A DNA stretch of 64,000 nt, taken from the NCBI RefSeq assembly GCF_023130475.1, contig NZ_JAKHEX010000011.1, positions 10,001-74,000 on the forward strand, read 5' to 3'. The position numbers and the translations under genes were made by a program. Below the pieces are notes generated by a model, which was not told the DNA's origin, did no database searches, and saw only the letters and a list, made by a program, of their open reading frames with translations. Source of the DNA: Aciditerrimonas ferrireducens (GTDB lineage: Bacteria; Actinomycetota; Acidimicrobiia; Acidimicrobiales; UBA8190). Shown in pieces: positions 1 to 64,000 of this stretch (position 1 is the first letter of the stretch; the number at the start of each line of letters is the position of its first letter).

Positions 1-775
1 ACCACAAGACGAGCTCCTCGCCCAGGCGGGAGAGGTGGATGCCGAGCAGGGCGAGGTCGAAGAGGGCCTCGGCGACGAAGTCCCGGTCGGCCACGGCGTC
101 GAGCGAGTTGGCGAAGCGGCCAGCGAACCCCAGCTCGGCGGCCACCCCGTCAGGGTCGAGGGGCAGCGAGGACCCCGCCAGGGCACCCGCCCCGAGCGGC
201 GAGACGTTCAAGCGGTCCACCGTCTGGACCAGGCGTTCGAGGTCCCGGTCGAAGGCCCAGGCGTGGGCCAGCAGGTGGTGCGCCAGGAGCACCGGCTGGG
301 CCCGCTGGAGGTGCGTGTAGCCGGGCAGGTAGGCATCGCCGGCCTCGGCTGCCCGCTCCGCCAGGACCCCCATGAGGGCCACGACGGCTTGGGCCACCTC
401 GCCGAGGGCCTGGCGGCAGTAGAGCCGCAGGTCGGTGGCCACCTGGTCGTTGCGGCTGCGGCCGGTGTGGAGCTTCGCCCCGACGTCCCCGGCGATCTCG
501 GTCACCCGTCGCTCGACGGCGGTGTGGATGTCCTCGTCGCCGGGTTGGAAGACGAAGTCGCCACTGGCGAGCTCGGCCTCGACCCGGTCGAGAGCGGCCA
601 GGAGGATCGCGGCCTCCTCCTCGGCGAGCAGCCCGCTTCGGGCCAGGCCCCGGACGTGGGCCCGGGAGCCGATCAGGTCGTGGACCGCCAAGCGGCGATC
701 GAAGCCGAGGCTGGCCGTGTAGGCCATGACCTCCTCGGCGGTCTGCCGGCCCAGCCGGCCTTCCCAGAGGGTCAT
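1..775 (-). CDS. argH: argininosuccinate lyase ArgH, N-terminal part (cut by window edge)
   Basis: Last step of arginine synthesis: cleaves argininosuccinate to arginine and fumarate in the cytoplasm. The frame opens with MTLWEGRLG and stays open for 258 codons to the left edge, so the C-terminal half with the GSSxMPxKxN loop is not visible. The fumarase/aspartase-superfamily segment HTGRSRNDQVATDLRL and the downstream YTHLQRAQPV block are present and are diagnostic for ArgH. The ATG at 775 overlaps the argR stop as ATGA, so translation is probably coupled. It is the last visible gene of the argCJBDFRH operon. Unlike most actinobacterial arginine operons, no argG lies between argR and argH. 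Confidence 0.96.
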   Translation of the reverse strand, partial: MTLWEGRLGRQTAEEVMAYTASLGFDRRLAVHDLIGSRAHVRGLARSGLLAEEEAAILLAALDRVEAELASGDFVFQPGDEDIHTAVERRVTEIAGDVGAKLHTGRSRNDQVATDLRLYCRQALGEVAQAVVALMGVLAERAAEAGDAYLPGYTHLQRAQPVLLAHHLLAHAWAFDRDLERLVQTVDRLNVSPLGAGALAGSSLPLDPDGVAAELGFAGRFANSLDAVADRDFVAEALFDLALLGIHLSRLGEELVLW

Positions 776-1290
776 TCCCCTGCTCCTCCCTCGACCGGCG
801 CGTCCTCGGCGTCCTCCTCGGGGTCCAAACCGGCCAGCACCCGCAGGCGCCGACCCACGGTCGCCGCCCCGACAGCCTCCTCCACCACGACGAGCACCGT
901 GTCGTCACCGGCGACCGTGCCCACCACCCCGACCAGGCCGCTGCGATCCAGGGCCGAGCCCACGACGTGCGCCGAGCCCGGCGGGGTCCGCACGACCACC
1001 AGGGGTCCGGACCAAGCCACGGCCACGGCCCACTCCCCGAGGACCCGCCGGAGGTGGTCCGGCGGCACGATCTGCTGGACCGGCAGCTCGGGCAGGGCGT
1101 AGGCGGTCTCGCCGCCGGCGACCCGGATCTTCACCGCCCCGAGCTCCTCGAGGTCACGGGAGACGGTGGCCTGGGTGGCCTTCACCCCCCGCTCCGCCAA
1201 CAGGGCGACCAGCTGGGCCTGGCTGGCCACCCGCTCCCGCTCCAGCAACTGGGCCACCAGGTGCTGGCGCTGCTGCTTGGAGAGGCTCAC
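772..1290 (-). CDS. argR: arginine repressor ArgR
   Basis: Arginine-responsive transcription regulator of 172 residues. The N-terminal winged helix carries TQATVSRDLEELG (residues 39-51), the classic recognition-helix region. The C-terminal half has the oligomerisation and arginine-binding pattern, including PPGSAHVVGSALD and GTVAGDDTVLVVV. The chosen start is a GTG that overlaps the argF stop as GTGA; the frame stays open further upstream but that part only shadows argF. A short acidic tail follows the C-terminal domain. Encoded inside the operon it is expected to repress, it probably acts at the repeats before argC, which would give autoregulation (inference). Confidence 0.95.
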   Translation of the reverse strand: MSLSKQQRQHLVAQLLERERVASQAQLVALLAERGVKATQATVSRDLEELGAVKIRVAGGETAYALPELPVQQIVPPDHLRRVLGEWAVAVAWSGPLVVVRTPPGSAHVVGSALDRSGLVGVVGTVAGDDTVLVVVEEAVGAATVGRRLRVLAGLDPEEDAEDAPVEGGAGE

Positions 1291-2264
1291 GTCCCGACGG
1301 GACCGGCCGGCCCCGAGGCCCCCGGCGTCCCCCGAGCGTCGTCGGCCGCCCCGAAGAGCCAGGCCAGCAGGCCCCGCATGGCGTGCATGCGGTTCTCCGC
1401 CTGCCGCCAGACCAGGCTCCGTGGCCCCTCGAGCACCCCGGCGCTGATCTCCTCGCCGCGGTGGGCCGGCAGACAGTGCAGGACGACCGCCGCCGGGGCC
1501 ACCCCGAGGAGGCGCTCGTCGACGGTGAACCCGGCGAAGGCCGCCCGCCGCAGCTCCGCCTCGTCCTCCTGGCCCATGGAGGTCCACACGTCGGTGTAGA
1601 TGGCGTCGGCCCCGCAGACCGCTTCCTCCGGGTCGTTCCCGACCTCGACCTCGCCCCCCGCCCGGCCGATCCGGGCCAGGTCGTCGGGGTCAGGCCCGTA
1701 GCCCTCGGGCGAGGCAGTCCGCAGGCGCACCCCGCTCATGGCGCAGGCCAGGGCCAAGGACCGCCAGACGTTGTTCGCGTCCCCCACGTAGGCCACCGTC
1801 GCCCCGGCCAGGCCGCCGAGGTGCTGGCGAAGGGTCAGCAGGTCGGCCAACGCCTGGGTCGGGTGGGCCAGGTCCGAGAGCAGGTTCACCACCGGGACGT
1901 TGCGCTCGGCGTCGTCGAGGGCCCGGGCCATGCGGGCCAGGGTCTGGTGCTCGGCCACCCGGGCGCAGACCGCGGCGTGGTAGCAGGCCAGGGTGCGGGC
2001 CACGTCCTCGGCGCTCTCCCGCCGGTCGATCCCGACCTCCTCGGCCCCGATGGTCACCGGGTGGCCCCCCAAGGCCACGACCGCCATCTCGGCGGCATTC
2101 CGGGTCCGGGCCGAGGGGCGCTGGAAGACGAGGGCGACGCCCTGGCCGGCCAGGACGGGGGGAAGGGAGGACGGGGGTCGCTCGGCCAGGTCCAAGATGG
2201 CGGTCAGCTCCTCGCAGGACAGGTCGTCGACGTCGAGGACGTGCCGGGTCCCGCGCGGGGTCAC
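1287..2264 (-). CDS. argF: ornithine carbamoyltransferase ArgF
   Basis: Makes citrulline from ornithine and carbamoyl phosphate. The 325-residue protein has the carbamoyl-phosphate loop SARTR (51-55), HPTQALADL (from residue 134) and the ornithine-side HCLP motif (263-266). Length is normal for the family. The GTG start at 2264 overlaps the argD stop as GTGA. Carbamoyl phosphate would be supplied by CarAB, encoded about 36 kb away in the same window. HCLP distinguishes it from aspartate carbamoyltransferase PyrB, also encoded here. Confidence 0.96.
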   Translation of the reverse strand: MTPRGTRHVLDVDDLSCEELTAILDLAERPPSSLPPVLAGQGVALVFQRPSARTRNAAEMAVVALGGHPVTIGAEEVGIDRRESAEDVARTLACYHAAVCARVAEHQTLARMARALDDAERNVPVVNLLSDLAHPTQALADLLTLRQHLGGLAGATVAYVGDANNVWRSLALACAMSGVRLRTASPEGYGPDPDDLARIGRAGGEVEVGNDPEEAVCGADAIYTDVWTSMGQEDEAELRRAAFAGFTVDERLLGVAPAAVVLHCLPAHRGEEISAGVLEGPRSLVWRQAENRMHAMRGLLAWLFGAADDARGTPGASGPAGPVGT

Positions 2265-3439
2265 GATCCTCCCCCCGTGCGCTCCAGGACCCCGCCGAGG
2301 ATCCCAAGGGCCTCGTCGACCTCGGCCTCGCTCACCAGGAGGGGCGGGGCCAGCCGCAGGGTGTCGGGACGAGGAGCGTTCACCACCAGGCCGGCCCGAA
2401 GCGCCTCGGTCGTCACCGCCTTCGCCCGCGGCTCCTCGAGCCCCACGCCGAGCAGCAGCCCCTTGCCCCGCACCTCGGCCACCCCGGGGAGTCCGCGCAG
2501 GCCCTCCCGCAGCCGTCGGCCGGCCCGCTCGGCCCGTTCGGGCGCTCCCAGCTCGACCATGGTCTGGAGGGTAGCCCGCGCCGCCGCGGCGGCCAGCGGC
2601 TGGCCCCCGAAGGTCGTGCCGTGGTCACCCGGCTCGAACGCCTCGGCCACCTCCCGCCGGGCCCAGCACGCGCCGATCGGCGCCCCGTTGCCGAGGGCCT
2701 TCGCCACGGTCACGACGTCGGGCTCGACCCCCTCGTGCTGGAAGGCGAACCACCGCCCGGTGCGACCCAGGCCGGTCTGGACCTCGTCCACCATGAGCAG
2801 GGCCCCGGCCTCCCGGCAGCGCTCGGCCACGGCCCGGAGGTAGCCGGGCCGGGGCTCGACCACCCCGGCCTCGCCCTGGATGGCCTCCAGGAGCACCGCC
2901 CCGACCTGCCCGTCGCCCATGGCGTCCTCGAGGCTCGGCAGGTCGTCGTAGGGCACCTGGCGGAAACCCCCCGGCAGGGGGGCGAAGGGGGCTTGCTTCT
3001 CGGGTTGCCCCGTGGCCGCCAGCGCCCCGAGGGTCCGGCCGTGGAAGGAGCCGACGGCGCTCACCACCACCGGCCGTCCTGGGCGGGCTCGGCGCGCCAG
3101 CTTGATGGCCGCCTCGTTCGCCTCGGCCCCGGAGTTGCAGAAGAAGACCAGGCCGCCAGCCGGCTGGCCGTCCCCGACCAGGTCGTCGAGCAGCCCGGCG
3201 ACCTCCTCCCCGAGGGTCGTCCGGAAGAGGTTCGAGACGTGCAGCAGGGTCCGGGCCTGGCTGGCCAGGGCCTCGGCCACCGCCGGGTGGGCGTGGCCGA
3301 GGGAGACCACCGCGATGCCGCTCAGGAAGTCCAGGTAGCGCCGCCCGGTGTCGTCGTAGAGCTCGCAACCTCGACCCCGGACGAAGGTCACCGGCGCCGG
3401 GGCGTAGGTCGGCATGAGCCGGCTCGGCCGGTCGGTCAT
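2261..3439 (-). CDS. argD: acetylornithine aminotransferase ArgD
   Basis: PLP-dependent class-III aminotransferase converting N-acetylglutamate semialdehyde to N-acetylornithine with glutamate as amino donor. The 392-residue protein shows the SGAEANEAAIKLAR phosphate-binding segment, the MVDEVQTGLGRTG block that stacks and hydrogen-bonds the cofactor ring, and the Schiff-base lysine at about residue 247 in TVAKALGNG. The ATG at 3439 overlaps the argB stop as ATGA. Position between argB and argF is the standard actinobacterial order. Some ArgD enzymes also serve lysine synthesis as DapC; the sequence alone does not exclude this. Confidence 0.96.
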   Translation of the reverse strand: MTDRPSRLMPTYAPAPVTFVRGRGCELYDDTGRRYLDFLSGIAVVSLGHAHPAVAEALASQARTLLHVSNLFRTTLGEEVAGLLDDLVGDGQPAGGLVFFCNSGAEANEAAIKLARRARPGRPVVVSAVGSFHGRTLGALAATGQPEKQAPFAPLPGGFRQVPYDDLPSLEDAMGDGQVGAVLLEAIQGEAGVVEPRPGYLRAVAERCREAGALLMVDEVQTGLGRTGRWFAFQHEGVEPDVVTVAKALGNGAPIGACWARREVAEAFEPGDHGTTFGGQPLAAAAARATLQTMVELGAPERAERAGRRLREGLRGLPGVAEVRGKGLLLGVGLEEPRAKAVTTEALRAGLVVNAPRPDTLRLAPPLLVSEAEVDEALGILGGVLERTGGGS

Positions 3440-4413
3440 CGTGTCTCCTCCCCGGACGCACCGACGCCGGGCTCGGCGGTCACCATGGTGCCGACCCCGG
3501 CGTCGGTGAAGACCTCCAGCAGCAATGCGTGGGGCACCCGCCCGTCGAGGATGTGGGCCTGGCGCACCCCGTGGCGCACGGCGTGGGCGCAGGCCCGCAC
3601 CTTCGGCACCATGCCGCCCCGGGCCGCGCCCTCAGCCACGAGCCGGTCCAGGTCCTCGGGCCGGCACTGGGCCAGGACGCTGCCGGGGTCCTCCGGGTCG
3701 GCCCGCAGACCGGCGACGTCCGTGAGGTAGACGAGCTTGGTCGCCTCGAGGGCCTCGGCCAGGGCCCCTGCCACGGTGTCGGCATTGATGTTGTAGGCCT
3801 GCCCGGCCGGGTCGGCCCCGATGGTGGCCACCACCGGGATCAGGCCCTGGGCCAGGAGCCGTTGCAGGATCGTGGGATCGACCGCCGCCACGTCGCCCAC
3901 GTAGCCCAGGGACTCGTCCCGGGCCGCGGCCTGGATGAGGTTGGCGTCCTCGCCCGAGAGGCCCACCGCCAGGGGCCCGTGGACGTTGATGGCCGAGACC
4001 AGGTCCCGGTTCACCTTGCCGACCAGGACCATCCGGGCGATCTCGAGGGTCTCGGCGTCGGTGACCCGCAGGCCGTCCCGGAACTCGGGCTCCTTGCCCA
4101 ACCGGGCCATGAGCTCGCCGATCTGGGGGCCGCCCCCGTGGACCACCACCGGCAGCATGCCGACCGAGCGCATGAGGACCACGTCCTCGGCGAACGAGGC
4201 CCGGGCGGCCGCCTCCCCGCCGGTGCCCTCGGCCCCGAGGGCGTTGCCCCCGTACTTCACCACGACCACCGCCCCCCAGAACCGACGGATGTAGGGCAGG
4301 GCCTCCACCAGCACCGCCGCCTTCTCGGCGGCGCCTGGCACCGCCGCGCCCCGCGGCAGGGACCCGGGCCGGCGGGGATCGGGCGTGACCTGGTCGACCC
4401 CGGGGGCGCTCAC
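3436..4413 (-). CDS. argB: acetylglutamate kinase ArgB
   Basis: Phosphorylates N-acetylglutamate with ATP, the usual feedback-controlled step. The 325-residue amino-acid kinase has VKYGGNAL near residue 53, VVHGGGPQIGELM near 92, the substrate motif YNINADTVAGALAEAL, and the C-terminal GGMVPKVRAC block. The start is a GTG at 4413 overlapping the argJ stop as GTGA. An extension of about 28 residues before AEKAAVLVEALPYI is compatible with arginine-sensitive enzymes, which carry an N-terminal helix; that inhibition by arginine occurs here is inference. Confidence 0.95.
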   Translation of the reverse strand: MSAPGVDQVTPDPRRPGSLPRGAAVPGAAEKAAVLVEALPYIRRFWGAVVVVKYGGNALGAEGTGGEAAARASFAEDVVLMRSVGMLPVVVHGGGPQIGELMARLGKEPEFRDGLRVTDAETLEIARMVLVGKVNRDLVSAINVHGPLAVGLSGEDANLIQAAARDESLGYVGDVAAVDPTILQRLLAQGLIPVVATIGADPAGQAYNINADTVAGALAEALEATKLVYLTDVAGLRADPEDPGSVLAQCRPEDLDRLVAEGAARGGMVPKVRACAHAVRHGVRQAHILDGRVPHALLLEVFTDAGVGTMVTAEPGVGASGEETR

Positions 4414-5594
4414 GAGGTCCTCCGGTTCTCGGCCAGGTAGCCCTCGCTCAGATCCGTGGTCAGCACCGCCGCCCGGCCGGTTCCCAAGCCGAGATCGCAG
4501 GTGATCTCCACCTCCCGGCCGGCCAGGTGGGCGGCCACCGCCTCGGTGTCGTGGGGCACCGCCACCCCCGCCCGGCAGACCTCGACGCCGCCATAGGCCA
4601 CGCGCACCCGGTCCAGCTCGAAGGCCACCTGGGCCGCCCCGAGCTCGCTCACCACCCGGCCCCAGTAGGGGTCGGCGCCGTTCAAGGAGCACTGGACGAG
4701 CTGGGACTCGGCCACCTTCCGGGCGGCCCGGTGGGCCTCCTCGTCGTCGAGGGCGCCCTCGACCCGCACCACCGCCACCTTCGTGCCCCCCTCGGCGTCC
4801 TGGGCCATCTGCCGGGCCAGCCGGCCGCAGGCGTCGGTGAGGGCCGCGGCGAGGGCGTCGGCCGAGGGTCGCCGGCCACTGGCCCCGCTGGCCAGGACCA
4901 GCACGGTGTCGTTCGTCGAGGTGGCCCCGTCGACGCTCAGGCGATTGAAGGTCGGCTCGATGGCCTGTCGGAGCGCCGCCTGGAGCACCGCCGGCTCGAC
5001 CACCGCGTCGGTGGTCAGCACCGCCAGCATCGTGGCCATCCGCGGCGAGAGCATGGCCGCGCCCTTGGCCATGCCGCCGACCGTCCACCCCTCGCCCTCG
5101 ACCGCCACCTCCTTCGGGACCGTGTCGGTCGTCATGATCGCCCGGGCTGCCAGCTCGGCCTGCTCCCGCCCGGGGCCCCGTCCGGCGACCAGGGCTGGCA
5201 GACGAGGACGGACGACCTCCAGGGGGAACGGGAACCCGATGAGACCGGTCTGACAGATCAGGACCGCCTCGGCCGCGATTCCCTCATCGGGCCGGAGCAG
5301 CCGGGCCACCTCCCCGCAGAGCGCCTCGCACGCCGCCACCCCCGCCGGGCCGGTCGCGGCGTTGGCGTTCCCGCTCGTCAGGAGGACCGCCGCCGCCCGC
5401 TGGCCGCTAGCGGCCAGGTGCCGGCGGGACACCTGGACGGGCGCCGCCGCAGCCTTGTTCGTGGTGAAGACCCCGGCAGCCGGCACCGCCGCGCCGTCGG
5501 CCGTCGCCACCAGGGCCAGGTCCAGCTTCCCCTCGGGCTTGATGCCCCCGGCCCCGCCGCTGGCGACGAAACCGGCCGGTCGGGTCACGCTCAC
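4410..5594 (-). CDS. argJ: bifunctional ornithine acetyltransferase / N-acetylglutamate synthase ArgJ
   Basis: Transfers acetyl from N-acetylornithine to glutamate, making the pathway cyclic, and in bifunctional members also uses acetyl-CoA. The 394-residue precursor has the self-cleavage site at MAT-ML: Thr188 in AKGAAMLSPRMATML would become the N-terminal nucleophile of the beta chain. LTSGNANAATG in the alpha chain and NDTVLVLASG in the beta chain are conserved. The GTG at 5594 overlaps the argC stop as GTGA. With ArgJ present, neither argA nor argE is needed for the main route. Confidence 0.96.
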   Translation of the reverse strand: MSVTRPAGFVASGGAGGIKPEGKLDLALVATADGAAVPAAGVFTTNKAAAAPVQVSRRHLAASGQRAAAVLLTSGNANAATGPAGVAACEALCGEVARLLRPDEGIAAEAVLICQTGLIGFPFPLEVVRPRLPALVAGRGPGREQAELAARAIMTTDTVPKEVAVEGEGWTVGGMAKGAAMLSPRMATMLAVLTTDAVVEPAVLQAALRQAIEPTFNRLSVDGATSTNDTVLVLASGASGRRPSADALAAALTDACGRLARQMAQDAEGGTKVAVVRVEGALDDEEAHRAARKVAESQLVQCSLNGADPYWGRVVSELGAAQVAFELDRVRVAYGGVEVCRAGVAVPHDTEAVAAHLAGREVEITCDLGLGTGRAAVLTTDLSEGYLAENRRTS

Positions 5595-6610
5595 GGGTAC
5601 ACCCCCACGCCGCTCAAGCCGGTCGTCTCCGGCGCTCCAAGGGCCACGTTCGCCGCCTGGACCGCTTGGCCCGACGCCCCCCGCACGAGGTTGTCGATGG
5701 CCGCCAGCACCACCAGCCAGCCGGTTCGCTCGTCCACTCGGGCCGAGAGGTGCACGGCGTTCGAGCCGAGGGTGGCCTTCGTGGTCGGCAGCCGTTCGTC
5801 CACCACCACGAAGGGCTCACCCCGGTAGCGCTCCGCCAGGAGGGCCAGGGCGCCGGCGGTGTCGAGGGTCCGTTCGGGCCCCAGGCGGGCGTAGCAGGTC
5901 GCCAGGATGCCCCGGGTCATGGGGGCCAGGTGGGGGACGAAGAGGACCCGGGCCCCGCTCTCCTGCTCGATCTCGGGGGTGTGCCGGTGCCGGGGCAGGC
6001 CATAGGCGCTGAACGTCCCGTCGACGGTGGCGAACTGGGTGGCCTCCCCGCCGCCGCTCCCCGCGCCCGAGACCCCGCTGGCCGCGTCCACCAGGCAGTC
6101 CTCGGGCACCACCACCCCGGCGTCCACGAAGGGACGCAGGGCCAGCGCCGCCGCCGTCGGGTAGCAACCCGGCGCAGCCACCAGCGTGGCCCCGGCCAGC
6201 TCGGCCCGGTGCAGCTCCGGCAAGCCGTAGACGAACCGGCCGAGCAGCTCCGGGGCCCGGTGCGGGCCGCCGTACCAGGCCTCGTAGACGGCCGGGTCCT
6301 TCAGGCGGAAGTCGGCGGCCAGGTCCACCACCAGGCCCACCCGTCCCACCAGGGACGGGACGACCTCCTGGGACTGCCCGTGGGGCAGGCAGAAGAAGAC
6401 GAGGTCCAAGCCGTCGAGCCCCCCGGGGTCGAGGGCCTCGAACCGCAGGGTCGGGTAGGCGGCGGCCAGCGACGGCACCCGGTCGGCCACCGCCTGGCCG
6501 GCGTGCTGCTGGGCCGTCACCACCCGGACCGACCAGGCCGGCTGGAGGGTCGCCAGCCGCAACAGCTCCATGCCGGTGAAGCCCGATCCCCCGACGATCC
6601 CGACGTTCAT
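5591..6610 (-). CDS. argC: N-acetyl-gamma-glutamyl-phosphate reductase ArgC
   Basis: NADPH-dependent reduction of N-acetylglutamyl phosphate to the semialdehyde; first gene of the operon. The 339-residue protein opens with the Rossmann motif MNVGIVGGSGFTGMELLRL. The catalytic cysteine is Cys149 in APGCYPTAA. The ATG sits 6 nt after a candidate -10 hexamer (TAGATA on the minus strand), so the message is probably leaderless, which also explains the absence of a ribosome-binding site. It is transcribed away from a small unknown gene across an 87-bp intergenic region holding inverted repeats that may bind ArgR. Confidence 0.96.
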   Translation of the reverse strand: MNVGIVGGSGFTGMELLRLATLQPAWSVRVVTAQQHAGQAVADRVPSLAAAYPTLRFEALDPGGLDGLDLVFFCLPHGQSQEVVPSLVGRVGLVVDLAADFRLKDPAVYEAWYGGPHRAPELLGRFVYGLPELHRAELAGATLVAAPGCYPTAAALALRPFVDAGVVVPEDCLVDAASGVSGAGSGGGEATQFATVDGTFSAYGLPRHRHTPEIEQESGARVLFVPHLAPMTRGILATCYARLGPERTLDTAGALALLAERYRGEPFVVVDERLPTTKATLGSNAVHLSARVDERTGWLVVLAAIDNLVRGASGQAVQAANVALGAPETTGLSGVGVYP

Positions 6611-6697
6611 GTCGCATATCTATCACATTCAACGCATGAGCATGCAATCAGCCTCGCCACGTGTTGCATTTTCAGTGTGTTCTGTTATGCTTCGGTC
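6611..6697. promoter_or_regulatory. divergent argC / unknown-gene promoter with ARG-box-like repeats
   Basis: A conspicuously AT-richer 87-bp spacer. On the plus strand TTGCAT (6664-6669), a 16-bp spacer, TATGCT (6686-6691) and 6 nt lead straight to the ATG at 6698. On the minus strand TAGATA (6622-6617) lies 6 nt before the argC ATG. Both transcripts would therefore be leaderless. The spacer also has an inverted repeat GCATG-AG-CATGC (6634-6645) and a split pair ATGCAA (6642-6647) / TTGCAT (6664-6669). These TGCAT-rich repeats resemble ARG-box half-sites, and argR is in the operon. Binding by ArgR is inference. Confidence 0.55.
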
Positions 6698-7105
6698 ATG
6701 CCCGATCCCCTGCCTCCGGCGGCTCCGCTCGGCACCCCGCTGGCGGTCGATCTCCTCCTGGCCGTCCCCGAGCTCGCCCCCGCCTACCTCGAGCAGGTGG
6801 CCAGCACCGACGAGGAGCCCGACGAGGCGACCCTCCTCGAGCTGCTGGCCGAGCTCCTCGACGCCCTCCTGGGATCCCCGCAGACGGCCGCCGGCCCAGA
6901 CCCGGCAGAAGGGACAGAAGGGACCCGCCCGCCCTCGGTCGTCGCCCACGCCGCCCTCGGATGCCTCGAGGCCGCCCTCGAGCGAGACCCGGACCTCGCC
7001 GACGCGGTCAGCTGGTCGTTCCTCGACGGCCTCTCCCCGCAGCTGCGCCGAGGTCTCCGACCCGACTTCGGCCCCCGGCTCCGGCGCTGCGACGAGGAGG
7101 CGTGA
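6698..7105 (+). CDS. small acidic protein of unknown function
   Basis: A 135-residue protein that I do not recognise with certainty. It is strongly acidic in its first half, predicted all-helical (leucine-rich stretches around residues 15-25 and 45-60), with no signal peptide or membrane helix. A low-complexity Gly/Pro/Glu stretch near the middle separates two helical blocks; the second contains HAALGCLEAALERDPDLADAV followed by SWSFLDGLSP. This layout resembles DUF7674-type small proteins, but that is a weak impression. The ATG sits 6 nt after a good -10 (TATGCT), so it is probably leaderless. It is divergent from argC and converges on the LOG-family gene. Confidence 0.75.
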   Translation: MPDPLPPAAPLGTPLAVDLLLAVPELAPAYLEQVASTDEEPDEATLLELLAELLDALLGSPQTAAGPDPAEGTEGTRPPSVVAHAALGCLEAALERDPDLADAVSWSFLDGLSPQLRRGLRPDFGPRLRRCDEEA

Positions 7106-7125
7106 GGCCCCGGGCCCGGTTGCCC

Positions 7126-7677
7126 TCAGCCCGCCGCACCCTCGCCGAGCAGCTCGTCCAGGAGCTCCTCCGGATCGCAGCGCACGACCAGGTCGGCCAC
7201 GGCGGCCGGCCGGAGGAAGCCTTCGGCGACGACCGTCTGGAGGAACCCCCGCAGACCGTCGTAGAACCCTCCGACGTCCAACAGTCCCACCGGCTTGCCG
7301 TGGAGCCCGAGCTGCGCCCAGGTGAGGACCTCGAAGAGCTCCTCCAGGGTGCCGATCCCCCCGGGCAGGGCCACGAAGGCGTCGGCCAGGGCAGCCATGC
7401 GGGCCTTGCGCTGGTGCATGTCGGCCACCACCTCGAGCTCGCCCACACCGGGATGACCGAGCTCCTTCGCCAGGAGGTGCTCCGGGATCACCCCCAGCAC
7501 CTCGCCCCCCGCCTCCAGGGCCGCGTCGGCCAGGGCACCCATGAGCCCCACTCGGGCACCCCCGTAGACCAGCCGGCACCCCCGGCGGGCCAGGGCGCGC
7601 CCGACGGTCCGGGCCGCCTCCCGGTACGCCGGCCGCCGACCGGCGCTCGAGCCGCAGAACACGGTGACGCTCGGCAC
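7126..7677 (-). CDS. LOG-family phosphoribohydrolase (TIGR00730 type)
   Basis: A 183-residue Rossmann-like protein with the LOG signature PGGIGTLEE (residues 105-113) and the upstream MHQRKARM segment (87-94) that contributes the conserved arginine. Family members cleave nucleoside 5'-monophosphates such as cytokinin ribotides to free base plus ribose 5-phosphate; some hydrolyse AMP. The exact substrate in this organism cannot be read from sequence. The start is a GTG at 7677. It stands just downstream of the acyl-CoA dehydrogenase gene (35-bp gap, same strand) and converges on the small acidic protein gene. Confidence 0.88.
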
Positions 7678-7712
7678 CCGCCCAGTCTGCCCGAGGGCCC
7701 CCCGGGACCGGC

Positions 7713-8960
7713 TCAGCCCTCGAGCAGGGCCCGGGCCACGTGGGTCACCTGGACCTCGTCGGTCCCGGCGTAGATCTGGAACACCTTGGCGTCCCGGGCC
7801 AGCTGCTCGACCCGGGAACTGGCCAGGTAGCCCGAGCCGCCCATGAGCTGCACGGCCTCCAGGCTCACCTCGACGGCGGCCCGGGCGGCGTAGAGCTTCA
7901 TGGCCGAGGCCTCGGCCAAACTGAGCGGCCGGCCGGCCGCGTCGGCCGCCAGGGCCCGCAGGACCAGGTTCTCGACGTTCAGCCGGGCCACCTCCATCAT
8001 CGCCAGCTTCAGCTGGACCAGCTGCAGCTGGCCGATGGGCCGCTCCCAGAGGGTCCGCTCCTTGGCGAAGGCCACGCTGCGCTCCAGGCAGCGCTCGATG
8101 ACCCCGAGGGCCATGGCCGCCACCCCGGCCCGCTCGGCCGTGAAGTTCTCCTTCGCACTCTCCCGCCCGGCCGGCGCCGCCAGGGCCGCCGGACCGCCGA
8201 GGAGCCGGTCCATGCCGACCCGGACGTCGCTCAGGAACAGCTCACCGGTCGGCGAGGAGTGCAGGCCCATCTTCCGCAGCGGCGGCGACTGCGCCAAGCC
8301 GGCCATGCCCCGGTCCAGGACGAAGGTCAGCACCGGCCGCTGCCGGGGCGGGACGCCGCTGCCGTCGTCCAGCTTGGCGTAGAGCACGATGGTGTCGGCG
8401 TGGGGGCCGTTCGTGATGAAGGTCTTCGAGCCGTTCAGCACGAAGCCGTCCCCGTCGGGCCGGGCCGTGGTCCGCATGCCGCCCAGGGCGTCGGAGCCCG
8501 AGTCCGGCTCGGTGATGGCCCAGGCCCCGACCTTCTCGAAGGTGGCCAGGTCCCGGCCCCAGCGCTCGACCTGCTCGGCCGTGCCCGACCGCAGGATGGT
8601 CCCGGCGGCCAGGCCCAGGCTCACCCCCATGGCGGTCACGATCCCCGGACAGACCCGGGAGAGCTCGATCACCGGCACCAGGGCAAAGGCCAGGCCGCCG
8701 GCTGCGGGCTGCCCGGCCCCCTCCTCGGCCCCCTGCCCCGCCGCCGCGCCGGCCTCGGCCGCCCGCCGGCGCGCCACCAGCCGGTCGACCCGCTGGCGGG
8801 CCAGCTCGTCCAGGCCGAAGGTCCGGACGAGCTTCCGGATGACCCCGTAGGGCGGCAGGTCCCCGTGCTCGAGCTCGTCCACCAGCGGCTCGACCTCCGC
8901 CTCCACGAAGGCCCGGACCGCCTTGCGCAGCGCCAGGTGCTCCTCCGACCAGCCTTCCAT
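7713..8960 (-). CDS. acyl-CoA dehydrogenase family protein
   Basis: FAD flavoenzyme of 415 residues that should oxidise an acyl-CoA at the alpha-beta bond. Landmarks are the FAD/substrate segment [15 protein letters not shown] (about 148-162), [13 protein letters not shown] (about 178-190) and the C-terminal [23 protein letters not shown] region. The Glu of the usual YEGT catalytic site is replaced by Ala (YAGTDE, Ala398). Glu276 in FTAERAG lies where isovaleryl- and long-chain enzymes carry their catalytic base, suggesting that group. An Ala/Gly-rich insertion at residues 66-90 is unusual and perhaps a flexible loop. Substrate unknown. Confidence 0.9.
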
Positions 8961-8983
8961 CGCCCCTCCTCGACCCCGATCTC

Positions 8984-8995
8984 GACTGATCAGTC
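8984..8995. promoter_or_regulatory. 12-bp perfect palindrome upstream of the acyl-CoA dehydrogenase
   Basis: GACTGATCAGTC is a perfect 12-bp palindrome 23 bp upstream of the acyl-CoA dehydrogenase start, in the only non-coding stretch (102 bp) around it. Its size and TGA-centre-TCA layout fit an operator for a TetR- or FadR-like regulator of fatty-acid genes. No such regulator is encoded in the window, so the assignment is speculative. Confidence 0.35.
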
Positions 8996-9062
8996 AGTCC
9001 ATGCAGGAGTCTGCCAGATCGAGCCGGCAGCCGCCCGGCGTCGGGGACGGCGGCGGTCCTCG

Positions 9063-9806
9063 TCAGGGGGCCCACTCCAGACGCCAGGCCCCCGGCACCA
9101 TCCAGAGCCGCTGCCGGGGACCGGGCTGGTCCAAGGACCCGCCCCGGTAGGCGGCGTCGCCCTCCCAGAGGGCCAGGCGGGTCTCCCCCACCTGGAGGAT
9201 CCGGGTGGTGAAGCTGCCCGGCGCTCGGCCCGCGAAGGTCTCGAGGGCACGGCGGGCACTCGCCGGGGGCGGGCCGTCGCCGCCGCCGACCTGCCAGAGG
9301 GTCAGCCAGGTCGGCGGGGCCAGGGCCAGTTCGCCCCGGTCGTGGGCGGCCAGGGCCTCGCGGGGGGCCAGCCAACGGTGCGCCACGAGCTCCTGGCCGT
9401 CGACCGCCACCTGCTGGGGAGCCCGGCCGACCGCGTCCGGGGCGAGCTCGGCCACGAAGAACCAGGTCTGGAAGCGCCGAGGGGCTTCGGGTGGCGGGGT
9501 CCAGCGCGCCAAGGGCACGAGGTCGGCAGCGCCGAGGACCAGCCCGGTCTCCTCGGCCACCTCCCGCACCGCCGCCCGCCGGGCAGCGGCCAGCTCGTCG
9601 CCCGGGGCCCCGGGGTCGGCGTCGGTCGGCTCGACCTGGCCGCCGGGGAACGCCCAGAGGCCCCCGAAGGCTCCCGCCTCGCCCCGCCGGACCAGCAGCA
9701 CCTCGATCCCCTCGGCCTCGTCGTCGGCCCGGTCCCGCAGGACCACCACGGTGGCCGCCGGCCGGAGCACCGCCGGGACGCCGAGGGACCGCCCCGCGGG
9801 GCTCAC
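9063..9806 (-). CDS. Nudix hydrolase
   Basis: A 247-residue protein with a Nudix fold: FGGLWAFPGGQVEPTDAD (about 47-64) followed by REVAEETGL (81-89), the metal-binding core REUxEExGU. The spacing between the first glycine and the REVAEE helix is longer than in the minimal Nudix box because of an inserted PGAPGDE loop, as in NUDT19-like or CoA-diphosphatase-like relatives. The substrate, a nucleoside diphosphate derivative or CoA ester, is not determined. GTG start at 9806, 10 bp downstream of the amidase stop, so probably co-transcribed with it. The CoA-type guess suits the acyl-CoA dehydrogenase neighbour but is inference. Confidence 0.88.
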   Translation of the reverse strand: MSPAGRSLGVPAVLRPAATVVVLRDRADDEAEGIEVLLVRRGEAGAFGGLWAFPGGQVEPTDADPGAPGDELAAARRAAVREVAEETGLVLGAADLVPLARWTPPPEAPRRFQTWFFVAELAPDAVGRAPQQVAVDGQELVAHRWLAPREALAAHDRGELALAPPTWLTLWQVGGGDGPPPASARRALETFAGRAPGSFTTRILQVGETRLALWEGDAAYRGGSLDQPGPRQRLWMVPGAWRLEWAP

Positions 9807-9816
9807 CGCCAGGTCC

Positions 9817-11214
9817 TCACGGCACCCGGGGATGCCGGTCCCCCCAGGGCAGGGCCCCCTCGAGCTGGGCGGCCACCTGCAGCAGCCGGGCCTCCCCGAA
9901 GGGCGGGCCGACCAGCTGAACCCCGACGGGCAGCCCCGAGGGGGCCTGATGGAGGGGCAGGCTCATCGCCGGCTGGCCGGTCAGGTTCCAGGGCACCGTG
10001 AAGGCCACCATGGCCAGCACCGTCGGGGCCGGGCCCTCGCTCGCCTCCGCCTCGGCCAGCACGGCCCCCGCCTCAGGGGGCTCGATGGTCATGGTCGGGG
10101 TGACCAGCAGGTCCACCTGCTCGAGGAACCGCCGCACCATCCCCCGGGTGCCCCGCCGGAGCTGCCGCAGCGAGCTGACCAGGGTCACGCTGTCCACCGC
10201 CCGCCCCGCCGCCAGGCCCCGCTGGTTGTGGGGCTCGACCCGGCTCCAGTCCAGGTCCTCGTAGTCTCCGTAGGCGGCGTTCACCACCTGCAGGAACGGC
10301 TCCACCAGGGACAGGTCCAGGGGATCGGCCACCTCCTCGACCCGGTGCCCCAGCTCCTCGAGAGCCCGGGCGGCCCGTTCGGCCGCCTCCCGGCACGCCG
10401 GGGCGAGGGGCAGCCCGAGCGCCGAGCTGGTCACGAGCCCGACCCGCAACGAGCCCGGGTCCTGGCCGGGCTCCTCGACGAAGGGCCGCGGGGGCGGCGG
10501 AGCCCACTCCCAGACCGTGGGGTCGGGGGCCGAGATGACGTCGAGGACCAGCGCGGCGTCCTCGACCGTGTGGACCAGCGCCCCCTCGACCGAACAGCCC
10601 AGCCACCCCGGGGTCACGCTCGGCACCCGCGAGCGGCTGGGCTTCAGGCCCACCAGCCCGCAGCAGCTGGCCGGGATCCGGATCGAGCCCCCGCCGTCGT
10701 TCGCGTGGGCCACGGCCACCATGCCGGCGGCCACCGCCGCCGCCGAGCCCCCGCTCGACCCGCCCGGGGTCCGGCTCGGGTCCCAGGGGTTCCGGGTCAC
10801 GCCGTAGCGCCGGTTCTCGGTCACCGGCAGCGGGCCGAGCTCCGGGGTGTTCGTCCGGCCGCAGAGCACCGCGCCGGCCCGCCGGAAGGCCGCCACCACC
10901 AGCTCGTCCTCCTCCGCGGGGCCCTCGGGCGCGCCGGCCGAGCCGTAGGTGGCCGGCTGTCCCGCCGCCTTCGTCAGGTCCTTCACCAGCAGCGGCACCC
11001 CGGCCAACGGCCCCGGGTCCTCGCCGGCCCGGAGCCGCTCCTCGACCGCCCGGGCGGCCGCCCGGGCTGCGTCGTCGTCCCGCCAGACCACCGCCCCGAG
11101 GGCCGGGTTCAGGCGGTCCATCCGGGCCAGGGTCTCCTCCAGCACCTCGCTCGGCTGCAGCTCCTTGCGGCGCAGCGACGCCGCCAAGGGGGCCAGGCTC
11201 CAGAACGGCTCCAT
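9817..11214 (-). CDS. amidase signature family protein
   Basis: A 465-residue Ser-cisSer-Lys hydrolase. The triad is visible: Lys78 in PLLVKDL, the cis-serine in GGSSGGSAAA (about 151-160) and the nucleophile Ser177 in DGGGSIRIPAS. The family includes 6-aminohexanoate-cyclic-dimer hydrolases, enantioselective amidases and GatA. GatA is unlikely because neither gatC nor gatB is nearby and the C-terminal half is divergent. No signal peptide, so cytoplasmic. It follows pheT by 9 bp on the same strand and may be read through from the pheST transcript. Confidence 0.9.
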   Translation of the reverse strand: MEPFWSLAPLAASLRRKELQPSEVLEETLARMDRLNPALGAVVWRDDDAARAAARAVEERLRAGEDPGPLAGVPLLVKDLTKAAGQPATYGSAGAPEGPAEEDELVVAAFRRAGAVLCGRTNTPELGPLPVTENRRYGVTRNPWDPSRTPGGSSGGSAAAVAAGMVAVAHANDGGGSIRIPASCCGLVGLKPSRSRVPSVTPGWLGCSVEGALVHTVEDAALVLDVISAPDPTVWEWAPPPPRPFVEEPGQDPGSLRVGLVTSSALGLPLAPACREAAERAARALEELGHRVEEVADPLDLSLVEPFLQVVNAAYGDYEDLDWSRVEPHNQRGLAAGRAVDSVTLVSSLRQLRRGTRGMVRRFLEQVDLLVTPTMTIEPPEAGAVLAEAEASEGPAPTVLAMVAFTVPWNLTGQPAMSLPLHQAPSGLPVGVQLVGPPFGEARLLQVAAQLEGALPWGDRHPRVP

Positions 11215-11223
11215 GCCCCATGC

Positions 11224-13722
11224 CTAGCGCAAGCGGGCCCCCAGCCGCTCGGCCACCTCGATGCACGCCACCCGCCAGGCCGCCACCTCCTCGTCCCGCA
11301 GGGTCCGCTCCGGGGAGCGGAACCGCAGCCGGAACGCCAGGCTCCGCTCGTCCTCCCCCAGCGGCGGGCCCTGGTAGACGTCGAAGAGGGCCACCGCCTC
11401 CAGGCTCTCCCCCGCGGCCTCCTCGGCAGCCTGCTGGAGCGCCTGGCGAAGCCGCTCGGCGGCCAGCTCGGGGCCGACCACGAAGGCCAGGTCCACGTCG
11501 CTGGCCGGGAAACGGCTGGCGGGGACCAGCTGGTCGGCCCGGTGGGGCTGGGCCCGCAGCACCCCCAGGTCGAGCTCCAGCCACCCGACCCGCTGTCCGC
11601 CCACCCCGAAGGCCGCCAGGACCGCCGGATCCACCTCGCCGAGCGCCCCCAGCACGGCGCCGTCGGCGCCCGTCAGCCAGGCGCTCCGGGTCGGGTGCAG
11701 GCCCGGCACGACCGCCGCCGGGCCGAACCCGGCCTGCGCCAGGGTCACCCCGACGACCCGGGTCGCCTCGGCCAGCACCGTCCAGCACAGCGCGGCGGCC
11801 CGGGCGTCGTCGCCGGGGTCGGCCAGGGCCACGGCCAGGACCTCCCGCTCCTCGAGCACCGAACGCTCCGGGTCCCGCCCCTCGAGGACCTCGGCCACTC
11901 GGGCCGGGTCCGGCTCGGGGAACACCCGTCCCAGCTCGAAGAGCCGCAGGCCCTCCAGCTGCCGGCCCCGGTTGAACGCCAGTGCCCGCAACAGGCCCGG
12001 GCGCAGGCTCCGCCGGAGGACCGACTCCTCGGGCGTGAGCGGGTTCGCCACCACCACCCCGCCGGGGCCGAGCCCGGCGAGCTCGTCGTCGCCGGGCCGC
12101 AGCAGCGACGGCGTCCAGGCCTCCTCGCAGCCCAGTCCGCAGAGGGCCTCCCGGAGGACCCGCCGCAGCCGCTGGGTCGCCCCGAGCCGCCCGACCTGGT
12201 CCGGCCGGAACCGCCGCCGGGGCAACCGGCGGTAGCCGTAGAGGCGGGCCACCTCCTCCACCACGTCGATCTCCCGGGAGGCGTCGGGCCGGAACGACGG
12301 CACCGTCACCACCAGCTCCTCGCCGCTCGCTCCCGGCTCGCTCGCAAACCCCAAGGGGTCCAGGAGGGCCCGGACCTCGGTCGCCTCGAAGCTCGTGCCC
12401 AGCACCCCGTTCAACCGGCCCAGCCGCAGCCGCACCGGCCGGGGCCCCGGAGGGTTCCCGACCACGTCCAGGGGGTCGGGCGCCACCCGCAGCTCGGGCA
12501 CCGACCAGCCGAGCACCGTCACCAGCCGGCCGACCGCCCGCTCGATCCCCGCGGGGTCACAGCCCCGCTCGAAGCGCACTGACGCCTCGCTCCGCAGGGC
12601 CAGCCGGGCCGAGGTCCGGGCCACGGCCATCGGGTCGAAGTAGGCGGCCTCCAGGAGCACCCGGCGGGTCCCCGGCCCGATCTGGCTGCTGGCCCCGCCC
12701 ATCACCCCGGCCACCCCGACGGGCCGGTCCTCGGCGTCGCAGATCACGCAGTCCCGCCGGTCGTCCGCCGGCGCCACCTGCCGGGCCCCGAGCCGCCGGA
12801 CCTGGCCGTCGAGGGTCACCACCTCCTCCCCGGGCCGCCCGGCCCGCACCCGCAGGCCCGGCCCAGCCAGGGCGTCAAGGTCGTAGGGGTGGGTCGGCTG
12901 GCCCAGCTCCAGCATGACGTAGTTCGAGGCGTCCACGACGTTGTCGATCGCCCGCATGCCGGCCAGGCGCAGCCGCCGGGCCACCAGGGCCGGGGAGGGC
13001 CGGACGGTCACCTCGGTCAGCACCCAGGCGGTGAACCGGGGACAGAGGTCCGGGTCCTCCACCACCACGCTGCACAGCTCCCCGGTCGGGACCGGGCCGA
13101 GGGTCGCAGCCGACACCTCGGGCAGCCGGAGCGGCTGGCCCCAGCGGGCCGCCAGGTCCCGGGCGATGCCCACGATGCTCAAGGCGTCCGGCCGGTTCGT
13201 CTCGACCGCCACGTCCAGCACCACGTCCGGCCCTTCCCCCAGGGCCTCGGCCAGGGGCTGGCCCGGCTGCAGGTCCCCGGTCCCCCCGAGCGAACCCCGG
13301 CCGTTCCGACCGCCCAGGATCAGCAGGCCGCTCTGGTCCTCCCCGAGCCCGAGCTCCCGGGCCGAGCAGAGCATGCCGGCCGACTCCACCCCCCGCAGCC
13401 GCCGCCGCTCGATCCGCACCCCCCCGGGCAGCACTGTGCCGGGGGGAGCCAGGGCCACCAGGTCGCCCTCGGCGAAGTTCCACGCCCCGCAGACCACCTG
13501 CACCCGGCCCGACCCGGCGTCCACCTCGACCCGCCGGATCCGGTCCGCCCCCGGGATGGCGTCGATGGCCAGCACCTCGGCCACCACCACCTGCTCCAGG
13601 CCCACCCCGGTCTCCTCGACCCCCTCGACCACCAGGCCCAGGTCGTCCAGGGTCCGGGCCACCTCCCGCCAGTCCTCCGGCAGGGCGACGAAGTCGGCCA
13701 GCCACGACAAGGGCACCCGCAC
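11224..13722 (-). CDS. pheT: phenylalanine-tRNA ligase beta subunit PheT
   Basis: Beta chain of the (alpha-beta)2 enzyme that charges tRNA-Phe. The 832-residue protein follows the standard order: N-terminal helix MRVPLSWLADFV, tRNA-binding OB fold (about 40-150, with GADRIRRVEVD and VCGAWNF), B3/B4 editing domain (about 200-370), B5 domain, the catalytic-like core with YGYRRLPRRRF, and a C-terminal FDX-ACB anticodon-binding domain ending EVAERLGARLR. Length is typical. It lies 20 bp downstream of pheS and should form one transcript with it. Confidence 0.97.
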   Translation of the reverse strand: MRVPLSWLADFVALPEDWREVARTLDDLGLVVEGVEETGVGLEQVVVAEVLAIDAIPGADRIRRVEVDAGSGRVQVVCGAWNFAEGDLVALAPPGTVLPGGVRIERRRLRGVESAGMLCSARELGLGEDQSGLLILGGRNGRGSLGGTGDLQPGQPLAEALGEGPDVVLDVAVETNRPDALSIVGIARDLAARWGQPLRLPEVSAATLGPVPTGELCSVVVEDPDLCPRFTAWVLTEVTVRPSPALVARRLRLAGMRAIDNVVDASNYVMLELGQPTHPYDLDALAGPGLRVRAGRPGEEVVTLDGQVRRLGARQVAPADDRRDCVICDAEDRPVGVAGVMGGASSQIGPGTRRVLLEAAYFDPMAVARTSARLALRSEASVRFERGCDPAGIERAVGRLVTVLGWSVPELRVAPDPLDVVGNPPGPRPVRLRLGRLNGVLGTSFEATEVRALLDPLGFASEPGASGEELVVTVPSFRPDASREIDVVEEVARLYGYRRLPRRRFRPDQVGRLGATQRLRRVLREALCGLGCEEAWTPSLLRPGDDELAGLGPGGVVVANPLTPEESVLRRSLRPGLLRALAFNRGRQLEGLRLFELGRVFPEPDPARVAEVLEGRDPERSVLEEREVLAVALADPGDDARAAALCWTVLAEATRVVGVTLAQAGFGPAAVVPGLHPTRSAWLTGADGAVLGALGEVDPAVLAAFGVGGQRVGWLELDLGVLRAQPHRADQLVPASRFPASDVDLAFVVGPELAAERLRQALQQAAEEAAGESLEAVALFDVYQGPPLGEDERSLAFRLRFRSPERTLRDEEVAAWRVACIEVAERLGARLR

Positions 13723-13742
13723 GGGCCGTCCTCCTGGTCCCC

Positions 13743-14882
13743 TCAGGGCTGCCGCAGCAGCCGCAGGTCGTTGTCGAGCAGGACTCGCATGTCGGCGATC
13801 CCGTGCCGCATCTGGGCCAGGCGGTCGATGCCGAAGCCGAAGGCGAAGCCCTGGGCCGCCTCGGGGTCCACCCCGGCGGCCTCCAGCACCGCGGGGTCCA
13901 CCATCCCGCAGCCCCCCAGCTCGACCCAGCCGGTCTGCGAACAGGTCCGGCAGCCGGCCCCCTCGCAGATCGTGCAGGTGATCTCGAACTCCGCCGAAGG
14001 CTCGGTGAACGGGAAGAACGCCGGTCGAAGGCGGGCCGCGATCCGCGGCCCGAAGTAGGCCTGGGTGAAGGCCTCGATCGTCCCCGCCAGGTCCCCGAAG
14101 GTCACCCCCTGCCCGACCACCAGGCCCTCGACCTGGTGGAAGGTCGGCAGGTGCCGGGCGTCGGGGGTGTCCCGCCGGTAGCAGCGCCCAGGGATCACCA
14201 CCGCCAGGGGCAGCGGCCGGGAACGCAGCAGCCGGACCTGCACCGGGGAGGTGTGGGTGCGCAGCAGCACCGCCCCCGGGGGCGCCCCGGCCACCTCCAG
14301 GTAGAACGTGTCGAACATGCCCCGGGCAGGGTGGCCGGGGGGCATGTGGAGCGCCTCGAAGTTGAACCAGTCGGTCTCCACCTCCGGCCCCTCGGCCACC
14401 TCGAAGCCCAGGCCCACGAAGACCTCCTCGAGTTCTTCCCGGGTCCGCTCCACCAGGTGCCGATGGCCCCGTCCCGCCACCCCGAGCATCGCGGGCGACC
14501 GCGCCCCCAGGGCCGCGGCGCCCACGGCGGCCAGGACCTCGCTCAGGTCCAGCCGCTCGGCTGCCACCTGGGCCTCACGCTCCGCCGCCGCCACCTGGGC
14601 CCGCCGCTCGGCCAGGGCCGCCTCGACCCTCGTCCGGGCCTCGTGCAGCGCCTGACCGACCGCCCGCCGCTCGGCCGCGTCCAAGCTGCCCAGCCGCCGA
14701 TGCGCCTGGGCCAGGGCCGAGGCCTTGCCCGTCAGCGCCTGCGCCAGCCCTTCCAGGGCGGCCAGGCTCGTTGCGCTGTCGATCCTCGCCAGCGCCCCGG
14801 CCGTCCAGCCCGCCGGGTCGACCGCCGGATCCGCCAAGGGGCCCTCCTGGCCCTCGGCGTCGCCGCCCGCCTCCCCTACCAT
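13743..14882 (-). CDS. pheS: phenylalanine-tRNA ligase alpha subunit PheS
   Basis: Catalytic alpha chain of phenylalanyl-tRNA synthetase, 379 residues. An N-terminal coiled-coil (about 30-110) is followed by the class-II core: motif 2 around GRCYRRDTPDARHLPTFHQVEG, the zinc-finger-like CTICEGAGCRTCSQTGW, and motif 3 GFAFGFGIDRLAQMRHGI. The first 25 residues are acidic and less conserved, so a later start is possible, although none looks better. The start overlaps the end of the upstream rRNA methyltransferase gene by 7 nt, fitting one long infC-to-pheT transcript. Confidence 0.97.
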   Translation of the reverse strand: MVGEAGGDAEGQEGPLADPAVDPAGWTAGALARIDSATSLAALEGLAQALTGKASALAQAHRRLGSLDAAERRAVGQALHEARTRVEAALAERRAQVAAAEREAQVAAERLDLSEVLAAVGAAALGARSPAMLGVAGRGHRHLVERTREELEEVFVGLGFEVAEGPEVETDWFNFEALHMPPGHPARGMFDTFYLEVAGAPPGAVLLRTHTSPVQVRLLRSRPLPLAVVIPGRCYRRDTPDARHLPTFHQVEGLVVGQGVTFGDLAGTIEAFTQAYFGPRIAARLRPAFFPFTEPSAEFEITCTICEGAGCRTCSQTGWVELGGCGMVDPAVLEAAGVDPEAAQGFAFGFGIDRLAQMRHGIADMRVLLDNDLRLLRQP

Positions 14883-15718
14883 CGGCCGCCCGGCCCCTTC
14901 GACCCCTCGCCTGCCCTCGGCACGTCGGGCAGGTTAGATCGTTGGCGCACCGCCTCGAACAGGAGCACCGCGGCGGCCGACGCCAGGTTCAGCGACTCCA
15001 CCGCCCCTGGCATGGGCACGCTCACCTGCTCGTCGCACGCCCCGGCCACGGCCGGGTCCAGCCCGGCCGCCTCGTTCCCCAGCACCAGGGCCACCGGACG
15101 GGCCAGGTCCACCTCGGTGTGCGGCTGGCCACCCCGCGCCACCGCGGCCAGGACCCGAGTACCCCCGGCCCGCAGCCCGGCCAGCGCCTCGAGGGCTGGT
15201 CCGCAGAGCACCGGCACGACCAGCACCGCTCCTGCCGAGGCCCGCACGGTCTTCGGGTTGAAGGGGTCCACGCTCTCCTCCCCGAACACCACCAGGTCGG
15301 CCCCGGCTGCCGCCGCGTTCCGCACCACCGTCCCGGCGTTCCCCGGGTCCCGGGCCCCCGCCAGGACCACCGCCAGGCTGGCCCGCCCGAGCGACGCCCA
15401 CGACGGCCGCGGCTGGCGCACCACCGCCAGCACCGGCTGGGGGGTCACCGTGTCCGCCACCCGCTCCAGGACCCCCGGCGCCAGCTCGAAGACCCGCGCC
15501 CCGCCGGCCGCCGCCTGCTCGGCCAGCACCTGCACCCGCTCCGGTGCCCCCGGCGCCAGGTATACGCCCTCGACCTCGGCGCCCGCCGCCAGCGCCGCGG
15601 CCAGCACGCTCGGGCCTTCGACCACGAAGACCCCCTCGGCTCGTCGCACGCTCCGCCGGGCCAGCAGCCGCCGGAGCCGCTGGACCCGCTGGTGGCGCAG
15701 CCCCAGCCCTGGGCTCAG
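14876..15718 (-). CDS. SpoU/TrmH-family RNA 2'-O-methyltransferase, probable CTG start
   Basis: About 280 residues. An N-terminal substrate-binding domain ([22 protein letters not shown]) precedes the SPOUT knot with motif 1 [15 protein letters not shown], motif 2 [12 protein letters not shown] and motif 3 [25 protein letters not shown]. Genes here in actinobacteria are usually called 23S rRNA methyltransferases (TsnR-like), but the target nucleotide is unknown. No ATG, GTG or TTG in frame precedes the conserved N-terminal helix. A CTG at 15718 overlaps the rplT stop as CTGA and has a GAGGGGG ribosome-binding site about 4 nt upstream. The first conventional start is a GTG at 15649, which would cut the helix. 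Confidence 0.88.
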
Positions 15719-16104
15719 CCGACCCCCTCGCCCTCGCGGGGCGCCTCGGCCGCCAACGCCGACGACGCCACCGCGGCCAGCCGCCCGAAGGCCTGCTCGT
15801 CGTGGACCGCCAGGTCGGCCAAGACCTTCCGGTCGACCGCCACCCCGGCCAGCTTCAGCCCGGCCACGAAGCGGCTGTAGCTCAGCCCGTGCGCCCGGGC
15901 CGCCGCGTTGATCCGCTGGATCCACAGCCGCCGGAAGTCGCCCTTGCGGGCCCGCCGGTCCCGGTAGGCGTACTGCAAGGCGTGCATCACCGCCTCGTTC
16001 GCCGCCTTGAACGTCCGGCTCCGGTTGCCGTAGTACCCCTGGGCCTGCTCCAGGATCGCCCGATGGTGCTTCCGGCCGTGCAGCGACCGCTTCACCCTGG
16101 CCAT
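15715..16104 (-). CDS. rplT: 50S ribosomal protein L20
   Basis: Large-subunit protein needed early in 50S assembly. The 129 residues begin [18 protein letters not shown] and include the conserved [29 protein letters not shown] and [14 protein letters not shown] blocks. A longer in-frame opening upstream exists, but the ATG at 16104 matches the family start and is preceded by a strong GAAAGGAG ribosome-binding site. Between rpmI and rplT lie 121 bp rich in G/C-paired segments; L20 often autoregulates on such leaders, but I could not identify a specific structure. Confidence 0.97.
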
Positions 16105-16225
16105 CGCCAGCTCCTTTCTCCCACGCCGACCCTGCGGCGCCCACGACGACACCCACGGCGCCGCCCCATCCTCGCGTGCCCCGCCCGTCCCCCCGGGATC
16201 CCCCCGGCGGGACCGGCGGGCCCGG

Positions 16226-16420
16226 TCACCGTCCCAGCATCCGCCGGACCGCTCGCAGGTCCGCCGGCGCCACCTCCACCTCGCCGGCCAACCGCCGCGT
16301 CCGGCGCGTCGGCTTCTTCTCGAGCAGGTGCGACCGCATGGCCTGCCGGCGCCGCAGCCGGCCCGTCCCCGTCACCTTGAACCGCTTCGCTGCCCCGCGG
16401 TCGGTCTTCATCTTCGGCAT
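16226..16420 (-). CDS. rpmI: 50S ribosomal protein L35
   Basis: Small basic ribosomal protein of 64 residues beginning [20 protein letters not shown], the family hallmark, with the [15 protein letters not shown] segment in the middle. Length is as expected. A purine-rich AGGGAGAG lies about 7 nt before the ATG. It sits in the conserved infC-rpmI-rplT order, with 69 bp to infC and 121 bp to rplT. No alternative identity is plausible. Confidence 0.97.
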
Positions 16421-16489
16421 GCCCGTCTCTCCCTGCTCCCGGCCGGCGCTCGCGCCCCGGCCCGTTCCAGCCGGCGCTCCCGCTCCGGC

Positions 16490-17158
16490 TCAGCCCGCCG
16501 TCGGCGAGCCCGTCCCGTTCCCGTCCGCCGCACCCGGGCCGCCGCCGGCCGCCGGCTCCGGGCCGGCCCCTGCGGACTCGCCGGCACCCTCGCCGCCGTC
16601 CCGGGCCGCCTTCGCCGCCGCGGCCTGCCGGGCCCGCTTGTCCGGCGCCAGCACCATCACCATGTTCCGCCCGTCCAACCGGGCCTCGGTCTCGACCCGG
16701 GCCAACCCGTCCACCTGCTCGGCCACCCGGTCCAGGATCCGCTTGCCCAGCTCCGGGTGGAAGACCTCCCGGCCCCGGAACATGATCGTCACCTTCACCT
16801 TGTGGCCCTCGCTCAAGAAGCGCTGCACCTGGCGGGTCTTGGTCTCGAAGTCGCCCGGCCCGATCTTCGGCCGGTACTTCATCTCCTTGATCCCGGTCGT
16901 GACCGCCTTGCGCCGCGACTCCCGGGCCCGCTGGGCCGCATCGAACTTGAACTTCCCGTAGTCCATGATGCGGCACACCGGCGGATTGGCCTGGGCAGCG
17001 ACCTCGACCAGGTCCAGGTCCATCTGCCGGGCAATGGCCAGGGCCTCGGGCAGCGGCTTGATCCCGAGCTGCCGCCCGTCCGGGGCGACCAGCCGGACCT
17101 CCCGAGCCCGGATCCGCTCGTTGATCCGAGGCTCACTCGTCGTCGGGGCGGTGGCGAT
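16490..17158 (-). CDS. infC: translation initiation factor IF-3, probable AUC start
   Basis: Binds the 30S subunit and monitors initiator tRNA and start-codon choice. The N domain (SEPRINERIRAREVRLV..LGIKPLPEAL), basic linker and C domain (MKYRPKIGPGDFETKTRQVQRFL..VTIMFRGREV) are present. A low-complexity Ala/Gly/Glu tail of about 50 residues follows, longer than in E. coli. No in-frame ATG or TTG lies near the conserved start. An ATC at 17158 has a GGGAGGG ribosome-binding site (17172-17166) exactly 7 nt upstream. Non-AUG starts are known for infC and let IF-3 repress its own synthesis, so the AUC is credible. About 222 residues. Confidence 0.94.
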   Translation of the reverse strand: MATAPTTSEPRINERIRAREVRLVAPDGRQLGIKPLPEALAIARQMDLDLVEVAAQANPPVCRIMDYGKFKFDAAQRARESRRKAVTTGIKEMKYRPKIGPGDFETKTRQVQRFLSEGHKVKVTIMFRGREVFHPELGKRILDRVAEQVDGLARVETEARLDGRNMVMVLAPDKRARQAAAAKAARDGGEGAGESAGAGPEPAAGGGPGAADGNGTGSPTAG

Positions 17159-17202
17159 GCGGCATCCCTCCCATCGTTCCTGGCCCGGAACCGCTCCGGG
17201 CC
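17133..17202 (-). promoter_or_regulatory. infC start region: overlapping mini-frame and upstream hairpin
   Basis: On the minus strand a perfect hairpin (17182-17202, stem GGCCCGGA/TCCGGGCC, loop of 5) lies upstream of the infC ribosome-binding site. Directly after GGGAGGG comes an out-of-frame ATG (17165) opening a 10-codon frame (MPHRHRPDDE) that ends at 17133 and overlaps the AUC start of infC. The ATG has no spacing from the ribosome-binding site while the AUC has 7 nt, so the AUC should win. The mini-frame may be accidental or part of autoregulation. The hairpin is seen; its function is inference. Confidence 0.5.
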
Positions 17203-17326
17203 GCCGTGGGAAGCTGGGGCCGCCGCCTCGGCCCCAGGGGCCGATGCACCGTGACCCGGCGCACCCTCCGGTGGCCGGGTGGGGGAGCCTGGCGCGGCAC
17301 CCCACTTCCCGTCTGTCCGAGGCGCC

Positions 17327-17332
17327 TAGGGT
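17327..17332 (+). promoter_or_regulatory. leaderless -10 hexamer for the DUF1844-like gene
   Basis: TAGGGT followed by 7 nt and then the GTG start at 17340. This spacing places the transcription start on or next to the start codon, as in the other TANNNT elements of the window. No clear -35 is visible. The gene also lacks a ribosome-binding site, which supports leaderless expression. Confidence 0.45.
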
Positions 17333-17339
17333 AGCAGCT

Positions 17340-17801
17340 GTGAGCAGCCTCTGGACCCCCGACGGGGAACGACCGGTCGGTCAGGCCCCAGGCCCGGCCC
17401 CCGCTCGCCCTGAAACCGGCTCGCCGAGCCGCACCCAGCCGGGAGCGGACCACGAGGCCCTGGCCGAGCTTCGCCGCCAGCTCCTCGCCACCCCCGCTGC
17501 CGTGGTCGTCGCCAACCACGCCTACGGCCTCTTCGAGCTCGCCGCCCTCCACCTCTCCGCGACGCCGCCCCGCCTCGACGAGGCCCGCCTCGCGGTCGAC
17601 GCCCTCGGCGGCCTCGTCGACGCCGTGGCCGACCGCCTCGGCGACGCCCGGGAGTCCCTCGTCGACGCCCTCGCCCAGATCCGTCTCGCCTACGTCCAGA
17701 TCGCCGGGGCCCACCAGGCCGGGGCCCACCAGGCCGGGGCCCACCAGACCGGGGCCCAGCAGGCCGGGGCCGGCGAGGTCAGCCGACCCGAGCCGAGCTG
17801 A
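17340..17801 (+). CDS. DUF1844-like protein with a C-terminal tandem-repeat tail
   Basis: A 153-residue protein divergent from infC, where actinobacteria commonly carry a DUF1844 gene. Residues about 45-120 (LAELRRQLL..YGLFELAALHLS..EARLAVDALGGLVDAVADRLGDA) match the helical DUF1844 pattern; function is unknown in the family. The N-terminus begins with LWTPDGE and a proline-rich stretch. The tail after residue 120 consists of five-residue repeats of the GAHQA type, encoded by 15-bp DNA repeats. The GTG start at 17340 is likely leaderless. The 3' end overlaps the convergent apbE gene by 23 bp. Confidence 0.8.
   Translation: MSSLWTPDGERPVGQAPGPAPARPETGSPSRTQPGADHEALAELRRQLLATPAAVVVANHAYGLFELAALHLSATPPRLDEARLAVDALGGLVDAVADRLGDARESLVDALAQIRLAYVQIAGAHQAGAHQAGAHQTGAQQAGAGEVSRPEPS
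17703..17777 (+). repeat. 15-bp tandem repeat, five units
   Basis: Units starting at 17703, 17718 and 17733 are identical (GCCGGGGCCCACCAG); the unit at 17748 differs at two positions and that at 17763 is degenerate. They encode the AGAHQ-type tail of the DUF1844-like protein in frame, so copy-number changes would not shift the frame. The block ends 1 bp before the apbE stop codon. Near-identity between units suggests recent expansion. Confidence 0.9.
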
Positions 17802-18663
17802 GCGGCTCGAAGGGGAACCCGTCCGTGGCCAGCTCCACCCCGTCGAAGCCCACCAGGTAGGCCTCGTAGCCCGGCAGCTGACCGACGGAGGCCAGGGCCG
17901 CCTCGCCCCCCACCACCAGGCCCGTGGCCAGGGCGTCGGCCAGGGCCAGGCTGGGGCCCACCACCGTCGCCTGGGCCACCTTCCCTCGGGTCCGCTCGCC
18001 GGTGCCGGGATCGACGAAGTGCGCGCCCCGGGCGCTGCTCCCCGAGGTGGCGATGGCCCGACGGACCCGCACCACGCACGCCAGGGCACCTGGCCGGAAC
18101 GGATGGGCCACCCCGAAGCGCACCCCCGGCCGCCCCCCCGGCCCCCAGCCCGGGCCGAGGGCGGCCCAGGCCTCGTTCGCTCCGCCGGGCGGCCCCAGCA
18201 CCACCGCGTCCCCACCGGCGTTCACCACCGCGGCCCGGACCCCGGCGGCCACCAGTGGGCCCAGGGCCCGCTCGACCGCCCAGCCTTTCACCAGCCCTGT
18301 CGGGTCCACCCCGCCGGGCAGCGCCCAGGGATCGAACCAGCCCCCGCTCAGCTGCCGGGCCGCCAGGCACAGCTCGAGGACCGCGGCGAGCTCGCCCGCG
18401 ACCTCGTCCGGCAGCTCGTCCAGGTCGCTGGCCCCCCGCCGGAACCGGCTCAAGGGGCTCTGCGGCCGCCACGTCGAGAACCGCTCGTCGACCTCCCGCA
18501 GCAGCTCGCCCGCCGCCACCACCGCACGGGCCGCCTCGGCCTCTCCTCCCGGCCCCGGGCGGAGCGCGAACGAGACCACCGTGCCCATCACCGCCACCGT
18601 CTCCCGCCACCAGCCGTCACGGGCGCCTGGCCGATCCGGGCTCGGCGCGCCAGCCGCGGTCAC
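17779..18663 (-). CDS. apbE: FAD:protein FMN transferase ApbE
   Basis: Transfers FMN from FAD covalently to a Thr/Ser of a target protein. The 294 residues show MGTVVSFAL (from residue 26), the DPTGLVKGWA motif, the FAD/metal-binding NAGGD, ATSGSSARGAHFVDPGTG and DALATGLVV. No signal peptide is visible, unlike many exported ApbE proteins, so it may act before secretion or be exported by another route. GTG start overlapping the upstream FMN-binding gene as GTGA, so it is the third gene of a flavinylation operon and the adjacent protein is its obvious substrate. Confidence 0.93.
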   Translation of the reverse strand: MTAAGAPSPDRPGARDGWWRETVAVMGTVVSFALRPGPGGEAEAARAVVAAGELLREVDERFSTWRPQSPLSRFRRGASDLDELPDEVAGELAAVLELCLAARQLSGGWFDPWALPGGVDPTGLVKGWAVERALGPLVAAGVRAAVVNAGGDAVVLGPPGGANEAWAALGPGWGPGGRPGVRFGVAHPFRPGALACVVRVRRAIATSGSSARGAHFVDPGTGERTRGKVAQATVVGPSLALADALATGLVVGGEAALASVGQLPGYEAYLVGFDGVELATDGFPFEPLSSARVG

Positions 18664-19196
18664 CTTGCGCTCCGATCGATGGCGCTCTGGACCGAGGCGG
18701 CGTACGCCTGGCTCGTGAAGGTAGCCCCCGACACCCCGGCGATCTGGGCACTCTGGGCGTCGAGGACCTCCTGGCGCAGCTGCGGCACCGCCGCGTCGGC
18801 GATCTGCTGGGAGAGCGACTCGGCGACCTGCAGGCTCGCCACCGACACGTTCGTGATCCGCCGACCGCTGAACGTCACGTCGACCGAGAGCGCCCCGTAG
18901 CCGTAGTCCTCCACCGCACCCTGCACCGTCACCGTGCCGCTGGCGCCGCTGCCGCTCGAGCCGGTGCTCCCCGACCCGGCGGAGCTCGCGCTGCCCGAGC
19001 TGCCGCCCCCAGAAGCCGACGAACCGGCTCCGTTCCCGCTCGAGCCCTGGCTCGCGGATTGTCCGGCACCCGACCCGCTCGTCGCACCCGTGCCCGGCCG
19101 GGCCTGCTGCACCGAGCCCTGGGGAGTCCGGTAGGTGAGCACGCCGATCACCCCGGCGACCGTGCCCACCAGCACGAGGGGGCCACGCCAGCTCAT
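18660..19196 (-). CDS. membrane-anchored FMN-binding domain protein
   Basis: A 178-residue protein with one N-terminal hydrophobic helix (residues 5-22), a long Ser/Gly linker (about 30-88), and a C-terminal FMN-binding domain as in NqrC/RnfG. The attachment motif SGATFTS (156-162) makes Thr161 the probable site of covalent FMN. The linker and anchor place the domain outside the membrane. ATG start overlaps the oxidoreductase stop as ATGA and its own stop overlaps apbE. It should shuttle electrons between the membrane oxidoreductase and an external acceptor; the acceptor is unknown. Confidence 0.9.
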   Translation of the reverse strand: MSWRGPLVLVGTVAGVIGVLTYRTPQGSVQQARPGTGATSGSGAGQSASQGSSGNGAGSSASGGGSSGSASSAGSGSTGSSGSGASGTVTVQGAVEDYGYGALSVDVTFSGRRITNVSVASLQVAESLSQQIADAAVPQLRQEVLDAQSAQIAGVSGATFTSQAYAASVQSAIDRSAR

Positions 19197-20623
19197 AGCG
19201 CGTAAGCCTCCCCGTGGAAGCTGGCCCCCGGCACCCCCAGGCGCCGGCAGGTTCGCCGCAGCTCCGCCACCAGGCTCGGCGGCCCGCTCACGTACACGTC
19301 CCGCTGCCCGAGGTCCGGGACCAGCCGCAGCAGGGCACCCCGATCCAGGCGGACCCGATCCCGCGGGCCCACCAGCCGGTGCACCCGCCCCCCCGCCCGG
19401 GCGGCCAGGCTCTCCACCTCGTCGGCCAGGGCCAGGTCCTCGGCCCGCCGGGCCCGCAGCAGGACCACCGGCTCGCTCCCCGGCGGCAGGTCCTCCAGCA
19501 GGCTCCGGACGGCGGTCACACCGATCCCCCCGGCGACCAGCAGGACTCGGGGCCGGCGCCGATGCTCGGCCGTGAAGGCCCCGTAGGGCCCCTCGAACAC
19601 CACCGGCGTGCCGGGCCGCAACCGGGCAACGGCGGCCGAGTGGTCCCCCACCGCCCGCACCGTGATCCGAAGGTACGGCGGTCGGGGGAGGGCCGAGAGG
19701 GTGTAGGGGTGCGCCTGCCACCACAGGCCACGTGCCAGAAAGCGCCACAGCACCACCTGGCCGCCGGCCACCGGCAGGCGGTCCAGCCGACGGCCCCGCA
19801 ACACCACCGAGGTCACGCCCGGCGCCTCCTCATGGACCTCGACCACCCGCAGCTGATGCCGGAGGCTCCGCGCCAGGGGCAGGCCGAACCGGGAGACCAG
19901 CACCACCCCGGCGGTGGCCGCCCAGACCGCCGCCCAGACCGCTTGCGTGACGGGATGGCCCACGAAGTTCGGCCCGAGGACCACGGCGTGGGCGAACGAC
20001 AGGGCCAGGGCCAGGTACAGGTACAGGTGCAGCGCCCACCAGGTCTCCCGCCGCAGCCGTCGCCGGATGGCCCGCACCGAGACCACCCCGATCACCACCA
20101 TGATGGCCAGCCCGACCGTGGCCGCCAGCACGTCGGGGTAGTCCAGGACCACGGACCGCACCGCCGCCCCGAAGCCGCTCTTCGCAGCCTGGGCCTCCCC
20201 GACCGTGACCAGCACGGCGTGGGCCACGAGCAGCAGGATCGGCCACGGCGCGAGCAGCCGGTGCCACCGCAGCAGGCGGTCGAAGCCCACGGCCCGCTCC
20301 ACCGCCGGGAGCCGACTGGCGAGCAGCACCATGAGCATCGCCAGGTAGGTGCCGACCAACCCGGTGACCGTCCCCGCCAGCAGCGCCTCGCCGCCCTGGG
20401 CCGCCACCTCGGCGGGCGGCAGGCTGGTCAGCCCCAAGGCCACCACCCAGGCAAAGCCGCCGAGGGCCGCCACCAGGGCCAAGCGAGGGACGAGCGGGTT
20501 CGGCGGCGTCGGGGCTCGGCGCGCCGCCGGCCGTTGGGCGGCTGCGCCCCAGCTGGCCCGGCTGGACCGGGCGGGGTTGGCCCCACCCTCCCGCCGGGCA
20601 CGACGAATCGCAGTCGAGCTCAT
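19193..20623 (-). CDS. ferric-reductase-like transmembrane oxidoreductase with FAD/NAD domain
   Basis: About 476 residues. After a basic N-terminal stretch come roughly six membrane helices with two histidine pairs (WHRLLAPWPILLLVAH and LHLYLYLALALSFAH), the expected ligands of two b hemes in ferric-reductase-like domains. The cytoplasmic half has the FAD-binding HPYTLSALP, GPYGAFT and the NAD(P)-binding LLVAGGIGVTAVRSLL, ending with VYVSGPPSLVAELRRTCRRLG. It would move electrons from NAD(P)H through FAD and heme across the membrane to the neighbouring FMN protein. The ATG at 20623 is chosen because upstream sequence in frame only shadows other genes. Confidence 0.9.
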   Translation of the reverse strand: MSSTAIRRARREGGANPARSSRASWGAAAQRPAARRAPTPPNPLVPRLALVAALGGFAWVVALGLTSLPPAEVAAQGGEALLAGTVTGLVGTYLAMLMVLLASRLPAVERAVGFDRLLRWHRLLAPWPILLLVAHAVLVTVGEAQAAKSGFGAAVRSVVLDYPDVLAATVGLAIMVVIGVVSVRAIRRRLRRETWWALHLYLYLALALSFAHAVVLGPNFVGHPVTQAVWAAVWAATAGVVLVSRFGLPLARSLRHQLRVVEVHEEAPGVTSVVLRGRRLDRLPVAGGQVVLWRFLARGLWWQAHPYTLSALPRPPYLRITVRAVGDHSAAVARLRPGTPVVFEGPYGAFTAEHRRRPRVLLVAGGIGVTAVRSLLEDLPPGSEPVVLLRARRAEDLALADEVESLAARAGGRVHRLVGPRDRVRLDRGALLRLVPDLGQRDVYVSGPPSLVAELRRTCRRLGVPGASFHGEAYAL

Positions 20624-20784
20624 GCCAGCAGCCTGCGGGAGCTCCCTGACGGCAGCATGAGGCCCACCTGTGGAACGGCTGTGCCCGATCCCCGCCGGGG
20701 TCGGTGGGACGACGGCGCCCCCCGAAACACAACATGTCACACAAACTCCACAACGCCCGGTCGAGATGCCGGGCGGCGGCCTCC
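20624..20784. other. 161-bp intergenic region upstream of the flavin operon
   Basis: Mostly GC-rich, with one AT-richer island (20724-20754) containing AACATGTCACACA and two CAAC/CACA blocks. On the minus strand this reads as TTGTG-rich sequence that could hold a -35 or an operator for the oxidoreductase operon, but no convincing -10 follows. The ABC permease gene ends at its right edge on the same strand. No gene is seen in it. Confidence 0.4.
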
Positions 20785-21663
20785 TCAGGCGTCCCGGCGC
20801 TCGGCCAACCAGGCAGCCAGGAGACCCACGGCCACGGCATAGGCGCAGAGCAGCCCGAAGCCCACCCAGGGTGAGAAGGCCTCCCCGGCCTGCTCCGGCG
20901 TCAGCCGCACCGCGGTCATGGCAGCACCGATGGTGGCCGGAAGGAACTTCGCCGCCGTGTCCCGCAGCCCCGAGGGCAGGGCCTGGTCGATGAGGGGCAA
21001 GACGAAGAGCACCCCCACGAAGGTGCTGATGGCCCCGGCGCTGTGGCGCACGCAGGCCCCGATCCCAAGAGCCAGGAGGCCGAGGACGCAGAGGTAGAGG
21101 CCACCGCCGGCCACCGCCCGCAGGACGCCTGGCTGGGCCAGGGTGGCGGTCGGGGTTGTCCCGTGGAGGATGGCCTGGCCCAGGAAGAACGCTGCGAAGG
21201 CGCACACCTCCCCGACCACGAGGGCGACGAAGCCGAAGACCAGGGCCTTGGCCACCAGGACGAGCCAGCGCTGCGGCACGGCCAGGTAGGTGCCCCGGAT
21301 GGTGCCGGTGCCGTGCTCGGCGCTCACCACCAGCACCCCGAGCACGCCCAGGGCCAGCTGCCCGAAGAGCAGGCCGGTGAGGCTGAGGCTGGTCGGGTCG
21401 AAGGTCAGCCGGCTGAACGGGGCCTGCTGGTGCCAGTGGGCGGCCTCGGTGGCGGTGGCCAGGGCGTCGATGGCCAGGGAGAGGACGACGGTGGCGCTCA
21501 GGGCGACGACGGTGGAGCGGACCGACCAGAACTTCGTCCACTCGGCCGCAAGCGCCCGACCGAGCCGCTCGCCGAGGCTCGGCGGGCTCGCCGCTCGCCG
21601 GCGCCCGGCGGCGTCCCGGAGAGCCCCGGTCAGGAGACCGTCGCTCCTGGCCGGCCCGTTCAC
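20785..21663 (-). CDS. ABC-2 type transporter permease
   Basis: A 292-residue membrane protein with about six hydrophobic helices: around residues 50-70, 95-115, 140-165, 190-215, 217-235 and 265-285. The EWTKFWSVRST segment before the first helix is typical of ABC-2 permeases paired with a small ATPase. The GTG start overlaps the ATPase stop as GTGA, so the two genes form a coupled export pair. The substrate is unknown; such pairs often export antibiotics, lipids or bacteriocin-like compounds. No substrate-binding protein or regulator is adjacent. Confidence 0.88.
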   Translation of the reverse strand: MNGPARSDGLLTGALRDAAGRRRAASPPSLGERLGRALAAEWTKFWSVRSTVVALSATVVLSLAIDALATATEAAHWHQQAPFSRLTFDPTSLSLTGLLFGQLALGVLGVLVVSAEHGTGTIRGTYLAVPQRWLVLVAKALVFGFVALVVGEVCAFAAFFLGQAILHGTTPTATLAQPGVLRAVAGGGLYLCVLGLLALGIGACVRHSAGAISTFVGVLFVLPLIDQALPSGLRDTAAKFLPATIGAAMTAVRLTPEQAGEAFSPWVGFGLLCAYAVAVGLLAAWLAERRDA

Positions 21664-22568
21664 GCCGCTCCCCCTCGGTACTCGGCGGCCTGGGCGGTGG
21701 TCTGGAGGAAGGCCTCCTCCAACCCGGCCTGGTCTGGGCTGAGCTCGTGGAGGACCACCCCCTCGGCGTGGGCCAGCTCGCCGATGGCGGCGGCGTGCAG
21801 GCCGCTCACGACGATCCGCCCCTCGCCGGCGGGCTCGACCCGTCCCCCGGCCCCGAGCACGGCCCGGGCGAGCCGGTCGACCTCGGGGCTGGCGACCCTG
21901 ACGCGGGCCGGCGCGTACTGCTCGAGGAAGGCGGCCATAGAGGTCTCGGCCACGAGCCGGCCCCGGCCGACCACCACGAGGTGGTCGGCGGTGAGGGCCA
22001 TCTCGGCGAGCAGGTGGCTGGAGACCAGGACGCAGCGGCCCTCGGCGGCCAGGCGGCGCAGGAGGGTCCGGACCCAGCGGATCCCCTCGGGGTCCAGGCC
22101 GTTGACCGGCTCGTCGAACAGCAGGGTCGGCGGGTCGCCGAGCAGGGCAGCGGCGATCCCGAGGCGCTGGCCCATCCCGAGGGAGAAGGTGCCGGCTCGC
22201 CGGTCGGCCACTGCGCCGAGGCCGACCAGGTCGAGGACCTCCTCGACCCGGGAGGCGGGCAGGCCGCCAGCTCGGGCCAGGGCCTGGAGGTGCCGGCGGG
22301 CGCTGCGCCCGGGGTGGAAGCCCCGGGCGTCAAGCAGCGCCCCGACCTCCCGCAGGGGCCAGGGCAGGTCGCGGTAGGGCCGACCGTCGACGAGCGCGCT
22401 GCCGGCGTCGGGGCGGTCGAGGCCCACGATGATCCGCATGGTCGTGGACTTGCCCGAGCCGTTCGGCCCGAGGAACCCGGTGACTCGCCCGTCGGGCACG
22501 TCGAAGCTCAGGTCCTCCACGGCCGTGACCCGGCCGTAGCGCTTCGTGACCCCCCGGACCTGGATCAC
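21660..22568 (-). CDS. ABC transporter ATP-binding protein
   Basis: A 302-residue ATPase of the CcmA/NatA-like class. Walker A is GPNGSGKSTT (from about residue 34), the signature is a variant FSLGMGQRLGIAAALL, Walker B plus catalytic Glu is LLFDEPVNGLDPEG, and the H-loop His is in VSSHLL. A C-terminal domain of about 85 residues follows (QYAPARVRVASPEV onwards), as often seen in drug or lantibiotic self-protection exporters. GTG start at 22568, 13 bp after the stop of the cytidylate-kinase-like gene. It pairs with the overlapping permease gene. Confidence 0.92.
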   Translation of the reverse strand: MIQVRGVTKRYGRVTAVEDLSFDVPDGRVTGFLGPNGSGKSTTMRIIVGLDRPDAGSALVDGRPYRDLPWPLREVGALLDARGFHPGRSARRHLQALARAGGLPASRVEEVLDLVGLGAVADRRAGTFSLGMGQRLGIAAALLGDPPTLLFDEPVNGLDPEGIRWVRTLLRRLAAEGRCVLVSSHLLAEMALTADHLVVVGRGRLVAETSMAAFLEQYAPARVRVASPEVDRLARAVLGAGGRVEPAGEGRIVVSGLHAAAIGELAHAEGVVLHELSPDQAGLEEAFLQTTAQAAEYRGGAA

Positions 22569-22581
22569 GCCGCCGGACCCC

Positions 22582-23220
22582 TCAGCTGTTCCCGGCGGCC
22601 TGGAACCGGGCCCGGGCGGCTCGGACCACGAGCTCGACCGCCGCGTCCTCGTCGATGGCCGTGGTGTCCAGCACGAGGTGGTAGAGGCGGGGATCCCCTG
22701 GGTGGACCCGGTAGAAGACCTTGGCGTAGGCGTCCCGGGCCCGGTCCGAGTGCCGCTGGGCGGTGGCGGCCTGCTCGGGGCTCAGGCCTTCGCTGGCGGC
22801 GACGCGGGCCACCCGGGCCTCGACCGGGCCGTCGAGGCGCACGCAGCAGACCCCGGGGTGGTCGCGTAGCACCACCATGCCGCAGCGGCCGAGCACCACC
22901 GCCCCGGTGGTGCTGGCCGCTTCCCGCAGGACCGCCTCGGTGGCCTCCCGGAACCGCTCGGGGTCCTCGGCCGAGAGGTCCACCGCCTCGGGCCCCACGG
23001 GCACCGCTGCGTGGGCCAGGGCTGCGGCGAGGCGCTCCATGAGGCTCGGGGCCCGCTCGTCGAGGGCTTCGGCTGCCTCCTCGGAGAGCTGCAGGCGGGC
23101 AGCCACGGTCGGGGGGATGGCCCGGTCCAAGAAGGGCAGGCCGAGCTCCTTGGCCACGCGGGGGCCGATCCGGCTGCCCCCGGCCCCGAAGGTCGCCGAG
23201 ATGGTCACGACTCCTGGCAC
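22582..23220 (-). CDS. cytidylate kinase-like family protein
   Basis: About 212 residues. The N-terminus TISATFGAGGSRIGPRVAKELGLPFLDRAI is a P-loop-like strand-loop-helix of the cytidylate-kinase-like family (Cytidylate_kin2) rather than true Cmk; the loop GAGGSRIG lacks the canonical GKS/T. Later segments GAVVLGRCGMVVLRDHP and the conserved Arg-rich helix SDRARDAYAKVFY fit a nucleotide-kinase lid. Substrate unknown. Start: a GTG at 23220 with GGGAGGT just upstream; a second GTG at 23208 is equally close to the conserved strand. Transcribed in the same direction as the ABC exporter. Confidence 0.82.
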   Translation of the reverse strand: MPGVVTISATFGAGGSRIGPRVAKELGLPFLDRAIPPTVAARLQLSEEAAEALDERAPSLMERLAAALAHAAVPVGPEAVDLSAEDPERFREATEAVLREAASTTGAVVLGRCGMVVLRDHPGVCCVRLDGPVEARVARVAASEGLSPEQAATAQRHSDRARDAYAKVFYRVHPGDPRLYHLVLDTTAIDEDAAVELVVRAARARFQAAGNS

Positions 23221-23252
23221 GGCACCTCCCTCGCTCCCGGCATCCTCGACGC

Positions 23253-23582
23253 TCAGCTCCCTGCGGCCGCTGGCGGCCCGAGCACCCGGACCCCCACCGC
23301 CTCGAGCCGACCGCGGTGCCCGGGCCGGAGCTCGCAGACCACCGGCGTCCCCGCGGCCACTTCCCGCCCCCCGTCGGCCAGGGCGGTGCAGTGGAAGGGG
23401 ACGACGACCGTCTGCTCGGTCACCTGGAACCCGAGCTCGCCCAGCCCTCGGGCCGAGTCGTAGGCCAGTACCTGGCCGAGGCGGGGCCCGTCCCACCAGC
23501 CGCCGGTGCCCACCGCCTGGGCTGGCAGGAGACCGACCCAGCCGAGGACGCCGGGCGGCCCGGAGGGTCCGGTGGCGCTCAA
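23253..23582 (-). CDS. cold-shock-domain-like small protein (TTG start)
   Basis: A 109-residue protein whose core (GQVLAYDSARGLGELGF..VPFHCTALADGGREV..GTPVVCELRPGHRGRLEAVGV) follows the five-strand pattern of a divergent cold-shock/OB domain common in actinobacteria, where GxVxxYDxxRGLGxx replaces the RNP1 region. It may bind single-stranded RNA or DNA; the aromatic residues of classic RNP1 are largely missing, so this is uncertain. The TTG start overlaps the hisG stop as TTGA, extending the coupled gene pairs. The first 30 residues are Gly/Trp-rich without a recognised domain. Confidence 0.72.
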   Translation of the reverse strand: MSATGPSGPPGVLGWVGLLPAQAVGTGGWWDGPRLGQVLAYDSARGLGELGFQVTEQTVVVPFHCTALADGGREVAAGTPVVCELRPGHRGRLEAVGVRVLGPPAAAGS

Positions 23583-24384
23583 TGGACGATCTTGCCGAGG
23601 GGCAGCTCGAGGATGTCGGTGGCCCCCCGGTCCTTCAGCGCCGGGATGAGGACGTTGACGTCCTCCTTGGCCACCACGGTCTCCACCGCGTAGCCGCCCC
23701 CGCCGACGAGCTCCGAGACGGTCGGGGCCTTCATGGCGGGCAGCAGGGCCACCACCTCGGCCAGCTGCTCGGCCGCCACGTTCAGCTTGAGGAGCACCTT
23801 GCCCCGGGCCTCCAGGGCCCCCTGGAGGAGGGTCAGGAGCTGCTCCATGGCGTGGCGCCGCTCGGGGTCGGTAGCAGCGTCGGGGTTGGCTACCAGCTCG
23901 GTATGCGAGACGAGGAGGGTGTCCACGATCCGGAGGCCGGCGGCCCGCAGGGCCCGTCCGGTCTCGGTGATCTCGACGACGGCGTCGGCGATGTCGGGCA
24001 CCTTCGCCTCGGTGGCCCCGTAGGAGAGCCGCACCTCGGCCTTCACCCCGTGGGCCTCCAGGAACCGCCGGGTCAGCTCGGGGTACTCGGTGGCCACCTT
24101 GACCCCCTCGGGCAGGTCCTCGACCCGGGTGACCGGCGAGGACTCGGCCACGGCCAGCACGACCCGGATGGGGTTGGCGGTCCGCTCCCGAGGTCGAAGA
24201 GCCCGTCAGCCACGTACCGGGGGATCTCCTGGGGGCGCAGGATCCGGACCTCGGCGACCCGGGGGTCCTCGATGCGGGCCCGGTAGTCGACCTCCGAGCT
24301 GCGGACCACGGCGAGGTCGGCGGCCTCGAAGAGGTCCAGGGTGGCCTTCTCCAGGGAGCCCTTGGGCAGGACCAGCCGCAGCAC
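23579..24384 (-). pseudogene. hisG: ATP phosphoribosyltransferase hisG, broken by deletion and frameshift
   Basis: First enzyme of histidine synthesis, long form with a C-terminal ACT-like regulatory domain. The 5' part (GTG at 24384) reads LRLVLPKGSLEKATLDLFE..RYVADGLFDLG and then leaves frame near 24181-24189. The 3' part resumes in another frame at TANPIRVVLAVAESSPV and continues normally to NVLIPALKDRGATDILELPLGKIVH. The stretch normally joining them (an ITGRDW-type motif plus about 20 residues) is missing, so this is a deletion of roughly 80 bp and not one indel. Total length is 806 nt, not a multiple of three. Either a true pseudogene or an assembly error. It starts 3 bp after the ribH stop. 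Confidence 0.85.
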
Positions 24385-24386
24385 CC

Positions 24387-24950
24387 TCAGTCCCCCGCCG
24401 TCGTTGCCACGCGGCGCAGCAGGGCCACGGTGTCGAGGGCCCCGGCGCAGGCCTCGTACCCCTTGTTCGTGGGCCCCGGGCCGCTGCGGGCCAGGGCTTG
24501 GTCGAGGTCCTCGGTGGTCAGCACCCCGAAGGCCACCGGCAGCCGGTACTGCAGCTGGACCTGCTGGAGCCCCGCGGCGCACTGGCCGGCCACGAACTCG
24601 AAGTGGGCCGTCTCGCCTCGGACCACCGCCCCCAGGGCCACCACGGCGTCGACCGTACCCGAGGCGGCGAGGGCCGCGGCGGCCAGGGGCAGCTCGAAGG
24701 CGCCCGGCACCCAGCAGAGGCTGGTCCCGGCCACCGCCGCGCCGGCGTCGGCCAGCGCGGCGAGGGCGCCCTCGAGGAGGCGGAGGGTCACCCCGCCGTT
24801 GAACCGCCCGCAGGCCAGGCCCACCCGGACCGGCGCCTCGGCGAGGACGGCGTCCCGCTCGCTGCGCTCCAGGACCCCGAGGACGGCGCCGACCCGCTCT
24901 CCGAGGCGGCGGGCCTCGGGCAGCGAGAGCTCGACCTGCTCAGAGGACAT
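24387..24950 (-). CDS. ribH: 6,7-dimethyl-8-ribityllumazine synthase RibH
   Basis: Condenses the RibB product 3,4-dihydroxy-2-butanone 4-phosphate with the ribitylamino-pyrimidine to lumazine. The 187 residues include [21 protein letters not shown], the substrate loop [34 protein letters not shown] and the C-terminal [17 protein letters not shown]. An N-terminal extension of about 35 residues ([20 protein letters not shown]..) makes it longer than the usual 155. Its start lies within the 3' end of ribBA (11-nt overlap), so the two are coupled. Confidence 0.95.
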
Positions 24951-26118
24951 CGTCGAGGCCTTCGAGGAGGTGGCCGAGGCGTTCCCGCTTCGTCCGCAGG
25001 TAGGAGACGTTCTCGGGGTTCACCCGGGGACGCAGGGGGACCCGCTCCACGATGTCCAGGCCGAAGCCCTCCAGGCCCCCGTACTTGGCCGGGTTGTTCG
25101 TCAGGAGGCGCATGCGGCTCACCCCGAGGTCGACGAGGATCTGGGCCCCGATGCCGTACTCCCGGCTGTCGACCGGCAGGCCCAGCTCCACGTTGGCCTC
25201 GACCGTGTCCCGACCCTGCTCCTGGAGGCTGTAGGCCCGGAGCTTGTGGGCCAGCCCGATGCCCCGTCCTTCGTGGCCCCGGAGGTAGACGACCACGCCG
25301 GTGCCCTCGGCGGCCACCAGCCGGAGGGCCTCTTCGAGCTGCGGCCCGCAGTCGCAGCGCAGGGAGCCGAAGACGTCCCCGGTCAGGCACTCGGAGTGGA
25401 CCCGGACCAGGACCGGGTCGGTGCCGGCCACGTCCCCCATGGTGACCGCCAGGTGGTCCTCCCCGTCGAGCAGCGACCGGTAGACGTAGCCGGTGAACTC
25501 CCCGAGGCTCGTCGGGATCCGGGCCGGACCGGCGACCCGCTCGACCAGCTTCTCCCGCTGGCGGCGGTAGCGGACCAGGTCGGCGATCGACACCAGGGGC
25601 AGCCCGTGCTCCTCGGCCATGGCCTCGAGCTCGGGGAGCCGGGCCATGGACGCCTTGTCCTTCGAGACCACCTCGCAGAGCACCCCGGCCGGGTAGAGCC
25701 CGGCCAGCCGCACCAGGTCGATGGTGGCCTCGGTGTGCCCCTGGCGCTTCAGCACCCCCCCGGGCCGGTAGCGCAGGGGGAACACGTGGCCGGGTCGGGC
25801 CAGGTCCTCGGGCCGGGTGGCCGGGTCGATGAGGGCCCGGATGGTCCGGGCCCGGTCCTCGGCCGAGATCCCGGTGGTGGTGCCGTGCCGGGCGTCGACC
25901 GAGACGGTGAAGGCGGTCCGCTGGGACTCCGTGTTCTCCCCCACCATGAGCGGCAGGCCCAGCTCGTCGGCCCGTTCGGGCAGCAAGGGGACGCAGATGA
26001 CCCCCGAGGTGTGGGCCAGGAAGAAGGCGATGGTCTCGGCGGTGGCCGCCTCGGCGGCCATGACCAGGTCCCCCTCGTTCTCCCGGTCGGCCGCTTCCTC
26101 GATGCTCGACAGGGCCAT
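24940..26118 (-). CDS. ribBA: RibBA: DHBP synthase / GTP cyclohydrolase II, shortened N-terminus
   Basis: Bifunctional supplier of both riboflavin precursors. The N-terminal DHBP synthase half has [29 protein letters not shown] and [16 protein letters not shown]; the C-terminal GTP cyclohydrolase II half has the zinc cysteines in [17 protein letters not shown] and the [16 protein letters not shown] loop. The protein begins MALSSIEEA and goes directly into ADRENEGDL. The usual roughly 16 residues between these (the first strand, ending in the VDDE-type acidic cluster) are absent, an apparent in-frame deletion. ATG at 26118 directly after the ribD stop, with a GGAGGAAAGGTGG ribosome-binding site. 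Confidence 0.92.
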
Positions 26119-27210
26119 CTAGGCCACCTTTCCTCCGGGTCGCCCCGGCCTGGCCGGGACGAGCTCGACCTTCAGGTCGTCGCCGAGGCGCGCCACCCCG
26201 ACGATCCGGCCCCGCCAGAGCGCCCCCATGCTCTGGGCTCCGGGACCCGCGAACATGGGCAGCGCGTCGGCCCCCCCGAAGAGCGCCGGTGCGTAGTAGA
26301 AGACGTAGCGGTCCACCAAGCCGGCGGCGTGGAAGGCGTGGGCGACCGCTGCGCCCCCCTCGACCAGCAGCTGCAGGACCCCCCGGCGCCCCAGGTCCTC
26401 CAGCACCGTCACCAGGTCCCCCCCGACCTGCTCGGCCGGCTCGACCCGAGCCCCAGGCGGGACCGCCCCCAGCACCACCCGCAGGGGTTGGCGGTCCTCC
26501 GCGTGCCCCGGGAGCCGGACGGTGAGCTCGGGGTCGTCGGCCCGGACCGTGCCGGCCCCGACCAGCACCGCTTGGGAGGCCGCCCGCAGCCGGTGGACGT
26601 CTGCCCGGGCCTCCGGCCCGGTCAGCCACTTCGAGCTGCGGTCCGGGGCCGCGATGCGGCCGTCCAGGCTGGCCGCCAGCTTCAGGACCACGTAGGGCCG
26701 GCCAGTGCGCCGGTGGGTCAGGTAGGGGGCCAGTTGCTCCTCGACCGCCTCGGCCCGCAGGCCCGAGCGCACCTCGACCCCGCCGGCCGCCAGGGCAGCG
26801 AGGCCCCGGCCCTGGACCCGCGGGTCGGGGTCCTCCAGGCCGACCACCACCCGCCGGACCCCTGCGGCCAGCACGGCGTCCACGCACGGCGGGGTCCGGC
26901 CGTGGTGGCTGCAGGGCTCCAGGGTCACCACGAGCGTCCCGCCCCGGGCTGCCGCCCCGGCGGCCTCGAGGGCCACCACCTCGGCGTGCCGGCCACCGGG
27001 CGGCTCGGTGGCCCCTTCCCCGACCACCTGCCCCTCGGGGCCCAGGACCACGCAGCCCACCCAGGGGTTCGGGGCCACCGCCGGGCCCCGCTCCCCGGCC
27101 AGGGCCAGGGCCCGGCCCATGGCCGCCTCCTCGGCCGCCGACCACGGACCGTCGGCTCGACCCGAGGCCGGCGTCGAGGCGGGCTCCTGGCGCAGCGCCG
27201 CCCCGCTCAC
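26119..27210 (-). CDS. ribD: bifunctional pyrimidine deaminase/reductase RibD
   Basis: Second and third steps of riboflavin synthesis. The N-terminal deaminase domain has the zinc site HAEVVALE and PCSHHGRTPPC; the C-terminal reductase has KLAASLDGRIAAPDRSSKWLTG, VLVGAGTVRADDPELTVR and LLVEGGAAVAHAF. 363 residues, normal length. An N-terminal extension of about 25 residues is poorly conserved. GTG start overlapping the rpe stop as GTGA. The stop abuts the ribBA ATG; the riboflavin synthase gene ribE, often found here, is missing. Confidence 0.95.
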   Translation of the reverse strand: MSGAALRQEPASTPASGRADGPWSAAEEAAMGRALALAGERGPAVAPNPWVGCVVLGPEGQVVGEGATEPPGGRHAEVVALEAAGAAARGGTLVVTLEPCSHHGRTPPCVDAVLAAGVRRVVVGLEDPDPRVQGRGLAALAAGGVEVRSGLRAEAVEEQLAPYLTHRRTGRPYVVLKLAASLDGRIAAPDRSSKWLTGPEARADVHRLRAASQAVLVGAGTVRADDPELTVRLPGHAEDRQPLRVVLGAVPPGARVEPAEQVGGDLVTVLEDLGRRGVLQLLVEGGAAVAHAFHAAGLVDRYVFYYAPALFGGADALPMFAGPGAQSMGALWRGRIVGVARLGDDLKVELVPARPGRPGGKVA

Positions 27211-27881
27211 GACGCCCCTTTCGTCGCCAGGGCCCCCTCGGCCGCCCGCCGGATCGCCTGGGCGGCCTCCCAGGGCCGTTCCCGGCCGAAGATCGCCGAC
27301 CCTGCCACCAGCACGTCGGCCCCCGCTCGGGCCACCAGACCCGCCGTGTGCTCGTCGATGCCTCCGTCCACCTCGATCCGCACCGCCAGGCCCCGCTCGT
27401 CCACCGCCTTGCGGGCCTCGGCAAGCTTCGGCAGCACCTCCGCCATGAAGCGCTGACCGCCGAACCCGGGGTGGACGGTCATGACGAGCAGCAGGTCGCA
27501 GGCCTCCAGGTAGGGCAGGACGGTGTCCAGGGGGGTCTCGGGGTTCAGGGCCAGGCCCGCTTGGAGACCCAGGCGGCGGGCCTCGGCCAGCAGCTCGGCG
27601 CTCCGGCCGACCTCCACGTGGACCGTGCAGCCGTTCGCCCCGGCCTCGGCGAACGCCCCCAGGTACGACCCGGGGTCCTCCATCATGAGGTGGCAGTCGA
27701 AGAACAGGCCGCTGTGGCGGCGCAGGGAGGCCACCACCGGCGGCCCGATCGTCAGGTTCGGCACGAAATGGCCGTCCATGACGTCGACGTGCAGCCAGTC
27801 GGCGGCCGGGCTCACCTCCCCTACCGCCTCGGCCAGGTTGCCGAAGTCCGCCGAGAGGACCGACGGGGCGATCAGGACCAC
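27207..27881 (-). CDS. rpe: ribulose-phosphate 3-epimerase
   Basis: Interconverts ribulose 5-phosphate and xylulose 5-phosphate; ribulose 5-phosphate is also the RibB substrate, a plausible reason for the place next to rib genes. The 224-residue TIM barrel has IAPSVLSADFGNL, the catalytic WLHVDVMDGHFVPNLTIGP, FDCHLMMEDP, VHPGFGGQRF and EVDGGIDEHTA, all metal and phosphate sites of the family. The start is a GTG at 27881, 10 bp after the fmt stop. Length is standard. Confidence 0.96.
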   Translation of the reverse strand: MVLIAPSVLSADFGNLAEAVGEVSPAADWLHVDVMDGHFVPNLTIGPPVVASLRRHSGLFFDCHLMMEDPGSYLGAFAEAGANGCTVHVEVGRSAELLAEARRLGLQAGLALNPETPLDTVLPYLEACDLLLVMTVHPGFGGQRFMAEVLPKLAEARKAVDERGLAVRIEVDGGIDEHTAGLVARAGADVLVAGSAIFGRERPWEAAQAIRRAAEGALATKGAS

Positions 27882-27891
27882 GCCCCGCAGG

Positions 27892-28836
27892 CTAGCGGCC
27901 CCCGCTCCGCTCCTCCCCGAGCCGGGTCCCTGCGGGGAGCCGGGCCCCCCGCCACCACGCCGCTCCGCCCATGGGGCCCCGCCCCTCGGGCTGGACCTGG
28001 TCGAGGGCCAGGGCCGTCCCCTCGCCGGCCTGGACCACCAGGGCCTCGGCCAGGGGTCCCCGCCCCGGGCCGAGGACCGTGCCGGGCCGGGGGGCCGGGC
28101 CGAGCGGGGGGTCGCCGGGCGGCGCCGGCAGGGGGGTGGCGGCGAGGACGTGGAGCCGACGGTCCCCCACCCGGGTCTGGGCCCGGCCCAGCCGCACCAC
28201 CCTCGCCAGGTGCTCGGCCGGCTGCTCCCAGTCCAGGACCAGCTCCTCGGGGGTCAGCTTCGGGGCGAGGGTGGCCTCCCCGACCTGGGGCTCTCCCGGA
28301 CCGAGCCCCTCGACCCCCCGAGCCAGGACCTCGACCAGCAGCGCCGCCCCTGTGGCGGCCAGCTCGGCCGTCAGGCTGGCGGCCGTGTGCTCCGGCCGCA
28401 CCGGCACCTCGACCCGGGCCAGGACCGGGCCGGTGTCGAGCCCTTCGTCGAGCCGCATGATGCTCACCCCAGTGACCGGGTCCCCGGCCAGCAAGGCCCG
28501 CTCCACCGGGGCGGCGCCCCGCCACCGGGGCAGCAAGGAGAAATGGACGTTCACCATGGGCAGCTCGGCCAGGATCGCCGCCGGGATGATCCGGCCGTAG
28601 GCCACCACCACGCCGAGCTCCGCCCCGGCCCCGAGGACGTCCTCCAGCCGGTCGGTCACCGCCAGGCCCAGGGCGGTCGCGGCCCGCTTCACCGGGCTCG
28701 GGCTCAGCTGGCTTCCCCGCCCCCGGCGCCGATCCGGCCGCGAGACCACCAGCCGCACCTCGTGGCCGGCGGCCACCAGGGCCTCCAGGCTGGGCACCGC
28801 CGCCTCCGGGGTGCCCAGGAACACCAGCCGGGCCAC
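27892..28836 (-). CDS. fmt: methionyl-tRNA formyltransferase
   Basis: Formylates initiator Met-tRNA with 10-formyl-tetrahydrofolate. The 314-residue protein begins ARLVFLGTPEAAVPSLEALV, with the catalytic NVHFSLLPRWRGAAPVERALLAGD block, MRLDEGLDTGPVL and APKLTPEELVLDW at the start of the C-terminal OB domain. The OB region contains a Pro/Gly-rich insert. Located 13 bp downstream of def, whose product removes the formyl group, a classic pairing. Confidence 0.95.
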   Translation of the reverse strand: MARLVFLGTPEAAVPSLEALVAAGHEVRLVVSRPDRRRGRGSQLSPSPVKRAATALGLAVTDRLEDVLGAGAELGVVVAYGRIIPAAILAELPMVNVHFSLLPRWRGAAPVERALLAGDPVTGVSIMRLDEGLDTGPVLARVEVPVRPEHTAASLTAELAATGAALLVEVLARGVEGLGPGEPQVGEATLAPKLTPEELVLDWEQPAEHLARVVRLGRAQTRVGDRRLHVLAATPLPAPPGDPPLGPAPRPGTVLGPGRGPLAEALVVQAGEGTALALDQVQPEGRGPMGGAAWWRGARLPAGTRLGEERSGGR

Positions 28837-28849
28837 CGCCAGCTGGCGC

Positions 28850-29440
28850 TCAGCGCGGGCTGCGCCGCCGGCCCACGACCCCCCGGATCCCCTTCGCCTC
28901 GAGGGGATCGAGGAGCTGCCCCAGCCCGTCGGGATCCCCGGCAGCCGGGGTCAGGGCCCGCTCGGCCAGCAGCCGCTTCGCTTCCCGCCGCTGGTCGGGG
29001 TCGAGCCGCTCCACCAGCAGCACCCCGTCGAGGTGGTCGACCTCGTGCAGGAACACCCGAGCTTCCAGCTCGCTGGCCTCGATCGAGATCTCCTCCCCGT
29101 CGAGGCCCACCCCCACCAGGTGCACGTCCTTCGGCCGGGTGATGGGCCAGAACAGGCCGGGCACCGACAGGCACCCTTCCTCGTAGGTCCAGGTCCCGCT
29201 GGTCTCCACGATCCGCGGGTTCACCACCACCCGCGGACCCCGCCCGTCCCCGGTGTCCCAGACGAACAGCCGCCGCCGCACCCCGACCTGGGGGGCGGCC
29301 AGGCCGACCCCGGGGGCGGCGTACATCGTCTCGATCATCTCCTCGGCCAGCTGGGCCACCCGGCCGTCGACCTCCTCCACTTCCTGGGCCACCTGCCGCA
29401 GGACGGGATCGCCGTAGGTCCGGATCGCCAGCTCAGCCAC
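28850..29440 (-). CDS. def: peptide deformylase
   Basis: Removes the N-formyl group from nascent proteins. The 196-residue metalloenzyme has motif 1 GVGLAAPQ (44-51), motif 2 EEGCLSVPG with metal-ligand Cys90, and motif 3 HEVDH (132-136) with the catalytic Glu133. The GTG at 29440 gives the standard start VAELAIRTYGDPVL; a longer open frame upstream only covers the vapB promoter region. A weakly conserved tail follows motif 3. First gene of a def-fmt-rpe-rib run, divergent from vapB. Confidence 0.95.
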   Translation of the reverse strand: MAELAIRTYGDPVLRQVAQEVEEVDGRVAQLAEEMIETMYAAPGVGLAAPQVGVRRRLFVWDTGDGRGPRVVVNPRIVETSGTWTYEEGCLSVPGLFWPITRPKDVHLVGVGLDGEEISIEASELEARVFLHEVDHLDGVLLVERLDPDQRREAKRLLAERALTPAAGDPDGLGQLLDPLEAKGIRGVVGRRRSPR

Positions 29441-29497
29441 CTGCTCATGGTACCGGCCGGTCGAACGGGCAGGGCCGGCACCAGCGCACCCGCCTAC

Positions 29498-29532
29498 ACC
29501 ATAGGTGGCACCACCGGTAGTACCCTGGGGCC
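29498..29532 (+). promoter_or_regulatory. vapB promoter and candidate operator
   Basis: TACCCT (29521-29526) is followed by 6 nt and the GTG start of vapB, giving a leaderless transcript. Two inverted repeats surround it: GGTGG-CA-CCACC (29504-29515) and GGTA-G-TACC (29516-29524), the latter overlapping the hexamer. VapB-VapC complexes typically bind such repeats to autorepress. On the other strand TATGGT (29503-29498) could be a -10 for def. The repeats are visible; operator function is inference. Confidence 0.5.
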
Positions 29533-29748
29533 GTGGAGAAGACAACGGTGTACCTGCCGCCGGATCTCAAGGCTGCTGTCAAGCAGGCCGCCGCGGCACG
29601 CGGCGTCTCCGAGGCAGAGGTCATTCGGGAGTCGATCCGTGCGTCGGTCGGCGGGATTCGCCCGCGCCCGCGGGGGGCGCTCTTCGCAAGCGGGCGTCCG
29701 ATCGCTCGCCAGGCCGACGAGCTGCTGGCCGGGTTCGGGGAGCGCTGA
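29533..29748 (+). CDS. vapB: ribbon-helix-helix antitoxin, VapB-type
   Basis: A 71-residue antitoxin. EKTTVYLPPDLKAAVKQAAAARGVSEAEVIRESIRASV is a ribbon-helix-helix DNA-binding domain; the rest (RPRPRGALFASGRPIARQADELLAGFGER) should wrap and inhibit the toxin. GTG start, 3 bp before vapC starts. The pair sits on the opposite strand inside an otherwise continuous minus-strand housekeeping block, so it was probably acquired. Binding of the adjacent toxin is inferred from genetic context. Confidence 0.9.
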   Translation: MEKTTVYLPPDLKAAVKQAAAARGVSEAEVIRESIRASVGGIRPRPRGALFASGRPIARQADELLAGFGER

Positions 29749-29751
29749 ACC

Positions 29752-30165
29752 GTGCCACCGGTCATCGTGGACACGAGCGCACTCCTCGCGTTCTTCGACG
29801 CCTCGGAGCCCGACCACCGCGCGGTGTCCGAGGTGCTCGTGACCGCCGAGACCCCCGTGGTCTCCCCCTATGTCGTCGCCGAACTGGACTACCTCGTCGG
29901 CACCCGACACGGGCTAGAGCGCGGGCTGGTCGTCCTCGACGAGCTCGCAAGCGGCGCATGGGACCTGGCCGGCCTCGACACGGCAAGCCTCCGCCGGGCC
30001 CGCGAGGTCATCGCTTCCTACCCGGACCAGCGGATCGGGGTGGCCGACGCGTCGATCGTGGTCCTCGCGGCGCGCTATCGGACCCGCTCGATCGCCACCC
30101 TCGATCGCCGGCACTTCGACGTCCTCCGACCACTCGACGGTGGCTCCTTCCAGGTCCTTCCCTGA
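29752..30165 (+). CDS. vapC: PIN-domain ribonuclease toxin, VapC-type
   Basis: A 137-residue PIN-domain RNase. The acidic metal site is complete: Asp7 in IVDTSALLAFF, Glu44 in VVAELDYLVG, Asp99 in GVADASIVVLA and Asp118 in TLDRRHF. VapC toxins usually cut tRNA or rRNA loops; the target here is unknown. It follows vapB by 3 bp and starts with GTG. Its 3' end lies 75 bp from the convergent priA terminus, which carries a frameshift. Confidence 0.92.
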   Translation: MPPVIVDTSALLAFFDASEPDHRAVSEVLVTAETPVVSPYVVAELDYLVGTRHGLERGLVVLDELASGAWDLAGLDTASLRRAREVIASYPDQRIGVADASIVVLAARYRTRSIATLDRRHFDVLRPLDGGSFQVLP

Positions 30166-30187
30166 ACCACCGAGGACGCGCCGGAAA

Positions 30188-30222
30188 GGCGCCGGCCACC
30201 CCGCTCACCAGCCACCGGCGCC
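30188..30222. terminator. inverted repeat between convergent vapC and priA
   Basis: GGCGCCGG (30188-30195) and CCGGCGCC (30215-30222) can form an 8-bp GC stem with a 19-nt loop in the 75-bp gap between the two convergent genes. No T-tract follows on either strand, so it is not a classical intrinsic terminator. In GC-rich actinobacteria such bare stems can still attenuate. Function unproven. Confidence 0.4.
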
Positions 30223-30240
30223 GCGAGCTGCCCCGCCCGC

Positions 30241-32048
30241 TCAGTCGTCGTCGGGGTCCACGGCCACCACCAGGCCAGCGGGACGCCGCAGGGCCGCCAG
30301 CCGGTCGAGGAGGGCTTCTCGGTCCGAGGACCGCACCTCGACCCTCCCAGCGCCGAGGGGTCGGCCAGCGACCCGGCCGCCTCGTCGCTGGTCGGCCCGT
30401 GGAGGACCACTCGGCAGGTGAAGGGCGGCAGGCCGACCTCCCGGCGACCCGCCGTGTCCGCCTCGGTCACCGGCGTCGGGTCGGCCAACAGGGCAGCCCG
30501 GACCGCGGGGTGCTCGGGTTGGCGGGTCTGGAGCACGAGCCGGCCCGGGGCCCGGCCGGCAGCTCCGAGCGCCCTGGACCGCCCGACCAGGCGGGCCGCC
30601 CGGGCGAGCAGGGCCAACGCCCCCGCGCTGGCACCGACCCGGGGGGCCAGCAGCTGCGGGTCCAGGTCGGCGAAGGCCACCAGGTCCGCTGGCTCGCCCC
30701 GCAGGGCGGCCTCCGTGCCGACCACCACGGCCGCCCCCGCCGGCCCGGCGGTCCCCTCGGCGGTCCGGAGCGCCACCGGCACCCCGGCGGCCTGGGCCAG
30801 GGCCCGGGCGAAACGGGCCGCCCCGGGCTGCTCCTGGCGGAGCCGGGTCGCCCCGCAGGCCGCGCAGACCAGGGGCCGCTCCGCCCCGCAGGTCGGGCAC
30901 GAGAGGACCGCGGGCGCGCCGGGGCCCGGCCCCTGAAGCGGCGTGGCGCAGCCCTCGCAGCGTTGCAGCGCCCGACAGCGGGCGCAGCGGACCCGGCGGG
31001 CTTCCCCCAGGCGGTTCAGGACCACGACCACCCGCCGGCCCGGCTCCGCGTGGGCCCAGCGGCACCAGCGCACCAGCGTGCCGCTCACCAAGCCCTCCCG
31101 GGGGTCGGCCCGGGCCAGGTCCACCACCTCCACGGCTGGCCAGCCGGCCCGCTCCACCGCCCGAGGCGGGACGCTGAGGGGCCCGAGGTCGAGCAGGCCG
31201 GCCGTCGGGCACGGCGAGGTCGCCAGCCACGGCACCGCCGCCTCCTTCGCCTGCTGCGCCAGGACCTCCGGCGCCCACCAGGTGGGCGCGGCCTGCTCCC
31301 GCAGGGCCCGGTCGTGACCGTCCAGGACCACCGCGCCGGCGAGGGCCGGCAGCGGGGCGAACGCCGCGGCCCGGCTCCCGACCACCACCCGGCCACCGGC
31401 CCGGGCCGCCGCCCAGTCCTCGGGCAACAGGGCCACCGGCCAGCCCCCTGACCGCAGCCCCTCGGCGACCTGCTGGGCGTCGGCGCGCTCGGGCACCACC
31501 ACCACGACCCCAGCGCCGTCCTTGGGCCCGCCGCCCTGGGCCGGCCGGCTCGCCAGCACCCCGAGGGCGGCGTCCGCCAGGGCGGTCAGCGGGACGGCCG
31601 GGCCGATCCGCACCACCCCGCCGCCGTGCTCCAGCGCCCTTCGCACGACCGCCGGCCAGCCCGCCGCCGTGGCCCTCGTCGCCGGACGGCTCGGGGGGAA
31701 CGGCCCGGGAGCCGGCAGGGACCTGACCACCCGGGGACTCGAGGCGCTGCCCAGCAAGGGCGCGGGGCTGGCCGCCCCGTACCGCCAGGCCGCCCATCCG
31801 CACGCCGCCACCACCCGGGGCGGCGGCCCGACCCCCCGACAGGCCAGCAGGGGCTTCAGGTCGCCGTCGACCGCCGAGCTCGTGTCGAGGCCCACCACCC
31901 AGCCCCGCAGGCGCCGCGGCCCGAGGGCCACCCGCACCTCGCTGCCCACCGTCACCTGGTCGGCCAGCTCGGCGGGCACCCGGTAGTCCAAGGGCCGGAC
32001 CCCCGAGCGGACCTCCACGACCACCCGGGCGAACAGGTCCTCGCTCAG
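30241..32048 (-). CDS. priA: PriA-like primosomal protein N', frameshifted near the 3' end
   Basis: Restart-primosome protein; actinobacterial forms are degenerate. The 3'-binding N domain ([17 protein letters not shown]) and the zinc-binding cysteine cluster ([32 protein letters not shown]) are clear, but there is no Walker A GKT, so no helicase activity is expected. Near 30350 the frame changes. One frame runs through [16 protein letters not shown]; the family-like C-terminus ([32 protein letters not shown]) lies in another and ends at 30241. Restoring one base near 30351-30356 would give DPSGAGRVEV. Left alone, the frame reads on to 30075. Start: CTG at 32048 overlapping the metK stop, or GTG at 32024. 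Confidence 0.82.
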
Positions 32049-33241
32049 AGGTCCAGGGCCCGCTTCAGCTCCTCCAGCCGCGGCGTCTGCTCCCAGGTCA
32101 TCTCCTTGTCGGCCCGGCCGAAGTGCCCGTAGGCCGCGGTCCGGCGGTAGATGGGCCGGCGCAGGTCCAGGTCCCGCACGATGCTGGCCGGCCGCAGGTC
32201 GAACAGCTCGCGGACCGCCCGCTCGATGCGCAGCGGGTCGACCGTCTCGGTGCCAAAGGTCTCCACCAGCAAGGACACCGGGTGGGCCACCCCGATGGCG
32301 TAGGCCACCTGCACCTCGCACCGCCGGGCCGCACCGGCCGCCACGACGTGCTTCGCCACCCAGCGAGCGGCGTAGGCCCCCGAGCGGTCCACCTTCGAGG
32401 GGTCCTTCCCCGAGAAGGCCCCGCCGCCGTGCCGGGCCATGCCCCCGTAGGTGTCCACGATGATCTTCCGACCCGTCAGGCCGGTGTCGGCGTGGGGACC
32501 GCCCAGCTCGAAGCGGCCCGTCGGGTTGGCCAGGAGCCGCATCCCCTCGCTGTCCAGGGTCGGGGGCAGCAGGGGGGCCACGACGTGCTCCCGGAGGTCC
32601 GGCAGCAGGAGGGTCTCCAGATCGACGCCCTGGGCGTGCTGGGTGGAGATCAGCACCGTGTCCAGGGCGACCGGCCGGTCGTCCTCGTAGACCACCGTCA
32701 CCTGGGTCTTGCCGTCGGGCCGCAGGTACGGCAGCATGCCGACCCGCCGCACCTGGGCCAGGCGCTGGGCCAAGCGGTGGGCCAGCCAGATGGGCAGCGG
32801 CATGAGGTCCGGCGTCTCGTCGCAGGCGTAGCCGAACATCATCCCCTGGTCCCCGGCCCCCTGGGCGTTCAAGAGGTCCTCGCCCGCGGTGCCGGCCCGC
32901 ACCTCGTGGGCCAGGTCGACCCCCTGGGCGATGTCCGGGGACTGCTCGTCGAGGGCCACCACCACCCCGCAGGTCCGCCCGTTGAACCCCACGGCGTCGC
33001 TGTCGTAGCCGATCTCGCAGATCACCGACCGGACCAGGCTCGGGATGTCGACGTAGCAGCTCGTCGAGATCTCGCCGGCGACGACCACCAAGCCGGTGGT
33101 CAGCAGCGTCTCGCACGCCACCCGCCCCAGCGGATCCTCGGCCAGCACCGCGTCCAGCACGGCGTCGGAGATCTGGTCGGCCATCTTGTCCGGGTGGCCC
33201 TCGGTGACCGACTCCGAGGTGAAGGTGGTGCGACGGCTCAC
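32045..33241 (-). CDS. metK: S-adenosylmethionine synthetase
   Basis: Makes S-adenosylmethionine from methionine and ATP. The 398-residue protein contains [68 protein letters not shown] and [19 protein letters not shown], the substrate and metal/K+ sites. The GTG at 33241 is chosen over upstream in-frame codons because the conserved N-terminus begins there and a GGAG lies about 8 nt upstream. SAM is used by the many corrin methyltransferases encoded in this window. A small stem-loop (33278-33290) lies in the 56-bp leader. Confidence 0.96.
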
Positions 33242-33297
33242 GAGCGGCTCCTGCTCCTCGTCCGATGGGACTGTCGTCCAGTGGGACTGGCCCAGCG

Positions 33298-34554
33298 TCA
33301 GCCCCCGGCCCGGTCCCCACGGGCGCCGAGCCACTCGACCACCCTATCCAAGACGGCGTCCGCCACCTCCCGCTTGCTCCGCAGCGAGACCACCTGGCGC
33401 CCTCCGTCCTGGTCCACCACCACGACCTCGTTCGTCTCGCCCTCGAACCCCACCCCGTCCCGGCTCACGTCGTTCGCCACCACCAGGTCCACGCCCTTCG
33501 CCGCCAGCTTCGCCTCGGCCGAGGCCAGCGGGTCCCCGGTCTCGGCGGCGAAGCCCACCAGGACCTGCCCGGGCCGCCGACGTCGGCCCAGCTCGGCCAG
33601 GATGTCCTCGGTCGGCACCAGGTCCAGCGCCGGGGGCCCTTCGGCCTTCTTGAGCTTGGCCGGGGCCACCCTCGCCGGCCGGAAGTCGGCCACGGCGGCC
33701 GCCATGATCACCACGTCGCAACTGGGGGCCTCGGCGAGGACCGCTTCGGCCATCTGGGCCGCCGTCTCCACCCGCACCACCCTCGCCCCTGCCGGCACCG
33801 GCTGGTCCGCCGTGGTCACCAGGACCACCTCGGCCCCCCGGGCCGCGGCCGCCTCGGCCAGGGCGTGCCCCTGCTTGCCTGACGAGCGGTTCGTCAGCAC
33901 CCGGACCGGGTCGATCGGTTCCCTGGTGCCCCCGGCGGTCACCAGCACCCGGTGGCCGGCCAGGTCCCGGGCCCGGCACAGCACGTCGGTGACCGCCGCC
34001 ACGATGGCCGCCGGTTCGGCCAGCCGGCCGGCCCCCACGTCCCCGCCGGCCAGCCGGCCCGATGCCGGCCCCACGACCACCACGCCCCGCCGGCGCAGCG
34101 TGGCGACGTTGTCCTGCACCGCCGGGTGCTCCCACATCTCCGTGTGCATCGCCGGGCAGACCACCACCGGGGCGCGGGTGGCCAGCACCGTGGCGCTCAG
34201 CAGGCCCTCGGCGATCCCGTGGGCGTAGAGCCCGAGGAACCGGGCAGTGGCCGGCACCACGAGGACCAGCTCCGCCCACTGCCCGAGCCGCGTGTGGGGG
34301 ACGGGGTCGGCATCGGACCACAGCGACCGCCGGACCGGCTCTGAGGCCAGGGCCGAGAACGTCGTGGCCCCCACGAACCGCTCGGCCTCGGCGGTCATCA
34401 CCGGGACCACGTGGGCACCCTCGTCGACCAGCCGGCGGCAGACCTCCACCGCCTTGTAGGCGGCGATCCCGCCCGTCACCCCCAGCACCAGCCGCCGGCC
34501 GGCCAGCCGGGGCGCCGCCGAGGCAGCCTCCCCTGCCGCGGCTCCCTCGTCCAT
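33298..34554 (-). CDS. coaBC: CoaBC: phosphopantothenoylcysteine synthetase/decarboxylase
   Basis: Two consecutive steps of coenzyme A synthesis. The N-terminal FMN decarboxylase half has [20 protein letters not shown], the active-site His in [10 protein letters not shown] and [16 protein letters not shown]; the C-terminal CTP-dependent ligase half has [33 protein letters not shown] and the KLKK and FAAET motifs. 418 residues, normal length. It lies 37 bp after rpoZ and 56 bp before metK, the usual actinobacterial order. Confidence 0.96.
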
Positions 34555-34591
34555 GCCGCCTGGGCTCCGCGTCGCCCTGCGCCGCGCCGGC

Positions 34592-34987
34592 TCAGGCGGC
34601 GGGCTCGCCGTCCCCGTCGCCCCCCGTCGCCAGGCCGGCGTCCGGCACGGCGTTCACCGTTGCGGCGGCCGCAGCGGCCGTCCCCTCGGCCTGGTCCTCG
34701 GAGTCGTGGCCGGCGGCCTCCCCGCTGGCCGCCTCGTCGTCGCTCGGCACCCTTGGCAGGGCCTTGCCAGCAGCGATCTCCTCGAACGCGATGGTGAGGG
34801 GCTTGCCCGAGACGGAGGTCACCTGCGGTGGGGCGATCCGTCCCAGACCCTCCCCGAGGCTCGTGTAGTAGCTGTTGATCTGCCGAGCCCGCAGCGCCGC
34901 CAGGGTGACCAGGGCGAACTTCGAGCCGGTCACCTCCAGCAGCCGCTCGATCGGCGGGTCCATCAACGTCGGGGTCCGCTGTGCCAT
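34592..34987 (-). CDS. rpoZ: RNA polymerase omega subunit
   Basis: Small RNA polymerase assembly subunit, 131 residues. The conserved part is the first 70 residues: DPPIERLLEVTGSKFALVTLAALRARQINSYYTSLGEGL followed by KPLTIAFEEIAAGK. An acidic, alanine-rich tail of about 55 residues is of low complexity and longer than usual. The ATG at 34987 has GGAG 4 nt upstream and overlaps the 3' end of gmk by 25 bp; an alternative ATG at 34963 overlaps the gmk stop as TGATG and starts right at the conserved domain. Confidence 0.92.
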   Translation of the reverse strand: MAQRTPTLMDPPIERLLEVTGSKFALVTLAALRARQINSYYTSLGEGLGRIAPPQVTSVSGKPLTIAFEEIAAGKALPRVPSDDEAASGEAAGHDSEDQAEGTAAAAAATVNAVPDAGLATGGDGDGEPAA

Positions 34988-35664
34988 CCGCTCCGGTCCT
35001 CGTCCTCTCCCTGCTGCCCCTGCGCCCCGGTGCCCTGTCCGCCGGGTCGGCCAGCCTGCTCCGATTCCGACCCCTCGCCGGGCGCTTCGGACACTGCCGT
35101 CGAGACGCTCGCCCCGATGGGCGCGCGTCGCCGCCGACGCTCCTGCTCAAGTATACCGAGGATCTCCGCCACCGCCCGGTCGACCTCGTCGTTCACCACC
35201 ACCGCGTCACAGATCTCCCGAAGCCCGGCCACCTCGGCCCGTCCCGTGGCGATCCGTCGAGCCACGGCCGCCTCGTCGTCGCCCCGGGCCCGCAGCCGGG
35301 CCTCCTGGACCTCCTCGCTCGGCGGCACCAGCAGGATCACCAGGGCCCCCGGGTCCAGGGCCCGGATCTGTCGGGCTCCTTGCAGGTCGATCTCCAGCAG
35401 CACGTCCTTGCCAGCCGGTGGGTCGGGGACCGGGGTGCCGTAGAGCTCGCCGAGGAACTCCGCCCACTCGAGGAACCCCCCCGAGGCGACCCGCGCCAGG
35501 AAGGTCGGCCGGTCCACGAAGACATAGGCGTCCGGAGACTCCCCGGGCCGCCGGGCCCGGGTCGTCCACGAACGGCTCAGCCAGAGCGTCGGATCGGCGG
35601 CGACCAGTCGGGCGGCCACCGTCCCCTTGCCGGCCCCGCCGGGGCCTGCCAGGACGACGATCAG
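34963..35664 (-). CDS. gmk: guanylate kinase with probable CTG start
   Basis: Phosphorylates GMP to GDP. With a CTG start at 35664 the protein reads (M)IVVLAGPGGAGKGTVAARL, placing the P-loop GPGGAGKGT at residues 7-15 exactly where the family has it. The GMP-binding part (SWTTRARRPGE..YVFVDRPTFLARV..FLEWAEFLGELYGTP) and VLLEIDLQGARQI follow. No ATG, GTG or TTG occurs in frame upstream; the first conventional start is the GTG within GTVAARL, which would delete the P-loop. The CTG overlaps the mihF stop as CTGA. A charged tail of about 45 residues follows the kinase fold. Confidence 0.92.
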   Translation of the reverse strand: MIVVLAGPGGAGKGTVAARLVAADPTLWLSRSWTTRARRPGESPDAYVFVDRPTFLARVASGGFLEWAEFLGELYGTPVPDPPAGKDVLLEIDLQGARQIRALDPGALVILLVPPSEEVQEARLRARGDDEAAVARRIATGRAEVAGLREICDAVVVNDEVDRAVAEILGILEQERRRRRAPIGASVSTAVSEAPGEGSESEQAGRPGGQGTGAQGQQGEDEDRSGWHSGPRR

Positions 35665-35981
35665 GACTTGCTGGTGGCGTCCAGCAGGGCCTTGCGCTGG
35701 TTCGCGCCCAGGCCCTGCAGCCGGCGTGTCTCGCTGATCCCGGCAGCCTCCATGAGCCGCCGGGCCTTCACCTTGCCGAGCCCCGGTAGCGACTCCAGGA
35801 CCGAGAGGACCTTCATCTTCCCGACCGTCTCGTCGCTGTCCGCGCGGGCCAACAGGTCGGCGAGGGAGATCGTGCCCATCTTGAGCTTCTCCTTCACCTC
35901 GGCCCGCTCCCGGCGGACCTTGGCCGCCTTGTCGAGGGCCGCCTGACGCTGCTCGGCGGTGAGTGCGGGAGGTTGCGGCAT
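35661..35981 (-). CDS. mihF: actinobacterial integration host factor mIHF
   Basis: Small nucleoid-associated protein of 106 residues, the actinobacterial type unrelated to HU. The helix-two-turn-helix core is ESLPGLGKVKARRLMEAAGIS followed by ETRRLQGLGANQRKALL. The N-terminal helix ALTAEQRQAALDKAAKVRRERAEVKEKLK is conserved in the family. The ATG lies 7 nt after a -10-like TAAGGT, suggesting a leaderless message that begins the mihF-gmk-rpoZ-coaBC-metK-priA run. mihF next to gmk is a signature actinobacterial arrangement. Confidence 0.94.
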   Translation of the reverse strand: MPQPPALTAEQRQAALDKAAKVRRERAEVKEKLKMGTISLADLLARADSDETVGKMKVLSVLESLPGLGKVKARRLMEAAGISETRRLQGLGANQRKALLDATSKS

Positions 35982-36067
35982 GGCGGCCACCTTAGCGCCG
36001 GCACCCGGGCCTCGGGGGACACTGCCCAGGTCAGGCCCCTGCCGTGGCCGCCTCGCCGGCCGGGGCG
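35982..36067 (-). promoter_or_regulatory. mihF promoter region
   Basis: An 86-bp spacer after pyrF. On the minus strand TAAGGT (35994-35989) is followed by 7 nt and the mihF ATG, the same geometry as the other leaderless elements here. No good -35 is visible. This would separate the mihF operon from the upstream pyrimidine operon, although read-through cannot be excluded. Confidence 0.45.
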
Positions 36068-36856
36068 TCAGGGCTGGCCGGGGTTCCAGGGCCGGCGGGC
36101 GTCGTCCCGCCCGAGGGCACGGTGCACCTCGGCGGCCACGGCCGCAGCGGCCGCCCCCGGGTTCTCCGCGGCGGTCACCGCCCGCCCGATCACCAGGAGC
36201 CCGGCCCCCCCGCGGATCGCCTCGGCCGGGGTGGCCACCCGGGCCTGGTCCTGCCGGGCTCCCCCGGCCAACCGGACGCCCGGCACGACCCGCAGCAGCG
36301 TCGGGGCCACGTCGGCCACGACGGGCTGGTCCTGGGCGGCACAGACCAGGCCCACGCACCCTGCCTCGACCGCCAGGGCGGCCCGGGCGGCCAGCACCCC
36401 GGGATCGGCGTTCGCTTCGCTGGTGAGGACCGTCACCCCGAGCACCCCCCGGGGGCCCCGCCAGCGGCCCGGCTCCCCCGCTGCCAGCCGGGCCGCCGCC
36501 CCTTCGCCGAAGCCGGCCACGGCCGCGGCCACCATGGCCGGCCCTCCGGCGAGGTGCACCGTGAGCAGGTCTGCGCCTCCCCGCGCCGCCGCCCGGGCAG
36601 CCCCTTCGACCGTGGCCGGGATGTCGTGGAGCTTCAGGTCGGCGAACACGCCCAGGCCGGCGGCGGCCACCGCCGCCCACGCCTTGGGGCCGGCGGCGAC
36701 GAAGAGCTCCAAGCCCACCTTGCCCATCCCGAACCAGCGGCCGAGCCGGCGAAGCAGCTCCTCGGCGTCGGCCAGCGTCGGCCGGTCCAGGGCCAGGGCC
36801 AGGCGCTGGCGCACCGCCGGGGCCGCCGCGTCGCCTGGGCCCTCGGGAGCCCTCAC
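36068..36856 (-). CDS. pyrF: orotidine 5'-phosphate decarboxylase PyrF
   Basis: Last step of UMP synthesis. The 262-residue barrel has LALDRPTLADAEEL near its start, the catalytic Asp-Lys-Asp array in FADLKLHDIPATVEG, VHLAGGPAMVAAA, and the phosphate-binding GGAGLLVIGRAVTAAENP. The GTG at 36856 overlaps the pyrD stop as GTGA. DLKLHDIP and overall length fit the E. coli-type enzyme rather than the longer mycobacterial type. Confidence 0.95.
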   Translation of the reverse strand: MRAPEGPGDAAAPAVRQRLALALDRPTLADAEELLRRLGRWFGMGKVGLELFVAAGPKAWAAVAAAGLGVFADLKLHDIPATVEGAARAAARGGADLLTVHLAGGPAMVAAAVAGFGEGAAARLAAGEPGRWRGPRGVLGVTVLTSEANADPGVLAARAALAVEAGCVGLVCAAQDQPVVADVAPTLLRVVPGVRLAGGARQDQARVATPAEAIRGGAGLLVIGRAVTAAENPGAAAAAVAAEVHRALGRDDARRPWNPGQP

Positions 36857-38075
36857 GGACGCCCCCGACCCTCGGCCGGCTGCTCGCTCGCCGCCAGGAG
36901 GGCCTCGGCCAGCTTCGCCAGGGCGGCACCGAGCCGGGCGACCTCCTCGGTCTGCCGGGCCATCCCCTGGTCCAGGGCGTCCAGCTGGGCCCGCACCGCG
37001 GCCAGCAGGGCCGACCCGTCGTCCGGACCCGGCGCGACCGGGGGCGCGACATCGCCCGGATCTCGAGCTGCTGCCGCCACGCCCCTCCCGACCCGATCCC
37101 CCGGGGACGCCTCCGCTCCCGACGGCGCCTCGACCGAGGACGGAGCCGAGGAGCGGTGCACCGACCCAACCAGGTCGCGGACGGCCGGCACCCGGTGGCG
37201 CTGGCACCAGCGCACCAACTGGAGCAGCACCTTCAGCGGAGCCCCGGGGTCGGCGAACGTGGCCGTCCCGACCTCGACGGCGTCCGCCCCGGCGCAGAGC
37301 AGCTCGGCCGCGTCCCGCCCGCTCGCCACCCCCCCGACCCCCACGATGCCGACCGTCGGGAAGGCGGCCCGGACGTCGTGGACGGCACGGACGGCGATCG
37401 GCCGGATGGCCGGTCCCGAGAGGCCTCCGCCCGCGGGGCCCGAGCCCAGGCGGTAGGCCCGCCGGGCCGGGTCGATGGCCATGCCCAGCACGGTGTTCAC
37501 CAGCACCAGGCCCTCCGCTCCCCCCGCCAGGGCGGCCCCGGCGATCTCCACCACGTCCGGCACGTTCGGGCTGAGCTTGGCCCAGCGGGGCAGCCCAGCG
37601 GCCCCGGCCGCCTCCACCGCCTCGGCGGTCGCCCGGGCCGAGTGGGCGAACATCCGGCGCCGGTCCTCGACGTTCGGGCAGCTCACGTTCACCTCGACCG
37701 CCAGAACCCCCGGGGCCCCGGCCAGCTCGGCGGCCGCCCGCCCGAACTCCTCGACCGTCCGGCCCCAGATGCTGGCCACCACCCGAGCCCCGCCCGCCAC
37801 GAGGGCCGGCAGCTGTTGGTCCCGCCAGGCCGCGACCCCGGGCCCCTGGAGGCCCACCGCGTTCAGCATGCCCGCCGGGGTGGGGACCACCCGAGGGGCC
37901 TCGTTGCCCGGCCAGGGGAAGTGGGCCAGGGACTTCACCACCACCGCCCCGAGGGCCCCGAGGTCCATCGCCCCGGCCAGCTCCGTCCCGAACCCGGCCG
38001 TGCCCGAGGCGGTGAGGACCGGCGCCGGCAGGGCCACCGAGCCCACCTGCGTGGCGAGGTCCACCGGCCGTCGCC

Positions 38076-38079
<4 letters not shown>
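36853..38079 (-). CDS. pyrD: dihydroorotate dehydrogenase (class 1) with C-terminal extension
   Basis: Oxidises dihydroorotate to orotate. The core (residues 1 to about 310) is a class-1 FMN barrel: [42 protein letters not shown], the catalytic-loop cysteine in [25 protein letters not shown], and [26 protein letters not shown]. Most actinobacteria use membrane class-2 enzymes. A class-1B enzyme needs PyrK, yet no pyrK gene is in the operon. The last roughly 95 residues are unusual: a Ser/Pro/Asp-rich linker followed by a heptad-like helix ([19 protein letters not shown]). GTG start overlaps the carB stop as GTGA. Confidence 0.92.
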
Positions 38080-41380
<3,301 letters not shown>

Positions 41381-41381
<1 letters not shown>

Positions 41382-42463
41382 CAGTGGCTCCGTTCCTCGA
41401 CCAGCCGCCAGAACCGCCCGAAGAGGTACCGGGCGTCGTGCGGCCCGGGGCCCGCCTCCGGGTGGTACTGCACGCTGAAGGCCTGCGCCCGGGGCAGCGC
41501 GATCCCCTCGACGACCCCGTCGTTCAGGTTCACGTGGGTCACCTCGGCCTCCTTGGGCAAGCTGGCCCGGTCCACGGCGTAGTTGTGGTTCTGGGCGGTC
41601 ACCTCCACCTGCCCGGTGTCCAGCCGCCGCACCGGGTGGTTCCCGCCGTGGTGCCCGAAGGGCAGCTTGTAGGTCTCGGCCCCTACCGCCCGGCAGAGCA
41701 GCTGGTGGCCCAGGCAGATCCCGAAGACCGGCACCCGCCCCAGCAGCCCGGCCACGCAGGCGGCCTGGGCGTCGAGGGCCGCGGGGTCCCCCGGCCCGTT
41801 CGAGAGCAGCACCCCGTCGGGCTCCAGGGCCAGCACCTCCTCGGCCTTCGTGCTCGCCGGCACCACCGTCACCCGGGCCCGCTCGGCCAGCAGCCGCAGC
41901 ATGGTCCGCTTGACCCCGAAGTCCAGGGCCACCACCCGCCACGGTCCCGCCCCCAGCTCGTAGGGCGCCGCGGTGGTCACCTCCCGGACCAGGTCCCGAC
42001 CGGTCGTGCCCGGCTCGGCCCGGGCGGCAGCCGCCAGCTCCTCGACGTCCCGCCAGCCGAAGGCGCACCCCATGGCCCCTTCGCGGCGCACCAGCCGGGT
42101 GAGCCGCCGGGTGTCCACCCCGGCGATCCCCGGCACCTGGTGGCGCCGCAGGTAGGCCTCGAGGGGCTCACCGGCCCGCCAGGACGAGGGGGTCGCGGTC
42201 AGGTCCCGGACCACCACCCCCCGGCAGAACGGCCGCCGGGCCTCGTCGTCCTCCGGGGTGACCCCGTAGTTCCCGATGTGCGGGTAGGTGAAGCAGACCA
42301 CCTGGCCGGCGTAGCTCGGGTCGCTCAGGACCTCCTGGTAGCCCGAGAGGACCGTGTTGAACACCAGCTCCCCGGTGGCCACCCCCTCGGGGGGCTCGAA
42401 GCCGACCAGCTCACCTGCGAGGACCGAGCCGTCGGCCAGCACCAGGTGGCCTGGCCGCCTCAT
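41381..42463 (-). CDS. carA: carbamoyl-phosphate synthase small subunit CarA
   Basis: Glutamine amidotransferase subunit supplying ammonia to CarB. The N-terminal domain has [14 protein letters not shown] and [19 protein letters not shown]; the class-I glutaminase domain has the nucleophile Cys in [20 protein letters not shown] and the His-Glu pair in SVQYHPEA. 360 residues, normal. ATG at 42463 overlaps the pyrC stop as ATGA. Upstream in-frame sequence is out-of-frame pyrC and was not used. Confidence 0.97.
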
Positions 42464-43848
42464 CGCTGGGCCTCCCCGTCCACCACCACCGGCTCCCCGG
42501 CCACCACCGTGTGCCGGACCCGGCCGGTGAGCGTCGCGCCGAGCCACGGGCTGTTCCGGCTCAAGCTGGCCAGGGCCCCGGCCTCGAGCCGCCAGCGGCA
42601 CGCCGGGTCCAGGACCGCCAGGTTGGCCGCCGCCCCCGGCACGATCGGGCCGCCCTGGGTGCCAACCTGCTCCGGCCCGAGACCGGCGATTCGGGCCGGC
42701 TGCCAGCTGAGCAGGCCGACCAGCCGGACCAGGTCCAGCCGGGGACTGCCCGGGTCGGGCTCCCCGCCCAGGCCCACCGGGGGTGCTACCCCGTCGTGCA
42801 AGGCGGCCAGGGCCACCGGCCAGGCGGTCTGCAGGCCCAGCATGCCGGGCGCCGCCTCGTCCAAGGGGACCTCCTTCGCTTCGGGGGGGTGGGGCGCGTG
42901 ATCGGTTGCCAGGGCGTCGACCAGCCCGCTGGCGCAGGCCTCCCGGGCGGCCGCCACGTCGGCCCCGCCCCGCAGGGGCGGGTGGACCTTCCAGACCGGG
43001 TCGAAGTCGGCCAGGCAGGCGTCCGTCAGGGCCAGGTGGTGCGGGGTGACCTCGGCGGTCACCGCCAGCCCCTCGGCCTTGGCCGCGGCCAGCAGCCGGA
43101 AGGAGCCGGCGCTCGAGAGGTGCAGCAGGTGCAGCCGGCCCCCGGTGGCCCGCAGCAGGGCCAGGTCCCGCGCCACCATGGCCTCCTCGGCGGCGGCCGG
43201 CCGGCCCGGCAGGCCCAGGCGCGAGGACCAGACCCCCTCGTGCATCAGGCCCGCCCCGGCGATCGCCTCGTCCTCGCAGTGCTCGGCCAGGGTCACCCCG
43301 AGGCCCCGGGCGTAGTCCAGGGCCCGGCGCAGCACCCCCCCGTCCTGGACCCCTCGCCCGTCGTCGGTGAACAGCCGGACTCCCAACGCGGCCATCTCCC
43401 CCAGGGGGGCCAGGCGCTCCCCGGCCCGCCCCACGGTGATGGCCCCGGCCACCGCCACCTCGCAGAGGGCGTCCTCGGCCAGCGCCTGGACCTCCCGGAC
43501 CACGCTCGCCTGGTCGATGGCCGGCTCGGTGTTCGGCATGGCCACGACGGCCGTGAAGCCCCCCAGGACCGCGGCCCGGCTGGCCGAGACCACCGTCTCG
43601 GCGGTCTCGCCCCCCGGCTGGCGCAGGTGGCAGTGCAGGTCCACGAAGCCCGGGGTCACCAGGCAGCCGTCGGCCTCCAGCACCGTCGCGCCCCCGGGGA
43701 CGCCCAGGTCCGGGCCGACCGCGTCGATTCGCCCCTCGCGCACCACCACGTCGGCCCGCCGGGCGCCGCCCTCGTCCACCACCGTGCCGCCCCGCAGGAC
43801 CAGCACCCGAGGGGCCCGCCGGGTCGTCCGACGCCGGGGCTCAGCCAC
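42460..43848 (-). CDS. pyrC: dihydroorotase PyrC
   Basis: Cyclises carbamoyl aspartate to dihydroorotate. Metal-dependent amidohydrolase of the long type (462 residues): [13 protein letters not shown] carries the first two metal histidines, [12 protein letters not shown] another, and [12 protein letters not shown] the catalytic Asp. Starts at a GTG within the last codons of pyrB (8-nt overlap). The HCHLR variant (instead of HVHLR) is tolerated. An Arg-rich N-terminal segment of about 14 residues precedes the conserved LRGGTVVD strand, so the true start might be slightly later. Confidence 0.96.
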
Positions 43849-44860
43849 GGTTCACCTCCTCGGACTCCCCCGGGGTCAGCAGCTGGTAGAGGACGGCCAT
43901 CCGCACCGCCACCCCGGTTTCCACCTGCTGCAGCACCAGGCACCGGGGGTCCTCGCAGACCTCCTCGGCGATCTCCACCCCCCGGACCATCGGGCCGGGG
44001 TGCAGCACCACGGCGTCGGGTCCGAGCCGGGCGGCCCGCTTCGCGCTCAGGCCGAAACACTCCCGGTACTCCCGCAGCGAAGGCAGGAACCGGCCCGCTC
44101 CCCGCTCGGTCTGCAGCCGCAGCAGGTAGCAGACGTCGAGGTCCCCCAGCACCGCGTCCAGGTCGTGGCTGACCCCGGCCAGCGGCCAGCCCTCCAACGA
44201 GGCGGGCAGCAGGCTGCCAGGGGCCACCAGGGTGACCTTCGCCCCGAGCACGGCCAGGAGCCCCACCAAGGACCGGGCCACCCGGCTGTGGCCGACGTCG
44301 CCCACGATCGCCACCCGCAGGCCGGCGAACCCCTCGACTCCCGCCTCCTCCACCGGCACCCCGGCCCGCGCCGCCAGGGCCTGCTGGAGGGTCGAGACGT
44401 CCAGGAGGGCCTGCGTGGGGTGCTCGTGCCAGCCGTCCCCGCCGTTCACTACCGCCACCCGGTCGCCCAGCCACCGGGCCACCTGCGTCGGCACCCCGGC
44501 GCAGCCGTGGCGGACCACCACGCAGTCCACCCCGAGCGCCTCGATGGTCCGGACCGTGTCCCGCAGCGACTCCCCTTTCGTCAGCGACGAGCTGCTGGCC
44601 GTGAAGCTCAGCACGTCGGCCGAGAGCCGCCGGGCGGCAGTCTCGAACGAGAGCCGGGTCCGGGTGGAGGCCTCGACGAACACGGTCCCCACCGTCCGGC
44701 CCCGCAGGGCCGGGACCTTCGGGATGGGCCGCCGCCCCACCTCGGCGAAGCGCTCGCTCAGGGTCAACAGCTCCACCAGGTCGTCCCGGGACAGGTCAGC
44801 CACCGACAGCAGGTGCCGGCGGTCCCAGCGAGCGGCGGGGGACGCGCTGCTCGGGCTCAT
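43841..44860 (-). CDS. pyrB: aspartate carbamoyltransferase catalytic subunit PyrB
   Basis: Transfers carbamoyl phosphate to aspartate. The 339 residues have the carbamoyl-phosphate site [43 protein letters not shown], and the aspartate-binding [11 protein letters not shown]. No pyrI regulatory subunit is present, as in other actinobacteria, so control probably rests on PyrR at the RNA level. ATG at 44860 overlaps the pyrR stop as ATGA. Confidence 0.97.
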
Positions 44861-45423
44861 GCCGGCTCGACCTCGCCAATGACCACCCCGTCCAGGCCCG
44901 CCTGGACCTCCTCGTCCCGCCGGGTCGGCAGGTTCTTCCCGACGAAGTCCGGCCGGATCGGCAGCTCCCGGTGGCCCCGGTCGACCAGGACCGCCAGCTG
45001 CACCGCCTTGGGCCGCCCCAGGTCGCCCAGGGCCGCCAGGGCGGCCCGCACCGTCCGGCCGGTGAAGAGCACGTCGTCCACCAGCACCACCACCGCCCCG
45101 TCGAGGTCCACCGGCACGGTGGTCGCCGCCTCGGGCTGCACGGGCCGCAGCCCGATGTCGTCCCGGTAGAGAGCCACGTCCACGGTGCCTACCGGCACCC
45201 GCCCTCCGTCGCGCACCTCGGCCAGCAGGGCCCCCAGCCGTTCCGCCAGGGGCACCCCGCCGCCCTGGAGCCCGAGGAGGACCACGCCCTCGACGCCCCG
45301 GTTCCGCTCCACGATCTCGTGGGCCATCCGGGTCAGGGCCCGCTCCACGTCCGCCGCCGAGAGCACCTGGACCCGGGGAACGAACCGGCCGCGACCGGCA
45401 CTCGCACTCGCCTCAGGCGCCAC
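44857..45423 (-). CDS. pyrR: PyrR: pyr operon RNA-binding attenuator / uracil phosphoribosyltransferase
   Basis: Senses UMP and binds pyr mRNA; many also have uracil phosphoribosyltransferase activity. The 188-residue protein has the PRPP loop [35 protein letters not shown], and the YRDDI segment. The start is a GTG at 45423 preceded by GGAGGAG at 6-nt spacing. As first gene of the pyr operon it presumably controls all downstream genes. In mycobacteria PyrR acts on translation initiation rather than termination, and the short leader here fits that mode (inference). Confidence 0.95.
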
Positions 45424-45482
45424 GGCTCGCTCCTCCAGGTCCGTACGGGCCTCACGGGACCCGCTTCACGGTCGGGCCGAGG
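45424..45482 (-). promoter_or_regulatory. pyrR leader with possible stem over the ribosome-binding site
   Basis: 59 bp between the chelatase stop and pyrR. On the minus strand AGGCCCGTACGGACCT, an imperfect palindrome, directly precedes the GGAGGAG ribosome-binding site. A stem using GGACCTGGAGG could sequester the site, as proposed for PyrR control in mycobacteria. There is no T-tract, so a terminator-type attenuator is unlikely. Also no obvious -10, so the pyr promoter may lie within the chelatase 3' end. Confidence 0.35.
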
Positions 45483-47480
45483 CTACCAGCCCCCCTCGAC
45501 CTGCGCCACGGCCGTTGCCAGGGCCTCGGGCAGCGCCTCGCTCCCGGGCACCACCGCCGCCCCGAGCCGGGCCGCCAGCTGCCCGGCCAGCCCGAGCCGG
45601 GCCGGGCCGGGCTCCTCCACGTCCACCACCACGCTCGCCACCCCGGCGGCCCGCACCGCCTCGGCGGCCTCGAAGGCCTCCGCCACGGGATCCTGGCCGG
45701 CGCTCCCGGCCGTGGCCCGGCCGTCGCTCACCACCACCAGGCCTGGTCGCTGGCCCCGCCGCCGGCCCTCCAGGGCGACCGCCAGGGCCCGGCGCAGGCC
45801 CGCCCCGAGGGGGGTCCGCCCCCCGGTGACCACCTGGGCCAGCCGGGCCCGGGCCACCTCCAGGCTGCTCGTCGGCGCCACCGCCACCTCGGCCCCCGCC
45901 CCCCCGAAGGTCACCACCGCCAGCCGGTCCCGGCGCTGGTAGGCCTCGACGAGCAGGCCCTCGGCCACCGCCCCGGCGGCCGCCAGCCGCTCGGCGGCCC
46001 CCATGGACCCCGAGCAGTCCACCGCCAGGACCACCAGCCGTGGCGCCACCGCCCGGCGGGTCGCCACCCGCAGGTCCTCGGCTGCCACCGCCCTGGCTCC
46101 GCGCGCCGCGGCGGCCTGGACGCTCGGGACCGGCGCCAGGTCCCGCACCGGCCCGGTCGGCTTGGTCGCGCCCACCACCCGGCCCGAGCCGCCCGGCGCC
46201 GGTGAAGTAGCCGCCGCACCCCCCCGCCGCCCGACCGGCGCGCTCGCGACCGGCCGGGCCCAGGTCTTGGATCCCGGCCGCCGGCCCAAGGCAGAGGCGC
46301 CGAGCAGGCCCAGGGGACGGCCCCCGCTGAGCGGCAGCGACGCACCGGGCCCCTCGGGCGCTCCTCGTGTGCCGTCCGGCGTCCCCACCGGGTCCTGTGT
46401 GCCGTCCGGCGTCCCCGCCGGGCTGCCCTCGGGGGCCGGGCCGGGCTCGGCGCTGGCGGCGGGGCCGGCCTCCTTGGCCGCCGGCGGGGGGGCCGAGCGG
46501 GGCGGGACCGCGCCCGCTGGGTCTGGGGGGTCGGCGGGGGGCTCGGGGCCGAAGACCTCGTCGAGGGCTCGGGCCAGCTCCTCGGGGTCGATGCCCGGGG
46601 GGTCGAAGGGGGAGCGCCGGCGGCGATGCCCGAGGGCCAGGCCGGCGACCCGCCGGACCTCCCCGGGCCCGGCCTCCTCCCGGCCCTCGAGGCCGGCCAG
46701 GGCCGCCGCGGCCCGCAGGCAGACCAGGTCGCCCCGGAGCCCCTCGACCCCGAGCAGGAGGCAGAGCCGGGCCACCGCGTGGCTGAGACCCGGGCCGGGC
46801 CGGGCCGGGCGGGCCTCCTGGAGCCGGCGGGCCAGGGCGCCCTCCTCGGCCTGCCAGCGGGCGACGAAACCGGTCGGGTCGGCGTCGAACGCCAGGCGCC
46901 GCTCCACCGCCTCGGCCCGGGCGGCCGGGTCCTCGGGGGCCGCCACGTTCACCACGAGCCCGAAGCGGTCCAGGAACTGCGGACGCAGCTCGCCCTCCTC
47001 GGGGTTCATGGAGCCGACCAGCACGAAGCGGGCCGGGTGCCGGTGCGAGACCCCGTCCCGCTCCACGACGTTGACCCCCGAGGCGGCCACGTCGAGCAGC
47101 ACGTCCACCAGGTGGTCCGGCAGCAGGTTGACCTCGTCCACGTAGAGGACCCCGCCGTGGGCCTGCTGGAGCAGCCCCGGCACGAACCGGGGCCGGCCGT
47201 CGTGCAGGAGCCCCCGCAGGTCGACCGTCCCGACCAGCCGGTCCTCCCCGGCCCCGACCGGCAGCTCCACGAACGGGGCCGCCCCCGGCAGCAGGCCGGC
47301 CAGGGCCCGGGCGGCGGTGGTCTTGCCGCTGCCCTTGTCGCCTCGCACCAGCACGCCCCCGATGGCCGGGTCCAGGGCGCAGAGCAGCAGGGCCAGGCGC
47401 AGCTCCTCCTGCCCGACCAGGGCGCTCAGCGGGTAGCGGGACGGGGACGGTGCGGAGGGCGGGGCGCCGGGGGCGTTCAC
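45483..47480 (-). CDS. fused ChlI/ChlD-like magnesium-chelatase-type ATPase (cobaltochelatase partner)
   Basis: A 665-residue fusion that should power the CobN cobaltochelatase. The N-terminal AAA+ domain (1-300) has Walker A GDKGSGKTT (47-55), Walker B with GGVLYVDEVNLL and the VGSMNPEEG sensor. A Pro/Ala/Gly-rich linker (about 315-460) follows. The C-terminal VWA domain has the MIDAS DCSGSMG (488-494) and VVVSDGRATAG. The linker encodes a duplicated TPDGTxxPVG-type segment from two 20-bp repeats (46367-46386 and 46397-46416). GTG overlaps the cobN stop as GTGA, strongly linking it to CobN rather than to Mg chelation. Confidence 0.92.
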   Translation of the reverse strand: MNAPGAPPSAPSPSRYPLSALVGQEELRLALLLCALDPAIGGVLVRGDKGSGKTTAARALAGLLPGAAPFVELPVGAGEDRLVGTVDLRGLLHDGRPRFVPGLLQQAHGGVLYVDEVNLLPDHLVDVLLDVAASGVNVVERDGVSHRHPARFVLVGSMNPEEGELRPQFLDRFGLVVNVAAPEDPAARAEAVERRLAFDADPTGFVARWQAEEGALARRLQEARPARPGPGLSHAVARLCLLLGVEGLRGDLVCLRAAAALAGLEGREEAGPGEVRRVAGLALGHRRRRSPFDPPGIDPEELARALDEVFGPEPPADPPDPAGAVPPRSAPPPAAKEAGPAASAEPGPAPEGSPAGTPDGTQDPVGTPDGTRGAPEGPGASLPLSGGRPLGLLGASALGRRPGSKTWARPVASAPVGRRGGAAATSPAPGGSGRVVGATKPTGPVRDLAPVPSVQAAAARGARAVAAEDLRVATRRAVAPRLVVLAVDCSGSMGAAERLAAAGAVAEGLLVEAYQRRDRLAVVTFGGAGAEVAVAPTSSLEVARARLAQVVTGGRTPLGAGLRRALAVALEGRRRGQRPGLVVVSDGRATAGSAGQDPVAEAFEAAEAVRAAGVASVVVDVEEPGPARLGLAGQLAARLGAAVVPGSEALPEALATAVAQVEGGW

Positions 47481-50400
47481 CGGTCCTCCTCCAGGCCCTC
47501 GGCCCACAGGACCGCCCGGCGCAGCGCGCCCCGCGCCTCGTCCGACGCCTGCCACAGGCCCCGCCGGTCGGCCTCCAGGAGCCGTTCGGCGATGGCCCGC
47601 AGGGCCCAGGGGTTCACCCGGCCGAGGAACGCCCGCACCTCGGGGTCGGCCACGTAGGCGGCCGTCACCCGCTCGTACATCCAGTCCTCCACGACGCCGC
47701 TCGTGGCGTCGTAGCCGAACAGGTAGTCGACGGTGGCCGCCATCTCGAAGGCCCCCTTGTAGCCGTGGCCCACCATGGCCTGGATCCACTTCGGGTTCAG
47801 CACCCGGCTACGGACCACCCGGGCGGCCTCTTCGGCCAGGCTCCGCACCCGGGGCCTCGCCGGGTCCGAGGAGTCCCCGAACCAGGCCTTCACCTGCCCG
47901 CCGCGCAGGCTGGCCACCGCGGCGACCATGCCCCCGTGGTCCTGCAGGTAGTCGTCGGAGTCGAAGATGTCGTGCTCCCGGTTGTCCTGGTTCTTCACCG
48001 CCACCTCGACCTCGGCCAGCCGGCGGCGCAGCGCGTCGGGGGCGGCCACCCCCATGGCACCGGGCCGATAGGACCAGCCGCTCCACGAGAGCCAGATCGC
48101 CCCGAGGTCCGCCTGGTCCTTCCAGGTGCCGGCCTCGATGAGCGCCAGGACCCCCGAGCCGTAGCCGCCGGGCTTCGGCCCGAACACCCGGGGTTCCCCC
48201 GCCCGGCCCCGCAGGGGGTTCAGGGCCTCGGGCTCCTCCAAGGCCGCCACCTGGGCCACCGCCTCCTCCAGGAGGCCCAGGGCGTGGGGGAACGCATCCC
48301 GGAAGAACCCCGAGATGCGCAGCGTCACGTCCACCCGGGGACGCCCGAGCTCCGCCACAGGCACGGCCACCACCCCGGTCACCCGGCCCGAGGCCTCGTC
48401 CCAGGTGGGCCGGACCCCGAGCAGCCAGAGGGCCTCGGCCAGGTCGTCCCCGCCGGTCCGCATCGCTGCGGTCCCCCAGACCACGAGGCCCACGTGTCGG
48501 GGGTAGCGGCCCTCCTCGGCCCGGTGCCTCGCCAGGAGGTCCTCGGCGAGCCGCTGGCCGACCTCGAAGGCCAAGGGGCTCGGCACGCTCCGGGGGTCGC
48601 AGCCGTAGAAGTTCCGGCCGGTCGGCAGCACGTGCGCCTGCCCCCGGCTCGGGGCGCCGCTCGGCCCCGGCGGCACGAACCGGCCGGCCAGCGCGCCGAG
48701 GACGGCGTCGACCTCCCCGGTGCTGGCCCGCAGGTCCGGCACCAGGTCGCCGCACACCCAGCCGAGCAGGTCCGAGAGCGCCGCCAGGCCCGCCTCGGCC
48801 CCGGCGGCCGGGATCCCGAGCAGGGCCGCCAGCTCCTCGGGTCCTGGGACCGCCCATCCCCGCTCCTGGCAGGCGGCCAGGACGGCTTGGACCGTGGCCG
48901 CCAGCCGGTCCACGGTCCGGCGCCGGCGGTCCTCGGGGTCCAGCCCGAGCAGCGAGCCGACCAGGGCCCGCAGCGAGGGGTGCCGGCCCTGGGGCAGCCG
49001 GGTGATGGCCGCCACCATGTCGAGCTCCGCCTGGCCCGTCGGGGCCTCGCCCAGGACGTGGAGACCGCCGCGGATCTGGGCGTCCTTCAGCTCGCAGAGG
49101 TAGCCGTCGACGTGGAGCAGCAGGTCGTCGAAGGCCGGGTCCGAGAAGGCCGGCGGCCCGTCGGGGCCCTGCCGCTCGGCGAGGCCGAGGTCCCGGTGGA
49201 TCTCGGCGGCCACCAGGCAGTCCCACACCTTCGCCCGCACCGCCGGCAGCTTCGCCGGGTCCATGACCGCCACCTGGGCGTGCTCGTCGAGCAGGGCCTC
49301 GAGGCGGGCCAGGTCGTCGGTGGCCTCGGCCCGGGTGAGGGGCGGCACCAGGTGGTCCACCACCACGGCGTGGGCCCGCCGCTTCGCCTGGGTGCCCTCA
49401 CCCGGGTCGTTCACCACGAACGGGTACACGAGCGGCAGGCTGCCGAGGGCGGCGTCGGGGCCGCAGGCCGCCGAGAGGCCCACCCCCTTGCCGGGCAGCC
49501 ACTCCAGGGTCCCGTGCTTCCCCAGGTGCACCACGGCGTGCGCCCCGAACCCCTCGGCCAGCCAGCGGTAGAAGGCCAGGTAGTGGTGGGTGGGCGGCAG
49601 GTCCGGGCTGTGGTAGACGGCCACCGGGTCGGCCCCGAAGCCCCGGGGGGGCTGGATGCAGACGAGGACCTGCCCGAGGGCCCGACCGGCGAACACGAAC
49701 CGCCGCGCCCCTGGCGGCCCGACCACCTGCACCGCGCCGGGGGGCGGGCCCCACTGGTCGGTCACCGCCTGGCGGAGCTCGGCCGGCAGGGTGGCGAACC
49801 AGGCGGCGTAGGCGGCCTCGTCGAGGCTGCCCACCGCCCGGGCCACCAGGCGGGGCGAGGGCACCGGCTCCTCGTAGACCAACCCGTCGGCCAGCTCGGC
49901 CATGAGGGCGTCGGGGTCCTCCGGGACCGGGTCGATCCGGTAGCCGGCCTCGGCCATGGCCCGGAGGAGCCGGATCGCCGAGGCCGGGGTGTCGAGGCCG
50001 ACGGCGTTGCCCAGGCGGCTCCGCTTCGTCGGGTAGGCCGAGAGGACCAGCGCCACCCGCCGCTCCTCCGGCGCGAGGTGCCGGAGCCGGGCCAGCCGCA
50101 CCGCTAGCTCCGCGGCCCGCTGGAGCCGGTCGGGGACCGTCCGGTAGGCGGTCAGGGGGGCGCCGAGGAGCGGGTCCTCGGGGTCCACCACCTCCTTGAA
50201 GGAGATCGCCGGGCCGACGATCCGGCCGTCGAGCTCCGGCAAGGCCACCTGCATGGCCACGTCCAGGGGCCCGAGGCCCACGGTGGAGGCCTCCCAGGCG
50301 GCCCGGGGCTGGGTGGCGCAGACCGCCTGGACCACCGGCACCCCGAGGGTGCCGAGCGCCCCGGGGTCCCAGCCCTCCCCGTCCTCCTCGGCCCAGCCGG

Positions 50401-51076
50401 CGGCCAGGGTGGTGGTGAGCACCGCGTCGACCCCGGCCCCGGCCAGCTCGTCGACCGCCGGGACCCGGCCCTCGGCGTCGGGGCGCAGCGAGTAGCAGAA
50501 GACCGCCACCGGCCGGCCCCCGGCCGCCTCGACTGCCTGGCAGAGCTCGTCCACGAACCGGGTGTTGCCGGCCAGCAGCTGGGCCCGGTAGAAGACCACC
50601 CCGATGACCGGGCCGTCCCCCGGCCCGAGGTCCCGGTAGCGGCCGGTCAGGGGGACCGGCGCCGGGGCCGGGACGTCGACCGGTCGGCCGAGGACCCGGG
50701 CCGCCAGGCAGCGCACGAGGCCGGCCAGGTTCGCCGGTCCCCCGGCGGCCAGGTAGGCCGCCGCCTCGGCGACCACCGGGGCGGGCACCGTCGACGCCGC
50801 TTCCAGGGCCGGGTCGGGCTGGGCCTCCCCGCCGAGGGCCACCAGGGCCACCCCCCGGGCCGCTGCCCGCCGGGCCAGCTCGTCGAAGGGCCCCTCCCAC
50901 GCGGCCCGCCCGCCGAGCAGCCGGACCACCACCAGCTCGACCCCCTCGAGGCTCGGCGGCTCGGCCAGCCCGGCCGGGTTCGCCGCCCGGATGGCCGGCA
51001 GGCCCTCGGGCAGGCCCTCGGCGGCGACCCGCAGGGCCACCAGGTCGGTGTCGGCGTTGCTCAGGAACAGGATCAT
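47477..51076 (-). CDS. cobN: cobaltochelatase subunit CobN
   Basis: Large catalytic subunit inserting cobalt into hydrogenobyrinic acid a,c-diamide. The 1199 residues carry the CobN/BchH landmarks HAVVHLGKHGTLEWLPGKGVGLS, PTGRNFYGCDPRSVP, LRISGFFRDAFPHAL, KNQDNREHDIFDSDDYLQDHGGM and GHGYKGAFEMAATVDYLFGYDATSG. Length is close to other actinobacterial CobN proteins. ATG at 51076 overlaps the CobC-CobQ fusion stop as ATGA. It indicates the late-cobalt (aerobic-type) insertion route. Confidence 0.96.
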   Translation of the reverse strand: MILFLSNADTDLVALRVAAEGLPEGLPAIRAANPAGLAEPPSLEGVELVVVRLLGGRAAWEGPFDELARRAAARGVALVALGGEAQPDPALEAASTVPAPVVAEAAAYLAAGGPANLAGLVRCLAARVLGRPVDVPAPAPVPLTGRYRDLGPGDGPVIGVVFYRAQLLAGNTRFVDELCQAVEAAGGRPVAVFCYSLRPDAEGRVPAVDELAGAGVDAVLTTTLAAGWAEEDGEGWDPGALGTLGVPVVQAVCATQPRAAWEASTVGLGPLDVAMQVALPELDGRIVGPAISFKEVVDPEDPLLGAPLTAYRTVPDRLQRAAELAVRLARLRHLAPEERRVALVLSAYPTKRSRLGNAVGLDTPASAIRLLRAMAEAGYRIDPVPEDPDALMAELADGLVYEEPVPSPRLVARAVGSLDEAAYAAWFATLPAELRQAVTDQWGPPPGAVQVVGPPGARRFVFAGRALGQVLVCIQPPRGFGADPVAVYHSPDLPPTHHYLAFYRWLAEGFGAHAVVHLGKHGTLEWLPGKGVGLSAACGPDAALGSLPLVYPFVVNDPGEGTQAKRRAHAVVVDHLVPPLTRAEATDDLARLEALLDEHAQVAVMDPAKLPAVRAKVWDCLVAAEIHRDLGLAERQGPDGPPAFSDPAFDDLLLHVDGYLCELKDAQIRGGLHVLGEAPTGQAELDMVAAITRLPQGRHPSLRALVGSLLGLDPEDRRRRTVDRLAATVQAVLAACQERGWAVPGPEELAALLGIPAAGAEAGLAALSDLLGWVCGDLVPDLRASTGEVDAVLGALAGRFVPPGPSGAPSRGQAHVLPTGRNFYGCDPRSVPSPLAFEVGQRLAEDLLARHRAEEGRYPRHVGLVVWGTAAMRTGGDDLAEALWLLGVRPTWDEASGRVTGVVAVPVAELGRPRVDVTLRISGFFRDAFPHALGLLEEAVAQVAALEEPEALNPLRGRAGEPRVFGPKPGGYGSGVLALIEAGTWKDQADLGAIWLSWSGWSYRPGAMGVAAPDALRRRLAEVEVAVKNQDNREHDIFDSDDYLQDHGGMVAAVASLRGGQVKAWFGDSSDPARPRVRSLAEEAARVVRSRVLNPKWIQAMVGHGYKGAFEMAATVDYLFGYDATSGVVEDWMYERVTAAYVADPEVRAFLGRVNPWALRAIAERLLEADRRGLWQASDEARGALRRAVLWAEGLEEDR

Positions 51077-53649
51077 GCGGGCACTCCCTCGGTCCGGCCT
51101 CGCCGGGGCCCCTTCGCTCCGGCCTCCACGATCGCCGCCAGCTCGTCCAGGTCCAAGTGGGCCTCCAGGGCGTCGGCCAGCCGGTCCAGGCGGCGGCGGC
51201 GGACCGCCTGGTAGGGCTCGGGCGCCGGCTCGTAGGGCCGGCCCCGGCGCCGGGCCACGAAGCCGAGCAGGCCCTGGCGCAGCGCGTCGGCCTCCAGGAG
51301 CCCGTGGAGGGTCGTGCCGAGCACCCCTCCCTCGAGGTCGGCGGCGCCTTCCGGCTGCACCTCGGCGCCAGTTCCCTCGTCGAGGGACGCCAGGGCGATC
51401 CAGGCCTCGGCCCGCTGGCCGCTCGGCTCGTCGAGGGGCCGGACCCGGCCGTGGTGGATCTGGTAGCCCTCGACCGCGAGCGGGCCGCCCAGGGCCTCAG
51501 CGCCAGGGCCGGCCAGGCGGCCCCGGCGCTGACGGGTCAGCTTCGTCGGCTCGAAGACCGTCCGGACCGGCAGCCAGCCCAGGCCCGGCACCCGGCCCGA
51601 GCCGCTCTCCACCTCGTCGTGGATCTCCTGGCCCAGCATCTGGTAGCCCCCGCAGATGCCGAGCACCACCGTCCCGGCCCGCCGAGCCGCGGCCAGCGCC
51701 TCGACCAGGCCCACCTCCCGGAGCCACGCCAGGTCGGCCACCGTGGCCTTCGTGCCGGGCAGCACCACCAGGTCCGGTCGGCCCAGCTCCCCCCCGCGGC
51801 GCACCCAGCGGAGCCGCACCGAGCCCTCCAGGCGCAGCGGGTCCACGTCGGTCAGGTTGGCGGCCCGCGGGAACCGGACCACGCCGACGTCCAGGGCCCC
51901 CGAGCCGCCCGCCGCCTCGGGCAGCGGACCGAGCTCGACGCTCAAGGAGTCCTCGGCGTCGAGGGCCAGCCCCTCCAGCCACGGCAGGACACCGAGGACC
52001 GGCACCCCGGTGCGGGCGGTCAGCTCGGCCAGCCCGGGGGCCAAGAGCCCCGGGTCGCCCCGGAACCGGTTGACCACGAAGCCGGCCACCTGCCGGCCGA
52101 GCGCCGGGGGCACCAGGGTGACCGCCCCGTGCAGGCCGGCGAACACCCCGCCCCGCTCGATGTCCCCCACCACCACGGCCGGCAGGCCGGCCCGAGCGGC
52201 GAGGCCCAGGTTCACGAAGTCCCCGTCCAGGAGGTTGATCTCGGTGGCCGACCCGGCCCCTTCGCAGACCACCACGTCGAACCGGGCCCGCAGGTCCGCC
52301 AGGGCGTCGAGGACGAGGGGGGCGAGCTCTGCCCGGGCCGCCCGGTAGGCCGCAGCGTCGAGCACCGCCCAGGGCCGCCCGAGGACCACCACCTGGCTGG
52401 TCCGCTCCCCGGTGGGCTTGAGGAGGATCGGGTTCATCGCCGCCTCCACCGCCACCCCGGCCGCCTCGGCCTGCACGGCCTGGGCCCGGCCCACCTCGGC
52501 GCCGTCCACGCTCACCGCAGACTGCAGGGCCATGTTCTGGGCCTTGAACGGCGCCACCCTCACCCCCCGCCGGGCCAGCGCCCGGCACAGCCCGGCCACC
52601 ACGGCGCTCTTGCCGGCGTCGCTGCCCGTCCCGACCACCACCAGCCCCCCTCGCCGGGGCGGCCAGCCCCCGAGGCGGCCCCCGACCCGGCCAGCCCGAG
52701 GAGCCCCAAGGCCCTGCCGCCCACCCGCCAGCACCCGGTCCAGCGCGCCGGCCAGCCGCCGCAGGCCGGCCTCGTCGGGCACCGCGACCCGCACCCAGCC
52801 GGGCAGGCCGAAGGACCCGCAGTCCCGCACCACCACCAGGGCTTCGGCCAGCCGGGCCCGCAGGTCGGCCGGGCCCCGGGCCAGCACCCAGTTCGCCTCG
52901 CCCGCCCGGACCTCCAGGCCCCGGGCACGAAGGGCCTCGACCAGGGCGGCCCGGGCCTCGCCGATGGCGGCCCGCCACGCCGGCAGGTCGGCCAGGGCCA
53001 GCAGCTCCGGCAGCACGGCGGCGGCCAGCCCGTTCACCGACCAGGCCGGCCGCCGCGCCCGGACCTCGGCCAGGAGGGCCTCGTCGAAGCTGGCCACGTA
53101 GCCGAGCCGGAGCCCCGGGCACCCGAAGACCTTCGTCAGCGAGCCCAGCACCGTGCTGCCCCGGGCCAGGTCCCCCCGGGTCCACGAGCCGGTGGCCAAG
53201 GGGTAGAAGGCCTCGTCCCACACGGCAGCCTCGGCATCGGCCGGCCACAGCTCCCCCGTCGGGGTCCTCGGGTTCGACCGCCACCGGGGCGCGCCGCGCC
53301 GCACCTCGGCCAGGTGCCGTCGGTAGAGGGAGAAGTCCGGGTCGACCAGGTCGCCGATCGGCCGGCAGGCAGCCACGAGAGCGATGGCCTCGGCACCCCC
53401 GTTCGTGAGCACCACGGCCTCCCGGGGGATCCCGAGAGCCTCCGCCAGGGCTGCCTGGGCGGCCCGCTCGTCGGGGTAGCGCCCGAGGACCCCGGTCTCC
53501 AGCGCCCGGGCGGCCAGGGGCCGGAGGTCGGGACCGAACGGGTTGAGAGACGCCGAGAGGTCCAGGACCGCCGAGGGGGCGACCCCGAGGGCCTCGGCCA
53601 CCGCCGCCCCGTCCCCGCCGTGGGCCCCCGGGGGCGGCACCCGGCTCAC
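51073..53649 (-). CDS. cobQ: fusion of CobC/CobD-type aminotransferase and cobyric acid synthase CobQ
   Basis: One uninterrupted 858-codon frame with two enzymes. Residues 1 to about 310 are a PLP HisC-like domain as in threonine-phosphate decarboxylase: LDLSASLNPFGPD, SNPRTPTGEL and the Schiff-base Lys173 in GSLTKVFGCPGLRLGY; it would make the aminopropanol-phosphate side chain. A Gly/Arg-rich linker (about 308-335) joins CobQ (336-858): VVVGTGSDAGKSAVVAGLCR, PFKAQNMALQS, the GATase Cys666 in VLGICGGYQML and catalytic His782 in GTTLHGLLE, which amidates the corrin ring. GTG at 53649 overlaps the cbiB stop. Separate proteins are the norm. Confidence 0.93.
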   Translation of the reverse strand: MSRVPPPGAHGGDGAAVAEALGVAPSAVLDLSASLNPFGPDLRPLAARALETGVLGRYPDERAAQAALAEALGIPREAVVLTNGGAEAIALVAACRPIGDLVDPDFSLYRRHLAEVRRGAPRWRSNPRTPTGELWPADAEAAVWDEAFYPLATGSWTRGDLARGSTVLGSLTKVFGCPGLRLGYVASFDEALLAEVRARRPAWSVNGLAAAVLPELLALADLPAWRAAIGEARAALVEALRARGLEVRAGEANWVLARGPADLRARLAEALVVVRDCGSFGLPGWVRVAVPDEAGLRRLAGALDRVLAGGRQGLGAPRAGRVGGRLGGWPPRRGGLVVVGTGSDAGKSAVVAGLCRALARRGVRVAPFKAQNMALQSAVSVDGAEVGRAQAVQAEAAGVAVEAAMNPILLKPTGERTSQVVVLGRPWAVLDAAAYRAARAELAPLVLDALADLRARFDVVVCEGAGSATEINLLDGDFVNLGLAARAGLPAVVVGDIERGGVFAGLHGAVTLVPPALGRQVAGFVVNRFRGDPGLLAPGLAELTARTGVPVLGVLPWLEGLALDAEDSLSVELGPLPEAAGGSGALDVGVVRFPRAANLTDVDPLRLEGSVRLRWVRRGGELGRPDLVVLPGTKATVADLAWLREVGLVEALAAARRAGTVVLGICGGYQMLGQEIHDEVESGSGRVPGLGWLPVRTVFEPTKLTRQRRGRLAGPGAEALGGPLAVEGYQIHHGRVRPLDEPSGQRAEAWIALASLDEGTGAEVQPEGAADLEGGVLGTTLHGLLEADALRQGLLGFVARRRGRPYEPAPEPYQAVRRRRLDRLADALEAHLDLDELAAIVEAGAKGPRRGRTEGVPA

Positions 53650-54587
53650 CGGGTCCTCCCGGTCGACAGCCCGGCCAGCCCGAGCAGCCCGGCGAGGAGC
53701 CACCCGACCTGCTGGGAGAGGGCCACGGCCGCCCCGATCGTCGCGGGCGCACAGGGCTGGCCGCTTGGATGGAGCCAGGGACGGGGGTCGAGCCGGCCCC
53801 CGTAGGACACCGGCCCGCCCAGGCGCACCCCCAGGGCCGCGGCGAAGGCCGCCTCGGCCACCCCGGCGTTCGGCGAGGGGTGGGCCCGGGCGTCGAGGGC
53901 CACGGCCCGGCGGATGGCCCCGAGCCGGGTCGGCCGCAAGCAGCCGACCGCCGCCGCGGTGACCCGGGCGGGCAGCCACCCGGCCAGGTCGTCCAAGCGG
54001 GCCGACGCCCAGCCGAAGCGCCAGTACCGGGGGCTGCGGTGCCCGACCATGGCGTCGAGGGTGTTCACCGCCCGGTAGCCGAGCGCCCCCGCGGCTCCCC
54101 CGAGCGCTGCCCAGAGGAGGGGCCCCACGACCGCGTCGACGGTGTTCTCGGCGACCGACTCGCACACCGCCCGGCACAGCGCCTCGTGGCCCAAGGCCTC
54201 GGGGTCCCGGCCGCAGAGGGCCGGCAGGCGCCGGCGGGCCTCGGCCAGGTCCTCCCGCACCAGGGCGGCCTCGACGGCCAGCGCCTCCCGCCGAAGCTGC
54301 CGGGCGGCCACCGCCACCGTGGCCGCCGCCGCGCTGGCCAGCAGCTCGCCGGCCACCTCTCGCCCGAGCTGGCCGGCCCCGACCCCGATGGCCAGCCCGG
54401 CGAGGGCGTAGCCCACCCCCGGCCCGCGGCGGTCCCGCCAGCAGCGGCGTTCCAGGGCCGCCATGGTGCGCCCGAACCCGGCGACCGGGTGGAACGCCGG
54501 CGGGTCGCCCAGGACCTGGTCGAGGACCAGCCCGAGGCTCGCGCCGAGGGCTCGGGCCGCTGGCCCCGGCAGGCGACCGCTCACCAT
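53646..54587 (-). CDS. cbiB: adenosylcobinamide-phosphate synthase CbiB (CobD)
   Basis: Membrane enzyme attaching the aminopropanol (phosphate) arm to adenosylcobyric acid. The 313 residues include DQVLGDPPAFHPVAGFGR at the N-terminus, ESVAENTVDAVVGPLLWAALGG, the YRAVNTLDAMVGHRSPRYWRFGWASARLDDLAGWLPAR signature, and SPNAGVAEAAFAAAL. Several hydrophobic helices indicate an integral membrane protein. Start: ATG at 54587 (7-nt overlap with cobS) or the next codon GTG at 54584 (GTGA overlap). The adjacent fused CobC domain likely provides its substrate. Confidence 0.95.
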   Translation of the reverse strand: MVSGRLPGPAARALGASLGLVLDQVLGDPPAFHPVAGFGRTMAALERRCWRDRRGPGVGYALAGLAIGVGAGQLGREVAGELLASAAAATVAVAARQLRREALAVEAALVREDLAEARRRLPALCGRDPEALGHEALCRAVCESVAENTVDAVVGPLLWAALGGAAGALGYRAVNTLDAMVGHRSPRYWRFGWASARLDDLAGWLPARVTAAAVGCLRPTRLGAIRRAVALDARAHPSPNAGVAEAAFAAALGVRLGGPVSYGGRLDPRPWLHPSGQPCAPATIGAAVALSQQVGWLLAGLLGLAGLSTGRTR

Positions 54588-55342
54588 CGGGCGGCGGCCA
54601 CCACGAGGCCCAGGGTCTCGGCCACCACCCCGGCAGCACCCAGGACGTCCCCCGTCACCCCGCCGAGACGGCGGCGGGCCAGGCCCAGGACCGCCAGCCC
54701 GCCGAGCAGGCCGGCTAGCGCGGCCAGCGGCCCGGCCGGGACCCGCCAGAGGGCCGCCAGGCCGGCCGCCCCGACGCCCCCGAGGCTCGCCGTGGCGAGG
54801 CCCGGGGCTCGCCGGGCTCCGCTCGCCAGCGCCGCCGCCAGGCCCCCGGGCCGGGCCGAGGGCAGCAGGAGCAGGCCGCCGGCCATCACCGACCGGCTGA
54901 GCAGCCAGAGGGCGCAGAGCAGGGGCACCGAGGGCCGCAGGGCGGCCAGCGCCCCGACCCGCAGGCCGAGGACGAGCACGACGAGCACCACCCCGAACGC
55001 CCCGGTGCGCGGCTCGGCCATGACCGCCAGCCGGCGCTCCCGGTCCAGGGGCGGCAGGAGACCGTCGCCGCAGTCCGCCAGGCCGTCCAGGTGCAACAGC
55101 CCGGTCAGGCCGGCGTCGGCCACGACGACCACGAGCGCGGCCAGGGCCGGGGGCCACACCTGGCGGGCCCCGAGCCACAGGGCCCCGAGGACCGCGCCGA
55201 GGGCCGCGCCGACGAGGGGGAACCAGGCCACCATGGTCGGGTCCAGGCTCCCCGCCCCGCCCAGCACGGTCAGCAGGCCCAGGGCCCCTCGGCAACCGGC
55301 CAGGCGTCGCTGGTCCGACAGCCGGGACGGCTCGGCGCTCAC
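54581..55342 (-). CDS. cobS: adenosylcobinamide-GDP ribazoletransferase CobS
   Basis: Joins alpha-ribazole to adenosylcobinamide-GDP, the last assembly step, at the membrane. The 253-residue protein is very hydrophobic with about six helices and has the metal motif HLDGLADCGDGLL and the C-terminal RRRLGGVTGDVLGA. GTG at 55342 overlaps the cobU stop as GTGA. Together with CobU and CbiB it forms the lower-loop assembly set under the riboswitch. Confidence 0.94.
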   Translation of the reverse strand: MSAEPSRLSDQRRLAGCRGALGLLTVLGGAGSLDPTMVAWFPLVGAALGAVLGALWLGARQVWPPALAALVVVVADAGLTGLLHLDGLADCGDGLLPPLDRERRLAVMAEPRTGAFGVVLVVLVLGLRVGALAALRPSVPLLCALWLLSRSVMAGGLLLLPSARPGGLAAALASGARRAPGLATASLGGVGAAGLAALWRVPAGPLAALAGLLGGLAVLGLARRRLGGVTGDVLGAAGVVAETLGLVVAAARW

Positions 55343-56022
55343 GAGGGACCCGCTCCGAGCGGTGCCGAGCCGGGCGCCACGACCAGTGGCGCCGGGGGCA
55401 GCGGCAGCACCCGGCCGGCGACCACGAGGAGCACCTGGTCGGCCATGGCGGCCACTGCCTGGTTCAGGGCCCCCAGCTGGTCGGCGAAGCGCCGGCCGAG
55501 GGCCGTCGGGGGGTGGACGGCCAGGCCGACCTCCTCGCTCACCACCACGCTGGCCCGACCGGAGGCCCCCCGGGCCCGCAGGGCCTCGAGGAGACCGGCG
55601 AGCGCCTCGCCCACTCCCCCGTCAGGACCCGGCCCGTCGGGACCCGGCTCGTCGGGGCCCGCTGCGTGGTCCTCGGCGTCCTCGGCGCCGACGAGCAGCT
55701 CGGCCACGAGGGCGCCGAGGGAGTCGAGCAGGCAGACGTCGGTGGTCTCGGCGAGGGCGGACCGCAGGGCCCGAAGGTCGAGGGGGCCGCCCGGTCCCCG
55801 GCCGAACTCCCTCGTGGTCCAGCCAGCCGGGCGGCGGGCCCGGTGGGCCGCGACCCGGGCCGCCCAGGCGGGATCGGCGCCGTCGGGCGCGGGACCGGTC
55901 GCCAGATAGCACACCCCGACCCCCGACCGCTCGGCGACGGCCGACGCCAGGCCCTCGGCCACCCGGGACTTCCCCGACCGGGTCCCACCGAGGACCAGCG
56001 TGGTCCCTCGTTCGAGTTCCAT
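55339..56022 (-). CDS. cobU: adenosylcobinamide kinase / guanylyltransferase CobU (CobP)
   Basis: Phosphorylates and guanylylates adenosylcobinamide. The 227-residue protein begins with the P-loop LVLGGTRSGKSRVAEGLA, then VCYLATGPAPD, CLLDSLGALVAELL and VVVSEEVGLAVHPPTALGRRFADQLGALNQAVAAMAD, all family blocks. An acidic Gly/Asp/Pro insert (about 133-150) is unusual but lies in a variable loop. ATG at 56022 with GAGGA about 7 nt upstream. It is the first gene below the cobalamin riboswitch. Confidence 0.95.
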   Translation of the reverse strand: MELERGTTLVLGGTRSGKSRVAEGLASAVAERSGVGVCYLATGPAPDGADPAWAARVAAHRARRPAGWTTREFGRGPGGPLDLRALRSALAETTDVCLLDSLGALVAELLVGAEDAEDHAAGPDEPGPDGPGPDGGVGEALAGLLEALRARGASGRASVVVSEEVGLAVHPPTALGRRFADQLGALNQAVAAMADQVLLVVAGRVLPLPPAPLVVAPGSAPLGAGPS

Positions 56023-56063
56023 GGCACGTCCTCGCGTCGTCCCGGCCCGCCGCTCGACGGGCC

Positions 56064-56200
56064 GTCGGCAGGTCTCCTGGCTCCCGGATCGCCGCTCCCC
56101 TCGGCCTTCCCGCCCTCCTCGGGCCGTGGCCGTCCGTGAGGTTCGCTCCCCGGTCACAGTTGCGGGACAGCCCCGGACTCCCACCGGGTTCCCTGCGCGA
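56064..56200 (-). ncRNA. cobalamin (B12) riboswitch upstream of cobU
   Basis: Read on the minus strand, the region holds the conserved core CCCGCAACTGTGA (near 56170-56154), the preceding GGGAGTCCGGGGCTG, and the terminal B12 box AGCCAGGAGACCTGCCGAC (to 56064), in the right order and spacing for an AdoCbl aptamer. Just downstream a hairpin (56063-56044, GGCCCG/CGGGCC) precedes the GAGGA ribosome-binding site of cobU, so the switch may work at translation. No T-tract terminator is seen. It should repress cobU-cobS-cbiB-cobQ-cobN-chelatase when B12 is abundant. Confidence 0.93.
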
Positions 56201-56206
56201 GCGGCG

Positions 56207-56212
56207 ATGCTA
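56207..56212 (-). promoter_or_regulatory. -10 hexamer for the riboswitch transcript
   Basis: TAGCAT on the minus strand, ending about 7 nt before the expected 5' end of the aptamer. Its first three bases are also the TAG stop codon of the preceding lipoprotein gene, so promoter and stop overlap. No convincing -35 was found. Placement is by analogy to other TANNNT elements in the window. Confidence 0.4.
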
Positions 56213-57400
56213 GCCGCGTCCTCCCGCGGGACGCCGCGGGCCGATCGTGACCCAGAGGTAGCCGGGCCGGTAGACGGCAGGGTGGGTGGGCAGCTCCTTC
56301 GGGTTCACCGTGTTCTGGTCGTAGCTCACCAGCAGCCGGTCCCCCTCGTTCAAGGCGGCCTGGTCCATGGCGTCGTAGACGTAGACGTCCCCCACCCCGA
56401 AGCGCCGCTCGCCCAGGGGCCCGGTCTGGTCGCTCGCCCGGAAGGCCGTGGCCAAGGTGAACGGGCCCGTGGGCCGGCAGGCGAACCCCACCGCCACGAG
56501 GTTCGAGTAGGCGGTGTCCGTCGGCGTGGTCACCAGCACGTCCATGCCGTCCACCGACGTCACGCTCAGCTCGCTCGAGACGTTCGTCATGATCGGCACT
56601 GCCCGAGCCGGGTTCGCCACGAAGCGCTGGCCGTCCCAGTAGCGCCAGCGGCCCGCCAGGTCCCCATTGGGTGCCAGGGCCACGTAGAGGTCCTTGTCCC
56701 CGCCGCTGGCCGACGCCCCGTACACGTAGGTCCGCCCGCCGAGCCGGCTGACCGCCGCGCCCCAGACCACCCCCCGCTCCTCGACCGCCAGGCGCCGGAC
56801 CGACACCAGTCGGAGGGAGGGCAGCGCGAAGGTGGCCACCACCTCGTCGGCGGGCTGCTCGATGGCCACCTCGCCGGCGATGCGCTCCCGCAGGTAGAGC
56901 AGCTGCAGCCGACCGTTCGCCGCGATGCCGGCGAGGGCCAGGTACGCCTGGTTCCGATGGGCGTCGGGCAGGAGCGACGCCCGGGGCTTGCCCGGCCGGC
57001 TCGCCCAGATGGTCCGGAAGCTGCGGCCGTCCTGGATCACCGCCGTGCTATGCACGAAGGGGGTGCTCGGCCCGAGGTGCCCGCTCGGGGGGAGCGGGCC
57101 GAGGAAGCTGTCGGCGAAGGTCCAGAGCACCTGGCCGCCGGGCAGCCGGTAGGCGTGGACCGAGTCGCCGGCCACCCAGCCGTCCCCGTGGTCCCCGTAG
57201 GCCGCCCAGGCCGCGTCCAGCGACCGGTCCGGGACCACGGCGGTCACCGTGGCGTCCCGCACCCGCTCGCCGCAGGGCAGGGCCGCGAGCCCGGCTGCCG
57301 CCGAGGCACCCGAGCGGCCGCAGGACGCCAGCAGGAGACCCCCGAGCAGGACCAGGGCGGCCAAGAGGGCACCAGCGACCCGGCCTGGCACGGCTGGCAC
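56210..57400 (-). CDS. DUF4185-like lipoprotein
   Basis: A 396-residue secreted lipoprotein: hydrophobic signal segment (10-25) and lipobox LLAS-C with Cys27. The mature part looks like a five-bladed beta-propeller as in DUF4185/glycoside-hydrolase-43-like folds, with blades around WTFADSFLG, AVIQDG, YVYGASASGGDKDLYVALAP, WRYWDG and LVSYDQNT. No catalytic residues can be assigned and substrate is unknown. It separates the two arms of the cob locus without an obvious role in B12 synthesis; a cell-surface function is likely. GTG start at 57400, with a second GTG at 57391. Confidence 0.78.
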   Translation of the reverse strand: MPAVPGRVAGALLAALVLLGGLLLASCGRSGASAAAGLAALPCGERVRDATVTAVVPDRSLDAAWAAYGDHGDGWVAGDSVHAYRLPGGQVLWTFADSFLGPLPPSGHLGPSTPFVHSTAVIQDGRSFRTIWASRPGKPRASLLPDAHRNQAYLALAGIAANGRLQLLYLRERIAGEVAIEQPADEVVATFALPSLRLVSVRRLAVEERGVVWGAAVSRLGGRTYVYGASASGGDKDLYVALAPNGDLAGRWRYWDGQRFVANPARAVPIMTNVSSELSVTSVDGMDVLVTTPTDTAYSNLVAVGFACRPTGPFTLATAFRASDQTGPLGERRFGVGDVYVYDAMDQAALNEGDRLLVSYDQNTVNPKELPTHPAVYRPGYLWVTIGPRRPAGGRG

Positions 57401-57434
57401 CGTAGCAGCCAGCCCTGACGCCCCTGGGCCCGGC

Positions 57435-57440
57435 TAGCCT
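57435..57440 (+). promoter_or_regulatory. leaderless -10 hexamer for cobO
   Basis: TAGCCT is followed by exactly 6 nt and the GTG start of cobO, the geometry of a leaderless promoter. The intergenic region with the divergent lipoprotein gene is only 46 bp, and no riboswitch fits there. The plus-strand cob arm therefore seems not to be controlled by the B12 riboswitch that controls the minus arm. Confidence 0.5.
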
Positions 57441-57446
57441 CCGGCC

Positions 57447-57971
57447 GTGCCCACCCGACGGTCCATCGTGCTGCTCAACACCGGGGACGGCAAGGGCAAG
57501 TCCTCCGCGGCCTTCGGAGTCATGGGCCGGGCCTGGGCCCGGGGCTGGCGGGTAGCCGTCGTCCAGTTCGTGAAGGGCGGCAAGTGGAAGACCGGGGAGC
57601 GCAAGCTGGCCGAGCACCTCGGGATCGAGTGGCACACCCTGGGGGACGGCTTCACCTGGGAGTCCACCGACCTCGAGCAGACCGCGGCCCGGGGCCGCCA
57701 CGCCTGGGAGGTGGCGGCCGGCCTCCTGGCCTCGGGGGAGCTCGACCTGTTGATCCTCGACGAGCTGACCTACGCCGTCCACTACGGCTGGGTGCCCGTC
57801 GAGGACGTCGTCGGCGCCCTGCGGGCCCGACCCGAGCGCACCAACGTCATCGTGACCGGCCGCCACGCCGCCCCCGAGCTCGTCGAGCTGGCCGACACCG
57901 TGACCGAGATGCGCAAGGTGAAGCACGCCTACGACCAAGGCATCCCGGCCCGCAAGGGGATCGAGTACTGA
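57447..57971 (+). CDS. cobO: corrinoid adenosyltransferase CobO (CobA type)
   Basis: Adds the adenosyl group from ATP to cob(I)yrinate-type corrinoids. The 174 residues begin RRSIVLLNTGDGKGKSSAAFG with the P-loop at 11-20, then VVQFVKGGKWKTGERKLAEHLGIEWHTLGDGFTW, LLILDELTYAVHYGW and VIVTGRHAAPELVELADTVTEMRKVKHAYDQG, and end at GIPARKGIEY. Length and motifs are normal for the family. GTG start, likely leaderless. First gene of the plus-strand arm. Confidence 0.96.
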   Translation: MPTRRSIVLLNTGDGKGKSSAAFGVMGRAWARGWRVAVVQFVKGGKWKTGERKLAEHLGIEWHTLGDGFTWESTDLEQTAARGRHAWEVAAGLLASGELDLLILDELTYAVHYGWVPVEDVVGALRARPERTNVIVTGRHAAPELVELADTVTEMRKVKHAYDQGIPARKGIEY

Positions 57972-59338
57972 CCGAGCCGACCCGCCGCGACCCCACCCGC
58001 CTCGGGCCCCGCCTGGTGGTGGCCGGGACCCATTCGGGAGTGGGCAAGACCACGGTGGCCACCGGCCTCATGGCCGCGTTGGCGGCCCGCGGCGTCCAGG
58101 TGGCGTCGGCGAAGGTCGGGCCGGACTTCATCGACCCCGGCTACCACGCCCTGGCCACCGGCCGGCCGCCCCGGAACCTCGACGCCTGGATCGCCGGGGA
58201 GGAGGCCCTCGCCCCCCTGGCCGCCCGAGCCGGGCAGGGCGCGGAGGTGCTCGTGGTCGAGGGGGTCATGGGCCTCTTCGACGGGGCTGGTCCGGGCCCC
58301 GAGGCGAGCACCGCGGCGGTGGCCCTGGCCCTCGAGGCCCCGGTGGTCCTCGTGGTCGACGCCTCGGCCCTTTCCGGCTCGGTGGCCGCGGTGGTCCACG
58401 GCTTCCACACCCTCCACCCCCGCCTGCGCCTCGGCGGGGTGGTCCTGAACCGGGTCGGGAGCGCCGGCCACGAGGCGCTCCTCCGGGAGGCCCTCGCCCC
58501 CCTCGGGATCCCGGTGCTCGGCAGCCTGCCCCGGGACGACCAGCTGGCCTGGCGGGACCGCCACCTCGGCCTGGTGCCGGTCGTCGAGCAGCCCGGCGAG
58601 GTCCGCCGGTCCCTCGGGCGCCTCGCGGCGCTCGTCGACCGCCACCTGGACCTGCCGGGCCTCCTGGCCCTGGCCCGCCGGGCCCCGAACCGGCCGGTCC
58701 CGTCGCTGCCCCGGGCCCGGCCCCAGGGACGGGCCGTGGTCGGCGTGCTCGGCGGCCCGGCCTTCTCCTTCACCTACCAGGACAACCTCGAACGGCTCGC
58801 CGAGGCCGGCGCCGAGCTCGTCCCCCTGGACCCCCTCCGAGACCCGGCGCTCCCCGCCGAGGCGACGGGCCTCGTGGCCGGGGGCGGCTACCCGGAGGTG
58901 CACGTGGCCGCCCTGGCCGAGAACCGGCGCCTCCTCGCCGACGTGGCCCGTCGGGCCCCGCAGCTCGCCATCTGGGCGGAGTGCGGCGGCCTGCTCTGGC
59001 TCTGCCGGGCCCTCGACGGCCACCGGATGGTCGGCCTGGTGCCCGCCGAGGGGCGCATGACCCCGCGCCTGACCCTCGGCTACCGGGAGGCCACGCTCCG
59101 GCGGCCCACCCCCCTCGGGCCCCCGGGCACGGTGCTGCGGGGCCACGAGTTCCACTACTCGACGGTCGAGCCCCCCGGCGACGCCCTCCTGCTCTCGGGC
59201 CGCGGGGGCGCTCGGCCCGAGGGCTTCGGCGACCCTGGGCTCCTCGCCACCTACCTCCACCTCCACCTCGGCGCCGACCCGGGACCCGCCGAGCGCTTCG
59301 TGGCGGCCTGCTGCGCCCGGGGCCGGGCCCAGCGCTGA
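57968..59338 (+). CDS. cobB: cobyrinate / hydrogenobyrinate a,c-diamide synthase CobB, probable CTG start
   Basis: Amidates side chains a and c with glutamine and ATP. The N-terminal half has LVVAGTHSGVGKTTVATGL, KVGPDFIDPGYH, VVEGVMGLFDGAG and VVDASALSGSVAAVVHGF; the C-terminal GATase half has FSFTYQDNLERL, GGGYPEVH and the nucleophile in AECGGLLWLC. The frame has no good ATG, GTG or TTG at the 5' end. A CTG at 57968 overlaps the cobO stop as CTGA with AGGGG about 8 nt upstream; the first GTGs (58016, 58019) fall immediately before the P-loop strand and lack a ribosome-binding site. Up to 456 residues. Confidence 0.93.
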   Translation: MTEPTRRDPTRLGPRLVVAGTHSGVGKTTVATGLMAALAARGVQVASAKVGPDFIDPGYHALATGRPPRNLDAWIAGEEALAPLAARAGQGAEVLVVEGVMGLFDGAGPGPEASTAAVALALEAPVVLVVDASALSGSVAAVVHGFHTLHPRLRLGGVVLNRVGSAGHEALLREALAPLGIPVLGSLPRDDQLAWRDRHLGLVPVVEQPGEVRRSLGRLAALVDRHLDLPGLLALARRAPNRPVPSLPRARPQGRAVVGVLGGPAFSFTYQDNLERLAEAGAELVPLDPLRDPALPAEATGLVAGGGYPEVHVAALAENRRLLADVARRAPQLAIWAECGGLLWLCRALDGHRMVGLVPAEGRMTPRLTLGYREATLRRPTPLGPPGTVLRGHEFHYSTVEPPGDALLLSGRGGARPEGFGDPGLLATYLHLHLGADPGPAERFVAACCARGRAQR

Positions 59339-59394
59339 GCCGCCCGCCGCTCCCCCGAGCGCCCCGGTCGCCTGCCCTAGGATCCAGGCCGCCC

Positions 59395-60174
59395 ATGGCC
59401 TCTCGTCCCGCACCCTCCGACGCCGCCCCGGCGGCAACGCCTGCGCCCCGAGCCGGCCGGCTGATCGGGGTCGGGGTCGGGCCCGGCGACCCGGCCCTCG
59501 TGACCCTCCAGGCCCTCGAGACACTCCGGTCGGCCGACCGGGTCGTGGCCCCGGTGAGCGCCCCCGACGCGCCGGGCCGGGCCGAGTCCATCGTCCGCCA
59601 GGTGGCCCCGGAGCGGCGGGTCGTCCGCCTGGCGGTCGAGATGCGGGGACCCGAGGGCGGCTACGGGCCGGCGGCCGAGCAGGTCCTGCCCTGGCTGGAC
59701 GCCGGGGAGACCGTGGCCTTCGCCACCCTGGGCGACCCCAGCATCTACTCGACCTTCCCGGCGTTCGCCGCGGCCGTCCGGGCCCGGCGCCCGGCCACGA
59801 CGGTCGAGTGGCTGCCGGGCATCTGCGCCTTCCAGGCCCTCGCCGCCCTGACCGGCACGGTCCTGGTGGACGGCACCGAGTCCTTGAGCCTCGTGACCGC
59901 CCTCGACGGGCCCGGTCACCTCGAGGAGGTCCTGGCCCGCTCCGGGGGGGCCGTCGTCGTCTACAAGGGGGGCCGGCACCTGCCGGCGGTAGCAGCCAGC
60001 CTGGCCGCCCGGGGCCGTCTCGCCGGGGCGGTCGCCGGCGAGCTGCTGGGCCTGCCGGGCCAGCGCCTCGGCCCCCTGGCCGAGCTCGCCGACCAGCCCG
60101 CCGCCTACCTGTCGACGGTCCTCGTCCCCCCGGCCCGCTCCGGGCAGCCGACCCCCGACGCCCCCGAGCCGTGA
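59395..60174 (+). CDS. cobI: precorrin-2 C20-methyltransferase CobI (CbiL)
   Basis: SAM-dependent methylation of precorrin-2 or cobalt-precorrin-2 at C20. The 259-residue protein has the corrin methyltransferase fold: LIGVGVGPGDPALVTLQALETLRSADRV, then FATLGDPSIYSTF and the PGICAFQALAALTG site, and VVVYKGGRHLP. A Pro/Ala-rich N-terminal stretch of about 20 residues precedes the fold. A TAGGAT (59378-59383) lies 11 nt before the ATG, in the 56-bp gap after cobB, so a second promoter here is possible. Assigned to CobI rather than CobJ/CobM from the GDPSIYSTF block. Confidence 0.92.
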   Translation: MASRPAPSDAAPAATPAPRAGRLIGVGVGPGDPALVTLQALETLRSADRVVAPVSAPDAPGRAESIVRQVAPERRVVRLAVEMRGPEGGYGPAAEQVLPWLDAGETVAFATLGDPSIYSTFPAFAAAVRARRPATTVEWLPGICAFQALAALTGTVLVDGTESLSLVTALDGPGHLEEVLARSGGAVVVYKGGRHLPAVAASLAARGRLAGAVAGELLGLPGQRLGPLAELADQPAAYLSTVLVPPARSGQPTPDAPEP

Positions 60175-61001
60175 GCGCGAGCGGCCTCATCAGCTTCGTC
60201 GGGGCCGGCCCGGGCGCACCCGACCTCGTGACCCTCCGGGCCGCCGACCGCCTCGGCCAGGCCGACCTCGTCATCTGGGCCAGCTCCCTCGTGCCCCGGG
60301 CGGTCCTCGCCCACGCGCGGCCCGGTGCCGAGGTCCTGGACTCGGCCGGCATGACCCTCGAGGACGTCCTGGCCGTCTACCGGGCCCACCCCGAGGCCCG
60401 CATCGTCCGGCTCCACTCCGGCGACCCCGCCGTCTACGGCGCCCTCCAGGAGCAGCTCGACTGGTGCCGGGCCGAGGGCCGGCCCTTCGAGATCGTCCCC
60501 GGGGTCTCCTCGCTCGCCGCCGCGGCGGCGGCCGTCGGCCGGGAGCTGACCGTGCCGGGGGTGGCCCAGAGCGTGGTCCTCACCCGCCTGCCCCAGCGGA
60601 CCGCAGCGAGCGTGCCCCCCGGCGAGTCCCTCGGGGCCTTCGCCGCCACCGGCTGCACCCTGGCGGTCTTCCTCTCGGCGGCCCGCCCGGCGGCCCTCCA
60701 GGAGGCCCTCCTCGCCCCGCCCAGCGCCTACCGCCCCGACACCCCGGCGGCCATCGTGGTCCGGGCCAGCTGGCCCGACCAGCAGGTGGTCCCGACCGAG
60801 GTCGGCCGGCTCGCCGAGGACCTGCGGGCCACCGGCCAGACCACCACGGTCCTCGTGCTCGTCGGCGACGCCCTCGCCGAGGGCGGCCGGCGCAGCCACC
60901 TCTACGCCCCGAGCTTCGCCCACCGTTTCCGGCGGCGTTCCCTGCCCGGGTCGACCCGGGGACGGCCCGCCCGCCGGGCCCGGGGAGCGGACCGTGCCTG
61001 A
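60171..61001 (+). CDS. cobM: precorrin-4 C11-methyltransferase CobM (CbiF)
   Basis: Methylates the corrin ring at C11. The 276 residues have ISFVGAGPGAPDLVTLRAADRLGQADLVIWASSLVP, LHSGDPAVYGALQEQLDW, the EIVPGVSSLAAAAAAVGRELTVPGVAQSVVLTR block and PAAIVVRASWPDQQ, a combination specific for the CobM/CbiF group. A basic Arg-rich tail of about 30 residues follows the domain. GTG start at 60171 overlaps the cobI stop as GTGA; the 3' end overlaps cobL by 8 nt. Confidence 0.94.
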   Translation: MSASGLISFVGAGPGAPDLVTLRAADRLGQADLVIWASSLVPRAVLAHARPGAEVLDSAGMTLEDVLAVYRAHPEARIVRLHSGDPAVYGALQEQLDWCRAEGRPFEIVPGVSSLAAAAAAVGRELTVPGVAQSVVLTRLPQRTAASVPPGESLGAFAATGCTLAVFLSAARPAALQEALLAPPSAYRPDTPAAIVVRASWPDQQVVPTEVGRLAEDLRATGQTTTVLVLVGDALAEGGRRSHLYAPSFAHRFRRRSLPGSTRGRPARRARGADRA

Positions 61002-62367
61002 GCCCGGCCCGCCCCAGCTGACCGTCGTGCCGGGCGAGGCCCCCGGCACGGTGGCCGTCGTGGGCCTCCTCGGCGACAGCCTCGCCGGCCTGCCCCTCGA
61101 GACCCGCAAGCTCGTCGCCCAGGCCCGCCTGGTGGCCGGCGGGCAGCGGCACCTGGCCGCCTGGCGGCGCTGGCTCGGGGACCGCTCGGCCCAGGAGGTC
61201 GGCGCGAAGGCGGTGCCGACCCTGGCCCTCGAAGGGGACCTCGAGGGGGCCGTCCAGGCCCTGGCCCACCGCGCGGTCGAGGACGGCCAGGACGTCTGCG
61301 TGCTCGCCTCGGGGGACCCGGGGTTCTTCGGCATCACCCGGACCCTCCTGCGGGTCCTGGACCGCCAGCGCCTCCGGATCGTGCCGGCCCCCTCGGCGGT
61401 GGCCGTGGCCTTCGCCCGCCTCGGCCTCCCCTGGGACGACGCCGTGGTCGCCTCGGCCCACGGCCGGCCCCTGGCCGACGCGGTCCGGGCGGTCCGCCTG
61501 GCCCGGAAGGCCGCGGTCCTGACCTCGCCCGAGCACCCGCCCCAGGCGGTCGGCCAGGCCCTGGTCGAGGCTGGGCTCAGCATGGACCTCGTGGCGGTCT
61601 GCAGCCGGCTGGGCTGCGAGGACGAGCGGGTCATCGAGCTGGACCTCGCCCAGCTGGCCCACGGCCGCTTCGACCCGCTCTCAGTCGTCGTCCTCGTCGG
61701 GCCCGGGGGCCTCCAGTCGGTCGGCTGGGGCACCGGCCCGGCCGGGGCCGCCGGGGGCAGCCTGGAGCGGAGTCGGACCCTGGCCTGGGGCCTGCCCGAG
61801 TCGGCGTTCGCCCACCGGGGCGGCATGGTGACGAAGTCCGAGGTCCGCTCGGTGGTCCTCGGCAAGCTGGCCCTGCCGGCCGCCGGGGTCCTCTGGGACC
61901 TGGGGGCCGGCAGCGGCTCGGTGGCCGTCGAGGCCGCGCTGGTCAGCCCCGGCCTCACGGTCTTCGCCGTCGAGCAGGACCCCGAGGCGGCCGCCCGGGT
62001 GGCCGAGAACGCCACCACCATGGCCGCCGGGGTCCACGTCGTGGTCGGGGCGGCCCCCGAGGCCCTCGCCGACCTGCCCGACCCCGACCGGGTCTTCGTC
62101 GGCGGCGGCGGCATCCCGGCCCTCGACGCCGCGCTCCGGCGCCTGCGGCCGGGGGGCCGCGTGGTCGCCACCTTCGCCGCCTTGGACCGCGCCGCCCAAG
62201 CGGCCGAGCGACTCGGCCGGATGGTCGAGGTCACCGTGTCCCGGGCCCGTCGCCTCCCCGACGGGGGCTGGCGCCTGGCCGGGGCCAACCCGGTCTTCGT
62301 CGCCTGGGGGCCGGCCGACGACGAGGACGCCCCGGCCGCCGAGCCCGGCCCGAGCGCCCAGCCGTGA
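60994..62367 (+). CDS. cobL: precorrin-6Y C5,15-methyltransferase (decarboxylating) CobL (CbiE-CbiT fusion)
   Basis: Two methylations (C5, C15) plus decarboxylation of the C12 acetate. The 457 residues are the usual fusion: CbiE-like tetrapyrrole methylase (about 18-225, with VLASGDPGFFGITRTLLRVL and VVLVGPGGLQSVGW) and CbiT-like Rossmann methyltransferase (about 250-440, with MVTKSEVRSVVLGKL, LWDLGAGSGSVAVEAAL and FVGGGGIPALDAALRRL). GTG at 60994. The Asp/Glu-rich C-terminal tail of about 20 residues is not part of either domain. Confidence 0.95.
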   Translation: MPEPGPPQLTVVPGEAPGTVAVVGLLGDSLAGLPLETRKLVAQARLVAGGQRHLAAWRRWLGDRSAQEVGAKAVPTLALEGDLEGAVQALAHRAVEDGQDVCVLASGDPGFFGITRTLLRVLDRQRLRIVPAPSAVAVAFARLGLPWDDAVVASAHGRPLADAVRAVRLARKAAVLTSPEHPPQAVGQALVEAGLSMDLVAVCSRLGCEDERVIELDLAQLAHGRFDPLSVVVLVGPGGLQSVGWGTGPAGAAGGSLERSRTLAWGLPESAFAHRGGMVTKSEVRSVVLGKLALPAAGVLWDLGAGSGSVAVEAALVSPGLTVFAVEQDPEAAARVAENATTMAAGVHVVVGAAPEALADLPDPDRVFVGGGGIPALDAALRRLRPGGRVVATFAALDRAAQAAERLGRMVEVTVSRARRLPDGGWRLAGANPVFVAWGPADDEDAPAAEPGPSAQP

Positions 62368-64000
62368 CCGGGCCGATCCGGGCCCTGGCGCTGACCCGGG
62401 CCGGTGCCGCCCTCCTCGAGCGCCTGCCCTACGAGCGCCACGTCGGCGACCTCGGCGGGACCCTGCGGGCCCACTGGCGGGACAGCGCCGGCTTCGTCGT
62501 CGTCGCCGCCGTCGGGGCGGTGGTGCGCCTCGTGGCCCCCCTCCTCGGCGACAAGGTCGAGGACCCCGCGGTCGTCGTCCTCGACGAGCAGGGCCGTTTC
62601 TGCGTGCCGGTCCTCGGCGGCCACGCCGGGGGGGCCAATCAGCTGGCCCAGGAGGTCGCCGCCCTGCTCGGCGCCGAGCCGGTCCTCACCACCGCCTCCG
62701 ACGCCGCCGGCTGGCCAGCCCTCGACGACTTGCCCGGCTGGACGGTCCACGGCCCCCTGGCCGCGGCCCAGCGGGCCCTCCTCGACGGGGCCGCCCTCGT
62801 GGTCGACCAGCGCCTCCCCTGGCCCCTCCCCGGCCGGCTCGGGGCCCTGGCCGTCCCGGCGCCCGAGGCCCCCCCGGGGGACCCGACCGTGGCGCTGCGG
62901 GTCGACGACCGGGCCTGCCCCCGGTGCCTCCCCGGGCCCGGCGCCCCCGAGGACCCGGCCGGGACGCTCGTGGCCCACCCCCCGAGCCTCGTGGTCGGCC
63001 TCGGCTGCGCCACGAGCGCCGACGCCGCCGAGGCCCGGGCCCTCGTCCAGCAGGTCCTGCTCGACGCCGGGCTCAGCCCGGCCTCGGTGGCCCAGGTGGC
63101 CACCATCGACCGTCGGGCCGAGCACCCCGCAGTCCGGGCCCTCGGCCGGCCGGTGCTTGCCTACCCCCCCGAGGCCCTCGCCGCCCAGCCCGTCCCCCAC
63201 CCCTCGGCCCAGGTGGCGGCCGCGGTCGGCACCCCGAGCGTCGCCGAGGCGGCTGCGCTCCTCGGGGCCGGGCCGGCCGCCGAGCTGCTCGTCCCGAAGG
63301 TCGCCCGGGGCGACCTCACCGTGGCGGTGGCCCGCCGGCCCCGGCCGGTCGGCCGGGTCACCGTGGTCGGGGTCGGGCCCGGGGCCCCCGAGCTGCGGAC
63401 CCCCCGGGCCACCGCGGCGCTGCGGGCCGCCGAGGTGGTCGTCGGCTACGAGCCCTACCTGGCGCTCTGCCGGGACGCCCTCGGGCCCGGCCAGGACCTG
63501 CGGCCCTCCCCCATCGGCCAGGAGCTCGACCGGGTCCGGACCGCCCTCGAAGCCGCCCGGGCCGGGCGGCGGGTCGCCCTGGTCTGCTCGGGGGACCCCG
63601 GGGTCTTCGCCCTGGCCTCGCCCCTCCTCGAGCTCGCCGCCCAGCCGCCCTACCAGGACGTGCCGGTCGACGTCGAGCCGGGCCTCACCGCCGCCCTCGT
63701 GGCCGCCGCCCGCCTCGGCGCCCCCCTCGCCCACGACTTCTGCTGCCTCAGCCTCTCGGACCTCCTCACCCCCTGGGAGCGCATCGAGGCCCGCCTCGAG
63801 GCGGCCGGCCGGGGCGACCTCGCGGTCGTCCTCTACAACCCCCGCTCCGCCCGCCGCACCTGGCAGCTGCCCCGGGCCGCCCAGCTCCTCCTGGCGCACC
63901 GGCCGGCCGAGACGCCCGTCGGGGTGGCCAGCGATCTGGGCCGCCCCGAGGAGCGGGTCCGGCTCGGCACCCTCGCCGAGCTCGCCGACCCGGCCGGGGC
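62364..64000 (+). CDS. cobJ: CbiG-CobJ fusion: cobalt-precorrin-5A hydrolase-like / precorrin-3B C17-methyltransferase (cut by window edge)
   Basis: GTG at 62364 overlaps the cobL stop as GTGA; the frame remains open to the right edge (545 codons). The first roughly 320 residues are CbiG-like: N-terminal domain with VAAVGAVVRLVAPLL, the hallmark LGGHAGGANQLAQEVAAL, and a C-terminal CbiG domain VGLGCATSADAAEARALV with STIDRRAEHP-type sequence. From about residue 330 (RVTVVGVGPGAPELRTPRATAAL) a CobJ/CbiH methyltransferase follows with EVVVGYEPYLALC, VCSGDPGVFALASPLLEL and DFCCLSLSDLLTPWERIEARL. The end of CobJ is outside the window. Confidence 0.92.
   Translation, partial: MTGPIRALALTRAGAALLERLPYERHVGDLGGTLRAHWRDSAGFVVVAAVGAVVRLVAPLLGDKVEDPAVVVLDEQGRFCVPVLGGHAGGANQLAQEVAALLGAEPVLTTASDAAGWPALDDLPGWTVHGPLAAAQRALLDGAALVVDQRLPWPLPGRLGALAVPAPEAPPGDPTVALRVDDRACPRCLPGPGAPEDPAGTLVAHPPSLVVGLGCATSADAAEARALVQQVLLDAGLSPASVAQVATIDRRAEHPAVRALGRPVLAYPPEALAAQPVPHPSAQVAAAVGTPSVAEAAALLGAGPAAELLVPKVARGDLTVAVARRPRPVGRVTVVGVGPGAPELRTPRATAALRAAEVVVGYEPYLALCRDALGPGQDLRPSPIGQELDRVRTALEAARAGRRVALVCSGDPGVFALASPLLELAAQPPYQDVPVDVEPGLTAALVAAARLGAPLAHDFCCLSLSDLLTPWERIEARLEAAGRGDLAVVLYNPRSARRTWQLPRAAQLLLAHRPAETPVGVASDLGRPEERVRLGTLAELADPAG

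Follow-up and report, generated by a model that had tools for sequence, protein, structure and literature searches.

The hisG gene of Aciditerrimonas ferrireducens is broken in the 64,000-nucleotide stretch of DNA analysed here (the window), but is most probably intact in the organism, a reading to which we assign a probability of about 86%: some 70 bp would have been lost from the assembled sequence by a false join across a gap. That the lesion is most likely an error of assembly follows from like damage elsewhere in this assembly, in genes that a cell cannot do without, and we infer that the bases went missing in sequencing or assembly, not in the living cell.

The gene lies on the minus strand and is read in two frames. 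The 5' part (24384-24187; 66 codons, VLRLVLPKGS...VADGLFDLG) remains in one frame up to the DLG motif, while the 3' part (24184-23579; 201 codons without a stop, RTANPIRVVLAV...LPLGKIVH) continues in another and includes the C-terminal regulatory domain. At the junction (24182-24189) the codons GAC CTC GGG (24195-24187) are followed by two bases (24186-24185) and then by CGG ACC GCC AAC CCC (from 24184). A break with a change of frame near 24181-24189, where the VADGLFDLG frame gives way to a second one, had been proposed in a preliminary description of this DNA, and is borne out. Alignment with relatives, put forward there as a check, shows what is missing: of 125 records examined (mostly from Acidimicrobiales/Acidimicrobiia), both parts of hisG could be placed on 120 loci, some of which are duplicates of one MAG. 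The anchor codons are separated by exactly 72 bases in every one of the 120, and by two in the window. (The five remaining records are the window itself, three further loci from its own genome, and L054, a locus at a contig end.) The net deletion is thus 70 bp plus a change of frame, and removes 24 residues including ITGRDW; the absence of the ITGRDW segment had been correctly anticipated, whereas the earlier estimate of about 80 bp was somewhat too large.

What remains is recognizably a long-form HisG (PF01634 plus PF08029; TIGR00070/TIGR03455), and both parts match the family. Against TIGR00070 the 5' part covers profile positions 1-63 (44.8 bits, under the whole-protein cut-off) and the 3' part positions 90-183. 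A Pfam scan of four pieces of the window returned families for the 3' part alone: the HisG catalytic domain (97.1 bits against a cut-off of 25.5) and the C-terminal regulatory domain PF08029 (79.4 bits against 23.5). The best match of the 3' part among solved structures is 2vd3. Compared with other long-form loci, the window lacks the 24 first-domain residues and the continuous frame through the DLG-ITGRDW segment, but shares the direct ribH-hisG neighbourhood: ribH (24387-24950) adjoins hisG on one side, with a short downstream ORF on the other, and such direct contact is found at 72 of the 120 loci (a larger gap at 10; ribH or the 5' part of hisG not located at 38).

If hisG were a true pseudogene, then raised substitution or further decay is expected. 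Divergence was expressed as the distance of the window's protein from 11 family loci, relative to distances among those loci. The ratios are 1.10 and 1.06 for the two parts of HisG, compared with 1.11 for ribBA and 1.38 for ribH: HisG is no more diverged than the first and less so than the second, and shows neither sign of decay. In being about as conserved as its neighbours it undercuts histidine auxotrophy, one of three explanations offered in the preliminary description.

Auxotrophy is undercut further by the same type of lesion in unrelated, indispensable genes of this genome assembly. In hisS (L171:13178-14358) an interval of 66 bp in each of the five relatives measured (seven were searched, two of them giving no paired match) is reduced to 8 bp, a net loss of 58 bp with a change of frame. 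A ClpB/ClpC-type ATPase gene (L155:6717-9168) has lost 38 bp and its frame relative to all six loci measured (one a paralogue; seven were given), while elsewhere its protein is about 90-96% identical to the five closest loci. The matches of secD (L171:18181-19652) and proA (L158:4118-5343) pass from profile positions 1-313 to 335-397 and from 3-95 to 108-416, respectively, in each case with a change of frame; for secD the lesion is read from the profile, measurement against relatives having given no paired match. Within the window, a priA-like gene (30244-31700, minus strand), named from alignment to relatives and by recognition, changes frame near 30342-30348, where it is about nine residues shorter than in four relatives; the stretch is variable and the exact loss correspondingly uncertain. 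The piece of this gene submitted to the Pfam scan was a frame and range without a family.

The only histidyl-tRNA synthetase-family gene found in the genome is hisS (one PF13393 match), and it is broken in the same manner as hisG. A cell with its sole histidyl-tRNA synthetase gene broken would not be expected to live; one carrying all of these lesions could not be viable. Auxotrophy from the hisG lesion is therefore not supported, and one damaged gene in a metagenome-type draft is no ground for calling it. Other apparent gene losses in this assembly should likewise be verified, and the broken genes may themselves depress its completeness estimate. In one relative (G008), hisS is divided between two overlapping matches (C119:43865-44823, L178), probably because the reading frame is interrupted there as well; the assembly studied here is thus not alone in having broken frames, which does not help the case for an artefact.

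Collapsed-gap or indel errors are a known class in draft metagenome assemblies, although our literature search on this class returned nothing relevant. In the present case two sequence ends would have been joined over a short unresolved gap, dropping about 70 bp at 24182-24189, and the same process would have left similar short losses across the metagenome-type draft (2,649,952 bases in 43 contigs; estimated completeness 85.4%, contamination 0.09%). Short losses in conserved genes on several contigs of a 43-contig draft resemble such errors. Three further observations speak against an artefact. The hisG junction is marked neither by an N run nor by low-complexity sequence, although N runs occur elsewhere in the sampled assembly (four, of 17, 26, 40 and 5000 bases, in which gaps and masking are not distinguishable), so that marking of gaps may have taken place in some cases. 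No simple cause of dropout is visible in the segments that were lost: in relatives they have neither unusual hairpin stability nor unusual GC content (100-base windows centred on these segments, 19 locus tests, three genes), and loss driven by a hairpin or GC feature common to the three genes was rejected. Finally, random gaps should leave some in-frame collapses, yet none that is convincing was seen among the 28 of the window's 49 called genes with homologues in relatives' contigs; the gaps seen resemble variable loops. Among these same 28 genes, priA alone has a frame break beside that of hisG.

In favour of an artefact, a scan of codon usage for frame switches raised 21 flags in 417,359 bp of the genome compared to 4 in 298,690 bp from four relatives. 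From their translations, several of the 21 are ordinary gene boundaries and two abut N runs. Five flagged genes (hisG, hisS, the ClpB/ClpC-type gene, secD and proA) were tested by profile or against relatives; in addition, flagged genes that by eye we labelled heterodisulfide-reductase-like, phosphatase-like and enoyl-CoA hydratase-like may, from the look of their translations, carry lesions. The other flags in the window were set aside as antisense shadow ORFs or boundaries between genes (which by recognition we take to be pheS/pheT and rpmI/infC), and that at 18660-19190 as a mis-call within a continuous ORF.

The principal alternative is that a real and very recent deletion of 70 bp has inactivated hisG, in which case histidine would be needed from outside, or the population would be mixed. 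The well-ordered neighbours of hisG on the contig (ribH, ribBA and ribD) are in keeping with this, as is the failure to find a second hisG: a profile search of the genome with PF01634 gave one match, and one with PF13393 returned hisS as its single match and thus no separate HisZ, a partner not expected with a long-form HisG that carries its regulatory domain. The second copy envisaged in the preliminary description was accordingly not found, and of its three explanations it is the assembly error that we favour. A real deletion is, moreover, difficult to reconcile with the retention of hisD, hisB, two full-length hisA/hisF-type genes and hisI (of the genes sought beside hisG, which also included hisE), with the lack of relaxed constraint in HisG, and with the same type of lesion in hisS and other key genes. 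Relatives also keep the gene: a HisG match was obtained in 54 of 60 genomes, and in all 38 of those whose completeness is 90% or more and whose contamination is 5% or less. We consider a real deletion unlikely. A variant in which all of the losses are real – a lineage with many deletions of 38-70 bp in otherwise conserved and even indispensable genes, which survives through intact copies carried on other chromosome copies or by neighbouring cells, and the assembler having taken the deleted form – appears very improbable.

Two further possibilities would leave the cell with a working enzyme. The first part of hisG and a polypeptide begun at the internal GTG at 24160 might assemble, or the ribosome might shift frame; the 3' part is indeed open over its whole length and has this start, but no change of frame can bring back 24 conserved residues for which the DNA has no codons, and we give the idea next to no credence. 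An intact second hisG might instead lie in the unassembled part of the genome, given the estimated completeness of 85.4%, and one of the 60 relatives (G018) does have two hisG matches. It is, however, alone in this among the 54 with a match, and a hidden copy would not explain why hisS, the Clp gene and secD are damaged as well: we regard this, too, as extremely improbable. False joins across gaps, in contrast, would account for hisG and for these genes alike.

A separate matter is hisE, which was not found in the A. ferrireducens genome or in the 16 other family members in a PF01503 search of 17 genomes. Because none of these 16 relatives yielded it either, its absence is not part of the hisG lesion. 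A single larger event removing both hisE and hisG was considered and rejected: at 82 loci both ribH and hisG could be placed, and at 72 of these they are close neighbours; the failure to find hisE in all 17 genomes of the family search likewise speaks against joint loss. Canonical hisE (TIGR03188) is missing from most of the order: among 118 genomes, 115 of which are within the limits of completeness and contamination given above (90% and 5%), only 13 have a match over the cut-off. MazG-like proteins are candidates for its replacement. The gene is reported missing in Ilumatobacter coccineum (PMC3910706); among the titles and opening lines of abstracts returned by a literature search, none gave hisE loss in the group as its topic. 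In G018, a single-contig genome, the second hisG (C1:3951809-3952640, region L131) stands directly beside a canonical hisE, an arrangement which suggests that the hisE-hisG pair was separately acquired.
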